Both the position numbers and the translations under genes were made by a program. The notes beneath the pieces were generated by a model, which worked only from the letters and a program-made list of their open reading frames with translations, was not told the DNA's origin and searched no databases. Source: Smithellaceae bacterium (GTDB lineage: Bacteria > Desulfobacterota > Syntrophia > Syntrophales > Smithellaceae). Taken from it: a DNA stretch of 64,000 nucleotides. The stretch is taken from assembly GCA_030690945.1 (NCBI GenBank), contig JAUYFM010000068.1:1-64000 (forward strand). The letters are read 5' to 3'. Within the stretch, counting starts at the first letter, position 1, and every line of letters starts with the position of its first letter. Below, piece after piece: positions 1-64,000 of this stretch.

Positions 1-150
1 TGTGAAATGGGAGTCTGTAACGTTCTGCCAACCGTTTGTGAAGGCACTTTTGAAAACCTGTTTTTCAGGTCTTAAAAGCAGCCGTTGGGTGGGGGATTTT
101 CAAGTGGCCACAGGTGGGGGATTTTGGGTGGCCACCCGGGAGCATATCCA
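1..150. mobile_element. Probable end of an IS21-family insertion sequence
   Basis: Two near-identical units lie in tandem at 88-110 and 113-134; each begins GGTGGGGGATTTT and ends GTGGCCA. Tandem copies of this kind of motif are typical of the noncoding ends of IS21-family elements, next to istB. No transposase is visible, so the element would extend left of the window or be a solo end. The right border is uncertain and is set to about 150, because homology to the following gene fragment starts at about 160-180. The open frames across this stretch do not look like real proteins. Confidence 0.45.
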
Positions 151-159
151 ATTGATATG

Positions 160-549
160 GATAGGTTCGGTGAGAGAGGCGGTGTTTGGATTTGTGGGTT
201 TCACGAGGTTAAAAGCTTATCTTTTGTTCTTCGGGAAATGCTTATTAAAACTCACTCCGTAAAATTGTTACAAGAAAACAAAGGCGACAAGATGGAATTG
301 TTATACAATTATCTGACGAGTACAGAATTTGTGCAAAACATTAAAAGAATAGTCGAAAATTATGATGCCATGTTGGACCAGCTTAACACAGAGAAAAAAG
401 CAATCACTAAGATATGGGCAACAAGAGAGAAACAAATATGGGTTGTCCAAGAAAATATATCGGCATTATTTGGTTCAATTAAAGGCATAGCAGGAAAAGA
501 ACTTGAGACTTCAAATGTTCTGGCACTACCTGATAGAGAATTAGAATAA
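160..549 (+). pseudogene. C-terminal fragment of a DUF2130-family protein
   Basis: The reading frame ending at 549 carries the conserved C-terminal part of DUF2130 proteins: GVWICGFHEV, then LREMLIKTHS, then GDKMELLYNYLTS and the IWATREKQI segment. DUF2130 proteins are usually several hundred residues with a long coiled coil ahead of this region. Here only about 125 residues remain, with no start codon or ribosome-binding site of their own, directly after the IS21-like end. I read it as a gene truncated by insertion and decay. The family identification comes from motif memory. Confidence 0.6.
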
Positions 550-551
550 AG

Positions 552-653
552 GGAACAAACGGATTGGCAGTTCTTGTTTTTGATGACGAGACTGAAACGA
601 CCAATATATTCCTGGCGGATGATCCGATATTAAAAAAGCTCAACACAGCATAA
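552..653 (+). pseudogene. Short coding-like remnant, unknown family
   Basis: This frame gives about 33 residues with protein-like composition (TNGLAVLVFDDETETT, then a LADDPILKKL-like end) and closes with TAA at 651. It has no start codon or ribosome-binding site. It may be the tail of a gene eroded together with the DUF2130 fragment before it. I do not recognise the family. From 654 to the next gene (816) I see only AT-rich sequence. Confidence 0.2.
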
Positions 654-815
654 CCCGTATATAAGATTATAAAACATACATTTAGTGAGAGATGTTTTTA
701 ATACAAAGGTTAAATAGGCTTCATGATGTGAGTATTCAAAATTATTCAAAGATATGCTATCGTTCAACGCTGTTTTTACTGACCGGAATAAAATCAGTTG
801 CAGGAGGAGGAAGAC

Positions 816-1232
816 ATGAAACTATCGCGGCAGGAACTTATTAAAGCACTGCAGGGTTGGAACCAGGCATGGGAGAACCACGACCTGGAGGGGGTCATTG
901 CCCTTTTTGACGACGACATTTTATTCGAGAACTGGACAGGAGCCAAGGCAAAGGGGAAGGAAGCCCTCCGTAAGGCCTGGGCACCATGGTTTGCCAACCA
1001 CGGTGGTTTTCGCTTTATCGGAGAGGATATGTTCGTCGATGAGGAAGACCAGAAGATCCTATATCGCTGGATCTTTGAGAGCCCGTCTTTTGAAAAAGGT
1101 TTTGAGGGGAAACCAGAACGGCGGCGTGGTGTGGATCTACTCCATTTTAAAGATGGGCGAATTTTTGAGAAGCTGACTTATTCCAAGACGACTATTGAAA
1201 TTGACGGGAAAAGGATGGCTTTTCACCTTTGA
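816..1232 (+). CDS. SnoaL-like / NTF2-fold protein
   Basis: This is a 138-residue protein of the SnoaL/NTF2-like cone fold, a family covering polyketide cyclases, isomerases and many small ligand-binding proteins. The cues are the N-terminal helix with [17 protein letters not shown], the central [19 protein letters not shown] segment, and a C-terminal sheet with [12 protein letters not shown]. The start at 816 is preferred because AGGAGGAGG lies at 802-810; an in-frame TTG at 798 lies upstream of that site. It has no signal peptide, so it should be cytosolic. The molybdoenzyme gene begins 65 bases downstream on the same strand, so the two may be co-expressed. Substrate is unknown. Confidence 0.7.
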
Positions 1233-1297
1233 GAGACAGAACTTCCCTATGTTTATCGCAACATAGTACAATGCATTATCAAAAGGGGATGGAATCC

Positions 1298-3445
1298 ATG
1301 GCGACCGAAGTGGAAGCGAATCGGGGCGAGCGAATTGTGACAAGTACCTGCGCTGGCGACTGCGGCGGACGTTGTCCGCTCAAGGTATATGTACAGGACG
1401 GGAAGGTCATGAAGATTACAACTGACGACCGGTTCGGTCCGGATCTCCAGGCTTGCGCCCGCGGCCTGATCCAGCGGGATGTCCTCTATGCGCCTGACCG
1501 GATCACCGTTCCTTTGAAGCGGACTGGTCCCCGGGGGAGCGGCAAATTTGCGCCGATCAGTTGGGATGAGGCCCTGGATACCGTTTCCGAGGCGCTCAAG
1601 GAAGCCAAAGAAAAAGATGGGCCGCAATCCGTTTTCCTCATGGACTACTCCGGTTCGGTAAGCCTGTTGCATGGGACGCAAAAAGCAAGCCGACGCTTCT
1701 TTTCCTTCTTCGGCGGCTGTACCTCCTGGCGCGGCAATTCGTCCATGGAAGGGGCAGTGTTTTCTTCCAAGGCGACCTTCGGCACAATCTTCACGGGCAA
1801 CTCGCGCGACAATTTTCTTTCTTCCCAACTCATCATTCTCTGGGGCTGGAATCCTCTCGATAGCCGCTTCGGTCCGGAGACGGCCGGATACCTGATAAAG
1901 GCGAAGGAGAGAGGCGCGAAGATCATCTCCGTCGATCCCCGATCGAACAACTCGGCTGAAAAGCTGGCCAACCAGTGGATCGCCGTTAAACCGGGCACGG
2001 ATGCGGCGCTGATGATTGCCATGGCTTATGTGATGATCGCGGACGATCTGTACGATCGAACTTTCATCGAAACGTATACGTCCGGATTTGAGCAATTCAA
2101 AGAATATGTGACGGGAGCGGCGGACAGCATACCCAAGACGCCTGCCTGGGCCGAGGAGATCACGGGAGTGCCGAGGGAATCGATCGAAAGACTCGCCCGT
2201 GATTACGCCACGCAGAAGCCAGCGGCCCTTTGTGCCGGGTGGGCTCCGGGGCGATCCGCATTCGGCGAGCAATACCACCGTGCAGCTGCGACGCTCGCGG
2301 CGATGACCGGGAATATCGGCATCCAGGGCGGCCATGTGTCGGGTGGGACCGATGTCAAAATGGAGGGCTTTCTTTGGGGCTCGCTCGAAGTTCCGGGGGG
2401 CAAAAACCCCGCCGTGTACATCACGGATATCTATAATCTCCTTTTGAAAGGGAAAGCGGGCGGGTATCCAAGTGACATCCGGATTCTCTACATAGTCGGC
2501 TCCAACGTGCTCAACCAGTTTTTGAATTTAAACAAAGGGATCAAGGCAATGCAAGCTCCGGCGTTTACCGTTATCCATGAACTGTTCATGACTCCCACCG
2601 CCCGCTATGCCGATATAGTGCTGCCAGTGGCGCACTTCATGGAAAGGGAAGACATCGGCCAGCCTTTTGTCGGGGGAACGTATAACATTGTCATGGAGAA
2701 GGCGGTGGATGCGTTAGGCGATGCCAGAACCGATCTGGCCATCTTCACGGAGCTCGCTGCCCGCCTGGGCCTGGCAGGTTTCAACGACAAGACGGACGAG
2801 GAATGGCTCAAGGAGTTTGTATCCCAAACGCCCGGGTTGCCTCCCTATGATGTCCTCAGAGATATTAAAGTTCATCGCGTCAACCTCGCCAGGCCCCTGG
2901 TGGCTTTTCGCAAGCAGATTAAAGATCCCGGGAATAACCCCTTTCCAACGCCGTCCGGGAAGATCGAAATTTTCAGTCAGAAGATTGCCGCGATGAAAAA
3001 TCCGCTGATTCCGCCGATTCCGCAATTCATCGACGCCTGGGATGGACCGCGCGATCCGCTTGCCAAAAAATATCCACTGCAGCTTGTCAGTCCGCATTCG
3101 AAGTTCCGGGTGAATTCCACGCTTGACAATATCCCGCGTCTTAAAAAAATTGCCGACGATGCAATATGGCTCAGTCCTCAGGATGCGGAAACGCGGGGAA
3201 TCAGAAACGGCGACAAAGTCAGGATCTATAATGATCGGGGGCAGTTGGTGGTAACCGCAAAAGTGACTGCGCGTATCATGCGGGGTGTGACCAGCCTCGA
3301 TGCCGGGGCCTGGTATAAACCTGATGAGACGGGAGTCGATCACGGCGGCTGTGTCAACGTTCTTACCCGGGATGAAAAGACACCGGCCGGTGCCTTCCCG
3401 AGTAATACCTGCCTCGTGCAGATTGAGAAATACGATGGCGCATGA
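1298..3445 (+). CDS. Molybdopterin-dependent oxidoreductase, DMSO reductase superfamily
   Basis: This 715-residue protein belongs to the Mo/W-bis-MGD family. An N-terminal [4Fe-4S] site is seen as Cys18, Cys22, Cys26 and Cys53 (CAGDCGGRC, then QACARG). The molybdopterin-binding domains follow, with [10 protein letters not shown] and ISVDPRSN, and the C-terminal MGD-binding domain starts near residue 580. At the usual metal-ligand position the sequence is RGNSSMEGA, so the ligand appears to be a serine, as in DmsA-type enzymes, not cysteine or selenocysteine. There is no twin-arginine signal, so it is predicted cytoplasmic. No partner iron-sulfur or membrane subunit is adjacent. The start at 1298 is supported by a GGGG/GGA stretch just upstream; ATG at 1289 is an alternative. 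The substrate cannot be told from sequence. Confidence 0.85.
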
Positions 3446-3458
3446 CAATTCTTGGTGA

Positions 3459-3677
3459 ATTCCGGTTGAAAGTGCACCACTTTTAGTTAAAGAAAAGATC
3501 TCTTATGAAGTCGAATATCGTGCTGTATGGCCCGACAAGAGTGTCCATTACATTACTGGTCGAGGCATGTTGGTTCGCGATAAAACTGGTCGATCAGCAA
3601 GGATCAATGGTGTCATCTGGGATATTACCAAACAACTGGATTCTATTAAATCTTATAGCACGTCTTTGGACGAATAA
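3459..3677 (+). pseudogene. Orphan PAS-domain fragment
   Basis: The frame closing with TAA at 3675-3677 reads as the second half of a PAS domain: YEVEYRAVWPDKSVHYI, then GRGMLVRDKTGR and NGVIWDITKQ. This matches the usual PAS/PAC pattern of a charged strand, a glycine-rich turn and a closing WDIT motif. The frame opens after a stop at 3456 and has no credible start, and no kinase or output domain follows. It is best read as debris of a sensor gene between the molybdoenzyme and the tRNA. Confidence 0.6.
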
Positions 3678-3681
3678 CAAG

Positions 3682-3707
3682 AAAAAACCCGCTGTATATG
3701 CGGGTTT
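3682..3707 (-). terminator. Rho-independent terminator after tRNA-Arg
   Basis: Read on the minus strand, arms AACCCGC and GCGGGTT enclose a 7-base loop and are followed directly by a T run. It lies about 35 bases beyond the 3' end of the tRNA gene. Confidence 0.7.
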
Positions 3708-3741
3708 CGTGGACTTCTTAGGATGTTAGTGGATGATGACT

Positions 3742-3818
3742 TGGTGGGCGATGCGAGACTCGAACTCGCGGCCTATGGCTTCGGAGGCCAGCGCTCTATC
3801 CATCTGAGCTAATCGCCC
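3742..3818 (-). tRNA. tRNA-Arg, anticodon CCG, CCA end encoded
   Basis: On the minus strand the acceptor arms GGGCGAT and ATCGCCC pair fully. The D stem is GCTC with GAGC, and the T arm is GCGAG, TTCGAGT loop, CTCGC. The anticodon loop is C-T-CCG-A-A, which gives CCG, with T33 and A37 in place. The outermost anticodon-stem pair is a C-T mismatch; the other four pair. The discriminator A and CCA are encoded. It lies between metF upstream and a terminator downstream. Confidence 0.93.
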
Positions 3819-3895
3819 ACGCCCGGTGCTTCTACTATATCCCGTCATAATCTTCAATGAATAAAATTATTACGATATGAATTATAAACACCCTG

Positions 3896-5449
3896 TTAAT
3901 TTTCAGGCGAGTGACTGCCTTGTTTTTTTGAGGTATGATCTTTACCCAGATAGAAATTGATCCAGGATGACGTTTGATAAAGATCCCAGTTGCAGGGTGG
4001 AACAATGTCTTTGGACAGATGCACTTCCTCTCCGTGTTTCTTCAATCGGGCATAGGCCCGGACATAAACGCACTGTCTCTTTCCGGGATGAACCTCGCAC
4101 CACCCCTGGAAGCTCCCGCCGCAAGCGCCGTTGCGCTGGTTTTTCGGGCATTGCGACATCGGGCAGAGGTAGGCGACATCGATGAGGGCGCAGTCTCCGC
4201 AGTCCTTGCAGTCAAAGAGCATGACCTTATTGAAGTGTTCCAACTTATGAAAGAAGCCTTCCATCTTTGTCCCTTCCACTTTGCGATAAAGGCTCCTCAT
4301 GACGCTGTAAAGTTTTTTCCCAGGCTCAAACATCAATTTATGGAAGAGCCGCGATAAACCATAGGAACATTCGATTTTGGCATCAAGCGACTGAGATTGT
4401 CGCTTAGTCGGCGTTTCCCGGTTAAGGCCCGTGTCCGGATCGCGCTCAAAGTAATAAAAACCGCCGTCAATGGGATAATCGAAGTGCCGAACCAGGTCGG
4501 TCCATTGGGAGGCAAGCGCTTCCCCCTGCCGGATAATCTCTTCCACCTGTTCATATTTGATATTGTGCCCGCCGATATGAACCCCGCTGAACCCCATCCC
4601 TTTCATGACCGCATACATCCGGGCGGCGCGCAGGATTCTGGCTCTCTCCCCCTTGTCCGGATCATTTCGCTCCCGGTCAATATCCGCAAGGAGTTTATCC
4701 GTGACAACGGAGCCCGGCAGGTCGTTACGGTTCATCATTTTGGCCGCGCCGAAAGGCAGGATATAAATATTGCCTACCAGGGGAATGTTAAAATTGTTTT
4801 GTTTCATGAAGAGTAGCACTTCGTGAAATTTTCGGGCATCGTAACCCAGCTGTGTGACAATGAATTGCGCGCCGGCTTCGATCTTTTTTTTCAGTTTGTA
4901 ATACTGGACCATCTGCTCTGCTTCAGTCGCCTTGAAGGGAGAAACGACAGCGCCCGGGGAAAAGTCGCTGGGTTGGTGACGGACGTTACCTTTGATTCCC
5001 GGATACGTAAGCCCCCGGTTCATGTCCGATATCAGTTGCAGGGCATGGATCGGATCCAGATCAAAGACCGGGGCAGGTCTTCCCTGGTAGCCGGATACGG
5101 GGTAATCCCCGCTCATCACCAGAAGGTTTCTGACCCCAGCCCGATCCAGGGCGTAGAGCTGGCTTTCGATTGCGTTGCGGTTCTTATCTTTGCAGGTAAA
5201 GTGGACGAGGGGCTCGATGCCCAGTTTCAGAATTTCACCGCCCATGAAATCAGCGGACATGGCCGGGGTTCCGCCCGGATTGTCCGTCAGGGTCAGGGCA
5301 TGGATAGTTCCCCCCGAAGCGGCCTGCCCGGCCAGAGCCATGGTCTTATCCTGGACCGCTTCTTTCGCGCCCCTTCCCGGCACCAGTTCCCAGGTGACCG
5401 GGAATATATTGGGATTCAATAAAGCCTCTTTAAAACGATTTTCCTGCAT
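3896..5449 (-). CDS. metF: Methylenetetrahydrofolate reductase with MetV-like C-terminal domain
   Basis: This 517-residue protein has an N-terminal MetF-type barrel (about 1-300; LTLTDNPGG and NLLVMSGDYP are typical). A C-terminal cysteine-rich domain (about 410-465) reads FDCKDCGDC, LCPMSQCPKNQRNGACGG, then WCEVHPGKRQCV. In acetogens the equivalent MetV is often a separate subunit; here the two are one chain. The expected reaction is interconversion of 5,10-methylene- and 5-methyl-tetrahydrofolate, for methionine synthesis or the methyl branch of the Wood-Ljungdahl pathway. The start at 5449 is chosen over ATG at 5488 because AGGAGG lies 8 bases upstream. No other one-carbon gene is adjacent. 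Confidence 0.9.
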   Translation of the reverse strand: MQENRFKEALLNPNIFPVTWELVPGRGAKEAVQDKTMALAGQAASGGTIHALTLTDNPGGTPAMSADFMGGEILKLGIEPLVHFTCKDKNRNAIESQLYALDRAGVRNLLVMSGDYPVSGYQGRPAPVFDLDPIHALQLISDMNRGLTYPGIKGNVRHQPSDFSPGAVVSPFKATEAEQMVQYYKLKKKIEAGAQFIVTQLGYDARKFHEVLLFMKQNNFNIPLVGNIYILPFGAAKMMNRNDLPGSVVTDKLLADIDRERNDPDKGERARILRAARMYAVMKGMGFSGVHIGGHNIKYEQVEEIIRQGEALASQWTDLVRHFDYPIDGGFYYFERDPDTGLNRETPTKRQSQSLDAKIECSYGLSRLFHKLMFEPGKKLYSVMRSLYRKVEGTKMEGFFHKLEHFNKVMLFDCKDCGDCALIDVAYLCPMSQCPKNQRNGACGGSFQGWCEVHPGKRQCVYVRAYARLKKHGEEVHLSKDIVPPCNWDLYQTSSWINFYLGKDHTSKKQGSHSPEN

Positions 5450-5532
5450 AGATATGTCCTCCTGAGAGCCGTGCGCCAAAATTCGCATTTACGAAAGGCA
5501 TTGTCAACCGTTTTTCACGAGACAGGTCAATA

Positions 5533-5592
5533 GGCTGAAGGCTGACCCCCTTGCTCACCTAAAGGTGACTCGAGGGGGCGCGAGGCTGAAGG
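5533..5592 (+). repeat. Nested palindrome, copy A (inverted partner at 5705-5755)
   Basis: The order is CCCCC, TTGC, TCACC, TAAA, GGTGA, CTCGA, GGGGG, CGCGA, so a TCACC/GGTGA hairpin sits inside a CCCCC/GGGGG pair with unequal spacers. The direct repeat GGCTGA flanks the unit at 5540-5545 and 5584-5589. A closely similar unit lies inverted about 115 bases further on. The 360-base gap between metF and the amidase (divergent) contains only these two copies and simple GGCTGAAGG-type repetition; no gene is seen. Confidence 0.75.
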
Positions 5593-5704
5593 TTATAAGA
5601 TACAGATGATAGTTTATTTTTCCGACGGTTTATCTTGAACTCTATGTTTAGCAAACCACAAACCCTGCTTCATACTAACAGCCTTCGGTCCTCAGCCTTT
5701 AGCC

Positions 5705-5755
5705 TTCAGTCTCGCGCCCCCTCGCGTGACCTTTAGGTTAGCAAGGGGGTCAGTC
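5705..5755 (-). repeat. Nested palindrome, copy B
   Basis: Read on the minus strand the order is CCCCC, TTGC, TAACC, TAAA, GGTCA, CGCGA, GGGGG, CGCGA, the same layout as copy A. On the plus strand it is flanked by the direct repeat TCAGTC at 5706-5711 and 5750-5755. Compared with copy A the inner arms differ (TCACC/GGTGA against TAACC/GGTCA) while the outer arms and loop are kept. Confidence 0.75.
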
Positions 5756-5809
5756 TTCAACCTTCAACCTTTTCTTGCAGTTGCTGTGGAAATTTGTTAC
5801 TTTCATGCC

Positions 5810-7363
5810 ATGCGTTCGGGAAAGCAAAAGTTGACACAGAAAATCTTATATTGTCTGGCGATTCTTGTTATTGCTTGCTGGTCTTCTCAAGGATTCGCCG
5901 CGACCGAAATATCCAATATCCGGTATTGGAGCGCACCCGATCACACGCGTGTTGTGTTTGATCTCAGCACTGAACCGGACTATCGGTTTAATATCAGGGG
6001 GAATCTTATCACTCTGGAATTTTCCGATGCCTCTTTTCATTCATCGTTACCCGCTGAAAAGATAATCGGCAAACACGGCATCAGCAAAATCATTTTCACA
6101 ACCGCGGACGGCAATAAATGTAAAATTGAAATTATGCTCGATCAACCTTTAAAAGCGGAAGTTTTCAAGTTAAAAAAATTCATGGATAAGCCTGACCGCG
6201 TCGTTGTGGATATTATTGTGGCACAGGCCGTAAAAAAAGAAGCCGCCAAGGAACGGACGCCGCCGTCCGTAAAAAAAAGAGTGATTGTGATTGACCCCGG
6301 CCACGGCGGAGAAGATCCCGGTGCCGTGGGTAAAAACGGAACGTATGAGAAGCATGTCGTACTGGCCATCAGCCGTGAAATAAAAAAAGCGATTGATAAA
6401 ATGCCCGGATATCGTGCGATATTAACCCGCGACGGAGATTATTATGTATCTTTCAGCAAGCGTCTAAACGTGGCCAGGCAGGCTAGCGCGAGCCTCTTCA
6501 TCAGCGTTCATGCCGACGCGGCGAGAAACCGCCAGGCCAGAGGCACTTCCGTGTATTGCCTCTCCACGGGCGCCGCAAGTAATGAGGCTGCAAAATTGTT
6601 GGCGAACAACGAAAACCTGTCCGATATCATCGGTGGCGTCCCCTACGGCGAAGGCAATAACCAATCCGATGAAATCATTCTGAATATGTTTCAAACCAAC
6701 ACCATCAATCTGTCGAAAACGTTTGCCGCCGGTTTGCTTGATCAGATTGGTCGGGTGCAATGTCTGAAGTATCCCAATTTTCATGAGGCGCCCTTTCGTG
6801 TTTTGAAATTGCTGGATACCCCGGCCGTGCTTCTGGAAACGGCATTTATCTCCCATCCGCAGGAAGAGCTCACATTGAAAACAGGCAGCTTCAGGAAAAT
6901 GATTGCTTCAGCGGTTGCATCATCCGTCGCCAATTACTTTTCCGGCTCATCTTCCGTTGCGTCGGCCCGTGACACAAGCAAAAAGGAAGACAACGACGCC
7001 CCCACGTTAAAAAAGGCCGCGGACACCACTCGTCCGGTGGAAACGATAACGTATCGCGTTCGACGCGGTGATAATCTGAATGCGATAGCCAGACAACATG
7101 AAACGAGCCTTGCCTTGCTTTTAAAGCTGAATCAACTGAAAATCAACGATCCTCTCTATATCGGCCGGAAAATTCTTGTTCCGGTTGCCAAACGTGAGAT
7201 CGCCGCCGGAAGACTTCTGAAAGAATACTCGGTTCAAAAAGGCGATACGCTGTTTTCTCTAGCCAAAAGCAGTGCCGTCACCGTCGATGAATTGCGTCGC
7301 CTCAATAACATGACGGATTCCGATGTTTTATTTTCAGGACAGAAAATTAAACTGCCCCAATAA
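5810..7363 (+). CDS. N-acetylmuramoyl-L-alanine amidase (AMIN, Amidase_3, two LysM)
   Basis: This 517-residue exported cell-wall hydrolase cleaves the amide bond between N-acetylmuramic acid and L-alanine. In order: a signal sequence (about 5-32), an AMIN domain (about 35-135), and an Amidase_3 catalytic domain (about 157-385). Zinc/catalytic signatures are IDPGHGG, the Glu in TYEKHVV, SVHADA and LLETAF. Two LysM repeats (about 418-517) begin YRVRRGDNL and YSVQKGDTL. It resembles AmiC-type septal amidases with LysM added for peptidoglycan binding. The start at 5810 is chosen because it leads straight into the signal peptide; the frame upstream runs into the repeat. Confidence 0.92.
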   Translation: MRSGKQKLTQKILYCLAILVIACWSSQGFAATEISNIRYWSAPDHTRVVFDLSTEPDYRFNIRGNLITLEFSDASFHSSLPAEKIIGKHGISKIIFTTADGNKCKIEIMLDQPLKAEVFKLKKFMDKPDRVVVDIIVAQAVKKEAAKERTPPSVKKRVIVIDPGHGGEDPGAVGKNGTYEKHVVLAISREIKKAIDKMPGYRAILTRDGDYYVSFSKRLNVARQASASLFISVHADAARNRQARGTSVYCLSTGAASNEAAKLLANNENLSDIIGGVPYGEGNNQSDEIILNMFQTNTINLSKTFAAGLLDQIGRVQCLKYPNFHEAPFRVLKLLDTPAVLLETAFISHPQEELTLKTGSFRKMIASAVASSVANYFSGSSSVASARDTSKKEDNDAPTLKKAADTTRPVETITYRVRRGDNLNAIARQHETSLALLLKLNQLKINDPLYIGRKILVPVAKREIAAGRLLKEYSVQKGDTLFSLAKSSAVTVDELRRLNNMTDSDVLFSGQKIKLPQ

Positions 7364-7439
7364 CCAGGATGGCAGGCGCGCCCGGCCATAAACGGTTTAT
7401 ATAATTATCGTGAGAAAGTTTTGCGGATATTTATGACTG

Positions 7440-7456
7440 TTGCAACTAAACTGCAA
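7440..7456. promoter_or_regulatory. Candidate operator upstream of znuA
   Basis: A perfect inverted repeat, TTGCA and TGCAA with a 7-base spacer, lies 57 bases before the znuA start; another TTGCAA lies at 7484-7489. Zinc uptake operons are commonly controlled by Zur at inverted repeats, so this could be its site, but the exact motif is not one I can assign with certainty. Confidence 0.3.
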
Positions 7457-7513
7457 TTTTGGTACACAGGCACACCATACGAAGTTGCAAAGTCAACCAG
7501 GAGATAATGGGCC

Positions 7514-8488
7514 ATGATGGCGTTCACAAAAAAAGGTTTTCTTGTTCTGATTATCGGACTTTCATTGATTCTAGCCTGCAAGCAGACGGAGGAGCCTGTC
7601 GGGAAAGATACCCGTTTGAAAGTTATGGCCACGATTTTCCCTCTGTACGACTTTGCCCGTAACGTCGGCGGAGATAAAGTCACCGTTACAATGTTGCTGC
7701 CGCCTGCGACGGACGCTCATCACTACGAATTGAAGCCCAATGATATCGTCCGGGTCAGCAAAACGGATATTTTCCTTTTCACCAGTTTTGAAATGGAACA
7801 GTGGGCCTACAAAATTATCAATGCCGCCGCTGAAAAAACAAATATGCTGGCGGTCGAAGCCGGACAAGGCGCTTCCTTACTGCCTTTGTCGGCGTTACAT
7901 CAGCATGATGCGGAGGATCAACCTGCCCGACAAGAAAACGACATGGAACACGCGGCCAAATTTGATCCGCATACCTGGCTAGACTTCGCGAACGCGCAGA
8001 AAATGATCGACAACATCACGACGGCCTTCATCAACAAAGATCCAAAAAACAGTGAGACCTATAAAAAAAACGCACAGTCCTATAAGCTCAAACTGCTGGA
8101 ACTGGATCAAAAATACCGTGATCAATTACAGAACTGTAAAACAAGAACCATCCTACACGCCGGCCACTGGGCCTTTGCTTATCTCGCTTACAGGTACAAT
8201 TTAAAATATGTGGCGGCCTACAACATGTCGACGGAGGCAGAGCCCTCGCCGCAACAAATATTAACGCTGATTGAACAAGTCAAAGGACAAAAACTGACGT
8301 ATATTTATTATGAAGACCTGATGGCGCCAAGACTGGCCCAGACCATTGCCGGAGAATCAGGCGCGGGTCTGCTCAAGCTTAATAATGGACACGACATCAG
8401 TAAAAAGGATATCCAAAGCGGCGAATCATTCATTTCTCTGATGGAAAGAAATCTGGGGAATCTTAAAAAAGGATTGCAATGCCCATAA
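7514..8488 (+). CDS. znuA: Zinc-type ABC transporter substrate-binding lipoprotein
   Basis: This 324-residue cluster-A-I metal-binding protein (ZnuA/TroA family) has a lipobox (LILAC, Cys at about 22), so it should be lipid-anchored. MATIFPLYDFARNVGGD and the ligand region DAHHYELKP are family hallmarks. A His/Asp-rich loop (HQHDAEDQ through DMEHAAKFDPH) and HAGHWAF supply further metal-site histidines. It starts a tightly coupled operon: its stop overlaps the start of the ATPase gene. The ribosome-binding site is AGGAG near 7500; ATG at 7514 or 7517 are equivalent choices. Zinc is favoured over manganese because of the His-rich loop, but this is inference. Confidence 0.85.
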   Translation: MMAFTKKGFLVLIIGLSLILACKQTEEPVGKDTRLKVMATIFPLYDFARNVGGDKVTVTMLLPPATDAHHYELKPNDIVRVSKTDIFLFTSFEMEQWAYKIINAAAEKTNMLAVEAGQGASLLPLSALHQHDAEDQPARQENDMEHAAKFDPHTWLDFANAQKMIDNITTAFINKDPKNSETYKKNAQSYKLKLLELDQKYRDQLQNCKTRTILHAGHWAFAYLAYRYNLKYVAAYNMSTEAEPSPQQILTLIEQVKGQKLTYIYYEDLMAPRLAQTIAGESGAGLLKLNNGHDISKKDIQSGESFISLMERNLGNLKKGLQCP

Positions 8489-9216
8489 TTCGTGTAGATG
8501 ATTTAACATTCCGGTACAACGGCCTGGATGTGATCAGCAACATCACCTTTGCCGTAGAAAAGGGGATATATCTGGGCATCGTGGGTCCCAACGGTTCGGG
8601 CAAAAGCACTCTGATTAAAAATATTCTTGGTATTTTACGACCGGAGCAGGGAAGGGTGGAGCTATTCGGCGAGTCCATAAGTCATTTCCGCCAGTGGGAA
8701 AAGATTGGCTATCTGCCGCAGCGGCTCAGTGCTCTGAACACCCATTTTCCCGGCACGGTTGCAGAAATTGTTCAAATGGGTTTGCCGAAAAAAGATCCGG
8801 TAACGCTGAGGCGCACGCTGGAGATGATGGCGATCGGTCATCTGGCCTCGCGTCTGATCGGCGAACTGTCTTATGGCGAACAACAGCGGGCCATGCTGGC
8901 GCGGGCGTTGATAAGACGGCCGGATTTGCTTATTTTTGATGAACCGACCACCGCGCTGGACCCCGAAACCCGGGAAATTTTCTATTCCCTCACCCGGGAG
9001 ATGAGCCGGACGGACGGAACAACCGTTATCCTTGTAACCCATGACATCGGAGCCATCGGTCAATACGCGCAAAATCTTCTTTATCTGGATAAAAAAGTCA
9101 TTTTTTCGGGAACATTCAAGGACTTCTGCGCGTCCGAGGACATGACCGGATTCTTTGGTCCGGCGAGCCAGCATCTCATTTGTCATCAACACGACCAAAT
9201 CGGGAGCAGCGGCTGA
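8479..9216 (+). CDS. znuC: Zinc-type ABC transporter ATP-binding protein
   Basis: This 245-residue ATPase has Walker A GPNGSGKST, signature LSYGEQQR, Walker B LLIFDEPTTALD and the switch histidine in VTHD. It powers metal import through the permease encoded next. The start overlaps the end of znuA by 10 bases, and its stop overlaps the permease start as TGATG, both signs of translational coupling. Confidence 0.9.
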   Translation: MPIIRVDDLTFRYNGLDVISNITFAVEKGIYLGIVGPNGSGKSTLIKNILGILRPEQGRVELFGESISHFRQWEKIGYLPQRLSALNTHFPGTVAEIVQMGLPKKDPVTLRRTLEMMAIGHLASRLIGELSYGEQQRAMLARALIRRPDLLIFDEPTTALDPETREIFYSLTREMSRTDGTTVILVTHDIGAIGQYAQNLLYLDKKVIFSGTFKDFCASEDMTGFFGPASQHLICHQHDQIGSSG

Positions 9217-10043
9217 TGGATTTGCTTGATATCTTCCATTACGGATTTGTTCAACGGGCAATGATCGCGGGTGTTCTGATTGCCGCCGTTTCAGCGCTTT
9301 TGGGTCTGTTTCTCGTCCTGCGGCGTTTCTCTTTGATTGGCGACGGCCTGGCCCATACCACGTTCGGCAGCGTTGCGGTTGTCCTCTTAATCGGCATCAG
9401 TCCCCTTTATGTAACCCTGGCGGCGCTGCCGCTGGTGATGGTTTCCTCTCTGGCCATTTACAAATTAACCTCATCGAGAAAGATAAACGCGGATGCAGCC
9501 ATCGGCATTGTTTCTTCGCTGGGGATTGCGGCAGGTATTATTCTGGCCAGCCTGTCCGGGGGATTCAACGTCGATTTATTCAGCTATCTTTTTGGAAACA
9601 TCCTAACCGTAAATAACACCGAACTGCTCCTTTCTTTTATTGTTTTTTTAATTGTCGTGGCTGCGGTTATTTACTTCTATGACGATCTGTTCGCCGTGAC
9701 CTTTGATCAGGAACTGGCTCAAAGTATGGGCATCAAAACCGGACGGGTCAATGTCATTCTCTTTCTGCTGACAGCCGTTGCCGCTGTGCTGGCCATGAAA
9801 GTTGCCGGCATCATGCTGGTTTCAGCGCTGCTGATTCTGCCCGCGCTCACCGCCCTGCAGCTTTCCCTCAGTTTCCGGACCACGATGATCGCCGCTGTCG
9901 GTTTCGCCGTCGGGGCGGTTCTTTGCGGAATCGTGTTTGCTTTTTTGTTGAATTTACCGGCAGGCGCCATGATCGTTATGTTTAATATCTGCTTTCTTTT
10001 TCTTGTTTTCGCGGCCAAGAAACTCTCTCATCTGCGGAGGTGA
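9216..10043 (+). CDS. znuB: Zinc-type ABC transporter permease
   Basis: This 275-residue ABC-3 family membrane permease has about eight hydrophobic segments. The N-terminal HYGFVQRAMIAGVLIA and RRFSLIGDGLAHTTFGS segments are typical of ZnuB/MntB proteins. The start at 9216 overlaps the stop of znuC (TGATG). The following symporter gene begins three bases after its stop. Confidence 0.9.
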   Translation: MDLLDIFHYGFVQRAMIAGVLIAAVSALLGLFLVLRRFSLIGDGLAHTTFGSVAVVLLIGISPLYVTLAALPLVMVSSLAIYKLTSSRKINADAAIGIVSSLGIAAGIILASLSGGFNVDLFSYLFGNILTVNNTELLLSFIVFLIVVAAVIYFYDDLFAVTFDQELAQSMGIKTGRVNVILFLLTAVAAVLAMKVAGIMLVSALLILPALTALQLSLSFRTTMIAAVGFAVGAVLCGIVFAFLLNLPAGAMIVMFNICFLFLVFAAKKLSHLRR

Positions 10044-10046
10044 AGC

Positions 10047-11000
10047 ATGATGTCGATGATCAAAATTTTTGCAACATTTTCCAATCTGCTTTTTGTTGCC
10101 GCAATTCTTTTGGGTCTTTATTTGCCGCAGGCCGCGCAAGCCGCTTCTGTTCTGATTCTGCCGGCATTGATGATTACGCTCACCGTGGCCTTGCTTCGTT
10201 TTCCCAGTGGTTTTCTCAATGAACCCAGAAGGCTCCTTTCCGGGGCGCTTTGGGGCAACCTGATGAACTACCTGGTTTTGGGAAACCTGATTATCCTGGG
10301 GAGCATTTTTTTAATCCGTGATGAGAAATACTGGATTGGCCTGGTCCTGATCGCCGCCGTTCCTCCCGCGGTAGCCATCCTGCCCCTGAGTGAAAGACTG
10401 CGCGGGGATAAGATGTTGACACTGGCCGGTTTTGCCGGAACTTATCTAGGCGCTCTTATCCTGACTCCCCTGATCGGGGTAGCATTTCTCAAGTTTGTTC
10501 CCATCCATTACGGCAAACTCATGATTCTGGCCGTCACCTTGATCGTGCTGCCGCTTGTTCTGTCCCGTATTGCCGTTGATCGAAAGTGGGATACCCGGAT
10601 TGAACGCCATGAGGGAACCATTTCGGGCGGATGTTTTTTTGTCATTTTTTATGCTCTGGCGGCCAATAACGCGCATCTGATCAGGCAGTGGCCTTTAGAA
10701 ATCATCTTAATTTCCGTCCTTGCTTTGGCCACCGTCTTTTTGATCACTCTCGCTTTGATGCTCATCGGCCGGTTTTACAAAGTGTCCCATTCAACCATTT
10801 CATCGCTTCTGCTTTTAGGCACCATGAAAAATTACGGCCTGGCCGGGGGGATTGCTCTGTATATTTTCAATAATGAAGCCTCTGTGCCCGCTTTAATCTT
10901 TTCTATTTTCATGTTTCTTAACGCCATTTGGCTGAAATTCAGAGCGCGAAATCATGCCCCATCTCCGGCATCAGAGCAGACACCTCCAACTTACATTTGA
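10047..11000 (+). CDS. Bile acid:sodium symporter (BASS) family transporter
   Basis: This 317-residue integral membrane protein has about nine to ten hydrophobic segments and the SBF/BASS-like segments AAVPPAVAILPLSERLRGD and LLLGTMKNYGLAGGIALYI. Family members couple sodium to uptake of organic anions, though many are uncharacterised. GGAGG precedes the start, and it lies directly behind znuB, so it is likely the last gene of the metal-uptake transcript. Whether it shares a function with that operon is unknown. The sodB promoter overlaps its stop codon. Confidence 0.7.
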   Translation: MMSMIKIFATFSNLLFVAAILLGLYLPQAAQAASVLILPALMITLTVALLRFPSGFLNEPRRLLSGALWGNLMNYLVLGNLIILGSIFLIRDEKYWIGLVLIAAVPPAVAILPLSERLRGDKMLTLAGFAGTYLGALILTPLIGVAFLKFVPIHYGKLMILAVTLIVLPLVLSRIAVDRKWDTRIERHEGTISGGCFFVIFYALAANNAHLIRQWPLEIILISVLALATVFLITLALMLIGRFYKVSHSTISSLLLLGTMKNYGLAGGIALYIFNNEASVPALIFSIFMFLNAIWLKFRARNHAPSPASEQTPPTYI

Positions 11001-11025
11001 CAAAATAAATAGGCTTGCCTATACT
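10997..11025 (+). promoter_or_regulatory. Sigma-70 promoter of sodB
   Basis: TTGACA and TATACT are separated by 17 bases, close to the consensus. The -35 element overlaps the stop codon of the symporter gene. The start codon of sodB lies 36 bases past the -10, so sodB probably has its own transcript. Confidence 0.75.
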
Positions 11026-11060
11026 AACCTCTAATAACATTGGAAAGGAGAAAAAACAGT

Positions 11061-11654
11061 ATGGCGATAAACTTATCGGAACTGCCTTACGCGAAAGATG
11101 CGCTAGCCCCATATATCAGCGCGAATACCTTGGAATTTCATTATGGCAAACATCACAAAACGTATGTGGATAACTTAAACAAATTGATTGCCGGAACCGA
11201 TCTGGAGGGAAAGACACTCGAAGAGATCATTATAAATGCCGCAAAAGATCCGGCTAAAGCAGGTACTTTCAACAATGCCGCCCAGGTCTGGAATCATTCT
11301 TTTTACTGGAAATGTCTGAAGCCGCAAGGAGGCGGTGCGCCTACGGGGGCCGTCGCTGCCAAAATTAATGCCGCCTTCGGCAGTTACGACAAATTTGTCG
11401 AAGAGCTTAAAAATGCCGGCGCTACTCAGTTTGGTAGCGGATGGGCGTGGCTGGTTTTAGACGGCAATGATTTAAAAATTACCAAAACGCCGAATGCCGA
11501 CACCCCACTGGCTCACGGACGGAAGGCGCTGCTTACCATCGATGTCTGGGAGCATGCTTATTATCTTGATTATCAAAATCGAAGGCCGGATTATCTCACG
11601 GCGGTCATCCAGAACCTGATTAATTGGGATTTCGTGAATGCCAATTTAGGTTGA
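11061..11654 (+). CDS. sodB: Superoxide dismutase [Fe]
   Basis: This 197-residue cytosolic enzyme dismutates superoxide to oxygen and hydrogen peroxide. Metal ligands are visible in HYGKHHKTYV, the His of WNHSFYW, and the Asp and His of DVWEHAYYLDY. The Gln in AAQVWNHSFYW and the FGSGWAWL segment fit the iron type. The start at 11061 follows AAAGGAG; the upstream in-frame ATG at 11040 has no such site. In an anaerobe this would serve oxygen-stress defence. Confidence 0.95.
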   Translation: MAINLSELPYAKDALAPYISANTLEFHYGKHHKTYVDNLNKLIAGTDLEGKTLEEIIINAAKDPAKAGTFNNAAQVWNHSFYWKCLKPQGGGAPTGAVAAKINAAFGSYDKFVEELKNAGATQFGSGWAWLVLDGNDLKITKTPNADTPLAHGRKALLTIDVWEHAYYLDYQNRRPDYLTAVIQNLINWDFVNANLG

Positions 11655-11718
11655 TGGTTGGCGTTCGCTTTGCGGATTTGACCCATACGGCCACCAGGTT
11701 TGGCCATGAGCAATAACT

Positions 11719-11760
11719 ATATAAAGAAGGGGGCTTGATACCAAGCCCCCTTCTTTATAT
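11719..11760. terminator. Bidirectional terminator between sodB and an HU gene
   Basis: A perfect 19-base-pair stem with a 4-base loop (ATAC) has a GC-rich core, AGGGGGCTTG, flanked by A/T runs on both sides. It lies between the two convergent genes and can serve both strands. Confidence 0.9.
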
Positions 11761-11780
11761 AACAAACACTTGCAGGATTA

Positions 11781-12062
11781 CTATTTATTCTTATCTACTC
11801 GATCTTTGAGTTCTTTGCCTACTTTAAAAAAGGGCAGTTTTTTGGGTTCAACTTTTATTTTTGTACCCGTTTTAGGATTTCTTCCCGTGTAGGAACCATA
11901 TTCTTTAACGACAAAGCTGCCGAATCCCCGAATTTCGATGCGGCCGCCGTTTTTTAACTCATCGGTAAAACCTTTAAAAACAAGGTTAACAACATCAATT
12001 GCTTTTTTTTCCGTTAAATTCAGCTTCTTGCTCAAAGCTTCAATAAGACCGGATTTGTTCAT
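11781..12062 (-). CDS. HU/IHF-family DNA-binding protein (first copy)
   Basis: This 93-residue nucleoid protein has the family hallmark GRNPKTGTKI in the DNA-binding arm and the GFGSFVV core. The sequence IEIRGFGSF is closer to IHF-type subunits than to plain HU, but the distinction is not secure. AAGGAGG precedes the start. It lies 53 bases downstream of rluB on the same strand and may be partly co-transcribed. A second, clearly different paralogue lies at 15469-15741. Confidence 0.9.
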   Translation of the reverse strand: MNKSGLIEALSKKLNLTEKKAIDVVNLVFKGFTDELKNGGRIEIRGFGSFVVKEYGSYTGRNPKTGTKIKVEPKKLPFFKVGKELKDRVDKNK

Positions 12063-12115
12063 ACACCCTCCTTAAGGCTATTTACAGATATAATTGCCTG
12101 ATAATATGATGCTGG

Positions 12116-12901
12116 TCATCTCGCACGTGGGCGACTATTATTTATTTTTAATTGATTGTCAAGAATATTTTTACCTTTTTTGCTCTGTGATTCATCAAGT
12201 AGCTGACGAATTTCCTGGCCGGTCAGAGAGCGCCACTCGCCTTCTCTCAAGCCTTTCAAAGTAATGTTGCCGATGGATTCGCGCACCAGTCGGGTCACTG
12301 GATGGCCGGCCGCTTCAAAACCTCTGCGAATAATCCTGTTTTTGCCCTCGCGCAATGTAAGACTGAGCCAACAGCTTTTATCATTGGTCTTTTCAATTTT
12401 CAGATTCTCAGGTTTGAATACGCCATCCGGCAACGAAACGCCCTTGGTGATTTGTTTAAATTCCTCAGAGCTTAAACGTCCCGAAATCTTTGCCCGGTAG
12501 GTCTTGGGCATCTGGAAACGCGGATGCTGCATTTTTTGCGCAAAGTCCCCGTCATTGGTCAGAAGCAATAGCCCCGCCGAATCATAATCGAGCCTGCCTA
12601 TGGGGTAGACCCTTTCCGGAACATCCCGGACCAGATCAACAACCGTCGGCCTGTTCTGCGGATCGGACATCGCAGTAATATATTCCGCTGGTTTGTGCAA
12701 CGCAATGTAATAGTTAGTTTTTTCAACGGAAATGGTATTGCCGTCAATCCGGATCACATCTTTTTGTGGATCGGCTTTGACGCCCATTTCCCTCACAACC
12801 TCGCCGTTAACGCTAACCCGTCCTGCCGTGATCAGCTTTTCGGCATGACGGCGCGAATCGATGCCGGCGGCGGAGATAATTTTCTGTAAACGTTCTTTCA
12901 T
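12116..12901 (-). CDS. rluB: Ribosomal large subunit pseudouridine synthase, RluB/RsuA family
   Basis: This 261-residue protein has an N-terminal S4 RNA-binding domain (about 1-60, RLQKIISAAGIDSRRHAE) and a catalytic domain with the active-site Asp in GRLDYDSAGLLLLTNDG. It converts a specific uridine of ribosomal RNA to pseudouridine. The start overlaps the scpB stop as ATGA. The basic C-terminal tail (about 235-261) is typically disordered. RluB is favoured by length and by the scpAB neighbourhood, where it is commonly found. Confidence 0.9.
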   Translation of the reverse strand: MKERLQKIISAAGIDSRRHAEKLITAGRVSVNGEVVREMGVKADPQKDVIRIDGNTISVEKTNYYIALHKPAEYITAMSDPQNRPTVVDLVRDVPERVYPIGRLDYDSAGLLLLTNDGDFAQKMQHPRFQMPKTYRAKISGRLSSEEFKQITKGVSLPDGVFKPENLKIEKTNDKSCWLSLTLREGKNRIIRRGFEAAGHPVTRLVRESIGNITLKGLREGEWRSLTGQEIRQLLDESQSKKGKNILDNQLKINNSRPRAR

Positions 12902-13611
12902 GAAGTGGTTTCATCCTCAATTATTTCAGGCTCAAAGGGCTCCTGATTGATGGTTTCCTTTGTTTCGGCTGTTTTCTGGGGTGTTTGTGGTTCTCCGGGC
13001 CGAACTTCATCCAAGATGAAGGATTCCTTGTCCGGTGCTTCCTGCAGGACATCATCGAAATCAATTGCCTCCTGCTCATAGACTTCCTGCTGCTCGGTCA
13101 GCTCCTTCATCTCTCTCATTGTCGGCAGGTCCGCCAGTTCTTTGAGGTTGAAGACTTCCAGGAATTTTTTGGTCGTGCCGTAAATAATAGGTTTGCCCGG
13201 CACATCCTTACGTCCCACGATACGGATCAGTTTCTTTTCCAGAAGGCCCTTAAGCGGCGCGCTGACATCGACGCCGCGAATACTTTCAATTTCCATTTTT
13301 ACAATCGGCTGCCGGTAGGCCACAATGGCCAGTGTTTCCAGCGCCGCCGGAGACAATGACGCAGGCTTCGTGCCTTTGAGTTTCTTGACCCAGGCGGAAT
13401 GCTCCGGTCTTGTGCGAAACTGAAAACCACCCGCGACCTCCTGCACGCATATCCCGCTTTGGCGTTCTTCATATCCAGTGATCAGCTTCTCTAAAGCTTC
13501 CTTGATTTCCGTTTTATCCGCGCCGGTAAGCACGCTACAGATTTTCTCCAGCGCGAGCGGCGATTCCGACGCCAGAATTAAAGCTTCAATAACAGCTGAA
13601 ATATTTTCCAT
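12898..13611 (-). CDS. scpB: Segregation and condensation protein B
   Basis: This 237-residue partner of the SMC-ScpA condensin complex compacts and segregates the chromosome. It has two winged-helix domains (about 1-160) with the typical LSPAALETLAIVAYRQP and IESIRGVD segments. An acidic, low-complexity tail follows after about 165. It begins directly after the scpA stop and overlaps rluB by four bases, so scpA-scpB-rluB form one translationally coupled operon. Confidence 0.93.
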   Translation of the reverse strand: MENISAVIEALILASESPLALEKICSVLTGADKTEIKEALEKLITGYEERQSGICVQEVAGGFQFRTRPEHSAWVKKLKGTKPASLSPAALETLAIVAYRQPIVKMEIESIRGVDVSAPLKGLLEKKLIRIVGRKDVPGKPIIYGTTKKFLEVFNLKELADLPTMREMKELTEQQEVYEQEAIDFDDVLQEAPDKESFILDEVRPGEPQTPQKTAETKETINQEPFEPEIIEDETTS

Positions 13612-14358
13612 TTAAGACTCCACAGCCGGGAATATTCGAATGACGCCAAACGTTGCCGTCTGATAAGCTTTAATCATTCTGAGCTTAATAAGTTCCAGCA
13701 AGGCTAAAAATGTATAAACGACTCGGCGACGATCTTTTCTTTCTCCCAGCAATTCTTCAAAGGTGAGATTTTTTTCGCGCGTCAGGCGCTCCATGACATC
13801 GTTGATAATATCCGTCAGTGACAATTTTTCCAGATCAATCTCCAGCAGCTCTTTTTTATCCAGGCGCGAAACAAGGTGATGAAAGGCTTCAATCAGTTCA
13901 AAAATACTCACTTCCAGCAGCTCATCTTCATCCGCATTTGTTTTTTTTATGTCTTCAGACAAGACGGTGGACCGTTTAAATACATCCCGTTCCAAAAGCG
14001 GTCTTTGCGTCAGTTCTGCGGCTGCGTCCTTGAAAGTCTGATATTCCAGAAGCTGGCGGACCAGCTCGGCGCGCGGATCGTCTTCCAGATCTTCTGCGGA
14101 CGGCTCTTCCGGCACAGGCAGGAGCAAGCGAGACTTGATATGAATCAGGGTGGACGCCATGACCAGATATTCGCCCGCCAGATCCAGATTCAGCGATTTA
14201 ATAATATTCAGATATTCAAGATACTGCTGGGTGATCAGGGCGACGGGAATATTATAAATATCGATTTCATTTTTTTTGATCAGATATAACAGGAGGTCCA
14301 GCGGACCTTCGAAGATATCCAGCTTGATCGCATAATCTGTCGTCTGTTCTTCGTTCAT
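13612..14358 (-). CDS. scpA: Segregation and condensation protein A
   Basis: This 248-residue kleisin bridges SMC heads and binds ScpB. The N-terminal FEGPLDLLLYLIKKNEIDIYN is the family signature, and the C-terminal winged helix (about 170-248) includes FLALLELIKL. Its stop touches the scpB start. trpS lies 8 bases upstream, so transcription probably runs trpS-scpA-scpB-rluB. Confidence 0.93.
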   Translation of the reverse strand: MNEEQTTDYAIKLDIFEGPLDLLLYLIKKNEIDIYNIPVALITQQYLEYLNIIKSLNLDLAGEYLVMASTLIHIKSRLLLPVPEEPSAEDLEDDPRAELVRQLLEYQTFKDAAAELTQRPLLERDVFKRSTVLSEDIKKTNADEDELLEVSIFELIEAFHHLVSRLDKKELLEIDLEKLSLTDIINDVMERLTREKNLTFEELLGERKDRRRVVYTFLALLELIKLRMIKAYQTATFGVIRIFPAVES

Positions 14359-14366
14359 AGAAGTCT

Positions 14367-15356
14367 TTAAATTTTAACGGCCTCGCGAACCTCTTCCATG
14401 GTTTCGCGAGCGATTTTGGTCGCCCGGACGTTGCCGTCCGTTATCATATCATAAATTTCCTGCAGATGGCTCAGATAATAATCCATGCGTTCGTGGACAG
14501 GCGCCAGCGCCTCCTCGATGCGCGCCGCCAGCATTTTTTTGCAATCGATGCAACCGATACCGGCAACGCGGCAGGCCTTGTTGATTTCGGCCACGGTTTC
14601 CCGAGGTGTGTATAATCCATGAAAAGTGAAGACATTGCATATGTCGGGATTCCCCGGATCTTTTTTTCTCATCCGCTGCGGATCGGTAAACATGGAAGCG
14701 ACCTTCTGATGAAGTTCCTTGCCCCGGTCGGACAGATAAATCGAATTATCGTAGGACTTGCTCATTTTTCGGCCGTCGATGCCCAGCAGTTTGGGCACTC
14801 GGGTTAAAAGCGCTTCCGGTACGGGGAACACGTCTTTATAAAGAAAATTGAAACGGCGGGCGATCTCGCGGGTCAGTTCAACATGCGGCAACTGGTCCAC
14901 GCCGACCGGCACGCCATACGCCTTGTACATGATAATATCGGCCGCCTGCAAGACGGGATAGCCCAGGAAACCGAACGTGGATAAGTCTTTCGAAGTCAGT
15001 TCCACCTGCATTTCTTTATAGGTCGGATTGCGTTGCAGCCAGGCCAGCGGCGTAATCATGGAAAGCAGCAAAAATAATTCAGCGTGTTCTTTGACCGCCG
15101 ATTGAACAAACAGCGTGCTTTTGACCGGATCGAGACCGGCGGCCAGCCAGTCGATCACCATACTCACACCATTGTCTTTGATGCATTCCGTCGAACTGTA
15201 TTCACTGGTAATCGCGTGCCAGTCGGCCACGAAGTAAAAACAGTCGTAGTTGCCGCTTTCCTGCAGTTCGACCCAGTTTCCTAAAGCGCCATGTAAATTT
15301 CCCAGATGCAGACGGCCTGTCGGTCTCATCCCGCTGAGAATTCTTTTCCGTGCCAA
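14367..15356 (-). CDS. trpS: Tryptophanyl-tRNA synthetase
   Basis: This 329-residue class I synthetase charges tRNA-Trp. The HIGH-type motif is in GRLHLGNLHGAL and the KMSKS loop in GRKMSKSYDN. I place the start at a TTG codon (15354-15356), giving LARKRILSGMRPTG at the N terminus, because AAGGAG lies 8 bases upstream and homologues begin at this point. A longer frame to 15422 would add residues encoded by a hairpin region. No T-box or trp leader peptide was seen upstream. Confidence 0.92.
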   Translation of the reverse strand: MARKRILSGMRPTGRLHLGNLHGALGNWVELQESGNYDCFYFVADWHAITSEYSSTECIKDNGVSMVIDWLAAGLDPVKSTLFVQSAVKEHAELFLLLSMITPLAWLQRNPTYKEMQVELTSKDLSTFGFLGYPVLQAADIIMYKAYGVPVGVDQLPHVELTREIARRFNFLYKDVFPVPEALLTRVPKLLGIDGRKMSKSYDNSIYLSDRGKELHQKVASMFTDPQRMRKKDPGNPDICNVFTFHGLYTPRETVAEINKACRVAGIGCIDCKKMLAARIEEALAPVHERMDYYLSHLQEIYDMITDGNVRATKIARETMEEVREAVKI

Positions 15357-15402
15357 ATCAAAAGCTCCTTGCCGTTGTCCTTGCTGTTGATGAATAAATG
15401 CA

Positions 15403-15444
15403 CCAAGGCCTCCGATTGTCAAATAAATAATGCGGAGGCCTTGG
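15403..15444 (-). terminator. Terminator-like hairpin after the second HU gene
   Basis: Perfect 12-base arms, CCAAGGCCTCCG and its complement, enclose an 18-base A/T-rich loop. On the minus strand it falls 25 bases after the HU stop and before trpS. The T tail on that side is weak, so termination may be partial. Confidence 0.5.
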
Positions 15445-15468
15445 TTTCAATAAAAGCTTAAAAAAACG

Positions 15469-15741
15469 CTATTTCACTTTGTCGGCCAGAGTCTTGCCGG
15501 CTTTGAATTTAACAACTTTCTTTGCGGGAATCTTAATGGCCTTGCCGGTCTGAGGATTCCTGCCCTCTCTTGCTTTTCTTTTGACGACGGAGAACGTGCC
15601 AAATCCAACCAATCCAAGCCTTCCAGACTTTTTAAGTTCTTTGGTCACTGCCGCGACATACGCATCCAGCGCATCTGCTGCTGCTGCTTTGGTAATACCC
15701 GCCTCGTTTGCCATAACCCCGATCAATTCTGCTTTTGTCAT
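15469..15741 (-). CDS. HU-family DNA-binding protein (second copy)
   Basis: This 90-residue HU-type nucleoid protein has GFGTFSVVKR and EGRNPQTGKAIKIPAKKV, the classic HU DNA-arm signature. The start at 15741 follows AAAGGGGGG; an in-frame ATG at 15759 lies upstream of that site. It is more HU-like than the 93-residue paralogue at 11.8-12.1 kb. Confidence 0.93.
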   Translation of the reverse strand: MTKAELIGVMANEAGITKAAAADALDAYVAAVTKELKKSGRLGLVGFGTFSVVKRKAREGRNPQTGKAIKIPAKKVVKFKAGKTLADKVK

Positions 15742-16209
15742 ACGCCACCCCCCTTTCATGAAATTAAACGTCTAATTTTATAATTCGCCGCTCAGTGCGA
15801 CCCTCATACTGTTCTCCAGTTCTGAACCCCGAACTTGATCATCCTGACAACCATGATAGAATAGACTTTCAGAACCTGTGCCCGATACACCGCAACAATT
15901 TGTTCGACCCGGCTTGTTTCCTCGTTGGACGACGTGTGCGATGCTTCAAACTGGCGCTACGACTAACATGAAAAAAATGAACAATCAAGAAAAAAGTAAC
16001 GGTGTATTATCTTTCCCGGCGCAGTTTTGCCGACCGAAACAATATCGTTTTTCCCGGATAACACGGGGCCCGGGAAAAATTTCAAAACCGGCGCTAAATC
16101 CAGACTGTCCTCTTTGACAAGCGTTGCGCCATGTGCTAGTAGTCCGCACACAATCAGGGGCGGGCCGGAACCTGATCGGACTAACTGAAAGAAAAGGCAC
16201 GGATATTTT
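15742..16209. other. Gene-free divergent intergenic region
   Basis: This 468-base stretch lies between the minus-strand HU gene and the plus-strand UbiA-like gene. I see no credible coding frame; a 79-codon frame at 15878-16117 lacks a ribosome-binding site and protein-like composition. The only element I can support is a promoter-like pair at 16114-16142. Confidence 0.5.
16114..16142 (+). promoter_or_regulatory. Candidate sigma-70 promoter for the UbiA/radical SAM pair
   Basis: A perfect TTGACA and a weaker TAGTAG are separated by 17 bases. It lies 67 bases before the start codon of the prenyltransferase gene. Confidence 0.45.
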
Positions 16210-17130
16210 ATGAAAAACAGTATTAAACAGACGCTGCAAGGCTGGATCATTCTCTCTCGTCCGCCGTTCCATATCGTGGGCCTCCTGCCCTTCCTTCTGG
16301 GCACTTTTCTGGCCTATCAAATAGCCGGCGCCTTTAATCTGGAAGTGTTTATTTTAGGCGTTGCCGGTGTTATGCTGATTATGCTCTCCACGCATCATGC
16401 CGGCGAATACTTTGATCAAAAGGAAGATGCCATTGCCAACCGCCTGCATAAAAACCAGTTTGCCGGCGGCACCCGTGTGATTATCGAAGGTAAAATACCC
16501 CCCCGTGTTGCCCGTTGGACGAGCATTATTGCCTTCCTTATTGCTTTCGTGATCGGCATCGTGCTTCAGTTTGTCTATTTGACAGGTCCCTATACGCTGA
16601 TGCTGGGCTGCCTGGGGGCGTTGCCCGGATTTTTCTACTCCACGGAACCCATCCGGCTGGTTAAGCGGGGCGTGGGCGAAATATTTATCGGTTTTTGTTA
16701 CGGCTGGCTGCCCGTGGCTTCGTCTTATTACATTCAAACCGCCGCAATCGTGCCCATCATACACTGGTTGTGGTTGCCGATCGGCTTCTCCATTTTTAAC
16801 GTTATTCTCCTGAATGAATTTCCCGATTATGAAGCGGATATGGCGGCAGGAAAAAAGAACCTGCTCTACCGGATCGGCAAACAAAAAGGTAAAGTGGTTT
16901 ATATCATTTTTAATCTGCTCACCTGTCTGACCATGCTGGCGTCACCGGGATTCGGGGTTCCTTTGAAAATCATTTATTTTTATCTGCCGTTTGCGGCCAT
17001 CGCGTTGTTTATCGTTTATCAGATATTAACAAACCGCCACGAAGACGCCAAACGGCTGGAAATCTTGTGCGGCTTGAATATTGTCGTGAATGTCGGAACG
17101 TCGTTGGCTTTTATGCTGGCTTTCATTTGA
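16210..17130 (+). CDS. UbiA-family prenyltransferase (MenA-like)
   Basis: This 306-residue membrane protein has about eight to nine hydrophobic segments. The two aspartate-rich motifs of the UbiA superfamily are recognisable: GEYFDQKEDAI (about 66-76) and LNEFPDYEADMAAGKKNL (about 200-217). The family moves prenyl groups onto aromatic acceptors such as quinone precursors or hemes. The acceptor here is unknown; menaquinone-type is the default guess. The radical SAM gene starts 8 bases after its stop, which points to a shared pathway. Confidence 0.8.
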   Translation: MKNSIKQTLQGWIILSRPPFHIVGLLPFLLGTFLAYQIAGAFNLEVFILGVAGVMLIMLSTHHAGEYFDQKEDAIANRLHKNQFAGGTRVIIEGKIPPRVARWTSIIAFLIAFVIGIVLQFVYLTGPYTLMLGCLGALPGFFYSTEPIRLVKRGVGEIFIGFCYGWLPVASSYYIQTAAIVPIIHWLWLPIGFSIFNVILLNEFPDYEADMAAGKKNLLYRIGKQKGKVVYIIFNLLTCLTMLASPGFGVPLKIIYFYLPFAAIALFIVYQILTNRHEDAKRLEILCGLNIVVNVGTSLAFMLAFI

Positions 17131-17137
17131 GAACACG

Positions 17138-18367
17138 ATGAAACACAAAAAAGTAAAAGCATTTTATAATCCCCCCTCTCTTTTATTGAAGCAGTTGGGA
17201 AGCACGCTGTTGATGGGGTATCTGAACCGCTGGCGGAATTTTCCGGGATGGCTTGTCCAGCATGGTTTTCAATCCATGCCTGTGGCCAACGGCGCCTGGG
17301 GCATGGGCTGCATCGGTTATCCGGGGCATCCGGTCTGGGAAGTCACCGGCGCCTGCAACCTGCGCTGCATCCATTGCCGTGCCACAAGCGGCAAAGCGGC
17401 GGCTGACGAACTGACTACCGATGAAGGCAAAAAACTGATTGATCAGCTGGCCTCGGAGAGCGAATTCCGCACACTGATCTATACCGGCGGCGAGCCATTG
17501 GTGCGGCCGGATATTTTTGAGTTGCTCAGGCACTCGCAAAAGGCGGGACTCGCCAACATCATCGCCACCAACGGAACATTAATTGACGAAGAAATGGCTT
17601 TCAAACTGAAAGACCACGGCGTGGTCTGCAACGCCATCAGTTTTGACGCGGCCAATCCGGCCATTCACGATATGGTCAGAAACAAGCCCGGCTCTTTTGA
17701 TCTGGCCTTGCGGGCCGTCGAAGCGACTAAAAAAGCAGGCATTTTGCTGCAAATCAACACAACGGCGATGGAATACAACATGCAGCATTTACCGGAACTG
17801 ATTGATTTTGCAGATCAAAGCGGGGCAGGCATCATGCTGATGTATCAATTGGTCGCGGTAGGGCGGGGCGAAAAAATTGAAAAGGCCACGCTGAAGAAAA
17901 GCGCCAATAAGTACTTGAGCGAATTGATTGCCGAGAAGCAGAAAATCGCCAAAACGATCATCGAGCCGGTGGCCGGGCCCCAGTACTGGCCTTATCTGCT
18001 CGAAAAAGGCGGTATCCGCGGCGGCCTGCCGCTTAAACTCGCCGGTCATCTCTTCCACGGTTGCGCAGCAGGACGTGGATTTGTTTACGTCAAGGCCAAC
18101 GGCGACGTCTGGCCCTGTCCCTTTGTCGAGGTCAGCGGCGGCAATATCCGGGAAAGAAGTTTTCATAACATTTATTTCGAATCCACCTTATTTAAGGATC
18201 TACGCCGGCGTGAAGAAAAGCTCAAGGGCCTGTGCGGCGACTGTCCATATAAAACCGTCTGCGGCGGCTGCCGCGGCCGCGCCCATGCCTACAGCGGCGA
18301 CTACCTGGCCGAAGACCCCCGTTGTTTCATCCGGGAAAAAGAAAAAACAGATAAGCTTCACCCATAA
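17138..18367 (+). CDS. Radical SAM/SPASM protein, AhbD/NirJ-like
   Basis: This 409-residue protein has the radical SAM motif CNLRCIHC (about 70-77), the TGGEP motif, and a C-terminal SPASM region with at least seven Cys (CAAGRG, WPCPF, CGDCPYKTVCGGCRG, then EDPRC). The pattern ITTAMEYN, then AVGRGEKI, then YLAEDPRC resembles heme-pathway enzymes AhbD and NirJ, which remove side-chain carboxylates of tetrapyrroles. Peptide-modifying SPASM enzymes are an alternative. About 65 residues precede the first domain. It is coupled to the UbiA-family gene before it. Confidence 0.8.
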   Translation: MKHKKVKAFYNPPSLLLKQLGSTLLMGYLNRWRNFPGWLVQHGFQSMPVANGAWGMGCIGYPGHPVWEVTGACNLRCIHCRATSGKAAADELTTDEGKKLIDQLASESEFRTLIYTGGEPLVRPDIFELLRHSQKAGLANIIATNGTLIDEEMAFKLKDHGVVCNAISFDAANPAIHDMVRNKPGSFDLALRAVEATKKAGILLQINTTAMEYNMQHLPELIDFADQSGAGIMLMYQLVAVGRGEKIEKATLKKSANKYLSELIAEKQKIAKTIIEPVAGPQYWPYLLEKGGIRGGLPLKLAGHLFHGCAAGRGFVYVKANGDVWPCPFVEVSGGNIRERSFHNIYFESTLFKDLRRREEKLKGLCGDCPYKTVCGGCRGRAHAYSGDYLAEDPRCFIREKEKTDKLHP

Positions 18368-18466
18368 GCTTCTTCTTGACCGCACAAAATCTTTATGAGG
18401 TCATATTCATAAATACTTTAACTATTTACAATAATTAATAAATAGAATAATCCGTGGGGAAACTTA

Positions 18467-18495
18467 TTGACATGGATTAATCTCTATTGTAATTA
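18467..18495 (+). promoter_or_regulatory. Sigma-70 promoter for a lipoprotein gene
   Basis: TTGACA and TAATTA are separated by 17 bases; the downstream start codon is 19 bases past the -10 element. Confidence 0.5.
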
Positions 18496-18513
18496 TTTTA
18501 TCAAGGGTGTTTC

Positions 18514-19041
18514 ATGCAAAAGAAGATAACCATCAAAATAGGCTTGGGTCTCCTGATTCTAACAACGTTTTTGGTTTCCGGTTGTGGTTCAACCGCGACC
18601 GCGACCGTTGCGGAAGGAAAATCAATGGTGGTAAAAAATGAAGGGCATTCCTCCCCGTCCGCGGGAGGGGTTGGCGATACAATCAGGGTCTTGTGGACGG
18701 TTTCCGGGTATAAAATGGGCAATAACCCTCTCTGGGAAGAAAAAGATGCGCGCGCCATGCTTTTCAAACCTCTCGATATCACCGCTACCACAATTACCTT
18801 TGACGGCAAAACGTGCCGGGATGTCACTTTTCAAAAAGAGACGCTAAAAACCAAAGAATACCTGGCCTCCGCTTTTCACACAACACCGCAAATTCTTGGA
18901 ATCACAGAAGAGGTCGTAGAAGTGGTCAAAACAAATTGTAGCCTGCCGGGGTTTGACCAGTATCTGCGCCTGAAAGACAGAAGGCTTGTTATTTATCTCA
19001 ACGGTGTTTTCTTTTACTTTGAACCGAATGTAAATTACTGA
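18514..19041 (+). CDS. Putative lipoprotein, unknown function
   Basis: This 175-residue protein has a lipoprotein signal (lysine-rich start, hydrophobic core, LVSGC lipobox with Cys at about 24), so it should be anchored in a membrane after cleavage. The mature part contains two Cys (CRDVTF and TNCSLPGF) and no domain I recognise. It has its own promoter and stands alone between the radical SAM gene and the metalloprotease gene. Confidence 0.75.
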   Translation: MQKKITIKIGLGLLILTTFLVSGCGSTATATVAEGKSMVVKNEGHSSPSAGGVGDTIRVLWTVSGYKMGNNPLWEEKDARAMLFKPLDITATTITFDGKTCRDVTFQKETLKTKEYLASAFHTTPQILGITEEVVEVVKTNCSLPGFDQYLRLKDRRLVIYLNGVFFYFEPNVNY

Positions 19042-19137
19042 TTCCACGAACATGGTTTAGGAATGACGACGTAGAAGATTCAACAAATGTTTAAACGGCA
19101 ATAATGCTAAATGATTGACCAGGAGGGGGGAAATGAA

Positions 19138-21159
19138 ATGATTAAAAAATTATTCAGACTTTTTTGCGCAATGTTAATGGTTGGTTTGCTGGTTAACACA
19201 TATGCTTTGGCGGCTTCAGCCACTGACTATTCAGGCCCGAAGCCATTGACACCGCAGCTCTCCAGCGACGGCAAGACTTTGTATAATGGTGTTCCGACAG
19301 TCGTCTTAATTGCGGACCCCAATCCACCGGCCAACCAGGTGAATATTCCGCCGCCAGCTAAACTAAGTACGCTACCGGAAAAGGTTTCATCCACGTTTAA
19401 CATCACTTATGTTCCCAATGGCGGCACTGATAGCTGGGGCGAACGCTGCTACGCGTTTCCGGCAGGAGCGCAAACCGCTTTCGCTGCCGCTGCGGCTATT
19501 TGGGGCAACCTGCTCGCATCTAACGTGCCTATTGCCATTCGAGCCTGCTGGGCTAATTTGGGGGCTTCCACTACATTAGGGTATGCTGGCGGCCAGACGT
19601 CCTATAGAGATTTCGCGGTCGCCCCGCGGGCGAATATATGGTACCAGTCATCATTAACGAATGCTTTGCGTGGCGTTGACTCGGATTCTGCTTTATTTGA
19701 TATGCACATTACTTACAACAGCAATTTTAGCTGGTACTATGGTACAGATGGTGCAACCCCGGCAGGCCAATACGACTTAATGTCCGTTGTTCTGCACGAA
19801 ATTGCTCACGGCCTCAACTTTAGCGGTTCCATGATATCTGTAGATGGAATAACTGGTGCAGCCACATGGGGCATGGGCTCTCCTGTCTATCCTAATATTT
19901 ACGATTATTATATGAGAGACAATTCCGGTAATCAGCTCATTAATACAGCTGTATATGCGAATGGATCCGCGGCCTTGGGGAGCGCGGTGAGATCTGATAG
20001 CATCTGGTTTCATGGCACCAACGCCATAGCCGCCAACGGCGGCACGCGGGTGAAGATGTACGCTCCTGCTGCTTGGGCTGGCGGGTCCAGCTACTCACAT
20101 TTAAACTATGCAACTTTCTCGGGCGGTGCAAACCGGCTGATGGTGTATGCCACTTCAATAGGCGTGGCTACACATGATCCCGGTCCTGTTACAAAGGGTC
20201 TTCTCAAAGATTTGGGTTGGACGGTTAGCGGTGGCGCTGTGCCGGCAGCACCCAGCGGCCTTAGTGCCTCAACCGTTTCCGCGACAGCAATCAATCTGAG
20301 CTGGACGGATAACTCTACCAATGAGACGGGATTTAAGGTTGAGATGAAGACTGGGGCAGGCGGCTCATACAGCCAGCTTGGTACTGTCAGCGCTGGGGCC
20401 ACCGGTGCCAACATTACCGGTCTTACTGAGGGGACCACGTACTATTATAGAGTAAGGGCATATAACGCAGACGGAGACTCCGCTTATTCCAACGAGGCAA
20501 ATGCAATTACTCTGCCGGCCGCACCTAGCGGCCTTAGTGCCTCATCCGCTTCCGCGACATCAATTAATCTGAACTGGACGGTTAATTCGTCCAGCGAGAC
20601 AGGGTTTAAGGTTGAGATGAAAACTGGGGCAGGCGGCTCATACAGCCAGCTTGTTCCTACTGTCAGCGCTGGTGCCACCGGTGCCACCGTTACCGGTCTT
20701 ACTACGGGTACTACGTACTACTATAGGGTGAGGGCATATATTGGAGCATTAAACTCCGATTATTCCAACGAAGCTAATGCAACGCCTGTAGTTCCCTCCG
20801 CTGGTGGCGGCGGCGGTGGTGGCGGATGTTTTATTGCTACGGCTGCTTTCGGCACCCCGATGGAAAAACATGTTCAAATTTTACGGGACTTCCGCGATAG
20901 CTTTCTTTTAACATCGTCCGCGGGGCAGGCTTTCGTGAAATTCTATTATGAAGTCAGCCCGCCGATCGCAGGCAAGATCGCCCAAAGTGAAGGTTTACGC
21001 TTCATCACCCGCGGCAGTTTGATGCCGTTTGTGGGGATGGCGTACTTGATGGTTACCTACGGCGTCACGACGACATTGCTTTTAGCGTTGTCCTTGATGC
21101 TGATGCTGGGTGCGGTGGTCTGGATCATCCGCAGAAAAATGATGATGGTCAACCCATAG
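19138..21159 (+). CDS. Secreted zinc metalloprotease-like protein with two FN3 domains and CFI-box C-terminus
   Basis: This 673-residue protein has a signal peptide (about 1-26), then a protease-like domain with HEIAHGLNF (about 220), a zincin active-site signature. Two fibronectin type III repeats follow (about 365-550), nearly identical in their [10 protein letters not shown] and [10 protein letters not shown] parts. A run of eight glycines then leads to [16 protein letters not shown], the start of a CFI-box domain, a C-terminal sorting-like module ending in a hydrophobic segment and basic tail. The start at 19138 follows AGGAGGGGGG; ATG at 19133 is out of frame. It is probably surface-attached. 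Confidence 0.82.
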
Positions 21160-21183
21160 AATGTTTATTTTAAAATGATCAAA

Positions 21184-21216
21184 AAAGGGGCTTCAATATG
21201 AAGCCCCTTTTCTTTT
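21184..21216 (+). terminator. Rho-independent terminator after the metalloprotease gene
   Basis: Perfect 12-base arms AAAGGGGCTTCA and TGAAGCCCCTTT with a 3-base loop are followed by TCTTTT. It lies 24 bases after the stop codon. Confidence 0.85.
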
Positions 21217-21222
21217 GCAATT

Positions 21223-21766
21223 CCTTTCAGGTCACTCGTTTCGAAGGCGATGGGGCTAGCTGTAGGGCGCGGTCCTCGAACGCGCCGCTTTTCGAATTGT
21301 TCAGGAACATCTTTTCGGACTGTTCGGGGATAACCTAATGATACCAAGTTGCCATCAAATGGTAACTGTAGTACGGGTCTTTAGACCCGTTGAACAAACG
21401 AACCTAATAACCTGAAGGTCACGCGAGGTTCGGACTACATTGGTTCGTTATCCTATGAATGCAACTTGGTATGACCTGATGACCTGAAGGTCACGCGAGG
21501 TCACGCGTCAGTCCCTACAATATCGTAATTCATTTTCATGTCATAACCTTTCAGGTCACTCATTTCGAAGCGAAGCGAGAAATCTTGTTTTTAATTCAAG
21601 GTATTAAGATTCCTCACATACGTTCGGAATGACAACTGTTATAATTGTGACACAGTCTCCAGTGGGCGGGGATACCCTAATACCCTAAAGGGTACTCGAG
21701 GTTACACGTTGAGGGGAAGGGGATCATTATATTCACCCTCCCTCAATCCCTCCCCTCGAGGGAGGG
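21223..21766. repeat. Cluster of nested palindromes and REP-like elements
   Basis: This gene-free stretch between two convergent genes holds several units. GTAG followed by a hairpin occurs at 21262-21286 (GGCGCG/CGCGCC) and 21368-21390 (ACGGGT/ACCCGT). Nested palindromes occur at 21399-21432 (CGAACC, TAA, TAACC, TGAA, GGTCA, CGCGA, GGTTCG), at 21472-21507 (TGACC twice, GGTCA twice) and at 21673-21708 (TACCC twice, GGGTA, GGTTA). A 24-base direct repeat lies at 21223-21246 and 21547-21570. A CCCTCCC/GGGAGGG hairpin with CTCGA loop closes it at 21748-21766. The rest, to 21854, shows nothing recognisable. Confidence 0.75.
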
Positions 21767-21854
21767 AAGAAAAAAAGAGTGCCACGTCGCGTAAGGCGCT
21801 CCTTGCAATGATGGGGGGATGGGATTTTTCCTAAACTTTCAACCTTGGTCTTTG

Positions 21855-23039
21855 TTATTTCTTGTCTTTGATGCCCAGCGATTCGCAGATGATCTCTACC
21901 GGATCAAAGGCGTCCATTCCGGAAAGGCCGGCGAGCTGCATGCGGCAGGAACCGCAATCCGCCACAATCGCCTCCGCGCCCGTTTTCTTAATTAACGAAA
22001 CGGCGCGACCGCCCAGTTGTAACGCCGTGACCTCATTGATTTTTTTAAATCCGTAACTGCCGTTAAGTCCGCAGCAGTTGTCATCCAGAATCTGGCAGGT
22101 AAGCCCCGGAATCAACTGCATCAGATTGGCTGCCGGATAACCGATTTCCAGCGCCCGCAGGTGGCAGGGGATGTGGTAGGCCAGTGTGCGGTTGACTTCC
22201 TTGAATTGGGGTTTGATCTCCCTCTCCGCGATCAGTTTGAGGACATATTCGTGCAGGTCGTAGCTGTTTTCCGCAATCTTTTTTGCCCCGGGTATTTCCA
22301 TGATGCCCTGATAATCGTGCAACAGACACAAGCCGCAGGATGTGCATGTATAGACCACGTCGTATCCCGCATCAACATAATTGGACAGAGAGGCAATATT
22401 CTTTCCGGCGAAAGAACGCGCCAGCGCCAGGTTGCCGTTGCCCAGAGCGGGCAGCCCGCAGCACCACTGGGGAGGCAGGACAACATCAATCTTAAACGAT
22501 TGCAGCATCCGGATGATTTTTCTGCCGATATCGGGGCGGTAAAAGTTGATGAAACAGCCGTAAAAAAAGGCGACTTTCCGGGTCTCGCGGCTGCGGCTTT
22601 TCATGCTGCCCCGCAGCGTTTTGAAGCTGAATTTGGGGAAGGGGATGTAGGTCGCGATGCCCATGCGCTGAAATATTTTTTTACCGATTTTCGTTGCGGC
22701 AAATCTATTGGCCAAAGGCGCGGTCAGTGACCCCAGCGTGGAGAGGTAGTAGTTGTTGGCGAAAAGCAGATGTGCTGCCGTATGGGGATGCTCCAAACCG
22801 TATTTCTGCTGCGCCCGGAGAATGATCTGCGCCGGTTCCACGCCGCAGGGACAGGCCATTTCACAGCGTTTGCACTGGCTGCAAGAGAGCACCCATTCAT
22901 CGGCTGATTTTTCCCGGTTGCTCCGGAAGCGCTGGGCGTCGGGCCCCGCCTGTTTGGGGCCGGGAAAGGCCGGGTTGACCCGGAACACGGGGCAATTCTC
23001 CACGCAAATGGTGCAGCGTATGCAATGTTCGTACTTCAT
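21855..23039 (-). CDS. glpC: Anaerobic glycerol-3-phosphate dehydrogenase subunit C
   Basis: This 394-residue iron-sulfur subunit is expected to link GlpAB to the membrane quinone pool. Two [4Fe-4S] motifs lie at the N terminus (CIRCTICVENCPVF and CSQCKRCEMACPCGVEP). Two CCG-type domains follow (WCCGLPALGNG and NCCGLNGSYGF) with partner motifs YGCFINFY and YHIPCHLRAL. The start at 23039 overlaps the glpB stop as ATGA. It is the last gene of the cluster; no terminator is obvious after it. Confidence 0.92.
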   Translation of the reverse strand: MKYEHCIRCTICVENCPVFRVNPAFPGPKQAGPDAQRFRSNREKSADEWVLSCSQCKRCEMACPCGVEPAQIILRAQQKYGLEHPHTAAHLLFANNYYLSTLGSLTAPLANRFAATKIGKKIFQRMGIATYIPFPKFSFKTLRGSMKSRSRETRKVAFFYGCFINFYRPDIGRKIIRMLQSFKIDVVLPPQWCCGLPALGNGNLALARSFAGKNIASLSNYVDAGYDVVYTCTSCGLCLLHDYQGIMEIPGAKKIAENSYDLHEYVLKLIAEREIKPQFKEVNRTLAYHIPCHLRALEIGYPAANLMQLIPGLTCQILDDNCCGLNGSYGFKKINEVTALQLGGRAVSLIKKTGAEAIVADCGSCRMQLAGLSGMDAFDPVEIICESLGIKDKK

Positions 23040-24232
23040 GGGAGGTGCTCCAGACACGACTTAGCCGCCGCCTGTCCCGTGGCTATCGCGAAACCGTGGC
23101 CACAGCCGTTTTTCAATGCCTCCGTGTGGGCGAGGATGGCGCCGCAGACAAAAATGTTATCCCAGGGGCAACCCACGGGCCGGAAGGATGAATCGACCGC
23201 AATGCCCGCCCGACCGATGCCGTGGTTCATGGAAAAATAATCCTGATCAAACCAGGCCTCCCGCTCACCCGGCACAAATACCGGCAGATGAAACACCTTT
23301 TCCACAATCGTATCGCGCTTCGCCTCCAGACCGCCGCCGACAAACGATCCGGTGGCCAGAATGAACGCTCTGGCATTGAGGCTGTTGGGTCTGCCTTGTG
23401 ATTGGGCCATGACCGCTTCAATCTGCCTTCCGGTTTTTTCCACGCCGACCACCGGCCAGCCCCAGTAAATCATGCCCCCCTTGCGGCGAAAATGATCTTT
23501 CAGCCCGTTAAACAGCCTTCGACCGGGCATGGAAGGCGGAATTGTGGGAATTTCAAAGACGGGACGCTCCAGACGATATTCGATTTGTTTGATGATAGCC
23601 GCCGCCGACTCCAAACCCAAAACAGCGGGAACGGCAATTTTGTCCTCGCGAACCTGCTGTTTTTCCAGCCACAGGATGAACGCTTCCAGAAAAGATTCAT
23701 CTTCAAAATTGGCCGCAATGCCCATGGTCGTAGAAACGCCGGCGTCGTAGGTTGAGAACGACGCGTTTTTGAACCGCGAGATAATGTATCCGGGATAAAA
23801 ATCCTTCAGACCGGCAAAGGTGATAATATGAATCCTTTCATTTTCGTTTTGCGGGGAGGCCTGCATGGTCACGGGCGTCAGGCAGGTGGTTTTGAATGTG
23901 CCGAGGGCGGAAAGAACCCGGCGGTTATTTTCCAGCCCTCCCGTATAAGGCATGTTCATGGCTGCCATGATTTGTTGAAAATCATCGAGCGCCTGACGAA
24001 TCGTCCCGGAAGAAACCAGATGAAAGGGATGGTCCTGGGAGAGATGGGCAATCCCCTGCAAGGGATCATCGTTTTTGGCGCAAACATCAATACAACCAGT
24101 GGACAGGCAAGCGGTTGGCTCACCGGCGGTGACCAGCGCCACTTTTAAGCCCTGTTCGGAAAGCCAGGCGCCCGCGGTCAGACCCGCCACGCCTGCGCCA
24201 ATGATAATGACATCGTATTCAATGACGCTCAC
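23036..24232 (-). CDS. glpB: Anaerobic glycerol-3-phosphate dehydrogenase subunit B
   Basis: This 398-residue flavoprotein subunit has the N-terminal dinucleotide-binding motif DVIIIGAGVAGLTAG. I place the start at GTG (24230-24232), which overlaps the glpA stop as GTGA and gives the N terminus SVIEYDVIIIG. A longer frame to 24307 would lie inside glpA. It overlaps glpC by four bases, so glpA-glpB-glpC are translationally coupled. It acts with GlpA to oxidise glycerol 3-phosphate to dihydroxyacetone phosphate. Confidence 0.9.
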   Translation of the reverse strand: MSVIEYDVIIIGAGVAGLTAGAWLSEQGLKVALVTAGEPTACLSTGCIDVCAKNDDPLQGIAHLSQDHPFHLVSSGTIRQALDDFQQIMAAMNMPYTGGLENNRRVLSALGTFKTTCLTPVTMQASPQNENERIHIITFAGLKDFYPGYIISRFKNASFSTYDAGVSTTMGIAANFEDESFLEAFILWLEKQQVREDKIAVPAVLGLESAAAIIKQIEYRLERPVFEIPTIPPSMPGRRLFNGLKDHFRRKGGMIYWGWPVVGVEKTGRQIEAVMAQSQGRPNSLNARAFILATGSFVGGGLEAKRDTIVEKVFHLPVFVPGEREAWFDQDYFSMNHGIGRAGIAVDSSFRPVGCPWDNIFVCGAILAHTEALKNGCGHGFAIATGQAAAKSCLEHLP

Positions 24233-25731
24233 TTGTTTTTCTCCATCGCCAGGATGCCCAGGTAGATATATTCGACAAGCTGCTCCTCCCGCAACTGGTC
24301 TCCCCACAGGGCGTAGCGGATGCCGCGAAACCGCCTCTGGAGAAATTCCCGCAGGGATTGCACGGATTGCTCCGTCGTTAAAATATTCATGTCATGCATT
24401 ATGCCGAGCGCGCGAAACGTGCAGAACCCGCCCTGACAGGGCCCCATGCCCAGGCGTGTTCGATGCTGAATATCGCCGATATGCCGGGTGCCTGTCTGTT
24501 CGATTGTTCGTTCCACGTCTTTCCGGGTCACCAGCTCGCATTCGCAGATAATGTTTTTCATGTCCGCCAGGCGTTTAGACAGGGGATAGCCGCTGAGTTC
24601 TTCCTGTCCGTCCAGCGGTCTTTCAGCGGTTTCACAGGCCCTTTTCAGATTGAAGGCATTCATGATGGTATCGACCATTTTCTCCGCCATGAGCCGGAAG
24701 GTTGTGAGCTTTCCGCCGACGATGCTGTACATGCCGTTTTGATGGTCAATAATCTGAAAGCCGCGTGAAATCTCACGGCTATCGAGTTTTTGCGATTTAA
24801 GCAGGGGACGGACGCCGGAAAATGACCGAATGATGCGCGTATGATTGAAATGCGGGATCATTCGGCCCGCCTCTCCGATAATCGTGTCCACCTCAGCGGG
24901 TTGAATCGCGATTTTATCAGGGTCTTCCACCGTCAGCGATGTGGTTCCGGCCAGACAGACCGCTTCGTTCGGAACGATAATATCGCCGTCTGAAGAAGGC
25001 CGCAGGCGGTTGATGACCATATCGGTCAGGCGGTGGTTGGTGATCACCAGGCTGCCTTTTGATAAGGTAATGGGCACGTCGCAGCCGGCCAACCGGGCTA
25101 TGAGATTGGTCCAGGCGCCCGAGGCATTGACAATGATATTGCCATGAATTTCTTTCACGTCGCCGGTGGCCGCGTCAGTGGCTTTAACGCCGATGCAACG
25201 GCCGTGGGACTGCACGATTTCCGTGACTTTGTGGCGCGTAAAGCTTAAGCCGCCCTTGAGCTCCGATGTTCTCATGTTGAGCATACATAAGCGGAAAGGA
25301 TCAATCGAGCAATCGGGAACCTTAATGGCTTCCTCGATGTCCGGATTAAGATTGGGCACCAGTTCGAGCGCTTTGGTGGAAGACATGATTTCCGTCGGAA
25401 TGCCGACGTCGTCACAGCTTCTTAGAAAACGTTCCCGATACATTTTAGAATCACCCGGCAGCCGCACAAACAATCCGCCGGTCGGTTCCACGCATTTTTC
25501 GCCGATGCGGCGGAGAATCATATTCTCATCGTAACATTCTTTGGCCGCAATCGGGTCGGACACTGCGTATCGGCCACCGCTGTGTAAAAGGCCGTGACAG
25601 GCGCCGGTAGCGCCCGCTGCATAATCCCCCTTTTCGATCAGGCAATGGGGAATGCCGCGCAGCGCGAGATCTCGCGCGATCCCGCACCCCGTAGCTCCCC
25701 CGCCGATAATGATGACGTCCGTCTTGATCAT
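24229..25731 (-). CDS. glpA: Anaerobic glycerol-3-phosphate dehydrogenase subunit A
   Basis: This 500-residue catalytic flavoprotein has the FAD-binding motif DVIIIGGGATGCGIARDLALRG at the N terminus (about 5-27) and GACHGLLHSGGRYA. A C-terminal BFD-like [2Fe-2S] region (about 395-450) has CECELVTRKDVE and CQGGFCTFRA. It oxidises glycerol 3-phosphate with a non-oxygen acceptor. A GGAAA box precedes the start. The gap to glpK carries a repeat-flanked palindrome. Confidence 0.93.
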   Translation of the reverse strand: MIKTDVIIIGGGATGCGIARDLALRGIPHCLIEKGDYAAGATGACHGLLHSGGRYAVSDPIAAKECYDENMILRRIGEKCVEPTGGLFVRLPGDSKMYRERFLRSCDDVGIPTEIMSSTKALELVPNLNPDIEEAIKVPDCSIDPFRLCMLNMRTSELKGGLSFTRHKVTEIVQSHGRCIGVKATDAATGDVKEIHGNIIVNASGAWTNLIARLAGCDVPITLSKGSLVITNHRLTDMVINRLRPSSDGDIIVPNEAVCLAGTTSLTVEDPDKIAIQPAEVDTIIGEAGRMIPHFNHTRIIRSFSGVRPLLKSQKLDSREISRGFQIIDHQNGMYSIVGGKLTTFRLMAEKMVDTIMNAFNLKRACETAERPLDGQEELSGYPLSKRLADMKNIICECELVTRKDVERTIEQTGTRHIGDIQHRTRLGMGPCQGGFCTFRALGIMHDMNILTTEQSVQSLREFLQRRFRGIRYALWGDQLREEQLVEYIYLGILAMEKNK

Positions 25732-25744
25732 TTACCGTTTCCTA

Positions 25745-25790
25745 AACCGTTGAACCGCGTGTACCCCGCAGGGGTATGAACCGTTGAACC
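25745..25790. repeat. Palindrome between 12-base direct repeats
   Basis: Arms TACCCC and GGGGTA around GCA (25762-25776) lie between two copies of AACCGTTGAACC (25745-25756 and 25779-25790). The layout looks like a short insertion with target duplication, or repeat slippage. It occupies the glpK-glpA gap. Confidence 0.7.
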
Positions 25791-25808
25791 ATGAACCATG
25801 AACCTCGT

Positions 25809-27380
<1,572 letters not shown>

Positions 27381-27451
27381 TTAAAAAAATATTGGCATAG
27401 ATATCAGGATGGTCGCTCAAAACAGCCATTTCATCGTCAAAACAAAACCAT

Positions 27452-27481
27452 TTGACATCTGCAAGGCTTTTAAGCTAGTTT
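27452..27481 (+). promoter_or_regulatory. Candidate sigma-70 promoter for the coiled-coil protein gene
   Basis: A perfect TTGACA is 18 bases from TAGTTT. The start codon is 50 bases past the -10 element. The same TAAGCTAGTT-type context occurs at the promoter at 39585-39613. Confidence 0.4.
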
Positions 27482-27531
27482 ATCACCCGTAAAGTTGAAC
27501 GTTGACACTAAAACAAAGGTGAATGTTTTTT

Positions 27532-29688
27532 ATGTTGAAATACAAAATCTATCTGCCGTTAGTCGTTGTATTTCTCGCCATTTTTGCCTGGGTTGCTTTG
27601 GGGGCGCAAAAGATAACACCACAAGCGAAGCAACCGCATCAGGAATCCCTGCGCTGGGTCTCGCTTTCAACGGATTCCCGCGACACGGTGCGCGAAATCA
27701 TCCGTTCTGAAGTGGACAACCGCGAATCTTTTTCCACCCGACAGGAAGAAAAAACCAATCTTAAATTAGTGGAGGATGAGAAAGAAAGAGAAGATTCAGA
27801 TTATAAAAACGCGATTGTTACCGCAAACAAGGAGTTTGTCCGCGCAAAAAAAAGACGCGATGATGTCACGTCACAGTTTCAGATGGCATCCACTGACCTG
27901 GACGAATCCGCCAAGGGTATCAAAACCATCCGTACGACCATTGAAAACCTGGATGGTCAGATCAACCGTTATGAACAGGACACAAAAGCGCAGCAGGAAT
28001 CCCTCAAACGCTGGCTGCAGACCGAAAAACAAGGCGAAATTCTGGTTGCTGTAATTTACACACGTGGTTTCAGAGACAGCGCTCACACGCTGGAGGGTAG
28101 CGCAGATGTGGCTTCAGCCCCGCTTATTGCCACCCATATGGGAACGTACATTCAAGCCTTTACAAAAGTGATCAACCATGTCACGGCGGTTGACTTTATT
28201 CGCGCCACGGAAGAAGGCACGGCCAAATGGAACAACGAAGAACCCATCCGCATTGAGCTGGATAAAACCGTTCAAGGCACAACGTATCTGAGACTGAAAC
28301 GCTATGAGTTGTATCCTTTTCAGGAAAATAAATCCGGCAAAGTCAAACCGGCGACCGGCGCCGGTTACAAAGCAGCCATTGTTCAATCCCGCAAAGATTT
28401 AGAAGCGTTTCTCGCGGCCAATAAGTTTTCACCGGGCAATTATGAATTGGATAAAGCGAACAAAGTCATTGCCAACACCATTCAAAGCAACACCGCTGCG
28501 GAAGAGGGATTGAACGAACAGGTTAAGACGTTTCAGGATAGAATTCTGAATTTGCAAGGCAAAATCAGTACGGCAAAAGCGGAAAGGGAAACACAGAAAA
28601 ATCTTCTGAAACGGCGGGAAGAAAGTTATTATAAGTTCAGCCTTGATGTTGCCGCAATCCGGGAAAAGAAGGATCTGTCGGAAAGATCATTCCAGCAGGC
28701 GCAGGCTGTGTTACATGAAAAAAAACGCGTTCATGAATCCATCATAATCAAAAGTGCTCTGGCTGCCACCAAAGGTTCACAAACACCCGCCGAAGCTTCA
28801 GCGGAAGTTATCTTGGACAAACTGGTCGAAGTGAAAAATGACGCAAAAACCCAGCATTCCAGTTCGGCAACGGAAGTCACCAATTTCCAGGTTACGTCTG
28901 AAGCAGCCTCACAATCCATCACGGAAGCCAGAATTACGGCAATCCGTTTAATATCTTTTGTCAATGAAGGAGAGAGTGTTCGGGTCAAAATGGCGTTTCG
29001 GGTAAGGACCATTCTGGAGGAACAGACTCCTGCCGAAGAACCGGCTAAGCCGCGCGTGCAGCCGCTTAAGAAAACGGATCAGGAACAACCGGTCTCGCCG
29101 ATGCCGGAGTCCGAACCGACGCCAAAGGACAAGCCGTCATACTGGGATAAAATCCGCGGAAAAGTAATCCCCCCGGAACCAGAGAACAAACCGGCGTCCA
29201 ACGTGCAACCACCGGTTCTTGCCAAAAGGATTCCACCATTCAAACGCACTTACCGGCCCCTGGCGGTCAAAGACGCGTTGGGATGCCTGTTTGAACTGCG
29301 TAGCGTTAATGCTTCAAAAGACGGTCTGCGTGTTCTGGTGGAGGTGATCAATACGGATAAAGAGCCACGCAAGGTTGCTTTCTATGATGATAAATTTGGT
29401 TCGTGGCCCAGATCCAACGTTTTTAGTGAAACCGGCAACGCTTATCCTACAACCCAGGCCTATGTGTGGCAGGGTGCGCAGAAAAAAACTATGGCGGAAA
29501 TTGATAGTCGCGGGCGCGGCGTGGAAATTCAACCGCAGACATCCGTTACCATGGAATTGATTTTTAAAAATATTCCGGCTAATGTCAAGACCGTCAAGAT
29601 CAATCTGCATCCGTTTATTTATTACGGGTCCCGTGAAACCTGGCAGGAGTTTGATCTTAAAATGCCGGAGATGCGCCTGCAGAGGTAA
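27532..29688 (+). CDS. Secreted or membrane-anchored coiled-coil protein, unknown family
   Basis: This 718-residue protein has an N-terminal hydrophobic segment (about 5-25) that may be a signal peptide or anchor. Two long Lys/Glu/Gln-rich coiled-coil stretches follow (about 65-165 and 290-400), separated by a mixed domain. A proline-rich linker (about 500-580) precedes a C-terminal beta-rich domain of about 130 residues (LAVKDALGCLFELRSV to the end) that looks Ig-like. I recognise no catalytic motif. It stands alone, divergent from glpK and convergent with trkA. Start 27532 is preferred; ATG at 27523 is too close to the ribosome-binding site. Confidence 0.7.
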   Translation: MLKYKIYLPLVVVFLAIFAWVALGAQKITPQAKQPHQESLRWVSLSTDSRDTVREIIRSEVDNRESFSTRQEEKTNLKLVEDEKEREDSDYKNAIVTANKEFVRAKKRRDDVTSQFQMASTDLDESAKGIKTIRTTIENLDGQINRYEQDTKAQQESLKRWLQTEKQGEILVAVIYTRGFRDSAHTLEGSADVASAPLIATHMGTYIQAFTKVINHVTAVDFIRATEEGTAKWNNEEPIRIELDKTVQGTTYLRLKRYELYPFQENKSGKVKPATGAGYKAAIVQSRKDLEAFLAANKFSPGNYELDKANKVIANTIQSNTAAEEGLNEQVKTFQDRILNLQGKISTAKAERETQKNLLKRREESYYKFSLDVAAIREKKDLSERSFQQAQAVLHEKKRVHESIIIKSALAATKGSQTPAEASAEVILDKLVEVKNDAKTQHSSSATEVTNFQVTSEAASQSITEARITAIRLISFVNEGESVRVKMAFRVRTILEEQTPAEEPAKPRVQPLKKTDQEQPVSPMPESEPTPKDKPSYWDKIRGKVIPPEPENKPASNVQPPVLAKRIPPFKRTYRPLAVKDALGCLFELRSVNASKDGLRVLVEVINTDKEPRKVAFYDDKFGSWPRSNVFSETGNAYPTTQAYVWQGAQKKTMAEIDSRGRGVEIQPQTSVTMELIFKNIPANVKTVKINLHPFIYYGSRETWQEFDLKMPEMRLQR

Positions 29689-29701
29689 GCGGAACCCAGG
29701 A

Positions 29702-30349
29702 TTATTTTATCTTGCCGATATCTTTTTCCTTGCCGATGACAACCAGCACTTCTCCGTCTTTAACAACAAAATCAGCGTGCGGCACCATATGGACATGATC
29801 GGCTATAACGTCGCGAATGGCGATGACTTCGATGTTGAATCTGTTGCGCAATTGCAGTTGGGCCAGTGTTTTCCCCAGGAAGCTATTGGGCGGCGCTAAT
29901 TCAAAAATCATGTAATCGTCAGACAGGGGAATATAATCCATGACGTTGGGCGAAATAAGGCTTTTGGCCAGCTTTTTGGCCACGTCCATCTCCGGGATAA
30001 TGACATCCGTCGCGCCCACTTTTTCCAGAATCAGTTTGTGATCTTCGTTGGGTGCTTTGACGATGATGTTTTTCACTTTCATTTGTTTCAGATGCAGTGT
30101 GATTAAAGTTGCCGCGGCGAGATCTTCACCAAAGGATATAATGGCGATGTCATCTTCTCCAATGCCGATTTCATCCATGATTTCCTGATCCGTTCCGTCT
30201 GCCAGCACCGCCTTGGTGGAATAATCACGGATCTTCTGAATGACATCTTTATTTTTATCGATCGCCACGACTTCAAAACCGTTTTCAAACAACGTGCGCG
30301 CGATATGGTAACCGAAGATGCCCAACCCGATGACAACCGCTCTTTTCAT
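29702..30349 (-). CDS. trkA: Potassium uptake regulatory protein, TrkA/KtrA family
   Basis: This 215-residue cytoplasmic gating subunit has an RCK_N nucleotide-binding domain (about 1-130; VIGLGIFGYHIARTL, acidic AIDKN) and a TrkA_C domain (about 140-215). It pairs with the membrane pore encoded upstream. GGAGG precedes the start. A single RCK unit is the KtrA-like layout, not the duplicated one of Escherichia coli TrkA. Confidence 0.92.
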   Translation of the reverse strand: MKRAVVIGLGIFGYHIARTLFENGFEVVAIDKNKDVIQKIRDYSTKAVLADGTDQEIMDEIGIGEDDIAIISFGEDLAAATLITLHLKQMKVKNIIVKAPNEDHKLILEKVGATDVIIPEMDVAKKLAKSLISPNVMDYIPLSDDYMIFELAPPNSFLGKTLAQLQLRNRFNIEVIAIRDVIADHVHMVPHADFVVKDGEVLVVIGKEKDIGKIK

Positions 30350-30418
30350 TTATATCCTCCAAATGAATTCTGTTTTTTTAAATATTATCTTATGCTGCCC
30401 AGAATGCCGACTTTGCAA

Positions 30419-30446
30419 GTAGGGAACGGTCGCGACCGTTCCCTAC
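30419..30446. repeat. REP-like palindrome starting GTAG
   Basis: A perfect 28-base palindrome has arms GTAGGGAACGGTCG and its complement, without a loop. It lies 3 bases beyond the trkH stop, between trkH and trkA. A near-identical copy is at 35260-35287, and a split copy at 43687-43807. Confidence 0.85.
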
Positions 30447-30449
30447 GGA

Positions 30450-31820
30450 TTAACCCACCATCACGGATTCTTCCGCGTAAGTAATACCTTTTTTCCTCGC
30501 CGAATACCAGGCAAAGGCCAGCGTCAATGGCCCGACACGGCCGATAAACATCATCAGAATGATAGCATATTTCTGAGTATCGTTTAATTTCGGCGTGAGA
30601 TTCATCGACAGCCCGACCGTGCCGAAAGCGGAAAACGTTTCAAAAACATATTCAATAAACTGGTAGCGGCTGGCGAGCGGCGACCCGCTGGTGCCGCTGA
30701 AGAATAAAAGCACGGCGGTAATCACACCGATAATGATAGCCGACGCAAAAATGATGGAAATGGTGCGATCCACAAGTTCCGGCGGAATCGTGCGGTTGGC
30801 AATATTGACATTTTCATTACCCTTCATCCGGTTGACAATAAGAAGCAGCAGAATGGCAAAACTGGTGGTTTTGACGCCGCCGCCTGTGGAACCGGGCGAA
30901 GCGCCGATAAACATCAGGATGATGATAACCAGAATCGTCGAGTTGGTCAAAGCTCCAATATCCACGGTATTGAAGCCGGCAGTACGCGAGACGACAGACT
31001 GGAAAAAAGATGATAAAAGCGCTGTCTTTGTGGTTGCTCCTCTTAAAGTATTGTGCATCTCCATAAAGTAAAAACAGGCTGCACCGACAAGAATCAGCGC
31101 CAGGGTAGTGATCAAAACAATCCTGGTGTGGAGCGACAGCTTCTTTTCCGCGCCGCGAAACTTGGCGACAACTTCTTGTTGTACAATAAAACCAATTCCG
31201 CCCAAAATAATCAAAAGCATTATCGTTACATTAATGAGTACATCACTCTGATAACGCATCATACTGTCGGGAAAAAGTGAATAGCCGCAATTATTAAAAG
31301 CGGACACGGCATTATAAAGGGCATGATAAAAGGCTTGTCCTGCCGGGAATTCCTGAATAAATCTCAAAAACAAAAGGAGTGTGCCGACACCTTCGATGAT
31401 CAAAGTATAGCGCAGAACTTTTTTAACAATGATATAAAAATCTTTTCTGGGAGTGTGCAGGAAAGCAGACTGAGTAATCTCCCGGCCTTTAAAAGAAATG
31501 CCTCGTCCCATCAAAGTAAATAGTACAATCGAAAAGGTGATGATGCCCAGACCGCCCACCTGGAAAAGAACAAGGGTAATCAGCTGACCGATGACAGACA
31601 GGTCTTTTCCGATATCCACCGAGGCCAGGCCCGTTACGCAGACGGCGGATGCGGATGTAAAGAGCGCATCAACAAAACGCAAGCCGCCATGGCTTGCTGA
31701 AAAAGGAAGCCACAACGACAGTGTGCCCAACATAATCAGTGCAGCAAAACTCAACACAAAGATTCGAGTCGGTAAGAGATGGCGTGAGAAAAATGTCTTA
31801 AGCATAAGATAGAGCTTCAT
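30450..31820 (-). CDS. trkH: Potassium uptake channel subunit, TrkH/KtrB family
   Basis: This 456-residue membrane protein of the Trk/Ktr/HKT family has four pore-loop repeats; the selectivity glycines appear in ASAVCVTGLASVD, NAVSAFNNCGYSLF, SPGSTGGGVKT and FSAFGTVGLS. It mediates K+ uptake gated by the RCK protein encoded next on the same strand. The two genes are separated by about 100 bases carrying the palindrome above. Confidence 0.93.
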   Translation of the reverse strand: MKLYLMLKTFFSRHLLPTRIFVLSFAALIMLGTLSLWLPFSASHGGLRFVDALFTSASAVCVTGLASVDIGKDLSVIGQLITLVLFQVGGLGIITFSIVLFTLMGRGISFKGREITQSAFLHTPRKDFYIIVKKVLRYTLIIEGVGTLLLFLRFIQEFPAGQAFYHALYNAVSAFNNCGYSLFPDSMMRYQSDVLINVTIMLLIILGGIGFIVQQEVVAKFRGAEKKLSLHTRIVLITTLALILVGAACFYFMEMHNTLRGATTKTALLSSFFQSVVSRTAGFNTVDIGALTNSTILVIIILMFIGASPGSTGGGVKTTSFAILLLLIVNRMKGNENVNIANRTIPPELVDRTISIIFASAIIIGVITAVLLFFSGTSGSPLASRYQFIEYVFETFSAFGTVGLSMNLTPKLNDTQKYAIILMMFIGRVGPLTLAFAWYSARKKGITYAEESVMVG

Positions 31821-31864
31821 ATATGCCCGTCATGAAGAAGGTTTAAAACTCACGATGATGCAGA

Positions 31865-32347
31865 TTATTTATTTTTACGGTTCAAAATCATTTCCCAGAT
31901 CATCAATATCGCGCCACTGGTGATTGCGGAATCCGCGACATTGAAGGCCGGCCAGTGTGCTGTTCCGATATAAACATCCAGAAAATCTACCACCGCGCCG
32001 AACCGCAGGCGGTCGATCAAGTTGCCGACCGCGCCACTGAAAATCAGCATCAGAGAGCTAACCAGCATCAGATTGCGGGGATTGCTTTTAACCAAATAAT
32101 AGATGATCAAGCCTGTGGCCAGAACCGTGATGCCGGTGAAGAAAATATAGCGGAATGTTTCGGAGGCATTGGCGAGAAATCCGAATGCTGCGCCGGGGTT
32201 CATCACGTAGACCAGATTAAAGAATCCGTTGATCACCGGATAGGATTCATGCAGGGTAAATCGCGACGTAATGGCCGATTTGGTGATTTGATCCAGTGCG
32301 ATAATTACCGCCGCGCCGATGAGAAATATCAGTAAATTTTTTTTCAA
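31865..32347 (-). CDS. lspA: Lipoprotein signal peptidase
   Basis: This 160-residue membrane aspartyl peptidase cleaves lipoprotein signal peptides ahead of the lipid-modified cysteine. The two catalytic aspartates lie in GNLIDRLRFGAVVDF and NVADSAI. I read the start as TTG (32345-32347), since AAGGAG lies 8 bases upstream and the N terminus KKNLLIFLIG fits. It follows ileS, a very common pairing. The window encodes several lipoproteins that need it. Confidence 0.93.
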   Translation of the reverse strand: MKKNLLIFLIGAAVIIALDQITKSAITSRFTLHESYPVINGFFNLVYVMNPGAAFGFLANASETFRYIFFTGITVLATGLIIYYLVKSNPRNLMLVSSLMLIFSGAVGNLIDRLRFGAVVDFLDVYIGTAHWPAFNVADSAITSGAILMIWEMILNRKNK

Positions 32348-32367
32348 ACAAAACTCCTTCTTCTTTT

Positions 32368-32388
32368 CCCCTCCCCTCGTGGGAGGGG
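32368..32388. repeat. Short hairpin between ileS and lspA
   Basis: Arms CCCCTCCC and GGGAGGGG enclose the loop CTCGT. It resembles the hairpin with loop CTCGA at 21748-21766, so it may be another member of the intergenic palindrome family. Confidence 0.55.
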
Positions 32389-32410
32389 GTAGGGGAGGGG
32401 GAATATTGTG

Positions 32411-35200
32411 TTATAGATTCGGCAAACAGCGGCAGCACACCGTTGGATGGTTTGCGTCTGCACCGACCGATTCTTCGTAAATCCAGCAGCGTTCGCATTT
32501 CGCGCCGTGTGCTTTTTCCACCCCGACTACCAGCCCCTTCAATTCTTCGCTCGAATAAGGTTTGACGATGTCTTTTTCGTCGGACAGTTGCAACTGCGAC
32601 ACAATCAGCAAGGCGCGCAAATCTTCGAGATGTGCGGCAAATAAAGCCCGCATTTTATCCGGTGCGGCAATACTGATGCGGGCATCAAGCGAATGGCCGA
32701 TGACTTTTTCCTTGCGCGCCTGTTCGACGGCTTTGGCGATTTCACTCTTCGCGTCAATCATGGCTTTCCAGCGCTCGCCCAGATCGGCGTTGAAATATTT
32801 TTCATCGACCTGCGGGAATTGTGCCAGATGGATGCTTTCTTCTTTGCCGGGCCAGGCAGGCATGGCCGCCCATACTTCTTCAGCCGTGAAGGTGAGTATC
32901 GGGGTCAGCAATCTGGTCATCGCGTTCAAAATCGTAAACATGGCAGTCTGGCCGGAGCGGCGCGCCACGGAGGCGGCCTTGTTGGTGTAAAGCCGGTCTT
33001 TTAGAACATCCAGATATAGAGCGCTCAAATCCACGGAGCAATAGTTATACAGTGTGTAGAAAACCACATGGAACTGATGGCGCTCGTAAGCTTCCGTAAC
33101 GCGCTTGATCACTTCCTGCAGGCGATGCAGCGCCCACTGATCCATTTCCAGCATCCGCTCATAGGCTATGCTGTCCGTGTCCGGTTTAAAATCATACATA
33201 TTTCCCAGGATAAAACGACTGGTGTTGCGAATCCGGCGGTAGGCTTCCATCAGGCGTTTAAGAATTTCCTCGGAAATGCGGATGTCGTCGGTATAGTCTT
33301 CCGCCGCTACCCACAGCCTGAGGATTTCCGCGCCGTATTTGGCGATGGCTTCTTCCGCGCCGATAACGTTGCCGACGGACTTGGACATTTTCTTGCCTTC
33401 GCCGTCCACGACAAAGCCGTGTGTCAGCACACTTCTGTAGGGAGCGCGTCCACGCGTCCCCACGGATTCCAGAAGGGAGGAATGAAACCAGCCGCGATGC
33501 TGATCCGAGCCTTCCAGATACATGTCGCACGGCGAACTCAAGTCCGCTCTTTTTTCCAGAACCGCTGCATGGCTCACGCCGGAGTCAAACCACACATCCA
33601 GAATATTTATTTCTTTGGTAAACTCCGTATTCTTGCAATGCGGGCAGACTGTTTGCTCAGGCATCAGATCTTTCGGTTCTTTTTCAAACCAGACATCCGC
33701 GCCGCTTTTTTCCACCAGTTGCACCAGATAATCCAGAATTTCCTGGGTCAGCACTTCATTTTTGCACTTGGCGCAATAGAAAACGGTAATGGGCACGCCC
33801 CACAGCCTTTGGCGCGAGATACACCAGTCGGGACGATTTTCCACCATGCCATAGATGCGTTCGCGTCCCCAGGAGGGAATCCACTGCACTTCATTGATGG
33901 CGGCCAGCGCTTTTTTGCGCAGATCGTTTTTCTCCATCGAGATGAACCACTGCTCGGTGGAACGGAAAATGATGGGTTTCTTGCAGCGCCAGCAGTGCGG
34001 ATAGGAATGCTGCAGGGGCACATGGCCCATTAGCGCGCCGACTTCGTCGAGTTTTTTAATGACGTTGCCGTTGGCATCAAACACAAACTGACCGGCAAAA
34101 TGTTCGACGTCTTCGGTAAATTTCCCCGCGTCGTCCACCGGCGCGTAATTGTCCAGCCCGTATTTGAGGCCGATTTCATAGTCTTCCTGACCATGACCGG
34201 GCGCGATATGCACGGCGCCGGTTCCGGCTTCCAGGGTGACGAAAGGCGCCAGAATCAGGACACTATTTCTCTTCACCAGCGGATGAATGCACTTTTGGCC
34301 TTCGAGAACTTCGCCCTTGAATTCATCAAGAATTTCATATTTTTTATCGCGATAGCCGAAGGCATCCAGACAATAATCGAGCATGTCCTTGGCGACAATC
34401 AGCACGTCGTCGTCAATCTTTACAGCGGCGTAGATAAAATCATCCTTGACGGCAATAGCCAGATTGGCGGGAATCGTCCAGGGGGTGGTCGTCCAGATCA
34501 CCATATGCACTTTCTGACCGGCCAGTTTCGGCAGAGCCTGGCTGATATCGGAAGTAAAAGCGAACTTGACATAAATAGAGGGTGTGGAATGATTCGCGTA
34601 TTCAACTTCGGCTTCGGCGAGTGCCGTCTTGCAGGAAGCGCACCAGTAAACGGGCTTCTTTCCTTTGTAAATACTGCCGTTGAGATAGAGTTTGCCAAAC
34701 TCATTAACCGTTGAGGCTTCATAAGGATAGGCCATCGTCAGATAGGGATTCTCCCATTCACCGAAAACGCCCAGTCGTTTGAATTGTTCACGTTGGATAC
34801 TTACAAATTTTTCGGCATACATGCGGCAGGCGCGGCGCTTTTCCACCTGTGACATTCCTGATTTCTTGCCGCCCAGTTCTTTATCGACCTGGTGTTCGAT
34901 GGGCAGGCCGTGGCAATCCCAGCCCGGCACATACACGCCGTCAAAGCCGGTCATGTTTTTAGCTTTGATGACGAGGTCCTTAATAATTTTGTTGAGTGCT
35001 GTGCCCAGATGAATATGGCCGTTGGCGTAGGGAGGGCCGTCGTGAAGGATATAAGGCTTCTTGCCTTTGGCCGTTTCCCTGATTTTCCTGTAAATGTTCA
35101 TTTCTTCCCATTTTTTAAGCATTTCCGGCTCACGCTGCGCCAAATTGGCTTTCATCGGAAAATCCGTTTGGGGAAGATTTAATGTCTGCTTGTAATCCAT
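32411..35200 (-). CDS. ileS: Isoleucyl-tRNA synthetase
   Basis: This 929-residue class I synthetase has the HIGH-type motif in [11 protein letters not shown] (about 65), the editing domain (about 200-400), the KMSKS motif in [12 protein letters not shown], and a C-terminal zinc site of two Cys pairs, CERCW and CCRC. Length is as expected for bacterial IleRS. The start at 35200 follows AGGAGT and AGGA. It is upstream of lspA on the same strand. Confidence 0.96.
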
Positions 35201-35259
35201 TTCCTGTTACTCCTGTTTTCTTAAAAAAATAGCGGTTAAACCGTGATATATGATTCCGA

Positions 35260-35287
35260 GTAGGGAACGATCGCGACCGTTCCCTAC
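35260..35287. repeat. REP-like palindrome starting GTAG, second copy
   Basis: This has the same 28 bases as the copy at 30419-30446 except for one change in the left arm (GAACGA for GAACGG). It lies upstream of ileS. The 454-base gap 35201-35654 holds this copy, a tandem repeat and an inverted repeat; no gene is seen. Confidence 0.85.
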
Positions 35288-35383
35288 TAATTTGTATTGA
35301 TATTTCAGATCAGACGCAGTCAACTATCATATAAACCTATGCCTTTCAAGCATAACTCTTGGTGGGTAAAATGAATAGATTCT

Positions 35384-35432
35384 CACTGAATTCTTATGTC
35401 ACTGAATTCTTATGTCAACTGAATTCTTATTG
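35384..35432 (+). repeat. Tandem repeat, about 16-base unit, three copies
   Basis: The unit CACTGAATTCTTATGT occurs twice in tandem (35384-35399 and 35400-35415), followed by a third, diverged copy (CAACTGAATTCTTATTG). Confidence 0.8.
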
Positions 35433-35510
35433 CAACATGGAGAATATTTTGCTACTTTGGTTACGTATTTTGCAGATTTGATTGTTATTTGGACGATAAC
35501 CAAGACGAAT

Positions 35511-35629
35511 TCGTAAAAAGTCACAAATCACCCTTCGACAAGCTCAGGGCGAACGGTGGTCAGGTTAAAATCATTGACTTTATTCCGTTCGTGGTGAGCT
35601 TGTCGAACCACAAAAAAGACTTTTTACGA
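35511..35629. repeat. Long imperfect inverted repeat with CTTCGACAAGCTC core
   Basis: The outer arms TCGTAAAAAGTC (35511-35522) and GACTTTTTACGA (35618-35629) pair perfectly. The inner arms (about 35533-35556 and 35585-35607) share CTTCGACAAGCTCA and GAACGG. Sequence of this kind is, from memory, a widespread interspersed repeat in proteobacteria. It lies just upstream of the LPP20-like gene. Confidence 0.75.
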
Positions 35630-35654
35630 AGGCGTCAACTATAAGGAGGACAAT

Positions 35655-36536
35655 ATGAAGTTAAGATTTTTTTCCATGGCGGTTCTGGCGGGAATAGTTT
35701 TTTTATGGGCATCGGCAGGGTTTTGTCAGAATGCGGTCAGCATGTCCGAATGGGTAGAAAAAGTAGGCCAGGGTTCGGTGAATTGGTCGGCAGGCTATAT
35801 TGAAGCCGTCGGTATCGGCGCGCCACCCGAACGGTCTTACGGAAAACCCCAGTCTCGGCCCATGGCTTTGCGCGCGGCGAAGGTAGATGCCTATCGCAAT
35901 TTGTTGGAAATAACCAAAGGTGTTCAGGTTGACGCCAGAACCACCGTCAAAGACTTTACGGTGGAGAGCGATGTCGTCAACACACAGGTTGAAGGTCTGA
36001 TTAAAGGCGCACAGGTCGTTGATCAGCAATATATGTCCGACGGCACCGTTGAAGTCAGGCTGAGAATGCCGCTTTATGGGAATTTGTCGCAGATCATGGT
36101 CCCGCTGGCTATTGAAAAACGGAAATCAGTTCCACAACCCGCACCGGCAGCGCCGGCTCCTCCTGCGCCTGCTGTGACTGCTCCTCCTGCTCCGGTGACC
36201 TATACCGGATTAGTGGTTGACGCCCGCGGCATTGGAGCGCGTCCGGCCATGTCACCGCGCATCTATGATGAGGACGGCAAGGAAGTTTATGGTTCGGCCA
36301 ACGTGGATCGTGAATACGCCATCCAGCAGGGCATGAGCGGATACGCACGCGACCTCACGGCAGCTCAGAGTAATCAGCGCGTAACGGCTAACCCCGTAAC
36401 AGTGAAAGCGCTGAAAACCGGTGGCCCCGGCAAATCCGACGTGATTATCAGCAATGCCGACGCGGGGCAGATACGCGCTTCCGCGGAGAATGCGTCTTTT
36501 ATGAAAAAATGCCGGGTCATGATCGTTCTGGATTAA
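35655..36536 (+). CDS. LPP20-family exported protein
   Basis: This 293-residue protein has a signal peptide (about 1-24, cut near AGFCQ). The LPP20-like region (about 40-150) has GIGAPPERSYG, MALRAAKVDAYRNLLE and a GAQVVDQQYMSDGTVEVRLRMPLYG segment. A Pro/Ala-rich linker (about 160-180) and a C-terminal domain follow. No lipobox cysteine fits well, so it is probably periplasmic. LPP20-type proteins are often linked to flagellar or outer-membrane assembly, but no such genes are near. Confidence 0.75.
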   Translation: MKLRFFSMAVLAGIVFLWASAGFCQNAVSMSEWVEKVGQGSVNWSAGYIEAVGIGAPPERSYGKPQSRPMALRAAKVDAYRNLLEITKGVQVDARTTVKDFTVESDVVNTQVEGLIKGAQVVDQQYMSDGTVEVRLRMPLYGNLSQIMVPLAIEKRKSVPQPAPAAPAPPAPAVTAPPAPVTYTGLVVDARGIGARPAMSPRIYDEDGKEVYGSANVDREYAIQQGMSGYARDLTAAQSNQRVTANPVTVKALKTGGPGKSDVIISNADAGQIRASAENASFMKKCRVMIVLD

Positions 36537-36564
36537 ACCGGAAGTGCCACATGGCATAAACGAG

Positions 36565-36602
36565 GCCGCAGTCACGAACGCTTTTGTGGCTGCGGCTTTT
36601 TA
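36565..36602 (+). terminator. Rho-independent terminator after the LPP20-like gene
   Basis: Arms GCCGCAGTCAC and GTGGCTGCGGC pair with a single G-T wobble around a 10-base loop and are followed by TTTTT. Confidence 0.85.
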
Positions 36603-36779
36603 ATCCCGCTTAAGCGGGACGAGCGTTAATTCTTCGCAGCGAGCTCGCGATATAATGACGTTCATTTCATACCTCGACAGCTTGGTGCGAGGTGGTTGAT
36701 TGAGACGCCAATTCCGAAAGCGAAGTGTATCGGAATTGGCAAGTCGAATTATCCCGCAAGTGAAACGAAGCGGGATTAA
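36600..36779. repeat. Nested palindromes upstream of mutL
   Basis: The outer arms TTAATCCCGCTT (36600-36611) and AAGCGGGATTAA (36768-36779) are perfect complements 156 bases apart. Between them lie TCCCGCTTAAGCGGGA (36604-36619), ACCTCG/CGAGGT (36671-36693), GCCAATTCCG/CGGAATTGGC (36707-36740) and TCCCGC/GCGGGA (36752-36775). No gene lies here; the mutL ribosome-binding site starts at its right edge. Confidence 0.75.
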
Positions 36780-36790
36780 GGATTATTCAA

Positions 36791-38587
36791 TTGTCTAAAC
36801 GTATTGTCGTTCTGTCCGAAGAGGTAGCCAACCAGATTGCCGCCGGAGAGGTGGTGGAAAGACCGGCGTCGATTGTCAAGGAGCTGATCGAAAATGCCAT
36901 CGACGCGGGAGCCCGCGATATCCGCGTCGAACTTACAAAAGGCGGTTGTCAGTCCGTCAGAATCGTGGATAACGGATCAGGCATTGAACGCGAAGATGTG
37001 GCCCTGGTTTTTGAGCGGCATGCCACCAGTAAAATCTCGAAACTGGATGATATTTATTATGTCGGTTCCTTCGGTTTTCGCGGCGAGGCGATGGCCAGCA
37101 TCGCGTCCGTAGCTAGGGTGGAGATGCTGACCCGCCGCCCCGACGATCCGGAGGGAACAAAAGCGGTGGCCGAGGCAGGCTGTATTTCTGAAATATCTCC
37201 GGCGGGCACGCCTGCCGGAACGCAAATCACGGTGACGGAACTATTTGCCAATGTGCCGGCGCGCCGGAAATTTCTCAAGACCGAAGCCACCGAGCAAAGC
37301 GCTTGCCTCGACGCGATCACCCGTTTGGCATTGGCGCATCCGGAAGTCCGTTTTGTTGTGACGGCCAACGGAAGGGACGTGTTTGCGGCGCCTGCCGCCA
37401 GAGATGTTTCTGAACGTGTCGCCATGGTCATGGGGAATGATTTTACCGGCCATTGCCTCGCGATAAGTGGGCAAAAGGAAAATGTCCGGATCAAAGGTTT
37501 TATTTCAACGCCGGAATTTACGAAGTCCAACTCTAAAAGCATTTTTCTGTTTGTCAATTCACGCTTTATCCGGGACAACAGCATGACGCACGCGGCGCTT
37601 GCGGCCTATCGGCAGGTGATCGAACCGCGCCGCTATCCCGCGGCTGTTTTGTTTCTCGATCTGCCGGGCGAGGAGGTCGATATTAATGTTCATCCGGCCA
37701 AACTGGAAGTGCGCTTCCGGAATTCCCGTGAGATTTACGATCTGATTTCCAAAACGGTGGCGCATAGCTTGGCCTCCGCGCAGACGTCTCAAGATGCTTT
37801 TGCTTATCGGTTAACGCCGCGCGAAACAACATCCGCTTCCTCCGGATTCTGGAGACCTAAAGATTCCTATTCATCATCGGATGGGACGCGTGAAATTTAT
37901 TCACGGCAAAATCTGCGTCAGGCGATTAACGATGATTTGTTTGCGCGCGCGGGAAATCCGTCAGACGTTCCCAGCCACGTTGAAGACGTTTCCTGTGGGG
38001 AAAAGATCACGTTTGCGAATCGAAAATATCTGGGCCAGTTTGCCGATACGTATCTGGTATTTGGCGGTCCCAATGGTGTGATGCTGGTGGATCAGCACGC
38101 GGCGCATGAAAGGATTATCCTGGAGCGTTTAAAAGCGGCCGCAGGCGGAAAAGTAATCAGCCAGCCCTTGCTGATGCCGGAAGTCGTCAGCCTCACGCCC
38201 GCGCAGATCAGTCTGTTTGAGGTCGCGATGCCCCTGCTTTCCGACATCGGTCTGGAATTGGAAATATTTGGCCGCGACGCCATTGTGGTGAAGGCCCTGC
38301 CCGCAAGTCTGCCGCATGTCCCGCCCGGCGATGTTATATCGGATCTGGCCGATCAGCTGGGCGACGGGCAGGTATGGCCATCGCTTGTGGAACGCAAAGA
38401 AAAGATACTGGCGTCCCTGGCCTGCCGCGCCGCGATCAAGGCCAATGTGGTTCTTTCCGCCGGGGAAGTCGCCGCTTTATGCCGTGATCTGGAGAACACA
38501 CCCTTTAATAAAACCTGTCCGCACGGACGCCCGATCAGCGTGCAATTTTCCCTCTATGAAATTGAAAGAATGTTTAAACGGAAATAA
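36791..38587 (+). CDS. mutL: DNA mismatch repair protein MutL
   Basis: This 598-residue protein has an N-terminal GHKL ATPase (EVANQIAAGEVVERP, ELIENAIDAGA, DNGSGI, FGFRGEA) and a C-terminal dimerisation/endonuclease domain. Endonuclease motifs are present: DQHAAHERIILE, ACRAAIKAN and CPHGRP. So it should nick DNA itself, as in species lacking MutH. The start is TTG at 36791, with AAGGA upstream and SKRIVVLSEEVANQIAAGE as the N terminus. miaA follows 1 base after its stop. Confidence 0.95.
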   Translation: MSKRIVVLSEEVANQIAAGEVVERPASIVKELIENAIDAGARDIRVELTKGGCQSVRIVDNGSGIEREDVALVFERHATSKISKLDDIYYVGSFGFRGEAMASIASVARVEMLTRRPDDPEGTKAVAEAGCISEISPAGTPAGTQITVTELFANVPARRKFLKTEATEQSACLDAITRLALAHPEVRFVVTANGRDVFAAPAARDVSERVAMVMGNDFTGHCLAISGQKENVRIKGFISTPEFTKSNSKSIFLFVNSRFIRDNSMTHAALAAYRQVIEPRRYPAAVLFLDLPGEEVDINVHPAKLEVRFRNSREIYDLISKTVAHSLASAQTSQDAFAYRLTPRETTSASSGFWRPKDSYSSSDGTREIYSRQNLRQAINDDLFARAGNPSDVPSHVEDVSCGEKITFANRKYLGQFADTYLVFGGPNGVMLVDQHAAHERIILERLKAAAGGKVISQPLLMPEVVSLTPAQISLFEVAMPLLSDIGLELEIFGRDAIVVKALPASLPHVPPGDVISDLADQLGDGQVWPSLVERKEKILASLACRAAIKANVVLSAGEVAALCRDLENTPFNKTCPHGRPISVQFSLYEIERMFKRK

Positions 38588-38588
38588 G

Positions 38589-39533
38589 ATGCCCAAGATT
38601 CCTCTTTTTGTCATCTGTTCACCCACGGCGACAGGGAAAACCCAGCTCGCTCTTGAATTGGCGGAGACTTTCGATGGAGAAATTGTCAACGCCGATTCCA
38701 TGCAGGTTTACCGTTATCTGGATATCGGTACGGCTAAGCCCACCGCGGAAGAACGAGTGAGGGTGATGCATCACCTGATCGACGTTGTGGATCCGGATGA
38801 AGAATACAACGCCGCCGTCTATGCCGAGCAGGCGAGGGCGATTATTGAAAAAATAACGCGAAAGTCCAAACCGGTTTTTGTGGTCGGCGGAACGGGCTTG
38901 TATATCCGGGCGCTCTTACAGGGCATCATCGCCACGCCGCCGGTCGATGAAAATATCCGCAATTATTATCGGGAGCTTCGGGATCGTCACGGCCGGGAAT
39001 ATCTTTTCGGGCTCCTCAGCGAAAGAGATCCGCAGGCGGCGGGGCGTATCAACCTCAACGATTCCGTGCGGGTCATCCGGGCGCTGGAGGTTCTGGAGCA
39101 AAGCGGCCAGTCCATCATTGCTTTGCAGCAAAAACATGCGTTTGCCGATTGTCCTTATGATGCCTGCAAAATCGGCCTCTCCATTGAACGCGCCGAGTTG
39201 AAAAAGAGAATCGCCCTTAGAACCTTGCGGATGATGGAAGCGGGGCTGGTCGAGGAAGTACGTGAGCTGCTGAAGCGGGGGTACAGCGAAAAACTAAAAG
39301 CCATGCAATCCCTGGGATATAAGCAGGTTGTTGATTTTATCCGGGGCAGGTCCGAATGGGACCGGGCGCTGGAGTTAATGAATCGGGATACCTGGCAATA
39401 TTCCAAAAGACAGTTGACGTGGTTTTCGGCGGACAAAACCATCAACTGGTTTGCTCCGGATCAGTTTGAGGCCATCAGAAAAACCGTTGAGACATTCCTG
39501 GAAAGGAAGAGAACATTGAAAAAACAACCCTGA
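38589..39533 (+). CDS. miaA: tRNA dimethylallyltransferase
   Basis: This 314-residue enzyme adds a dimethylallyl group to A37 of tRNAs reading codons that start with U. The P-loop is SPTATGKTQLALELA; NADSMQVYRYLDIGTAKP and VGGTGLYIRALLQG are family motifs. The start at 38589 lies just after the mutL stop (TAAG-ATG), so the pair is co-translated; mutL-miaA is a common order. A weak ribosome-binding site fits coupled translation. Confidence 0.94.
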   Translation: MPKIPLFVICSPTATGKTQLALELAETFDGEIVNADSMQVYRYLDIGTAKPTAEERVRVMHHLIDVVDPDEEYNAAVYAEQARAIIEKITRKSKPVFVVGGTGLYIRALLQGIIATPPVDENIRNYYRELRDRHGREYLFGLLSERDPQAAGRINLNDSVRVIRALEVLEQSGQSIIALQQKHAFADCPYDACKIGLSIERAELKKRIALRTLRMMEAGLVEEVRELLKRGYSEKLKAMQSLGYKQVVDFIRGRSEWDRALELMNRDTWQYSKRQLTWFSADKTINWFAPDQFEAIRKTVETFLERKRTLKKQP

Positions 39534-39584
39534 TTTGTCGGCAAAAACTCTCCGTAATCAATTTGAGCAGTCATCAATATTGAC

Positions 39585-39613
39585 TTGACTTAAAACCGCA
39601 CTAAAGCTAGTTA
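39585..39613 (+). promoter_or_regulatory. Candidate sigma-70 promoter for the TPR/SLH lipoprotein gene
   Basis: TTGACT and TAGTTA are separated by 17 bases; the start codon lies 74 bases past the -10 element. Confidence 0.45.
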
Positions 39614-39687
39614 TGGGACAAGTTTTAACGGAAAATCTGGAAAATATTTAAGGGGCAAACCTTTTCAGAAAAAGAAAGGAGCAAAAT

Positions 39688-40866
39688 ATGTTTCATGGCT
39701 ATAGAAGGAATCATATTTTTTCGCTTATCATATTGTTTGCGGCTGTTTTACTGATTGTTGCCTGCGGGCCCAAAGCCCGGCAGCCGGTAAGCCAACTGGA
39801 TACTCCTGAACATCATGTCTATACAGGCGTGAAACTCCTCGATCAGGAAAAGTATGCTGACGCCGGGAGAGAATTTGAACTGGCTTTGGAATTGGACAAT
39901 AAATATTCCAAGGCCCATACCGGTATCGGACTGGTCAAAACTTACATGACGCCGGCTGATTTTAAGGGCGCCTGGGATAGTCTCCAAAAAGGGGCCAAGT
40001 ATGCTCATGCGGATGATGAAGTCCTTTTTGGCAAGGTCAGCAATATCCGTTTCTATACGCAAAGCAAACTGGAAAAAAAATGGCTGGACATTTCCATGGA
40101 TGAATTTGATGCGGCGGTGAAAATAGATCCGAAGCATTCCGCCGCCTACTATTTTATGGGTCTGGCTTATAAGCAAGCTTGTGACTTTAATGCCGCAGGT
40201 CAGATGTTTACAAAAGTTCTGGAACTGAAAACGGATTATGTGTATCAAGCCGACAGGGAATGGAATTTTATCCAGAAGGTTCAGCGGGCGATGCCCGGCT
40301 CGGTGACGGGCAAGCAGATTGCTCTGGTTACGCGCATTACCCGTGCGGACGCCGCCGCCCTGTTTATGGAAGAATTAAAGATTGATGTCCTGTACAAAAA
40401 GAGAACACCAAAGACATTTGACACATCTTTCAAAGATCCTGAAAAGGCCGCCCAGATCGCAAAGCAGGGCAAAGTGACGGCCAAAGATATTGCGCATCAT
40501 CCCTTGAAAGCGGATATTGAAGGGATATTGGAAATCGGTGTGCGCGGATTGGAGAATTATCCCGACGGCAATTATTATCCCGGCGAAATAATTACCCGCG
40601 CCGCCTACGCCATGATGCTGGAAGATATTTTGATTAAAGTGACGGGCGATAATGCTTTGGCCACTAAGTTTATCGGTTCTAACTCGCCTTTCCCGGACCT
40701 GAGGGCGGACTTGCCTTATTTTAACGCCGTCATGGTCGTGACGTCCCGGGGCATTATGGAAGCGAAAGATTTGACGACCGGTGAATTCGCGCCGCTTAAA
40801 CCCGTGGCCGGCGTGGACGCTCTTTTGATTATCCGCAAAGTTAAAGAAGGGTTAAAATTTAACTAA
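39688..40866 (+). CDS. Lipoprotein with TPR and S-layer-homology-like regions
   Basis: This 392-residue protein has a lipobox LIVAC (Cys about 27). Tetratricopeptide-type helices follow (about 45-190; YTGVKLLDQEKYADAGREFELALEL and HSAAYYFMGLAYKQA). The C-terminal half has SLH-like features: ITRADAAALFMEEL, then DIAHHPLKADIEGILEIGVRG, then EIITRAAYAMMLEDIL and FPDLRADLPYFNAVMV. It may tether envelope layers. AAAGGAG precedes the start, and a strong terminator follows, so it is a single-gene unit. Confidence 0.8.
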   Translation: MFHGYRRNHIFSLIILFAAVLLIVACGPKARQPVSQLDTPEHHVYTGVKLLDQEKYADAGREFELALELDNKYSKAHTGIGLVKTYMTPADFKGAWDSLQKGAKYAHADDEVLFGKVSNIRFYTQSKLEKKWLDISMDEFDAAVKIDPKHSAAYYFMGLAYKQACDFNAAGQMFTKVLELKTDYVYQADREWNFIQKVQRAMPGSVTGKQIALVTRITRADAAALFMEELKIDVLYKKRTPKTFDTSFKDPEKAAQIAKQGKVTAKDIAHHPLKADIEGILEIGVRGLENYPDGNYYPGEIITRAAYAMMLEDILIKVTGDNALATKFIGSNSPFPDLRADLPYFNAVMVVTSRGIMEAKDLTTGEFAPLKPVAGVDALLIIRKVKEGLKFN

Positions 40867-40884
40867 AGGCGGTTTTGAAAAGTT

Positions 40885-40926
40885 ATTTGAGAGGCGGGAC
40901 GGTTTTTGTCCCGCCTCTCAAATTTT
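40885..40926 (+). terminator. Rho-independent terminator
   Basis: A perfect 16-base-pair stem with core GAGGCGGGAC and a 7-base loop is followed by TTTTG. It ends the lipoprotein transcript. Confidence 0.88.
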
Positions 40927-40953
40927 GAGCATTGACAGGCGATAAAATTGAAG

Positions 40954-40979
40954 TCGAAAAGGGCGTAAGCCCTTTTCGA
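40954..40979 (+). repeat. Perfect hairpin in the valS leader
   Basis: Arms TCGAAAAGGGC and GCCCTTTTCGA enclose a GTAA tetraloop, a GNRA-type loop if transcribed. It ends 28 bases before the valS start codon. No T-box features were found around it. Confidence 0.6.
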
Positions 40980-41007
40980 GTATTTATAGATGGGAGATTA
41001 ATATTCA

Positions 41008-43665
41008 ATGGTGGCAAAAGAGTTAGGCAAAGCGTTTGAACCGGCCGAGGCCGAAAAAAGGCTATATGATTACTGGCTAAAAAATAAGTATTTTCACGCT
41101 CAGGATAAAAGCGAGGCTCCCGCTTTTTCCATCGTTATCCCGCCTCCGAATGTGACCGGGATGCTGCATATGGGACATGCGCTTAACAATACTTTGCAGG
41201 ATGTCATCATCCGTTTCAAGAGGATGCAGGGCTATAACACATTGTGGATGCCGGGCATGGATCATGCCGGCATTGCCACCCAAAATGTGGTGGAACAGCA
41301 ATTAAGGAAAGAAGGATTATCCCGCCATGATCTGGGGCGCGAAAAATTCATTGCCCGCGTCTGGGAATGGAAAGAAAAATACGGCGGCGTGATTATTAAT
41401 CAATTGAAACGCCTGGGCTGTTCCTGCGATTGGGAGCGCGAACGCTTTACCATGGACGAAGGCCTTTCCCAAGCCGTCCGGGAAGTTTTTGTACGGCTTT
41501 ATAATGAAGATATGATTTACCAGGGCGACTACATTGTCAACTGGTGTCCGCGTTGCCACACCGCCATTTCCGACCTGGAAGTGGAATTCAAGCAGGATCA
41601 AAGTTTCCTATGGAATCTCCGTTATCCATTTGCCGACGGCAGCGGAGAAATTGTGGTGGCTACGACGCGGCCGGAGACGATGCTGGGCGATACCGCCGTG
41701 GCCGTCAACCCCGCCGATCCCCGCTACAAGGATAAAGTCGGCAAATTTGTCATTTTGCCGCTGATGAACAAGCAAATACCGATCATCGCTGACGACTATG
41801 TGACGATGGATTTCGGTTCCGGCGCGGTGAAGATTACCCCCGGTTCCGATCCTAACGACTTTGCCATGGCCGAGCGCCATAATCTGGAGATCATTTCGAT
41901 CATGGACGGGCAAGGTATTATCAATGGCCATGGCGGAAAGTACAAAGGACAGGATCGTTATGAGGCGCGCAAGAATGTGGTCGCCGATCTGGAAAAGGGC
42001 GGTTATATGGTCGGCACCGAACCTTACGCGCACAATGTCGGCCAGTGCTACCGCTGTAAAACGGATATCGAGCCGATGGTGTCCAAGCAGTGGTTTGTCA
42101 AAATAAAACCGTTGGCCAAACAAGCCATCGCCGCAGTTACCAAAAAGAAAACGAAGATCTTACCCGCCTCTTGGGAAGCCACGTATTTTGACTGGATGAA
42201 CAACATCCGTGATTGGTGCATCTCGCGGCAGCTTTGGTGGGGCCACCGCATTCCCGTTTGGTATTGCGGCGATTGCGGTAAAGTCATCGTCTCCACGGTG
42301 GATCCCGCTTCATGCCCCGTTTGCGACGGCACGGAACTCCGACAGGACGAAGATGTGCTCGACACTTGGTTCAGTTCAGCACTCTGGCCGTTTACCACCT
42401 TAGGCTGGCCCAAACGGACGGAGGCGCTCAAAACTTTCTATCCCACCTCGCTTCTGATTACCGGCTTTGACATTTTATTTTTCTGGGTGGCCCGGATGAT
42501 GATGATGGGGATTTACGTCATGAAAGACGTGCCTTTTAAGGATGTTTATCTCCATGCGCTGGTGCGCGACGAAAAAGGCGAGAAGATGAGCAAATCCAAG
42601 GGTAACAGCATTGACCCCCTGGTGATGATCGACCAATACGGTACGGACGCGTTTCGCTTTACGCTTGCCGCCTACACCGCGCAGGGGCGCGATGTGCGCA
42701 TGTCGCCGGAGCGCATTGAAGGCTACAAATTCTTTGTCAATAAAATATGGAACGCGGCCAGACTGACGCTTAACAATCTGGCGGATTTCGATGAATCCGC
42801 GCCCTCGGCCGCCCCGGATTCGCTGCCGGAGAAATGGATCAAGGCGAAATTAAACGAAACGATTGAAGAGGTCACGCACAGTCTGGATGAATACCGTTTC
42901 AACGACGCCTCCGCCGCCATTTATAATTTTATCTGGCATGAGTACTGCGACTGGTATCTGGAGATTAGCAAACCGGCTCTCTATGGCAAGATCAGCCCCG
43001 AACAAAAGCAGGTGACTCAGCGGACGATGAAAGAGGTTTTTGGCGCCATGCTGCAACTGCTGCATCCCTTTATGCCGTTTGTGACCGAAGAGCTCTGGCA
43101 GGCGCTTAAGGGTAGCGATGAGAACGCCATTATGGTCAGCAAATTCCCGGTTGTTCAGGAAGCGTGGAATGAGAAAGCGGCCCAAAAAGATATGGAAATG
43201 CTCATGGAGATCATCACCTCCATTCGCAATATCCGCGGTGAAATGCGGATTCCGCCTTCGCACAAATTAAAGGTTTTGATTTCTGTTGCAGAGGAGCAAA
43301 GTAAAAAAATAGTTGAAACGGGCAGTAACTACATTCTGAATTTGTCCAATCTGGAATCATTGGTTGTCGAAGTAAATCTGGTCGAAACGAAAGGTGTGGC
43401 GACCGGTGTGGTCGGCACGACAAAGATTTTTGTTCCGCTGTCTGGTATTGTGGATATTGCCGGAGAAAAAGTGCGTTTGGATAAGGAATTGGCAAAAGTG
43501 TCCAAAGATCTGGAGCAAAGCTCTCGGAAGCTTGCCAACCATGATTTCCGCGCTAAGGCTGCTCCCGAAATTATTCAAAAGGAAGAAGATAAATTAAAAA
43601 GTTTTCAAGAAAAATTCACAGCATTGGAGCGCGCGCTGAAAAAACTCAATGAGATTGCCGTGTAG
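41008..43665 (+). CDS. valS: Valyl-tRNA synthetase
   Basis: This 885-residue class I synthetase has the HIGH-type motif in PPNVTGMLHMGHALNN (about 45-60), an editing domain (about 200-340) with TTRPETMLGDTAVAV, the KMSKS motif in GEKMSKSKGNSIDP, and the C-terminal coiled coil typical of ValRS (about 815-885). Length matches the family. The start at 41008 has only a weak GGGAG ahead. A nested repeat follows its stop. Confidence 0.96.
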   Translation: MVAKELGKAFEPAEAEKRLYDYWLKNKYFHAQDKSEAPAFSIVIPPPNVTGMLHMGHALNNTLQDVIIRFKRMQGYNTLWMPGMDHAGIATQNVVEQQLRKEGLSRHDLGREKFIARVWEWKEKYGGVIINQLKRLGCSCDWERERFTMDEGLSQAVREVFVRLYNEDMIYQGDYIVNWCPRCHTAISDLEVEFKQDQSFLWNLRYPFADGSGEIVVATTRPETMLGDTAVAVNPADPRYKDKVGKFVILPLMNKQIPIIADDYVTMDFGSGAVKITPGSDPNDFAMAERHNLEIISIMDGQGIINGHGGKYKGQDRYEARKNVVADLEKGGYMVGTEPYAHNVGQCYRCKTDIEPMVSKQWFVKIKPLAKQAIAAVTKKKTKILPASWEATYFDWMNNIRDWCISRQLWWGHRIPVWYCGDCGKVIVSTVDPASCPVCDGTELRQDEDVLDTWFSSALWPFTTLGWPKRTEALKTFYPTSLLITGFDILFFWVARMMMMGIYVMKDVPFKDVYLHALVRDEKGEKMSKSKGNSIDPLVMIDQYGTDAFRFTLAAYTAQGRDVRMSPERIEGYKFFVNKIWNAARLTLNNLADFDESAPSAAPDSLPEKWIKAKLNETIEEVTHSLDEYRFNDASAAIYNFIWHEYCDWYLEISKPALYGKISPEQKQVTQRTMKEVFGAMLQLLHPFMPFVTEELWQALKGSDENAIMVSKFPVVQEAWNEKAAQKDMEMLMEIITSIRNIRGEMRIPPSHKLKVLISVAEEQSKKIVETGSNYILNLSNLESLVVEVNLVETKGVATGVVGTTKIFVPLSGIVDIAGEKVRLDKELAKVSKDLEQSSRKLANHDFRAKAAPEIIQKEEDKLKSFQEKFTALERALKKLNEIAV

Positions 43666-43686
43666 CACCCTGCGTGCTAATTCAGT

Positions 43687-43807
43687 GTAGGGAACGGTCT
43701 TGCCACCCGCAGGGGTGGTCGCGATAACCTAACCACCTGATGACCTGATGACCTGAAGGTCACACGAGGTCACACGAGGTGGCCCGAGGTCACAAGCCGT
43801 TCTCTAC
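43687..43807. repeat. Four-level nested palindrome inside a split REP-like element
   Basis: The outer parts GTAGGGAACGG and CCGTTCTCTAC are the two halves of the palindrome seen intact at 30419 and 35260. Inside lies a CACCC/GGGTG hairpin with GCAG loop (43704-43717). Then come left arms TAACC, CCACC, TGACC, TGACC (each followed by TAA or TGA), loop TGAA, and right arms GGTCA, GGTCA, GGTGG, GGTCA separated by CACGA, CACGA, CCCGA. The third arm pair, CCACC/GGTGG, differs from the others on both sides and still pairs perfectly. Confidence 0.85.
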
Positions 43808-43841
43808 GGATGTTGTTGTCTATATAATAGTGAGGCAGTGG

Positions 43842-44681
43842 ATGGTCTCTAAACAAATCAAAAATATCATTGAAGCCGCGCTGGCCGAGGATATCGGCAC
43901 AGGCGATATAACCACGCAGGCCACTGTCAGCCCTAAAAAGCAGGGCAGGGCGCAAGCCATTGCCAAAGATGGTTTTGTCATAGCCGGGATGGCGGTCTTT
44001 GAAGAAACGTTTCGGCTTCTGGATAAAAGCATCAAAGTTAAGAAATTAATTGCCGACGGATACCGGGCAAAGAAAGGTGATGTGATTGCCGAAGTTGCAG
44101 GCAGCCTGTCCAATATTTTGCAGGCCGAACGCGTCGCGCTGAATCTGTTTCAACGCATGTGCGGGATTGCCTCGCTGACAGCAAAATACGTGGAAGCCGT
44201 GCGCAAAACCAAATCAATAATTCTCGATACGCGTAAGACCGCGCCCGGCTTGCGTGTTTTGGATAAGATGGCTGTGCGCATCGGTGGCGGTCAGAATCAT
44301 CGCACCGGCCTGCATGACGGCGTGCTCATTAAAGACAACCATATCGAAGCCGCAGGCGGCATTACAGCTGCGGTAACTGCGCAAAGAAAACGCCTGCCGC
44401 ACACCTTGAAAATTGAAGTTGAAACCAAAAACATGCGGGAAGTGAAAGAAGCCCTGACGTGCGGCGTGGACATCATCATGCTCGATAACATGACGATTGA
44501 CGCCATGAAGAAAGCCGTTGATTTTGTCGCCGGCCGTGCGCTTCTGGAGGCCTCCGGCAATGTCAGCCTGCATCGTGTTTACGAAATTGCCTCCACCGGC
44601 GTGGATTTAATTTCCGTCGGCGAACTTACCCACTCCGTCCGCGCCGCGGATATATCACTTAAAGTTAGAGGCGACAGGTGA
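43842..44681 (+). CDS. nadC: Nicotinate-nucleotide pyrophosphorylase (carboxylating)
   Basis: This 279-residue quinolinate phosphoribosyltransferase makes nicotinate mononucleotide from quinolinate and PRPP in NAD synthesis. Typical segments are AALAEDIGTGDITTQA, RVALNLFQRMCGIA, LDTRKTAPGLRVLDKMAVRIGGGQNHR, KDNHIEAAGGI and ISVGELTHSV. The start at 43842 is preferred because the residues encoded upstream (from 43779) come from the repeat and lack homology. Confidence 0.95.
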   Translation: MVSKQIKNIIEAALAEDIGTGDITTQATVSPKKQGRAQAIAKDGFVIAGMAVFEETFRLLDKSIKVKKLIADGYRAKKGDVIAEVAGSLSNILQAERVALNLFQRMCGIASLTAKYVEAVRKTKSIILDTRKTAPGLRVLDKMAVRIGGGQNHRTGLHDGVLIKDNHIEAAGGITAAVTAQRKRLPHTLKIEVETKNMREVKEALTCGVDIIMLDNMTIDAMKKAVDFVAGRALLEASGNVSLHRVYEIASTGVDLISVGELTHSVRAADISLKVRGDR

Positions 44682-44736
44682 GGCGTCGTTCGTATCTCGT
44701 ATCTCGTGAAGCGTAACAAAAATGCCTTATGATTGT

Positions 44737-44752
44737 CCCCCGCTGGCGGGGG
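44737..44752. repeat. Short GC hairpin in the nadC-birA gap
   Basis: Arms CCCCCG and CGGGGG enclose CTGG, and a further GCGGGGGTGG follows at 44758-44767. It resembles other GC palindromes in this window's gaps; there is no T run to make it a terminator. Confidence 0.45.
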
Positions 44753-44831
44753 TGCGTAGCGGGGGTGGAACGAATCCGCCGATTCTGATTGATAATGGAA
44801 CCGCTACTTTTCATCCACCCAACGAAACGCT

Positions 44832-45623
44832 ATGAAGATAAATCAAGAAGACCTAAAACAAAACCTTGCCGGAAAGTTTATTGGCCATCGGCTTCATTAC
44901 TATGAGTCTATCGGTTCGACCAATGAGGAGGCTTTTCGTCTGGGCGTTCAAGGGGCGCCGGAAGGGACGGTGCTGATCGCGGAAAGCCAGAGTGCCGGTA
45001 AGGGAAGGATGCAGCGGCTTTGGTATTCACCGGCCGGCGCCAATATTTACACATCCATCATTTTGCGTCCAACGTTCGAAACGTCGCGTGCGCCGCAGAT
45101 TTCCATTGCCGCCGGTGTCGCCGTGGCAGAAACCATCGATCACTATTGCCCAGGTAACGCGTGGCTCAAATGGCCCAATGATGTTCTGATTGGTGGGAAA
45201 AAAGTCTGCGGCATTCTGGCGCAAATGAAAATGTCAGTAAGCGCAATTGACTTTGTTGTTGTGGGTATCGGTATTAATGTCAATTTGAACCATCAAGAAT
45301 TTCCATTGGATATTCAAGAGATTGCCACATCTTTGGCTGTTGAAACAGGCCGCGAGATATCGCGTTTGGAATTGATAATTAGCCTGTATGAAAATCTTAC
45401 AAAATGGTATATGACGCTCCAGGATTACGGCTTTGAGTCCGTCAGGCAGAAATGGCTGAGCCTGTCGTCGATGATCGGTAAGACGGTTTCAGTCATGTTT
45501 CGGGAAGAAACGACGAGCGGCAAGGCCGTCGGACTGGATGATGACGGTTCACTGATAATTCTGACAGCCGGGAATGAAACAGTGAAGGTTTCAGCGGGAG
45601 ACGCGACAATATTAAAGAGGTGA
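44832..45623 (+). CDS. birA: Biotin--[acetyl-CoA-carboxylase] ligase
   Basis: This 263-residue enzyme activates biotin with ATP and attaches it to carrier lysines. Motifs are YYESIGSTNEEA, the biotin-binding GKGRMQRLWYSP, LKWPNDVLIGGKKVCGIL and GIGINVN. The residues ahead of YYES are too few for the winged helix of bifunctional BirA, so it should be a ligase only, not a biotin repressor. It is followed by coaX 6 bases on. Confidence 0.93.
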   Translation: MKINQEDLKQNLAGKFIGHRLHYYESIGSTNEEAFRLGVQGAPEGTVLIAESQSAGKGRMQRLWYSPAGANIYTSIILRPTFETSRAPQISIAAGVAVAETIDHYCPGNAWLKWPNDVLIGGKKVCGILAQMKMSVSAIDFVVVGIGINVNLNHQEFPLDIQEIATSLAVETGREISRLELIISLYENLTKWYMTLQDYGFESVRQKWLSLSSMIGKTVSVMFREETTSGKAVGLDDDGSLIILTAGNETVKVSAGDATILKR

Positions 45624-45629
45624 ATATTT

Positions 45630-46406
45630 ATGCTGTTAGTCATTGATGTAGGAAACACAAACACCGTATTGGGACTTTTTGATGAAAACCAATTGCAGCA
45701 TGATTGGCGAATCCGAACGGAGATTGACCATACCATTGATGAATATGGTGTGCTGATTTATAATTTATACCAATCCAGCCGGATGAAAGCCAAAGAAATC
45801 AAAGCCGTCACGGATATCATTATTTCGTGTGTTGTGCCCCCAATGCTCAATATCCTGGAGCCTCTCTGCGTTAAGTATTTTAACATCAAACCGCTCATCG
45901 TAGGCCCCGGAATTAAAACGGGCATGCCGATTTTTTATGATAATCCCAAAGAAGTGGGCGCGGACCGAATCGTCAATGCGGTGGCCGCTTTCCACAAGTA
46001 TCGCAAGGAATCGATTATCGTTGATTTTGGTACGGCGACCACGTTTGACTATGTTTCGCCCAAGGGAGAATACATGGGCGGCTGCATCGCGCCGGGTATT
46101 GTGATTTCCAGCGAGGCGCTTTTCACACGCGCCTCCAAATTGCCGCGCGTCGAATTCAGCAAACCCAGAACAGTAATTACAAAGGACACGGTCAGCGCTA
46201 TGCAGGCGGGAATTATGTATGGCTATGCGGGGTTGGTGGACGGCATCGTCGAACGGATGAAAGCGGAAGTCAAAACCAGTCCACTCGTCATTGCGACGGG
46301 AGGCTTGGCGCGAATTGTTGCGCCAGAGACCAGGACGATTGAGAAAATTGAAGAGATGCTGACACTGGACGGTCTGCGTATCATTTATGAGCTCAATAAG
46401 AAATAA
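45630..46406 (+). CDS. coaX: Type III pantothenate kinase
   Basis: This 258-residue kinase catalyses the first step of coenzyme A synthesis. Motifs are [16 protein letters not shown] at the N terminus, [24 protein letters not shown] and [14 protein letters not shown] precedes the start. It is packed between birA and coaE; the birA-coaX-coaE cluster links cofactor genes. Confidence 0.95.
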
Positions 46407-46409
46407 ATC

Positions 46410-47024
46410 ATGTTGAATGTCGGCTTAACAGGCGGTATCGCCTGCGGAAAATCCACCGTCGCGCAAATGTTAGTCCGTCTGGGCGGTCATCTGATTGATT
46501 TTGACAAACTGGCGCACGAAGTGCAAGATCCGGAAAAGTCTGCCTGGCACGATGTTGTCAACTGCTTTGGCTCGGAGATTTTGCAGCCGGATCGGAAAAT
46601 AGACCGCAATAAACTGGCGGCGGTTGTTTTCAACCATCCGGAAAAACTCCGGACGCTCAATGAGATCGTTCACCCGCGTGTGTATGAAGCGTGGCGTCTT
46701 CGACTGAAAGATATCGAAGTACAAAACCCGCAGGCCATCGTTTTTTCGGATGTGCCTCTCTTGTTTGAAGGCAGGATGCAGCATTTGTTTGATCTGACGA
46801 TTCTGGTGATGATTGAACCTGAAGAACAGATCAGACGCCTGATGGCGCGCAATCCTATCAGTTACGGGGATGCATGCGTGCGTCTGTCTTGTCAGATGCC
46901 GATTCGTGATAAAGTCCGGCTGGCGGATATTGTTATCGACAATGCATGTTCTGTTGCAGAAACCGAAAAACGCGTGACGGATGTGTGGCGGAACCTATCG
47001 GAACGGGAAAAGAATAAAAAATAG
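46410..47024 (+). CDS. coaE: Dephospho-CoA kinase
   Basis: This 204-residue enzyme carries out the final step of coenzyme A synthesis. The P-loop is GLTGGIACGKSTVAQ (about 5-19); DFDKLAHEVQ, IVHPRV and DVPLLFEG are family segments. It starts 3 bases after the coaX stop, and its weak ribosome-binding site fits translational coupling. Confidence 0.95.
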   Translation: MLNVGLTGGIACGKSTVAQMLVRLGGHLIDFDKLAHEVQDPEKSAWHDVVNCFGSEILQPDRKIDRNKLAAVVFNHPEKLRTLNEIVHPRVYEAWRLRLKDIEVQNPQAIVFSDVPLLFEGRMQHLFDLTILVMIEPEEQIRRLMARNPISYGDACVRLSCQMPIRDKVRLADIVIDNACSVAETEKRVTDVWRNLSEREKNKK

Positions 47025-47063
47025 GGGGTTCAAGTATCCTGTCGATTGACCCATGCAATGTGC

Positions 47064-47108
47064 CAACTTGCATAAGCAAAGCAAATGAAGTATAAAAAAG
47101 GCAAGTTG
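47064..47108. promoter_or_regulatory. Inverted repeat upstream of the histidine kinase gene
   Basis: Perfect 8-base arms CAACTTGC and GCAAGTTG are 29 bases apart and end 47 bases before the start codon. A weak promoter-like pair, TTGACC and TGCATA 17 bases apart (47046-47074), overlaps the left arm. It could be an operator for autoregulation. Confidence 0.35.
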
Positions 47109-47154
47109 TTTTACTATTGTAACCAAGGAAATCGCATTAAATTATGATGCTGCC

Positions 47155-48618
47155 ATGATTGTTTCTTATTATATTTCATTTCCGTGGAAATCCTTTTTAG
47201 TCAGGGTGGTTTTGCCAACCGTCCTGACGGTTGTGCTTTTCATATCAGCGATTATTTTTTTAATCGTTCCCACCATAGAAAAAAACAGTCTTGACCGGAA
47301 GCGGGAAATGATCCGGGAGCTGACCCATTCGGCCTGGAATATTCTGGCCAAGCTCGAAAATGATGAGCGGCAGGGCCTGCTCACCCGCAAGCAGGCGCAG
47401 AGCCAGGCCATTGATCAAATCAGCAACCTGCACTACGGTCAGTCGGAGAAGGACTATTTCTGGATAAACGACATGAACCACCGCATCGTCATCCATCCCT
47501 TTCGCAAGGACCTTATAGGCAGTGACTTGAGCGACTATAAGGACCCTGACGGCAAGCGCGTCTTCGTGGATATTGTCAACATCGTCAAGGAAAAGGGATC
47601 TGGCTACCTTGAGTACCAATGGCAGTCCTATGGTAACGTGGATCTCGTTTTACCGAAGATTTCATACGTCAAGGGGTTTACGCCCTGGTCCTGGATCGTC
47701 GGCACCGGCATTTACATCGAGGACGTTAAATCAGAGATGCAGGAGCTCACGGCAAAGGTTGTCAAAATTTCACTGGTTATTCTCCTGCTGATGTTGCTGC
47801 TTCTCGGCAGCATCATCAGCCAGAGCTATCAGACGCACAAAAAGCAGCGCGAGGCGGAGGATGAGCTTAAAAAGACTCAGTCGAGCCTTTTTCTTTCCGA
47901 AAAGCTTGCCTCCCTGGGAAGGTTGTCGGCCATGGTGGCCCATGAAATCAATAATCCGCTTTCCGGCATTCTCTCTTATGCAAAGCTTTCCACGCGCTAC
48001 CTTGGGCAGGAGACAATCAGCGCGGAAACAATCGCGTCAACCAGGGAAAATCTTTCCTTCATTGCGCTGGAGGCCAAGCGGTGCGGCGATATTGTCAAAA
48101 ACCTGCTGCTGTTTGCCAAACGCTCCATGGGCGAGGTGAAAGAGGCGCACATGAATGAGATCATCGACGTCAGCGCCAAGGTTATTGATCACAGCGCCAG
48201 GATGAAAGAGCTGGATCTGATCTCCGAGCTTGACTCAGGAGATGATCTTATTGAGTGCGATGCCGGGGCCATCCAGCAGATACTGGTGGCGCTGATTGTC
48301 AATGCCATGGAGGCGTCACCCAAGGGGCAGAAAATAATCATCCGGACCGAATACCAGGACAAGGCGACCCTGCGGTTCAAGATCATTGACTTCGGCGCGG
48401 GGATTCCCAGAGATGTTCTGCCGTATATCTTTGATCCGTTTTTTTCAACGAAAGAGTGCGATAGCAAAAGCCTGGGGCTGGGGCTTTCGGCCGTGTATGG
48501 CATTGTTCAGCACCACAAAGGAACCATCACAGTTGATTCAGTGGTGGGAAGAGGGACGGAGTTCACCATAACGCTTCCCCGGACGCAAAAACAGCATTCC
48601 CGGCAGGAGACACATTAG
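47155..48618 (+). CDS. Cache-domain sensor histidine kinase
   Basis: This 487-residue membrane sensor has two transmembrane segments (about 12-34 and 200-222) enclosing a periplasmic single Cache domain with KDYFWINDMNHRIVIHP and GYLEYQW. The cytoplasmic part has a HisKA domain with the phospho-acceptor His in MVAHEINNPLSGIL and an HATPase domain with ALIVNAMEASPKG, DFGAGIP and GLGLSAVYGI. Such Cache domains often bind small organic acids. The response regulator gene begins 17 bases after its stop. Confidence 0.92.
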   Translation: MIVSYYISFPWKSFLVRVVLPTVLTVVLFISAIIFLIVPTIEKNSLDRKREMIRELTHSAWNILAKLENDERQGLLTRKQAQSQAIDQISNLHYGQSEKDYFWINDMNHRIVIHPFRKDLIGSDLSDYKDPDGKRVFVDIVNIVKEKGSGYLEYQWQSYGNVDLVLPKISYVKGFTPWSWIVGTGIYIEDVKSEMQELTAKVVKISLVILLLMLLLLGSIISQSYQTHKKQREAEDELKKTQSSLFLSEKLASLGRLSAMVAHEINNPLSGILSYAKLSTRYLGQETISAETIASTRENLSFIALEAKRCGDIVKNLLLFAKRSMGEVKEAHMNEIIDVSAKVIDHSARMKELDLISELDSGDDLIECDAGAIQQILVALIVNAMEASPKGQKIIIRTEYQDKATLRFKIIDFGAGIPRDVLPYIFDPFFSTKECDSKSLGLGLSAVYGIVQHHKGTITVDSVVGRGTEFTITLPRTQKQHSRQETH

Positions 48619-48635
48619 GCAGGAGTTTGTGCAGC

Positions 48636-49985
48636 ATGAGACCTTCAGACATTGGAATACTGGTTGTTGATGATGAGGCATCCGTTCGTGATGCGCTAGG
48701 CAAGTGGTTTAAATTTGACGGCTACCGCGTGGATATGGCCGCGGACGCCAATGCCGCCCTCCGGAAGCTTCAGGACAACCCCTGGGACATAGTGTTTCTG
48801 GACATCAAGATGCCGGGCATGGACGGCCTTGAGCTTCAGCGCAGAATCAAACAAATTGATAAAAATATCATCACGATCATGATTACGGCCTTTGCCTCCG
48901 TTGACACAAGCATTCAGGCACTGAAAGAGGGGGCCTTTGATTATATTGTAAAGCCCGTTGATCCCGATGACATGAGCCATCTGATCAGAAACGCTCTTGA
49001 GCAGCGTAGACTTCTGTCTGAAAACATTCAGTTGCGCAGGCAGATTGAGGAAATATCATTCCCCGATGAGATTGTCGGAGAAAGTCCGGCTCTCAAAAAG
49101 GTCATGGAAAAGGTTGTAACAGTGGCCCAGACCGACTCAACAGTTATGGTCCGTGGTGAAAGCGGAACGGGCAAGGAGCTTGTCGCCCGCGCCATTCACA
49201 GCAACAGCAACCGGCGGTATTTTCCCATTATCACCATCAACTGCGGGGCCTACACGGAGGGGCTTCTGGAAAGCGAGCTGTTCGGCCATGAAAAAGGCGC
49301 TTATACCGGCGCGCTTTATCGCAGGCGCGGCAAGCTGGAAATGGCGGACAAGGGAACGGTTTTTCTCGATGAAATCGGCAATATCGGGGTCAAGATGCAG
49401 ATGGATCTGCTTCGCGTCATTGAAACCAGGCAGTTTACGCGCCTGGGCGGAGACAAACTTATCGATGTTGACTTTCGCATCATCTGCGCCACCAACAAAG
49501 ATCTGGAAGCTGCGGTGCGCGATGGCTCCTTGCGCGAGGACCTGTACTACCGGTTGAATGTTTTTTCCATTGTGATTCCGCCGCTTCGGGAACGCAAGTC
49601 CGACATTGCGCTGCTTTCCCGGAGTTTTGTCAATAAATACGCCCAGTCCATGAATAAGAATGTGGCGGACCTGACCCCGGAAACCCTGGAAATGCTGATG
49701 CGCTACGATTGGCCGGGCAATGTCCGCGAGCTGCGCAATGTCATTGAGCGGGCGATGGTGGGCGCGCGGGGAAACATGATCGAAGTGAAAGATCTGTCCT
49801 TCCCCTTTACGCCGGTTAATGGCGAGGACCCGGGCGACCAGGACTCTCTGGAGGATATGGAGAAGATCCACATTAAAAGAATTCTGGAACGAACCGGCGG
49901 CAACATTGCGCAGGCTGCCGGCATTCTTAAAATCAGCCGTTTGACCCTGTATAATAAAATCGAAAAGTATCAGCTCAAAAAATGA
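48636..49985 (+). CDS. Sigma-54-dependent response regulator (NtrC/AtoC type)
   Basis: This 449-residue regulator has a receiver domain (about 1-120; phospho-acceptor Asp in IVFLDIKMPG), an AAA+ domain (about 140-370; Walker A GESGTGKE, Walker B GTVFLDEIG) and a Fis-type helix-turn-helix (about 405-449). The sigma-54 contact loop reads GAYTGA, not the usual GAFTGA. It should activate sigma-54 promoters when phosphorylated by the neighbouring kinase. Start 48636 follows CAGGAG; an in-frame TTG at 48627 is less likely. Targets are unknown. Confidence 0.93.
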   Translation: MRPSDIGILVVDDEASVRDALGKWFKFDGYRVDMAADANAALRKLQDNPWDIVFLDIKMPGMDGLELQRRIKQIDKNIITIMITAFASVDTSIQALKEGAFDYIVKPVDPDDMSHLIRNALEQRRLLSENIQLRRQIEEISFPDEIVGESPALKKVMEKVVTVAQTDSTVMVRGESGTGKELVARAIHSNSNRRYFPIITINCGAYTEGLLESELFGHEKGAYTGALYRRRGKLEMADKGTVFLDEIGNIGVKMQMDLLRVIETRQFTRLGGDKLIDVDFRIICATNKDLEAAVRDGSLREDLYYRLNVFSIVIPPLRERKSDIALLSRSFVNKYAQSMNKNVADLTPETLEMLMRYDWPGNVRELRNVIERAMVGARGNMIEVKDLSFPFTPVNGEDPGDQDSLEDMEKIHIKRILERTGGNIAQAAGILKISRLTLYNKIEKYQLKK

Positions 49986-50006
49986 CACCGGCGTGCATGT
50001 CTGATT

Positions 50007-50570
50007 ATGGCTTTTATCTACATTGTGTCCATCAAGTCGGCGGACCCTTTCTGGCGCAAGCCACTGGAAGCGGGCATCCAGAAAACATTCGGCATCGAAA
50101 CGCGGTTTGTGACAGACTGGCGGATCGATCTCCCGAAAACCTACGACAGCGCCCGCGGTCAGTACAATTCTTCAGGCATCCTTCTGCAGCTTATTGAAGC
50201 TCCCCCCGCCGATGCGGTTAAAATTCTCGGCGTTGCCCAGGCGGACCTCTTTATACCCATCCTGACGTTTGTTTTCGGGGAAGCGCAGCTCGACGGCATT
50301 GGCTCGGTTGTGTCCCTGCACCGCCTGAACAATAAATATTACGGTCTGCCGGAGAATCAAATGCTGCAGACGGAACGCCTCGTCAAGGAGGCGATTCATG
50401 AGCTTGGGCACACATTCGGCCTGGTGCACTGCACGTATCCGGCCTGTGTACTGAATAAGTCAACCTATGTGGAGGATATTGATCAGAAGTCGCAGGAGTT
50501 CTGTAAGGAATGCCGGCAGGATCTGGAGATTATGCTGAAGGGTCTTCGGTTCGGGAAGACAATTCGATAA
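50007..50570 (+). CDS. amzA: Archaemetzincin-family zinc protease
   Basis: This 187-residue predicted metzincin carries the extended site HELGHTFGLVHC (about 130-141) followed by the cysteine pattern CTYPACVLNKS and C-terminal FCKECRQ. Archaemetzincins usually show CVM at this point; here it is CVL. It starts 21 bases after the sigma-54 regulator and may be co-transcribed with it. Its 3' end overlaps the convergent gene by 41 bases. The natural substrate of this family is not known. Confidence 0.88.
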   Translation: MAFIYIVSIKSADPFWRKPLEAGIQKTFGIETRFVTDWRIDLPKTYDSARGQYNSSGILLQLIEAPPADAVKILGVAQADLFIPILTFVFGEAQLDGIGSVVSLHRLNNKYYGLPENQMLQTERLVKEAIHELGHTFGLVHCTYPACVLNKSTYVEDIDQKSQEFCKECRQDLEIMLKGLRFGKTIR

Positions 50571-51330
50571 TCCGGTCAAACTGTTCGGAGGAAAGCATGT
50601 CGGCAAAACCCGTGATCTGTTCGCCTCCATCCTGAAGGGTTTTGCCCAGCGATTCTCCGCCCGAACTGAGCATCGCAGCGCCTGCCTGGGCAACAACCTG
50701 TTCTTTTTCCTGATACCACGCCATAGCTTTCCTGCCAAACAGGAGTGTTTTTAACTCATGTTCGAGGTTTTCAGGCTGGATAGTCACAAGCCACCCCTCT
50801 TCCCAGGGATCGTGTGCGAGCAGATGAGGATTCTTCTTTAATCGCTGGTTTGCTAAATGGACGGCTCCTGTAAGAGGGGAGATGAGCTGCAGGATGTGTT
50901 TTTCCTGGATGATGTGGGCGAAGCACTGGCCCTGGGTGACAACTTCGCCCTCCTGGGGGAGCACAACCGTTTTAATCTGCAAGACCAGTTTTGCCAGGAT
51001 GCCGTCGATGCCGATGCGAACCTCGTCAGGATTTTCAACCTTTGCCCAGCAGTGATTCCGATGATAGAACAGAGCGGCTTTCGCCTGCGGTGCAGGTTCA
51101 CTGCTCGGCGTGCCGGAATCATGAGCCGGTTGGGGTGCGGTCTTGCCGCCTGGAACAGCCGCCTCGTTGCGCATGGCCTGATCGAAGACGCAATCTTCGC
51201 AGCGATAATCGTGGGTGCAGAGTTTATACGAGATCAGCCCGGCGGTCATCCAGATACACTTCATTTCCTCTTCGGGAATCATGTGAAATTCTTTTTTTCT
51301 CATTGCCAGCTCATCTTTTTTTTGTTTCAT
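50530..51330 (-). CDS. GcvH-like lipoyl-domain protein with N-terminal cysteine motif
   Basis: This protein is about 266 residues. An N-terminal segment WMTAGLISYKLCTHDYRCEDC contains three closely spaced Cys. An Ala/Pro-rich linker leads to a glycine cleavage H-type domain (about 90-205; FYHRNHCWAKVENPDEVRIGID). At the lipoyl site the sequence is IIQEKHILQLISPLTG: the lysine is at the right spacing from SP, though neighbouring residues differ. A Gly/Ser/Gln-rich tail follows. The start is uncertain (51330 or 51303). Role unknown; it may be a signalling or scaffold relative of GcvH. Confidence 0.65.
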   Translation of the reverse strand: MKQKKDELAMRKKEFHMIPEEEMKCIWMTAGLISYKLCTHDYRCEDCVFDQAMRNEAAVPGGKTAPQPAHDSGTPSSEPAPQAKAALFYHRNHCWAKVENPDEVRIGIDGILAKLVLQIKTVVLPQEGEVVTQGQCFAHIIQEKHILQLISPLTGAVHLANQRLKKNPHLLAHDPWEEGWLVTIQPENLEHELKTLLFGRKAMAWYQEKEQVVAQAGAAMLSSGGESLGKTLQDGGEQITGFADMLSSEQFDRIIELSSRTEDPSA

Positions 51331-51353
51331 ATGGCGCCATGACGGTTCAGGTT

Positions 51354-51391
51354 GTTTCTGGCCGCCCCCGCAGGCGGGGGCGGCCAGAAAC
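51354..51391. repeat. Perfect 18-base-pair palindrome
   Basis: Arms of 18 bases (GTTTCTGGCCGCCCCCGC and its complement) are separated by only two bases. It lies between the OFA transporter stop and the GcvH-like gene, both on the minus strand. There is no T run, so it is not a standard terminator, though it could still stall transcription. Confidence 0.7.
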
Positions 51392-51399
51392 ATGTCGCT

Positions 51400-52734
51400 T
51401 TATTTTTCCTTCTTCTTGTCTTCTTCGATTTTTTCACCACCGTCAGCCATGGTTAAGCCAAGCTGCGGCTGAAGGATAGCACCTTCGGGAGCGGGGGCAA
51501 ACGCCGGTGACTTGAGCGTCAGGGTGAGCACCGTGCCCAAAATGAGCAGAATGGCCGCAACCGTAAAGGACGAGGTGAAGCTTCCCGTGGCTGCGGTCAG
51601 CATCTGCTGCATTTTGCTCAGGATAAATCCGCCCATGCCCCATGCTGTGAACAAAATGCCGTAGTTCATGCCGAATGATTTCAGTCCCCATGTGTCCTTG
51701 CTTAAGGCCGGGAACAAAGACAGGTTAGCGCCGTAATTGACGCCAAGAAAGGTTGCCAAGAGCACGATAAGAAGCGCACTTGTTCCCTGTCCGCCCACAA
51801 GAGGAATTGCAACAATCATTAAAAGCGCCTGGAACGCAAGAACGCCGGCAAGCGTTGTCGTTCGGCCGATTTTGTCAGAAATGATGCCTGCCAGAATACG
51901 GCCTGATGCATTCCCGATAGCCAGGATCGCCACCGCTATAAAAGCGGTCTCGCCCATGCTTTTCTTCGCCATGCCGCTCAAGCTTCCGATAACCATGAGA
52001 CCTGTGCCCGCGCCGATGAAATAGATAACCCAGAGCAGCCAGAACGTGGGAGATTTCATCATCTCGGTCGGGGTTGCATTGTTTTGTGGCGCTGCATTTA
52101 TTTTCTGCTGAGCGGCCGTCCCGCCCGGAACATACCCTGCCGGAGGATTAACCAGAAACATCGAGAGAGCACAGACAACAATGATGAACGCGATTCCCAG
52201 AATCATCATCGACTGGTGGATTCCGACTGTTTTCAGGAGGTATTCAGAAAGCGGGGCAATATACACGGATGCCAGGCCAAAGCCTGCAACTACAAGACCT
52301 GCGATCAATCCGGTTTTTGCGGCAGGAAACCATTTGATTGCGGCAGGCGTTGTGGCTGAATAGCCGAATCCAATACCTGAACCAACCATCAGGCCGAAGC
52401 CCAGCACCCAAGCGGCATAAGAAGTTGTCTGGGAAATCAAGAGCATTCCCAGGCCAACCAGAATGCCGCCAATAAACGCAGTAATCCGCGGGCCTATTTT
52501 ATCCTGGCATTTACCCGCAAGAATCATTGAAAAAGCAAAAGCAAGAAGGCATATCGAATACGGATCGTTGAGCTGGGCAATATCCCAGTTAAAAGCTCCC
52601 TCGCCGCCTGCCTTGATTGATTTTTCTATGCCGCCTTTAAAGATACTCCAGGTGTAAAGAACACCCAGCGCCAGGTTGATACCAAGCCCGGCAGACGTAA
52701 CCATCCATCCTTTGTTTTTAACTCCCTCTGTCAT
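51400..52734 (-). CDS. OFA-family MFS transporter (formate/oxalate-type)
   Basis: This 444-residue major facilitator protein has 12 predicted membrane segments. Family cues are GVLYTWSIFKGG at the N terminus, the motif AGKCQDKIGPR between segments 2 and 3, and NYGANLSLFPALSKD later on. OFA members exchange or export small carboxylates. Its central loop and charged C-terminal tail (EEDKKKEK) are distinctive. AAGGAGG precedes the start. Exact substrate is unknown; formate or another syntrophy-linked acid is plausible. Confidence 0.85.
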   Translation of the reverse strand: MTEGVKNKGWMVTSAGLGINLALGVLYTWSIFKGGIEKSIKAGGEGAFNWDIAQLNDPYSICLLAFAFSMILAGKCQDKIGPRITAFIGGILVGLGMLLISQTTSYAAWVLGFGLMVGSGIGFGYSATTPAAIKWFPAAKTGLIAGLVVAGFGLASVYIAPLSEYLLKTVGIHQSMMILGIAFIIVVCALSMFLVNPPAGYVPGGTAAQQKINAAPQNNATPTEMMKSPTFWLLWVIYFIGAGTGLMVIGSLSGMAKKSMGETAFIAVAILAIGNASGRILAGIISDKIGRTTTLAGVLAFQALLMIVAIPLVGGQGTSALLIVLLATFLGVNYGANLSLFPALSKDTWGLKSFGMNYGILFTAWGMGGFILSKMQQMLTAATGSFTSSFTVAAILLILGTVLTLTLKSPAFAPAPEGAILQPQLGLTMADGGEKIEEDKKKEK

Positions 52735-53589
52735 AATAAGCCTCCTTTAGTGCCTAAGAATTTTTTTGCGGCTTCATTTTGCCGCGTTGTGTTTTTCCAT
52801 GGTGATCCAGTTCCATTCATCATTTCAGCAATAACAATTACAACAAGCGTGCCATTATATTTTATGTTGAAATAAACGCATTTTTGGACGCTCAAAAGGG
52901 ATGCTGGAAATCGAAAAAAACCTGCTCTTCTTTGGAAGATTTTTTCGTTGCAGGCCGGCAAAGAAAAGCCAGCCGGGCAGGGTGGCGCCAATTGACATCG
53001 GATGCAAGCAAAAACAATGTCTTGGAGGAATAAGTTTTCCGGCAAATTAACAGATGTGGAGATTGGATATGACATTGACCGTGCAAGCAATTTCTGGCAG
53101 GATCATTTATCAAAACAGCGCAAAATTCAGGCAGGGTAAAAAATGTTTTTTAAAGATCATTTTAGTTTGGCAGATTGTCTGGTCGCATGTACAATTTATA
53201 TACACAAAAAAAACACTAAAAGAAGACATTTGTAATAAAGTGAAGCTTCTCAAGCGGTTAACATAAAAAATTGGCTGTAAAGAATATGTACATCATTTGT
53301 TAATATTATTTACAAAGTAATTTTAAAATTCAAAATAATATGCTATGCGTCGCAGGAAAAATTTGAGGGTGGACAGAGAAGCAAATCTGAATAAGCAAGT
53401 ATCTGGTTCGAAAAAGACCAGGTCAAAATATTTAAGAAATCTCTGAGGCGGTATTTTGGGAGATGAAAGGAGCGTAGCGGCTTAATGGGGATAAGGCATG
53501 TTCATTTTAATAGATAAAAAGCGGTCGAGTAAGAGAATGCTGAAACCAATAAATCAGACTTTAGGAACAGATAAGACAAGGAATGAATA
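52735..53589. other. Large gene-free divergent region upstream of the SulP block
   Basis: This 855-base A/T-rich gap lies between the OFA gene and the first SulP gene. I see no convincing gene; frames at 52731-53090 (minus) and 53054-53266 (plus) lack ribosome-binding sites and protein-like composition. A good promoter at 53167-53195 implies an untranslated leader of nearly 390 bases for the SulP gene. Within it are weak hairpins, for example CTGGT/ACCAG at 53403-53421 and ATCTC/GAGAT near 53440-53465. Confidence 0.55.
53167..53195 (+). promoter_or_regulatory. Sigma-70 promoter of the SulP block
   Basis: TTGGCA and TACAAT are separated by 17 bases, each close to consensus. The first SulP start codon is 395 bases past the -10 element. 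Confidence 0.6.
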
Positions 53590-54924
53590 ATGAGTAAAAA
53601 AATTGATACATCTTTGCCAGCAAACAGCAGCAACGCGGAACCGCAGGGCAAGCCGGATTCTGCGGCTTTCCAGTCCAGGTACTTTGCCCGCGACCTGCAG
53701 GCCGGAATCATTACCGGCGTGATGGCCGTCGCTCTGTCCATAGGCATTGCCATCATGTCCGAATATCCCATCAGGGTGGGTCTGGCGACGGTCGCCTTTG
53801 CCAGTTTTATCGCCTGGATCACCGCCTGGTTCCGGCCAGGAAATTATGTTGGCAGCCCCGGAATTGCGGCTGGGCTGGCGCCTTTGCTGGCCATGGGTGT
53901 GTCATCTTTCGGTCTGCAAAATATGGCGTTCATTGTTTTCATCACCGCCTGCATGCAGGCGGTGATATGGAAGTTCAATCTGCAAAAATATATTCTGAAG
54001 GCAGTGCCCAGCTACCTCGTCGAGGGTTTGCTCGCGGGCATCGGCCTGCAGATCGCAATGAAGTTTTTGGGGTTCGCCTATGAGATACCCGCCGGGCAGG
54101 TGACAGAAGGCGTGTTCCTTAATGCCGCGCGCATTCAAATGATTCTGATTTCGCTTGCCGGCTTTGTCCTGTTCGTGGTTTTGTTTTCAAAATTTCAGGC
54201 AAAACAGCCGGCGGTTCCCTATTTCGTCATTATCATTGCGGGTGTGATTGTGGCACAGTTTGTTTCCGTACCAATGCTGCAAATTAAGAGCGTGGATATT
54301 CGTCTCGCCCTGCCGCTTCCGAATTTCGATGGCGTGCTGATCTGGCTGTACGCGATCGGTTTTGCAGTGGTGCTGGCTGTCGTTGACGTGGTTGAGCAGG
54401 TGATGAGCAACGCCGCCATTGAGAAAATCGATCCGCTAGAGCGCAAGTGCAACAGCAACAACAGTCTGCTGGTCATCTGGATAGCCAATATGGGCGCCAG
54501 TTTTTTCGGAGGCATGAAGAATCTGGACGGTTTGGCCAAGAGCACGACTAACAGGCTTGCCGGTGCCCATACAAAATTTTCTGTTCTGATCATCGGTATA
54601 GTCGTCACTTTCTTCGTCTTTTTTTCGCAGTATCTGGAATATCTGCCGAAGTTCGCTCTGGCGGCCATTATGATTTTTACCGGCTGGAAAATGATTCTGG
54701 GGCTCTGGCGTGTCGTCGATCAAGGACCTTACGAGCTGATGCTCGCCTTGCTGTGCGGTGTTCTGGTCTATGCAATCGGCATCTTCGAGGGACTCTTGAT
54801 CGCGCTGGCCGTGCATGGCATCGTCCATTATCTGGTGTTCAGCCAGGCAGACCATCTGTCAACGAAGGATATTGTCAGAAAATATTTTGACAAGTTTAAA
54901 CATGATACTACGGGTGTGGACTAG
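53590..54924 (+). CDS. SulP-family anion permease, paralogue 1
   Basis: This 444-residue membrane protein has about 10-12 hydrophobic segments and lacks the STAS domain that ends most SulP proteins. The N-terminal YFARDLQAGIITGVMAVALSIGIAI and the IANMGASFFGGMKNLDGLAKSTTNRLAG region match the SulP transmembrane core. SulP proteins move sulfate, bicarbonate or carboxylates. It is the most diverged of three tandem copies (for example SEYPIRVGL for SDYPIKVGL). AAGGA precedes the start. Confidence 0.8.
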   Translation: MSKKIDTSLPANSSNAEPQGKPDSAAFQSRYFARDLQAGIITGVMAVALSIGIAIMSEYPIRVGLATVAFASFIAWITAWFRPGNYVGSPGIAAGLAPLLAMGVSSFGLQNMAFIVFITACMQAVIWKFNLQKYILKAVPSYLVEGLLAGIGLQIAMKFLGFAYEIPAGQVTEGVFLNAARIQMILISLAGFVLFVVLFSKFQAKQPAVPYFVIIIAGVIVAQFVSVPMLQIKSVDIRLALPLPNFDGVLIWLYAIGFAVVLAVVDVVEQVMSNAAIEKIDPLERKCNSNNSLLVIWIANMGASFFGGMKNLDGLAKSTTNRLAGAHTKFSVLIIGIVVTFFVFFSQYLEYLPKFALAAIMIFTGWKMILGLWRVVDQGPYELMLALLCGVLVYAIGIFEGLLIALAVHGIVHYLVFSQADHLSTKDIVRKYFDKFKHDTTGVD

Positions 54925-55011
54925 CGTTTGCTGATGAACCGGCTTTTTTCGTCGCAATGCCAATCGTTCAGACTTTAGCATAGACAATACAAAGGTAAGA
55001 CTAAGGAAGAA

Positions 55012-56346
55012 ATGATGAGTAAAAATATGGATACATCTTTGCCGGAAAGCGGCAGTAACGCTAAACCGCAAGGCAAGCCGGGATCCGCGGCGTTCCAGTC
55101 CCAGTACTTTGCCCGCGACCTGCAGGCCGGAATCATTACCGGCGTGATGGCTGTTGCTCTGACCATCGGCATTGCCATCATGTCCGATTATCCCATCAAG
55201 GTTGGTCTGGCAACGGTTGCTTTCGCCTCTTTTATCGGCTGGATCAATGCCTGGTTCCGTCCAGGCAACTACATCGGCAGTCCCGGGATTGCGGCGGGGC
55301 TGGCGCCTGTGCTGGCCATGGGGGTTGCCTCCTTCGGCATGCAGAACATGGCGTTCATCGTTTTCCTCACGGCCTGTATGCAGGCTCTGATATGGAAGTT
55401 CAACTGGCAGAAATACATTCTGCAGGCGGTGCCTCATTATCTCGTTGAGGGCTTGCTGGCGGGTGTCGGCTTGAAGATTGCGCTCAAGTTTTTGGGGTTT
55501 GCCTATGAGATTCCCGCCGAGCAGGTGGTGGAAGGCTTGTTCTTCAACGCGGCGCGTATTCAAATGATTCTGATTTCGGCTGCCGGTTTTGCCTTGTTCT
55601 TGTTTTTATTTTCCAAATTCCAGGCAAAGCAGCCGGCGGTTCCCTATTTTGTAATCATCATTGTGGGCGTGATCGTGTCGCAGTTTGTTTCTGTGCCGAT
55701 GCTGCAAATTGAAAGCGTGGATATCAAACTTGCGCTGCCACTGCCGAATTTTGACGGCCCGCTAACCTGGCTGCACGCGATCGGTTTCGCGGCAATGTTG
55801 GCTCTTATTGACGTGATCGAGCAGGTGATGAGCAATGCAGCCATTGAAAAAATTGATCCGCTGCAGCGCAAGTGCAACAGCAACAACAGCCTGATGGCCA
55901 TCTGGATAGCCAATATGGGCGCCAGTTTTTTCGGGGGCATGACGAATCTGGACGGGCTGGCCAAGAGCACGACCAACCGGCTGGCCGGTGCCTACACCAA
56001 ATTTTCCGTTTTTATTCTCGGCATCGTTGTCACGTTCTTCGTTTTATTTTCAGAGTATCTGGTATATTTGCCGAAGTTTGCCCTGGCGGCGATCATGATA
56101 TTTACCGGCTGGAAAATGATCATAGGACTCAGGCATGTTGTCCATCTGGGACCATATCCGCTGATGCTTGCCTTGCTGTGCGGTGTTCTGGTCTATAAGG
56201 TCGGCATCTTCGAGGGACTGCTGATTGCGATGGCTGTGCATGGCATCGTCCATTATCTGGTGTTTCGCAAGGTGGACCAAATGTCAAACAAGGATATCGT
56301 CAAAGGATACATTGAGAAGTTTAAGGGTGAGGGCGGCGTGGACTAG
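55012..56346 (+). CDS. SulP-family anion permease, paralogue 2
   Basis: This 444-residue tandem paralogue shares the whole transmembrane core with its neighbours, and the leader also repeats (CAGACTTTAG, then AAGACTAAGGAAG before the start). It lacks a STAS domain. Differences from copy 3 cluster in a few loops, such as LTWLHAIGFAAMLALIDV for LIWLYAIGFAAMLAVIDV. ATG at 55015 is an equal alternative start. A terminator follows at 56472-56512. Confidence 0.8.
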   Translation: MMSKNMDTSLPESGSNAKPQGKPGSAAFQSQYFARDLQAGIITGVMAVALTIGIAIMSDYPIKVGLATVAFASFIGWINAWFRPGNYIGSPGIAAGLAPVLAMGVASFGMQNMAFIVFLTACMQALIWKFNWQKYILQAVPHYLVEGLLAGVGLKIALKFLGFAYEIPAEQVVEGLFFNAARIQMILISAAGFALFLFLFSKFQAKQPAVPYFVIIIVGVIVSQFVSVPMLQIESVDIKLALPLPNFDGPLTWLHAIGFAAMLALIDVIEQVMSNAAIEKIDPLQRKCNSNNSLMAIWIANMGASFFGGMTNLDGLAKSTTNRLAGAYTKFSVFILGIVVTFFVLFSEYLVYLPKFALAAIMIFTGWKMIIGLRHVVHLGPYPLMLALLCGVLVYKVGIFEGLLIAMAVHGIVHYLVFRKVDQMSNKDIVKGYIEKFKGEGGVD

Positions 56347-56389
56347 TGTGTTGCTGGTGAAAAATTCCCCCCGCTGCGGGCGGAGAATT

Positions 56390-56410
56390 CAAGCGCCGGC
56401 GTTGGCGCTT
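56390..56410 (+). repeat. Short hairpin after SulP paralogue 2
   Basis: Arms AAGCGCC and GGCGCTT enclose a 6-base loop in the 227-base gap before the third copy. It lacks a T run. Confidence 0.35.
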
Positions 56411-56471
56411 GAGGAAGCTTTTGCCGGTATCGGCACGGCGGAAGCAATAACGTAAGGTTTAGGAGGATATG

Positions 56472-56512
56472 AAAACAGCCGGTCCTATTTGATGGGATGA
56501 GCCGGCTGTTTT
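56472..56512 (+). terminator. Terminator between SulP paralogues 2 and 3
   Basis: Arms AAAACAGCCGG and CCGGCTGTTTT pair perfectly around a 19-base loop and are followed by TCG. A related hairpin follows the third copy. After the first copy only the right half remains (AACCGGCTTTTTTCG, from about 54957). Confidence 0.75.
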
Positions 56513-56573
56513 TCGTCGCAACGTCAATCGTTCAGACCTTAGATAGACAAAACACAGGTAAGACAAGGAAGAA

Positions 56574-57908
56574 ATGATGAGAAAAAATATGGATACATCT
56601 TTGCCGGCCAACGGCAGTAACGCTAAACCGCAGGGCAAGTCGGCATCTGCGGCGTTCCAGTCCCAATACTTTGTCCGCGACCTGCAGGCCGGAGTCATTA
56701 CCGGTGTGATGGCTGTGGCTCTGACCATCGGCATTGCTATCATGTCCGACTACCCCATCAAGGTTGGTCTGGCAACGGTTGCTTTCGCCTCTTTTATCGG
56801 CTGGATCAATGCCTGGTTCCGGCCAGGGAATTACATTGGGTGTCCCGGAGTTGCGGCGGGGTTGGCGCCTGTGCTGGCCATGGGGGTTGCCACATTCGGC
56901 ATGCAAAATATGGCATTCATCGTTTTCCTTACCGCCTGCATGCAAGCGGTGATCTGGAAGTTCAACTGGCAGAAATACATTCTGAAGGCGGTGCCCAACT
57001 ATCTTGTCGAGGGCTTGCTGGCTGGTGTCGGCCTGAAGATCGCGCTGAAGTTTTTGGGGTTTGCCTATGAGCTTCCCGCCGAGCAGGTGGCGGAAGGCGT
57101 CTTCCTGAATGTGGCGCGCATTCAAATGATTCTGATTTCGCTTGCCAGCTTTGCCCTGTTCTTGTTTTTGTTTTCAAAATTTCAGGCAAAACAGCCGGCG
57201 GTTCCCTATTTCGTAATTATCATTGCAGGTGTGATCGTGGCACAGTTTGTTTCTGTGCCGATGCTGCAAATTGAAAGCGTGGATATCAAACTTGCCCTGC
57301 CGCTGCCGAATTTTTCCGGTCCGCTGATCTGGCTGTATGCGATCGGTTTTGCCGCGATGCTGGCCGTCATTGACGTAATCGAGCAGGTGATGAGCAACGC
57401 CGCCATTGAGAAAATCGATCCGCTACAACGAAAATGCAACAGTAACAACAGCCTGATGGCCATCTGGATAGCCAATATGGGCGCCAGTTTTTTCGGGGGC
57501 ATGACGAATCTGGACGGTTTGGCCAAGAGCACGACCAACCAGTTGGCTGGTGCCTATACCAAGTTTTCCGTTCTGATCATCGGGATTGTCATAACTTTCT
57601 TCGTCTTTTTTTCACAGTATCTGGAATATTTGCCAAAGTTCGCCCTGGCGGCGATCATGATTTTTACCGGCTGGAAAATGATTATAGGGCTTAGGCATGT
57701 CATCCATCATGGACCTTACGCGCTGATGCTGGCCTTGCTGTGCGGCGTTCTGGTCTATAAGGTCGGGATCTTCGAGGGACTCTTGATTGCGCTGGCCGTG
57801 CATGGCATTGTCCATTTTCTGGTATTTCGCAAGGTGGATCAGCTGTCAACCAAGAGCATTGTCAGAAAATACCTTGAAAAATTTTCGTCTGATACCAGTG
57901 TTGATTAG
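56574..57908 (+). CDS. SulP-family anion permease, paralogue 3
   Basis: This 444-residue third tandem copy is nearly identical to paralogue 2 over most of its length and ends in SSDTSVD where copy 2 ends EGGVD. It again lacks a STAS domain. A change of GSPGIAAG to GCPGVAAG lies in the loop where the other copies are constant. AAGGAAG precedes the start. Its terminator at 57998-58038 closes the block. Confidence 0.8.
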   Translation: MMRKNMDTSLPANGSNAKPQGKSASAAFQSQYFVRDLQAGVITGVMAVALTIGIAIMSDYPIKVGLATVAFASFIGWINAWFRPGNYIGCPGVAAGLAPVLAMGVATFGMQNMAFIVFLTACMQAVIWKFNWQKYILKAVPNYLVEGLLAGVGLKIALKFLGFAYELPAEQVAEGVFLNVARIQMILISLASFALFLFLFSKFQAKQPAVPYFVIIIAGVIVAQFVSVPMLQIESVDIKLALPLPNFSGPLIWLYAIGFAAMLAVIDVIEQVMSNAAIEKIDPLQRKCNSNNSLMAIWIANMGASFFGGMTNLDGLAKSTTNQLAGAYTKFSVLIIGIVITFFVFFSQYLEYLPKFALAAIMIFTGWKMIIGLRHVIHHGPYALMLALLCGVLVYKVGIFEGLLIALAVHGIVHFLVFRKVDQLSTKSIVRKYLEKFSSDTSVD

Positions 57909-57997
57909 CGCTTGCTGATGAAGAGTTTCCTTGCTGTGGGCGGTGACCTGTTGAGTGGGTATCTGCCTGCGGCAAAATAAGTTTAATCGGAGGACAG

Positions 57998-58038
57998 ACA
58001 AAACAGCCGGACCGGATTTTACGTACCGGCTGTTTTGT
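57998..58038 (+). terminator. Terminator after SulP paralogue 3
   Basis: Perfect 13-base arms ACAAAACAGCCGG and its complement surround a 15-base loop and end in TTTTGT. It is related to the hairpin at 56472-56512 and lies just before the J-domain gene. Confidence 0.8.
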
Positions 58039-58044
58039 TCCATC

Positions 58045-58779
58045 ATGTTGGTAATCATTAAACCTTCGAGACGCAAAACAAAGTCACGCTCTTGCCTGTC
58101 CTGCGGCACAACGGAAAATATGAGGAACCGCCGCTACTGTTCTTTGCAATGCCGGCAGCACTTAAGGCAGAAGCTGATGACCCGCAGTGGCTTGCTGGAG
58201 GCCATCCATGCGCGTTTCGCCACGTTTTATTTTACGGATGATCTGATTGTCATGGACGTTATGGTGCATGATGTCCGGGATGTCTTCCGCTTCAGCGCTT
58301 TGCGTACAAAAGGATGCCGACCTGCCGACGATTTTGGAAAGATGGCCAACCGTATGGGAGAGGCCTGGTGGGAAGAAGAGAAGCGGACGAAAAGAAAATA
58401 TCTGGCGTCGCGCAAGCTTCTGGAGCTGGCTGAAAGACTTACAATTTTGGAAGGACTGGTGCGTCCGCGTTTAATCAGAGTGCCGACTGTGAAACCGGAA
58501 TCCCTGCAATATCTGGGGATGAACAAAGCCGAACGGGGTTCCCGCGAATTGGCCAAACTAATTAAAAACGCCTACCGGCGCCAGGTGAAAGTTCATCACC
58601 CCGATGCAGGCGGCGAGGCTTCAACTTTCAGAAAGCTTCATGACGCTTATCAGGAACTTCTGCGCTGGGCCGAAAACCCCACCTTCACCCGCCGACGGGG
58701 TTTTCCCGACAAATGGTGTTACGACGGCGCCAGCCAAAAATGGATTCAGCCGGTGCCAAAGAAAACAGGCGAAAAGTGA
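58045..58779 (+). CDS. J-domain protein with N-terminal zinc-knuckle motif
   Basis: This 244-residue protein has a Cys-rich N-terminal motif CLSCG, then RYCSLQCRQ (about 17-40), that looks like a zinc knuckle. A helical middle region follows, and a C-terminal J domain (about 175-220) has the HPD signature in KVHHPDAGG and a following helix FRKLHDAYQELLRW. J domains stimulate DnaK-type chaperones. It is not a canonical DnaJ, which has the J domain at the N terminus. Function unknown. The start at 58045 excludes frame encoded by the terminator. Confidence 0.75.
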   Translation: MLVIIKPSRRKTKSRSCLSCGTTENMRNRRYCSLQCRQHLRQKLMTRSGLLEAIHARFATFYFTDDLIVMDVMVHDVRDVFRFSALRTKGCRPADDFGKMANRMGEAWWEEEKRTKRKYLASRKLLELAERLTILEGLVRPRLIRVPTVKPESLQYLGMNKAERGSRELAKLIKNAYRRQVKVHHPDAGGEASTFRKLHDAYQELLRWAENPTFTRRRGFPDKWCYDGASQKWIQPVPKKTGEK

Positions 58780-58809
58780 AAGTAAAAAAGTGCAAGGAGG
58801 AATCTGTTG

Positions 58810-59448
58810 TTATTCCTGAGCCTTGAAACTTGAACTTTGAACCTTTTTGATGTCCTCCGGTGTATTGAGATTGTGGAAAAGCCGCCCGTCTTTGTTGAAA
58901 GGGGCAATCTGCCCCTCGCCAATCGTCAGAACGCGCATATCCCGGTAGAATCCGGTGATCTTGAGTTTATCCATCAACAGCAACCGCTTGATGGACGGCA
59001 GGCATTTGCGCGAATAAATGGCGTGCAAGGGCTGATAGCCATCGGCAAGATCGGGAACAATCACATCATGATGGCCTGCCTGCCCGATCAGATAAGCTAT
59101 GAAATCCTCATTCAGAAACGGCATGTCGCAGGGGCAGGCAAAAGCATAATCATTTTTAGCGTAGAAGAGTCCTGTATAGATTCCACCCAGAGGTCCCTTC
59201 TCCTGATAAATATCCGTTACAAGCATTGCGTCGGTAAATTCCAGATAAGAGAGGGGATCATTGGTTACAATGATAATTTCTGAAAACAGCCGGCGATAAA
59301 TATTCAGCGCCTTTTCAATCAGACGAATGCCGTCGATTTCCAGAAACGCCTTGTTAACTCCCATGCGGGTATTTTTACCGCCCGCGAGGATGATACCTGT
59401 GACATTGATTTTCTTGCCCGTCAATTTACTACACTCCTTCGTCTTCAT
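58810..59448 (-). CDS. mobA: Molybdenum cofactor guanylyltransferase
   Basis: This 212-residue enzyme attaches GMP to molybdopterin to form the MGD cofactor used by DMSO-reductase-type enzymes such as the one at 1298-3445. Motifs are GIILAGGKNTRMGVNKAFL, TDIYQEKGPLGGIYTGL and ACPCDMPFLNEDF. GAGG precedes the start. The last residues (QSSSFKAQE) are encoded by a low-complexity repeat of the GTTCAAAGTTCAAG type, so the true ancestral C terminus may have been shorter. Confidence 0.92.
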   Translation of the reverse strand: MKTKECSKLTGKKINVTGIILAGGKNTRMGVNKAFLEIDGIRLIEKALNIYRRLFSEIIIVTNDPLSYLEFTDAMLVTDIYQEKGPLGGIYTGLFYAKNDYAFACPCDMPFLNEDFIAYLIGQAGHHDVIVPDLADGYQPLHAIYSRKCLPSIKRLLLMDKLKITGFYRDMRVLTIGEGQIAPFNKDGRLFHNLNTPEDIKKVQSSSFKAQE

Positions 59449-59521
59449 GATTTCCTCACTTTATTTACCATAAAAAAGCAAAAGTTTATGAGGAAAATTT
59501 AGCCTGTTTTATATATTTTTA

Positions 59522-59548
59522 TTGACTCTTGAAATATAAAGCTATAAA
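59522..59548 (+). promoter_or_regulatory. Candidate promoter for the second OFA gene
   Basis: TTGACT and TATAAA are separated by only 15 bases, shorter than optimal, in an A/T-rich stretch 45 bases before the start codon. Confidence 0.3.
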
Positions 59549-59592
59549 AACGCAACATCGCGATATTTACTAATTTTATAAGGGGGTGTTTA

Positions 59593-60828
59593 ATGGTTTC
59601 AGAAGCAAAGTTATTTGGTTTGCCGGCAGAAAGCGGCAGATGGTTTTTTGTGGTGCTCGGATTGATCATGTGCATCTGTTTGGGTGCGGTATATGCTTAC
59701 AGCATTTTTCTGGCGCCGGTAAAAGCAGCCTTTGTCGGCGTGTCTGCTTTTCAGGCAAATCTGCCTTTTATGGTATTTTTAACTTTTTTTGCCGTTACCA
59801 TGTTTTTTGGCGGACGCATTATGGAAAAACTGGGTCCGCGCAACCTGATCATCATAGGTGGTATTATTGTCGGTTTGGGCTGGATGCTCTCCAGTTTTGC
59901 AACAAATATCTGGATGCTGACGCTTACTTACGGTGTGATTGCCGGATCAGGTGTTGGTCTGGTGTATGGCTGTCCAGTGGCCATGGGTGCCCGCTGGTTT
60001 CCCGATAAGAAGGGGCTCGCGGTAGGGCTTATTCTGGCGGGCTTTGGCGGATCAGCACTCATTACGGGGAAATTGGCAAGTGTTCTGATTCCATCCGTAG
60101 GGTTGCCGACGACTTTTATGTATTTCGGTATCGCTTTCGGTGTCATTCTTGTTGTCCTTGCTTTGCCTTTTCGATTTCCTGCCGCAGGTTGGGCGCCATC
60201 GGGATGGAAACCTGCTGCGGGCGCTCCTGTGGCCGTTGATTTTACACCGGGTGAAATGGTCAAAACCAGCACATACTGGGGATTGTTTTTGTGCTTTCTT
60301 ATCGGTTCTATAGCCGGTCTGATGGCCATTGGTATCTCTAAACCGGTTGGTAATGAAATTATCAAAATATCCGGTGAGACAGCTGCAACGTTAGTTGGTG
60401 TTTTTGCCTGTTTCAATGCTCTTGGCCGCCCGCTCTTCGGCTGGTTGACAGACAAGATTAATCCGCGCAATGCTGCAATACTGAATCTAGCACTCATTCT
60501 TCTGGTTTCAATTTGCATGATTACCGCGGGTGAAGGAAGCAACTATCTTTATGTTTTAAGCTTTATCGGATTCTGGCTGTGCCTCGGCGGCTGGCTGGCT
60601 ATTGCTCCGACCGCGACGGCGGCGTTCTTCGGAATGAAGAATTATGCGCGCAACTACGGGGTTGTGTTTTTTGCGTATGGATTGGGTGCAATCATCGGCG
60701 GTATTATTTCCGGTCAGGCCAAGGATCTTTTCGGAGCCTATACTTTTGCCTTCTACCCAACGGCGGTATTGGCGGCTGTGGGACTGGTGGTGGCTTTTAT
60801 TTTCGTGAAGCCACCTAAAAAAGCATAA
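59593..60828 (+). CDS. OFA-family MFS transporter, second copy
   Basis: This 411-residue carrier has 12 predicted membrane segments. It carries the MFS loop GGRIMEKLGPRN and OFA-like segments AVYAYSIFLAPVK, YGCPVAMGARWFPDKKGLAVGL and FFGMKNYARNYGVVFFAYGLGAIIGG. It is only moderately similar to the OFA protein at 51400-52734, so they likely differ in substrate. AAGGGGGTG precedes the start, and a strong terminator follows. Confidence 0.87.
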   Translation: MVSEAKLFGLPAESGRWFFVVLGLIMCICLGAVYAYSIFLAPVKAAFVGVSAFQANLPFMVFLTFFAVTMFFGGRIMEKLGPRNLIIIGGIIVGLGWMLSSFATNIWMLTLTYGVIAGSGVGLVYGCPVAMGARWFPDKKGLAVGLILAGFGGSALITGKLASVLIPSVGLPTTFMYFGIAFGVILVVLALPFRFPAAGWAPSGWKPAAGAPVAVDFTPGEMVKTSTYWGLFLCFLIGSIAGLMAIGISKPVGNEIIKISGETAATLVGVFACFNALGRPLFGWLTDKINPRNAAILNLALILLVSICMITAGEGSNYLYVLSFIGFWLCLGGWLAIAPTATAAFFGMKNYARNYGVVFFAYGLGAIIGGIISGQAKDLFGAYTFAFYPTAVLAAVGLVVAFIFVKPPKKA

Positions 60829-60860
60829 AAACAGACCAAATTCAGTTTTCGGATATCATA

Positions 60861-60889
60861 AAAAAAGCGGGCGTTTCGCCCGCTTTTTT
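60861..60889. terminator. Bidirectional terminator
   Basis: Perfect 13-base arms AAAAAAGCGGGCG and CGCCCGCTTTTTT enclose a TTT loop. It lies between the convergent OFA and activase genes and has A/T runs on both sides. Confidence 0.92.
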
Positions 60890-60898
60890 TATTCGATT

Positions 60899-63800
60899 TT
60901 ACCGGATGATTTTTCTGTCAATGGCAACAGCCTTTGCGCCTTCTCGCTCCACCATGGTGGAAATATCCCCTTTGCCTCGAAATCTCTTGACGTTGAGCAT
61001 GAAAATTTCAAGTTTGCTGAGCACATTGGGCGGCAGCAGGTTGCCGTCGATTTCAATCGAGATGGTCGGATATTTTCTTTCTCTGGCCCAGGGCGTGTAT
61101 AATCCCTCGATGACGCGGCCGATCAGACAGGCAAACGGTGAGATGTTGACGATGCCCGAGTAACCGTCCATCATTGCTGTGGCGGCAACCCCGCTGGAGA
61201 TGCTGATTTCCGAATATAGTTCGTGGCTGACGAAATGCTTTTCTGTGTTTTTCATGATTTCGTCCATGTCGTGCGGCGTGCGCGGCACCAGGCCGGTGAC
61301 ACCGAGTGTCTTGCGGACATTTTTTTCCACGTGATGTTTATAGGCATGTTCGATTTTCCAGTGGATGATATCCCGAAATTCACTGGCGAATACGCGCCGG
61401 TACCAGGGCACCAGGCCCAGCTTCTTTTTGAGCTCATAATGTCTCACGAAGTCACAATAGTAAAGCCATTCAGCGACATTGGATATTTTCCCGATGATGC
61501 CGTGGCGGCTGAGCTGCTGAATCAATTCATCGACGGCGAAATCATCGCGCCGGACGTAAATCTCTCCGACGATCAACACTTTCGGGCAGTTCTCCATTTT
61601 TCGGGCTAGTGGAATACGGGATATGGTATCGGCAATCTCTTTCAGCACGGGAAAGACTTTCGTAATATCGCGCTCGGCCACACTGATCATTTTCTGCCAG
61701 ATCTGATCATAAAGAACCATCGCTTCGGCCGGATCAGCCGCGCAGGTTCTCAGGGATGTTTCCACATCTTTCATATAATCGCCGATAATGGCGGCCCACC
61801 AGGCATATTTGGAAAATTCCGTTCCCAGCTCGTTGTAGGAATTATCCGCATCCATCGTAAAGACCAACACGTTTTCCAGACGCAAATCCTTGAACAGGTT
61901 ATCATAGAAAACAAAATACTGACCGGTTCGGCACGGTCCGGTCGTTGTGGGCACAAACAGGATATATATTTCATCCTTGCGGTATTTCTCGGAAGATAAA
62001 TACTTAAGCGCGCTGCCTAATACAAGAAGCGACGGCAGACACTCTTTACCGGAGGCATGATTGCGAGCCATTTGTAGTGTATAAATATCCGGCACCGGCA
62101 TGGTTTCCGCGTTGATGCCCAGGCCGCGAATCGTAGCGCCGATCAACTCAGCAGAGAGCCTGCCCATGTTGGATAAGAGCAGTTTAATACGCGGATTGTT
62201 TTTAATCGGTATCTTTTCGCCGGTGATATCATTTTTGATGTGAATTGCTTCGCCCGGATTGTTGATGAAGCGCAAACCATTGTCGTATCGTTCCTCACGG
62301 ATATCGGTAAGCTTGGAACGGTAACCTTCGATAATATCCAGGAACGCTTCAATGCGCGTATCTACGCCGGCGTCGGCTGTGTGTGAATCCAACTCCAGAA
62401 TCAGGAAGGGTTTGACGCCCATGATCCATTTCAGATAATGCAGTATGAAAGAATCAGGCGCGCAGGAAAAATTGGAAATATACGTAATGAAGATATTGTC
62501 TTCGTTTTTCAAAAGTGTGCCGGCTTTCATGTCCTGCTGGCCATAATACCAGTACATGTTGGGATAGATGGCCTGGCCTTCAAACGGAAGAATGTCGAAC
62601 GGGATAACCGAATATCCGCGAGATGTGTATTTCCGGGGGATGCCCATGTTGGCATCGGTGGTAAAAGAATTATAGGGGTGTCCCAGAACCGCGATTACCG
62701 CGCGTTTGGCCTGACGCGCCTCATCGAGCGCCCGTTTACCCAAATCGGTAAATTTGGCAAAGCATTCCATTTGTTTTTCGTAAGCAACGTCAAAGGCATT
62801 TTTCGCTTCGCTTTCGCTTACGCCGAGTGTTGCGGCCATGGCGATGAAAGGCTCGGTGGCTTTTTGTATTCCGTACATGAAGCTGACGACCGGCGCTAAA
62901 TATTTTTCTTCCGGGATTTCAGGAAAGGCTTTCTTGATATAGTAAGGCAGGCTCTGCGTGATCGGGCAGAAAGTTGCCGGCGCGTTTTTTTCGTAGCTTT
63001 CCATGTCGCGGAAATGCGGCAGAAATATATAATCGATCTTGCGGTTAAAGATATCCTGGACGGCCCCGTGGGCGATTTCCGCCGGGAAACAGTAACTGCT
63101 TTCTACGCGTGCCGTTCCTTCATGCGAAATCTCCTCGGAGACAAACGTTTCTATGCCCAGGGTATGGAAAAACCAGGAATAAAGCGGCCAGAGCGTATAG
63201 ATGGAAAAACAGCGGGGAATGCCGACCACATAATCTCTTTTCCTAATCAGTTCTTCCGGATTTGGGGCGCACTCTTTAAAAAGAATATCGTTACGCTTTT
63301 CAATATAGTCAATCACTTCTTCTTCGTTAAAAACTTTTTTCTTCCGGATATTGGTGTATTTATTACAACGGCCGCCGAACATGTATTTGTGGCCATTGAC
63401 GTTGAGAATGCGAACCGGGCAGAAATTGTCGCAGGCTTTACACTGAAATTCCTTTTCATAGATAATTTCTGTGGTCAGGATTTGATCAATGTCGTAGGTG
63501 GCTTTGGGCAGAAATCCTTCGGTAATTTTTTGCTTGGCCAGAATACCCACGCCGAAACAGCCCATCATTTCGGGATCGGGCGGCACCAGAATGTCTTTAT
63601 CCAGGAGCATCGCGAAAGCCAGCGGGACGGCCTTGTTTTTGGCGACGCCGCCCTGCAGGACAATATTTTTGCCGATGGTCCGGTTGCCCACGACGCGATT
63701 GAGATAGTTGGACACAATCGAGGTGACGATGCCCGCGGTAATATCTTCGCGCGAAGCCCCTTGTTGTATGGCGTTGCGGATATCGGAATTGATGAAGGCG

Positions 63801-64000
63801 GAGCAATGTTCTCCGAATTTCAGGGGTTGTGTGGCCGCAAGGGCGATAGCACCGATCTCGGCGGCCTCGGGAATATTCAGGTCGCCCTGGGCCGATTCTT
63901 CCAGGAATGATCCGGTTCCTGCGGAACAAGCTTCATTCATGGCATAATCGATCGGGACTTTGTTTTTCAGCGAAACATACTTGGCGTCCTGGCCGCCGAT
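60899..64000 (-). CDS. 2-hydroxyacyl-CoA dehydratase activase-type protein, 5' end outside window
   Basis: This partial gene gives 1033 visible residues and continues beyond 64000. The visible N-terminal part is the end of a BcrAD/BadFG/HgdC-type ATPase, starting at IGGQDAKYVSL and including MNEACSAGTGSFLE and VLQGGVAKNKAV. A Cys-rich linker follows (CKACDNFCPVRIL, GGRCNKYTN), then a DUF2229-type domain and an HgdB-like region with CREQ-free segments such as GKECLPSLLVLGSAL and TTTGPCRTGQYF. Such large proteins are linked to radical dehydration or reduction of acyl-CoA. No partner dehydratase is in the window. Confidence 0.85.
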   Translation of the reverse strand: MGGQDAKYVSLKNKVPIDYAMNEACSAGTGSFLEESAQGDLNIPEAAEIGAIALAATQPLKFGEHCSAFINSDIRNAIQQGASREDITAGIVTSIVSNYLNRVVGNRTIGKNIVLQGGVAKNKAVPLAFAMLLDKDILVPPDPEMMGCFGVGILAKQKITEGFLPKATYDIDQILTTEIIYEKEFQCKACDNFCPVRILNVNGHKYMFGGRCNKYTNIRKKKVFNEEEVIDYIEKRNDILFKECAPNPEELIRKRDYVVGIPRCFSIYTLWPLYSWFFHTLGIETFVSEEISHEGTARVESSYCFPAEIAHGAVQDIFNRKIDYIFLPHFRDMESYEKNAPATFCPITQSLPYYIKKAFPEIPEEKYLAPVVSFMYGIQKATEPFIAMAATLGVSESEAKNAFDVAYEKQMECFAKFTDLGKRALDEARQAKRAVIAVLGHPYNSFTTDANMGIPRKYTSRGYSVIPFDILPFEGQAIYPNMYWYYGQQDMKAGTLLKNEDNIFITYISNFSCAPDSFILHYLKWIMGVKPFLILELDSHTADAGVDTRIEAFLDIIEGYRSKLTDIREERYDNGLRFINNPGEAIHIKNDITGEKIPIKNNPRIKLLLSNMGRLSAELIGATIRGLGINAETMPVPDIYTLQMARNHASGKECLPSLLVLGSALKYLSSEKYRKDEIYILFVPTTTGPCRTGQYFVFYDNLFKDLRLENVLVFTMDADNSYNELGTEFSKYAWWAAIIGDYMKDVETSLRTCAADPAEAMVLYDQIWQKMISVAERDITKVFPVLKEIADTISRIPLARKMENCPKVLIVGEIYVRRDDFAVDELIQQLSRHGIIGKISNVAEWLYYCDFVRHYELKKKLGLVPWYRRVFASEFRDIIHWKIEHAYKHHVEKNVRKTLGVTGLVPRTPHDMDEIMKNTEKHFVSHELYSEISISSGVAATAMMDGYSGIVNISPFACLIGRVIEGLYTPWARERKYPTISIEIDGNLLPPNVLSKLEIFMLNVKRFRGKGDISTMVEREGAKAVAIDRKIIR

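Follow-up and report, generated by a model that had tools for sequence, protein, structure and literature searches.

Nested 18-nt hairpin units in Smithellaceae genomes: the palindrome stack between valS and nadC and its probable origin by repeated insertion

Layout of the stack and of its host palindrome

The window, i.e. the whole stretch of 64,000 nt that was analysed, belongs to the 3.15-Mb genome of a Smithellaceae bacterium (G000; the relatives compared are G004, G008 and G015). Between valS and nadC, both recognised by NCBIfam matches above cut-off, it contains a nested palindrome of four levels within the halves of a further palindrome, and the features at and related to this locus are:

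43687..43697, + strand: left outer arm of the GTAG-type host palindrome, GTAGGGAACGG
43703..43718, + strand: first inner hairpin, CCACCCGCAGGGGTGG, also between the host halves
43725..43732, + strand: unit 1 (outermost), left part, TAACCTAA; the sole level present in G004
43733..43740, + strand: unit 2, left part, CCACCTGA
43741..43748, + strand: unit 3, left part, TGACCTGA
43749..43766, + strand: unit 4 (innermost), an uninterrupted 18-mer, TGACCTGAAGGTCACACG
43767..43776, + strand: unit 3, right part, AGGTCACACG; G008 has one extra such 10-mer
43777..43786, + strand: unit 2, right part, AGGTGGCCCG
43787..43796, + strand: unit 1, right part, AGGTCACAAG
43797..43807, + strand: right outer arm of the host palindrome, CCGTTCTCTAC
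43725-43729, 43733-43737, 43741-43745 and 43749-43753, + strand: left arms TAACC, CCACC, TGACC and TGACC, read directly from the sequence
43754-43757, + strand: loop TGAA
43758-43762, 43768-43772, 43778-43782 and 43788-43792, + strand: right arms GGTCA, GGTCA, GGTGG and GGTCA, read directly from the sequence
30419..30446, no strand assigned: empty host palindrome, GTAGGGAACGGTCGCGACCGTTCCCTAC
35260..35287, no strand assigned: empty host palindrome, one base different from GTAGGGAACGGTCGCGACCGTTCCCTAC

Direct reading together with folding against shuffled sequences confirms the arms, the spacers and the TGAA loop of the four-level palindrome described in the initial annotation, as well as the full pairing of the CCACC/GGTGG pair that differs from its neighbours. 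The left-arm spacers are, in order, TAA, TGA and TGA, the right-arm spacers CACGA, CACGA and CCCGA, and the outermost pair TAACC/GGTCA contains one A·C mismatch. The nested structure folds on both strands, and in each of four folding runs its stability was matched by none of 200 dinucleotide shuffles (z = -3.27 and -4.15 for + and - strand RNA, respectively, and -3.26 and -3.27 for DNA); it is a real structure and not due to chance. At gathering score, the only Rfam family found in the 64-kb window was tRNA, and the stack matches no known Rfam RNA. Readings of the spacers as a hammerhead core (CTGATGA) or as a kink-turn were dropped by eye, as the further conserved bases of these motifs are missing in both cases.

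The stack had also been placed within the two halves of a palindrome that is intact at 30419 and 35260. The outer arms indeed match, apart from a single base of the right arm, and this supports the proposed insertion into a palindrome centre. Since a second hairpin (43703-43718) likewise lies between the host halves, the valS-nadC element is Y-shaped, and this first inner hairpin itself corresponds to an empty 18-nt target (CCACCCGCA^GGGGTGG, with ^ marking the insertion point) which is filled at three other loci (L248, L253, L312). The GTAGGGAACGGTCGCGACCGTTCCCTAC palindromes at 30361-30448 and 35260-35287 look like GTAG-type REPs. The stretch 30361-30448 with its GTAGGGAACGGTCGCGACCGTTCCCTAC palindrome is missing in G008, where 4 nt stand in place of 88.

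The 18-nt unit and its distribution

The repeated element is an 18-nt unit, NNNCCTRAAGGNNNCNCG, in which a 5-bp hairpin capped by a TRAA loop is followed by a CNCG tail; its end reads CNCG or CNAG, which corresponds to CGNG or CTNG on the opposite strand. In this genome, the nested pattern (26 bases, at most 3 mismatches) has 58 matches and its reversed control none, and a strict single-unit pattern has 54 matches versus 0 for its control, 49 of these 54 units being covered by parsing in context. Further units in the window are:

5555..5572, + strand: TCACCTAAAGGTGACTCG, inside CCCCCTTGC^AGGGGG within GGCTGAA-type heptamers
5723..5740, - strand: a unit in a GGCTGAA-type heptamer host
21408..21425, + strand: TAACCTGAAGGTCACGCG, inside a GAACC/GGTTC stem
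21472..21507, + strand: two nested units
21681..21698, + strand: TACCCTAAAGGGTACTCG

At 5532-5763, the units in GGCTGAA-type heptamers belong to two elements of opposite orientation, which together make a 64-nt inverted repeat with halves that are 89% complementary and 104 nt apart. The segment 21212-21851 (about 640 nt) comprises three 18-nt unit sites, a TIR-like pair (21341-21366/21447-21472) and direct repeats; its site is uninterrupted in G004 and G008, where the flanks overlap by 4 nt, and mixed in G015, with contig C88 uninterrupted and contig C120 having 189 nt in place of about 21220-21687. Elsewhere in the window, three genes in tandem at 53590-57908 encode 444-aa paralogues of the sulfate permease family (PF00916), with 300-nt stretches that are 83-92% alike.

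A search of related genomes returned many further members, whereas their absence would have refuted the initial annotation. The nested pattern (at most 2 mismatches) was found in 39 of 51 Smithellaceae genomes and, with one hit each, in three of 104 other genomes of the order, the control pattern having 1 hit. With at most 1 mismatch, it was found in five of 395 genomes sampled from the phylum, all five among the eight family members in the sample, and in none of the 387 genomes sampled outside the family. In named genome contigs the nested pattern occurs in at least 109 stretches, and among the 80 of these matches listed, all are named Smithella, Smithellaceae, Syntrophaceae or delta(proteo)bacteria; a scan of viral contigs for exact matches returned none.

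The co-variation of the arms expected by the initial annotation is borne out across the collected family: 25 distinct arm-pair types provide 75 positions, of which 53 form Watson-Crick pairs, compared to a mean of 29.9 and a maximum of 41 in 2000 shuffles. The three variable pairs of 270 deduplicated units provide 810 positions, of which 639 are Watson-Crick pairs, A·C accounts for 155 and G·T for 5, and the last 11 are different combinations. Folding favours the reverse strand in 107 of 123 distinct stacks and disfavours it in 11; if only the 23 stacks with fully paired arms are counted, these figures are 20 and 0. Since A·C on one strand equals G·U on the other, the folded form might be the reverse strand, i.e. 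CGNG followed by the hairpin. This is a hint only, and the A·C excess may be a single inherited feature, as it comes mostly from two arm types (TAA/TCA and TAC/GCA). Most loci were fetched with the two-level pattern, and the frequencies of the TRA/AGG flank are accordingly biased towards that flank.

With respect to the genomic setting, 118 of 126 units in four genomes lie outside open reading frames of at least 120 codons, compared to 27% of positions drawn at random from these loci. Units between tandem genes run along the direction of the genes in 41 cases and against it in 32, and 33 units lie between convergent but only 7 between divergent genes. This setting fits tolerated insertion rather than a regulatory RNA.

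Filled and empty sites

Two kinds of place hold the units, the apices of hairpins and the position CTRA^AGG within heptamer repeats; among the hosts are the GTAG palindrome, ATTCCC palindromes (which we take to be dRS3-like), several G+C-rich hairpins of differing sequence and heptamers. When the units are removed, the flanks of 20 out of 81 distinct, balanced outermost junctions in four genomes (65 undeduplicated unbalanced cases being left out) pair into a stem of at least 6 bp next to the junction, compared to 2.6% of shuffled flanks and 0.8% of random positions, and the other 61 junctions fail this strict test. In a looser test of all 138 distinct junctions, at least 7 paired bases were found in 33 (shuffled flanks 6.2%, random positions 4.3%).

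A within-genome comparison comes from contig C33 (L010) of this genome, where two paralogous copies of a repeat of about 250 nt (266 aligned columns, 89.9% identity) differ by one 18-nt gap and 9 substitutions, the latter all lying more than 80 nt from the gap. The unit TAACCTGAAGGTCACGCG is present at CCTCCGCC^AGCGGAGG in one copy and absent from the other, and its arms TAACC/GGTCA sit at the apex of a CCTCCGC/GCGGAGG hairpin. Insert sizes at other hosts were as follows, the host patterns having been picked after examples had been seen and an open scan of heptamers having returned many unrelated intervals:

CGGGTCTAA^NGACCCG: 0 nt (7; 8 on a re-scan with further loci) or 18 nt (10)
CCACCCGCA^: 0 nt (8) or 18 nt (3)
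CCCCCTRA^: 0, 18 or 36 nt (6, 5 and 2), plus one of 34 nt
CCCCCTTGC^: 0, 18 or 36 nt (1, 8 and 3), plus one each of 52 and 57 nt
TTCGGGGA: 1, 19, 37 or 55 nt, i.e. 0, 18, 36 or 54 nt beyond one host base (3, 1, 3 and 2)
CTCCGCC^: 0 nt (7 rows from 6 places, one of them on both strands) or 18 nt (2); a loose scan, which also caught 6 unrelated intervals
ATTCCC palindromes: two with 36-nt inserts, and no empty one matching that pattern
heptamer tracts: a unit or a 19-nt variant at GGCYGA^AG, some of these places being uninterrupted in relatives

Filled and empty versions of a site thus differ mostly by 18 nt (or 36 or 54 nt), and a target-site duplication, a classical trait of MITEs, was found at none of the filled/empty junctions inspected.

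Orthologous loci were compared for 106 elements of two or more levels in four genomes, and 22 chosen ones were inspected individually. Between valS and nadC, the number of levels is zero in G015, one in G004 and four in G000, while G008 combines four left arms with five right ones, i.e. a separate +10 change on the right side; the difference of 54 nt between G000 and G004 equals three units and lies at the apex. At L014/L274, it is G004 that exceeds G000 by one unit (18 nt at TAA^A), the arms of which do not resemble the host's; this insert is missing in G008, which has the uninterrupted heptamer GGCTGA^AGGCCGAAGG. At another orthologous locus, a 36-nt insert in G015 stands against an uninterrupted heptamer tract in G004. 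The suggestion that the CCACC/GGTGG pair could reflect copying of a target's arms finds no support in these comparisons, in which the arms of an insert are its own and not those of its host: at an orthologous locus, a TCACC/GGTGA host contains a unit with TAACC/GGTTA, and the same holds for the C33 insert described above.

One-sided changes in length by 8, 10 or 16 nt also occur (L210, +8; L305, +16; L281), and the separate +8, +10 and +16 changes imply that not all growth proceeds by whole units. L016, L210 and L305 have more left than right arms, as a one-sided change in 8-mers would give; unbalanced loci are claimed here only if individually inspected, since the parser over-counts imbalance where a TTGC spacer or a heptamer follows the array.

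Divergence among the four species is about 4-7% in the flanking genes, and the grouping obtained depends on which of two regions is used; in the local tree at valS-nadC, G000 groups with G004 (support 79). Because of this recombination between lineages no firm polarity can be assigned at valS-nadC, where the single level of G004 may be due to a precise loss or to a recombinant. In general, precise excision would leave the same pattern of filled and empty sites as insertion.

Proposed mobility of the unit and its alternatives

Taken together, the stack was most probably built up as copies of a very small mobile hairpin of 18 nt, NNNCCTRAAGGNNNCNCG, inserted into one another time after time, a reading to which we assign a probability of roughly 0.8. 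The mobile form would be a folded single strand, probably the reverse complement (CGNG plus hairpin), either as RNA or as lagging-strand DNA. Recognition would be by shape and by the 4-nt tail, not by the stem sequence, and joining into exposed loops might be catalysed by an enzyme supplied in trans. As the unit's own loop, CCTRA^AGG, is both a heptamer-type target and a hairpin apex, each copy recreates its own target in the loop, and this accounts for the nesting. The comparisons show that arms are exchanged in pairs and that the left 8-mers and right 10-mers also change in number separately, as in slippage. For this fuller version, in which a unit recognised by shape and tail is moved single-stranded into hairpin loops by a hitherto unrecognised enzyme and nests in itself, the chances may be about even. 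The element is probably not a working regulatory RNA but selfish or neutral.

The one-sided changes at valS-nadC in G008, at L210 and at L305, which are independent of each other, and unbalanced arrays such as L016 would be expected if slippage and template switching alone were at work, with left 8-mers and right 10-mers expanding, quasi-palindrome correction restoring the pairing and no mobile unit involved. However, 18-nt inserts are also found in hairpins unlike the unit (CCTCCGCC^AGCGGAGG and the CCACCCGCA^ and TTCGGGGA hosts), the inserted arms differ from the host arms on both sides at once, and there are many dispersed copies; this explanation is therefore unlikely, and slippage as the sole cause is already contradicted by the paralogous C33 pair. 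It is very improbable, too, that the stack is a conserved functional RNA or a protein-binding hairpin array, the depth and pairing of which are kept by selection, as the initial annotation had considered for the compensated arm pair. While the co-varying arms, the low folding energy, the better folding of one strand and the preference for convergent over divergent gaps would agree with such a function, the location of nearly all units outside open reading frames, the lack of a clear orientation with respect to tandem genes, the variation in presence and in number of levels between species only about 4-7% apart, the restriction to one family and the absence of any Rfam family other than tRNA from the window do not favour it.

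A more serious candidate, albeit a doubtful one, is that a resident RAYT, an IS200/IS605-like single-strand transposase, moves the unit as a miniature transposon of the REP type; this would name the enzyme of the mobile-unit explanation rather than exclude that explanation. The plan of a tag plus hairpin (on the reverse strand, the 4-nt CGNG tag and then the hairpin) is that of REPs, for which insertions in palindromes have been reported in some species (PMC3733652). RAYT matches (E of 0.001 or better) are found in 39 of 51 family genomes, in 21 of them over the curated cut-off, and genomes with more copies of the unit tend weakly to have more RAYT matches (Spearman 0.35, p = 0.013, without correction for relatedness); in addition, a RAYT gene of G000 and its relative in G008 are both located 1.3-1.7 kb from units. 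At L260 (G008:C8:2400-9800), a RAYT gene has 18-nt units about 1.3-1.4 kb to either side and a reverse transcriptase match nearby. However, the tag is neither GTAG nor CGTC, a RAYT match is absent from 5 of 19 genomes with at least 10 copies (four of these five being 83-93% complete) and present in 13 of 18 genomes with 0-1 copies, and 30 RAYT loci (94,448 bp) contain only 3 units, the nearest about 430 nt from the gene, so that no RAYT gene among them is directly flanked by units. GTAGGG/CCCTAC motifs number 3, 2, 10 and 0 in four of the 30 RAYT loci, with about 1-2 per locus expected by chance; the ten motifs around the RAYT gene of L324 (G066:C52) are above chance and the sole stand-out of the four. 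Searches for three enzyme families, i.e. Y1 transposases (matches in 26 of 34 family genomes), reverse transcriptases (11 of 34) and RAYTs, revealed no gene clearly tracking the copy number of the unit, and genome G007 (99% complete, 26 copies) has no match to any of the three.

Among known elements, the small dispersed repeats (SDRs) of cyanobacteria are the closest kind, and the initial statement that no repeat with this layout has been described was, in view of these repeats, too strong. SDRs, reportedly described by Elhai et al. in 2008 in Nostoc and its relatives, are said to be 21-27 nt long, to form hairpins with compensatory changes, to be nested in their own copies and embedded in tandem heptamers and small repeats, and to be confined to one clade. 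The 18-nt unit resembles SDRs of this description in its length of about 20 nt with exact ends (18 nt being just below their range), its compensated hairpin, its nesting in own copies and in heptamers and its restriction to one clade, and differs from them in belonging to a different phylum and in having targets that include the apices of several unrelated hairpins. For SDR5, a precise insertion into HIP1 has been reported (PMC4390886).

REPs are likewise described as short, mainly extragenic hairpins with an unpaired 4-nt tag at one end, located mainly between tandem and convergent genes (PMC3116915, PMC3733652). The unit shares with REPs and REPINs the short, mainly extragenic hairpin, the 4-nt tag, the location inside palindromes and the preference for tandem and convergent gaps (PMC3116915, PMC3733652), whereas it lacks a GTAG or CGTC tag, has a stem of only 5 bp, occurs as single units and as stacks nested in its own loop, and does not lie directly beside RAYT genes in the 30 loci. 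Small, dispersed and apparently mobile hairpins also include the hairpin elements of sponge mitochondria and the GC clusters of yeast; the sponge elements differ in being mitochondrial and in having longer stems (10-18 bp), and the word 'nested' does not occur in the source (PMC2800124).

Literature searches, which covered open-licence papers, are no basis for calling the 18-nt unit unpublished. The element bears on the question of how sequences of about 20 nt move with precision.

Few DNA units that behave as mobile are as small as the 18-nt hairpin. If the proposed explanation is true, it would rank with the smallest known mobile DNA units and would represent an independent origin of SDR-like mobility outside the cyanobacteria. 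As filled and empty sites are available both in close relatives and within one genome, the direction, the rate, the strand and the enzyme can be tested. The unit also offers a simple rule for the growth of nested palindromes, in which each insert carries its own target in its loop.
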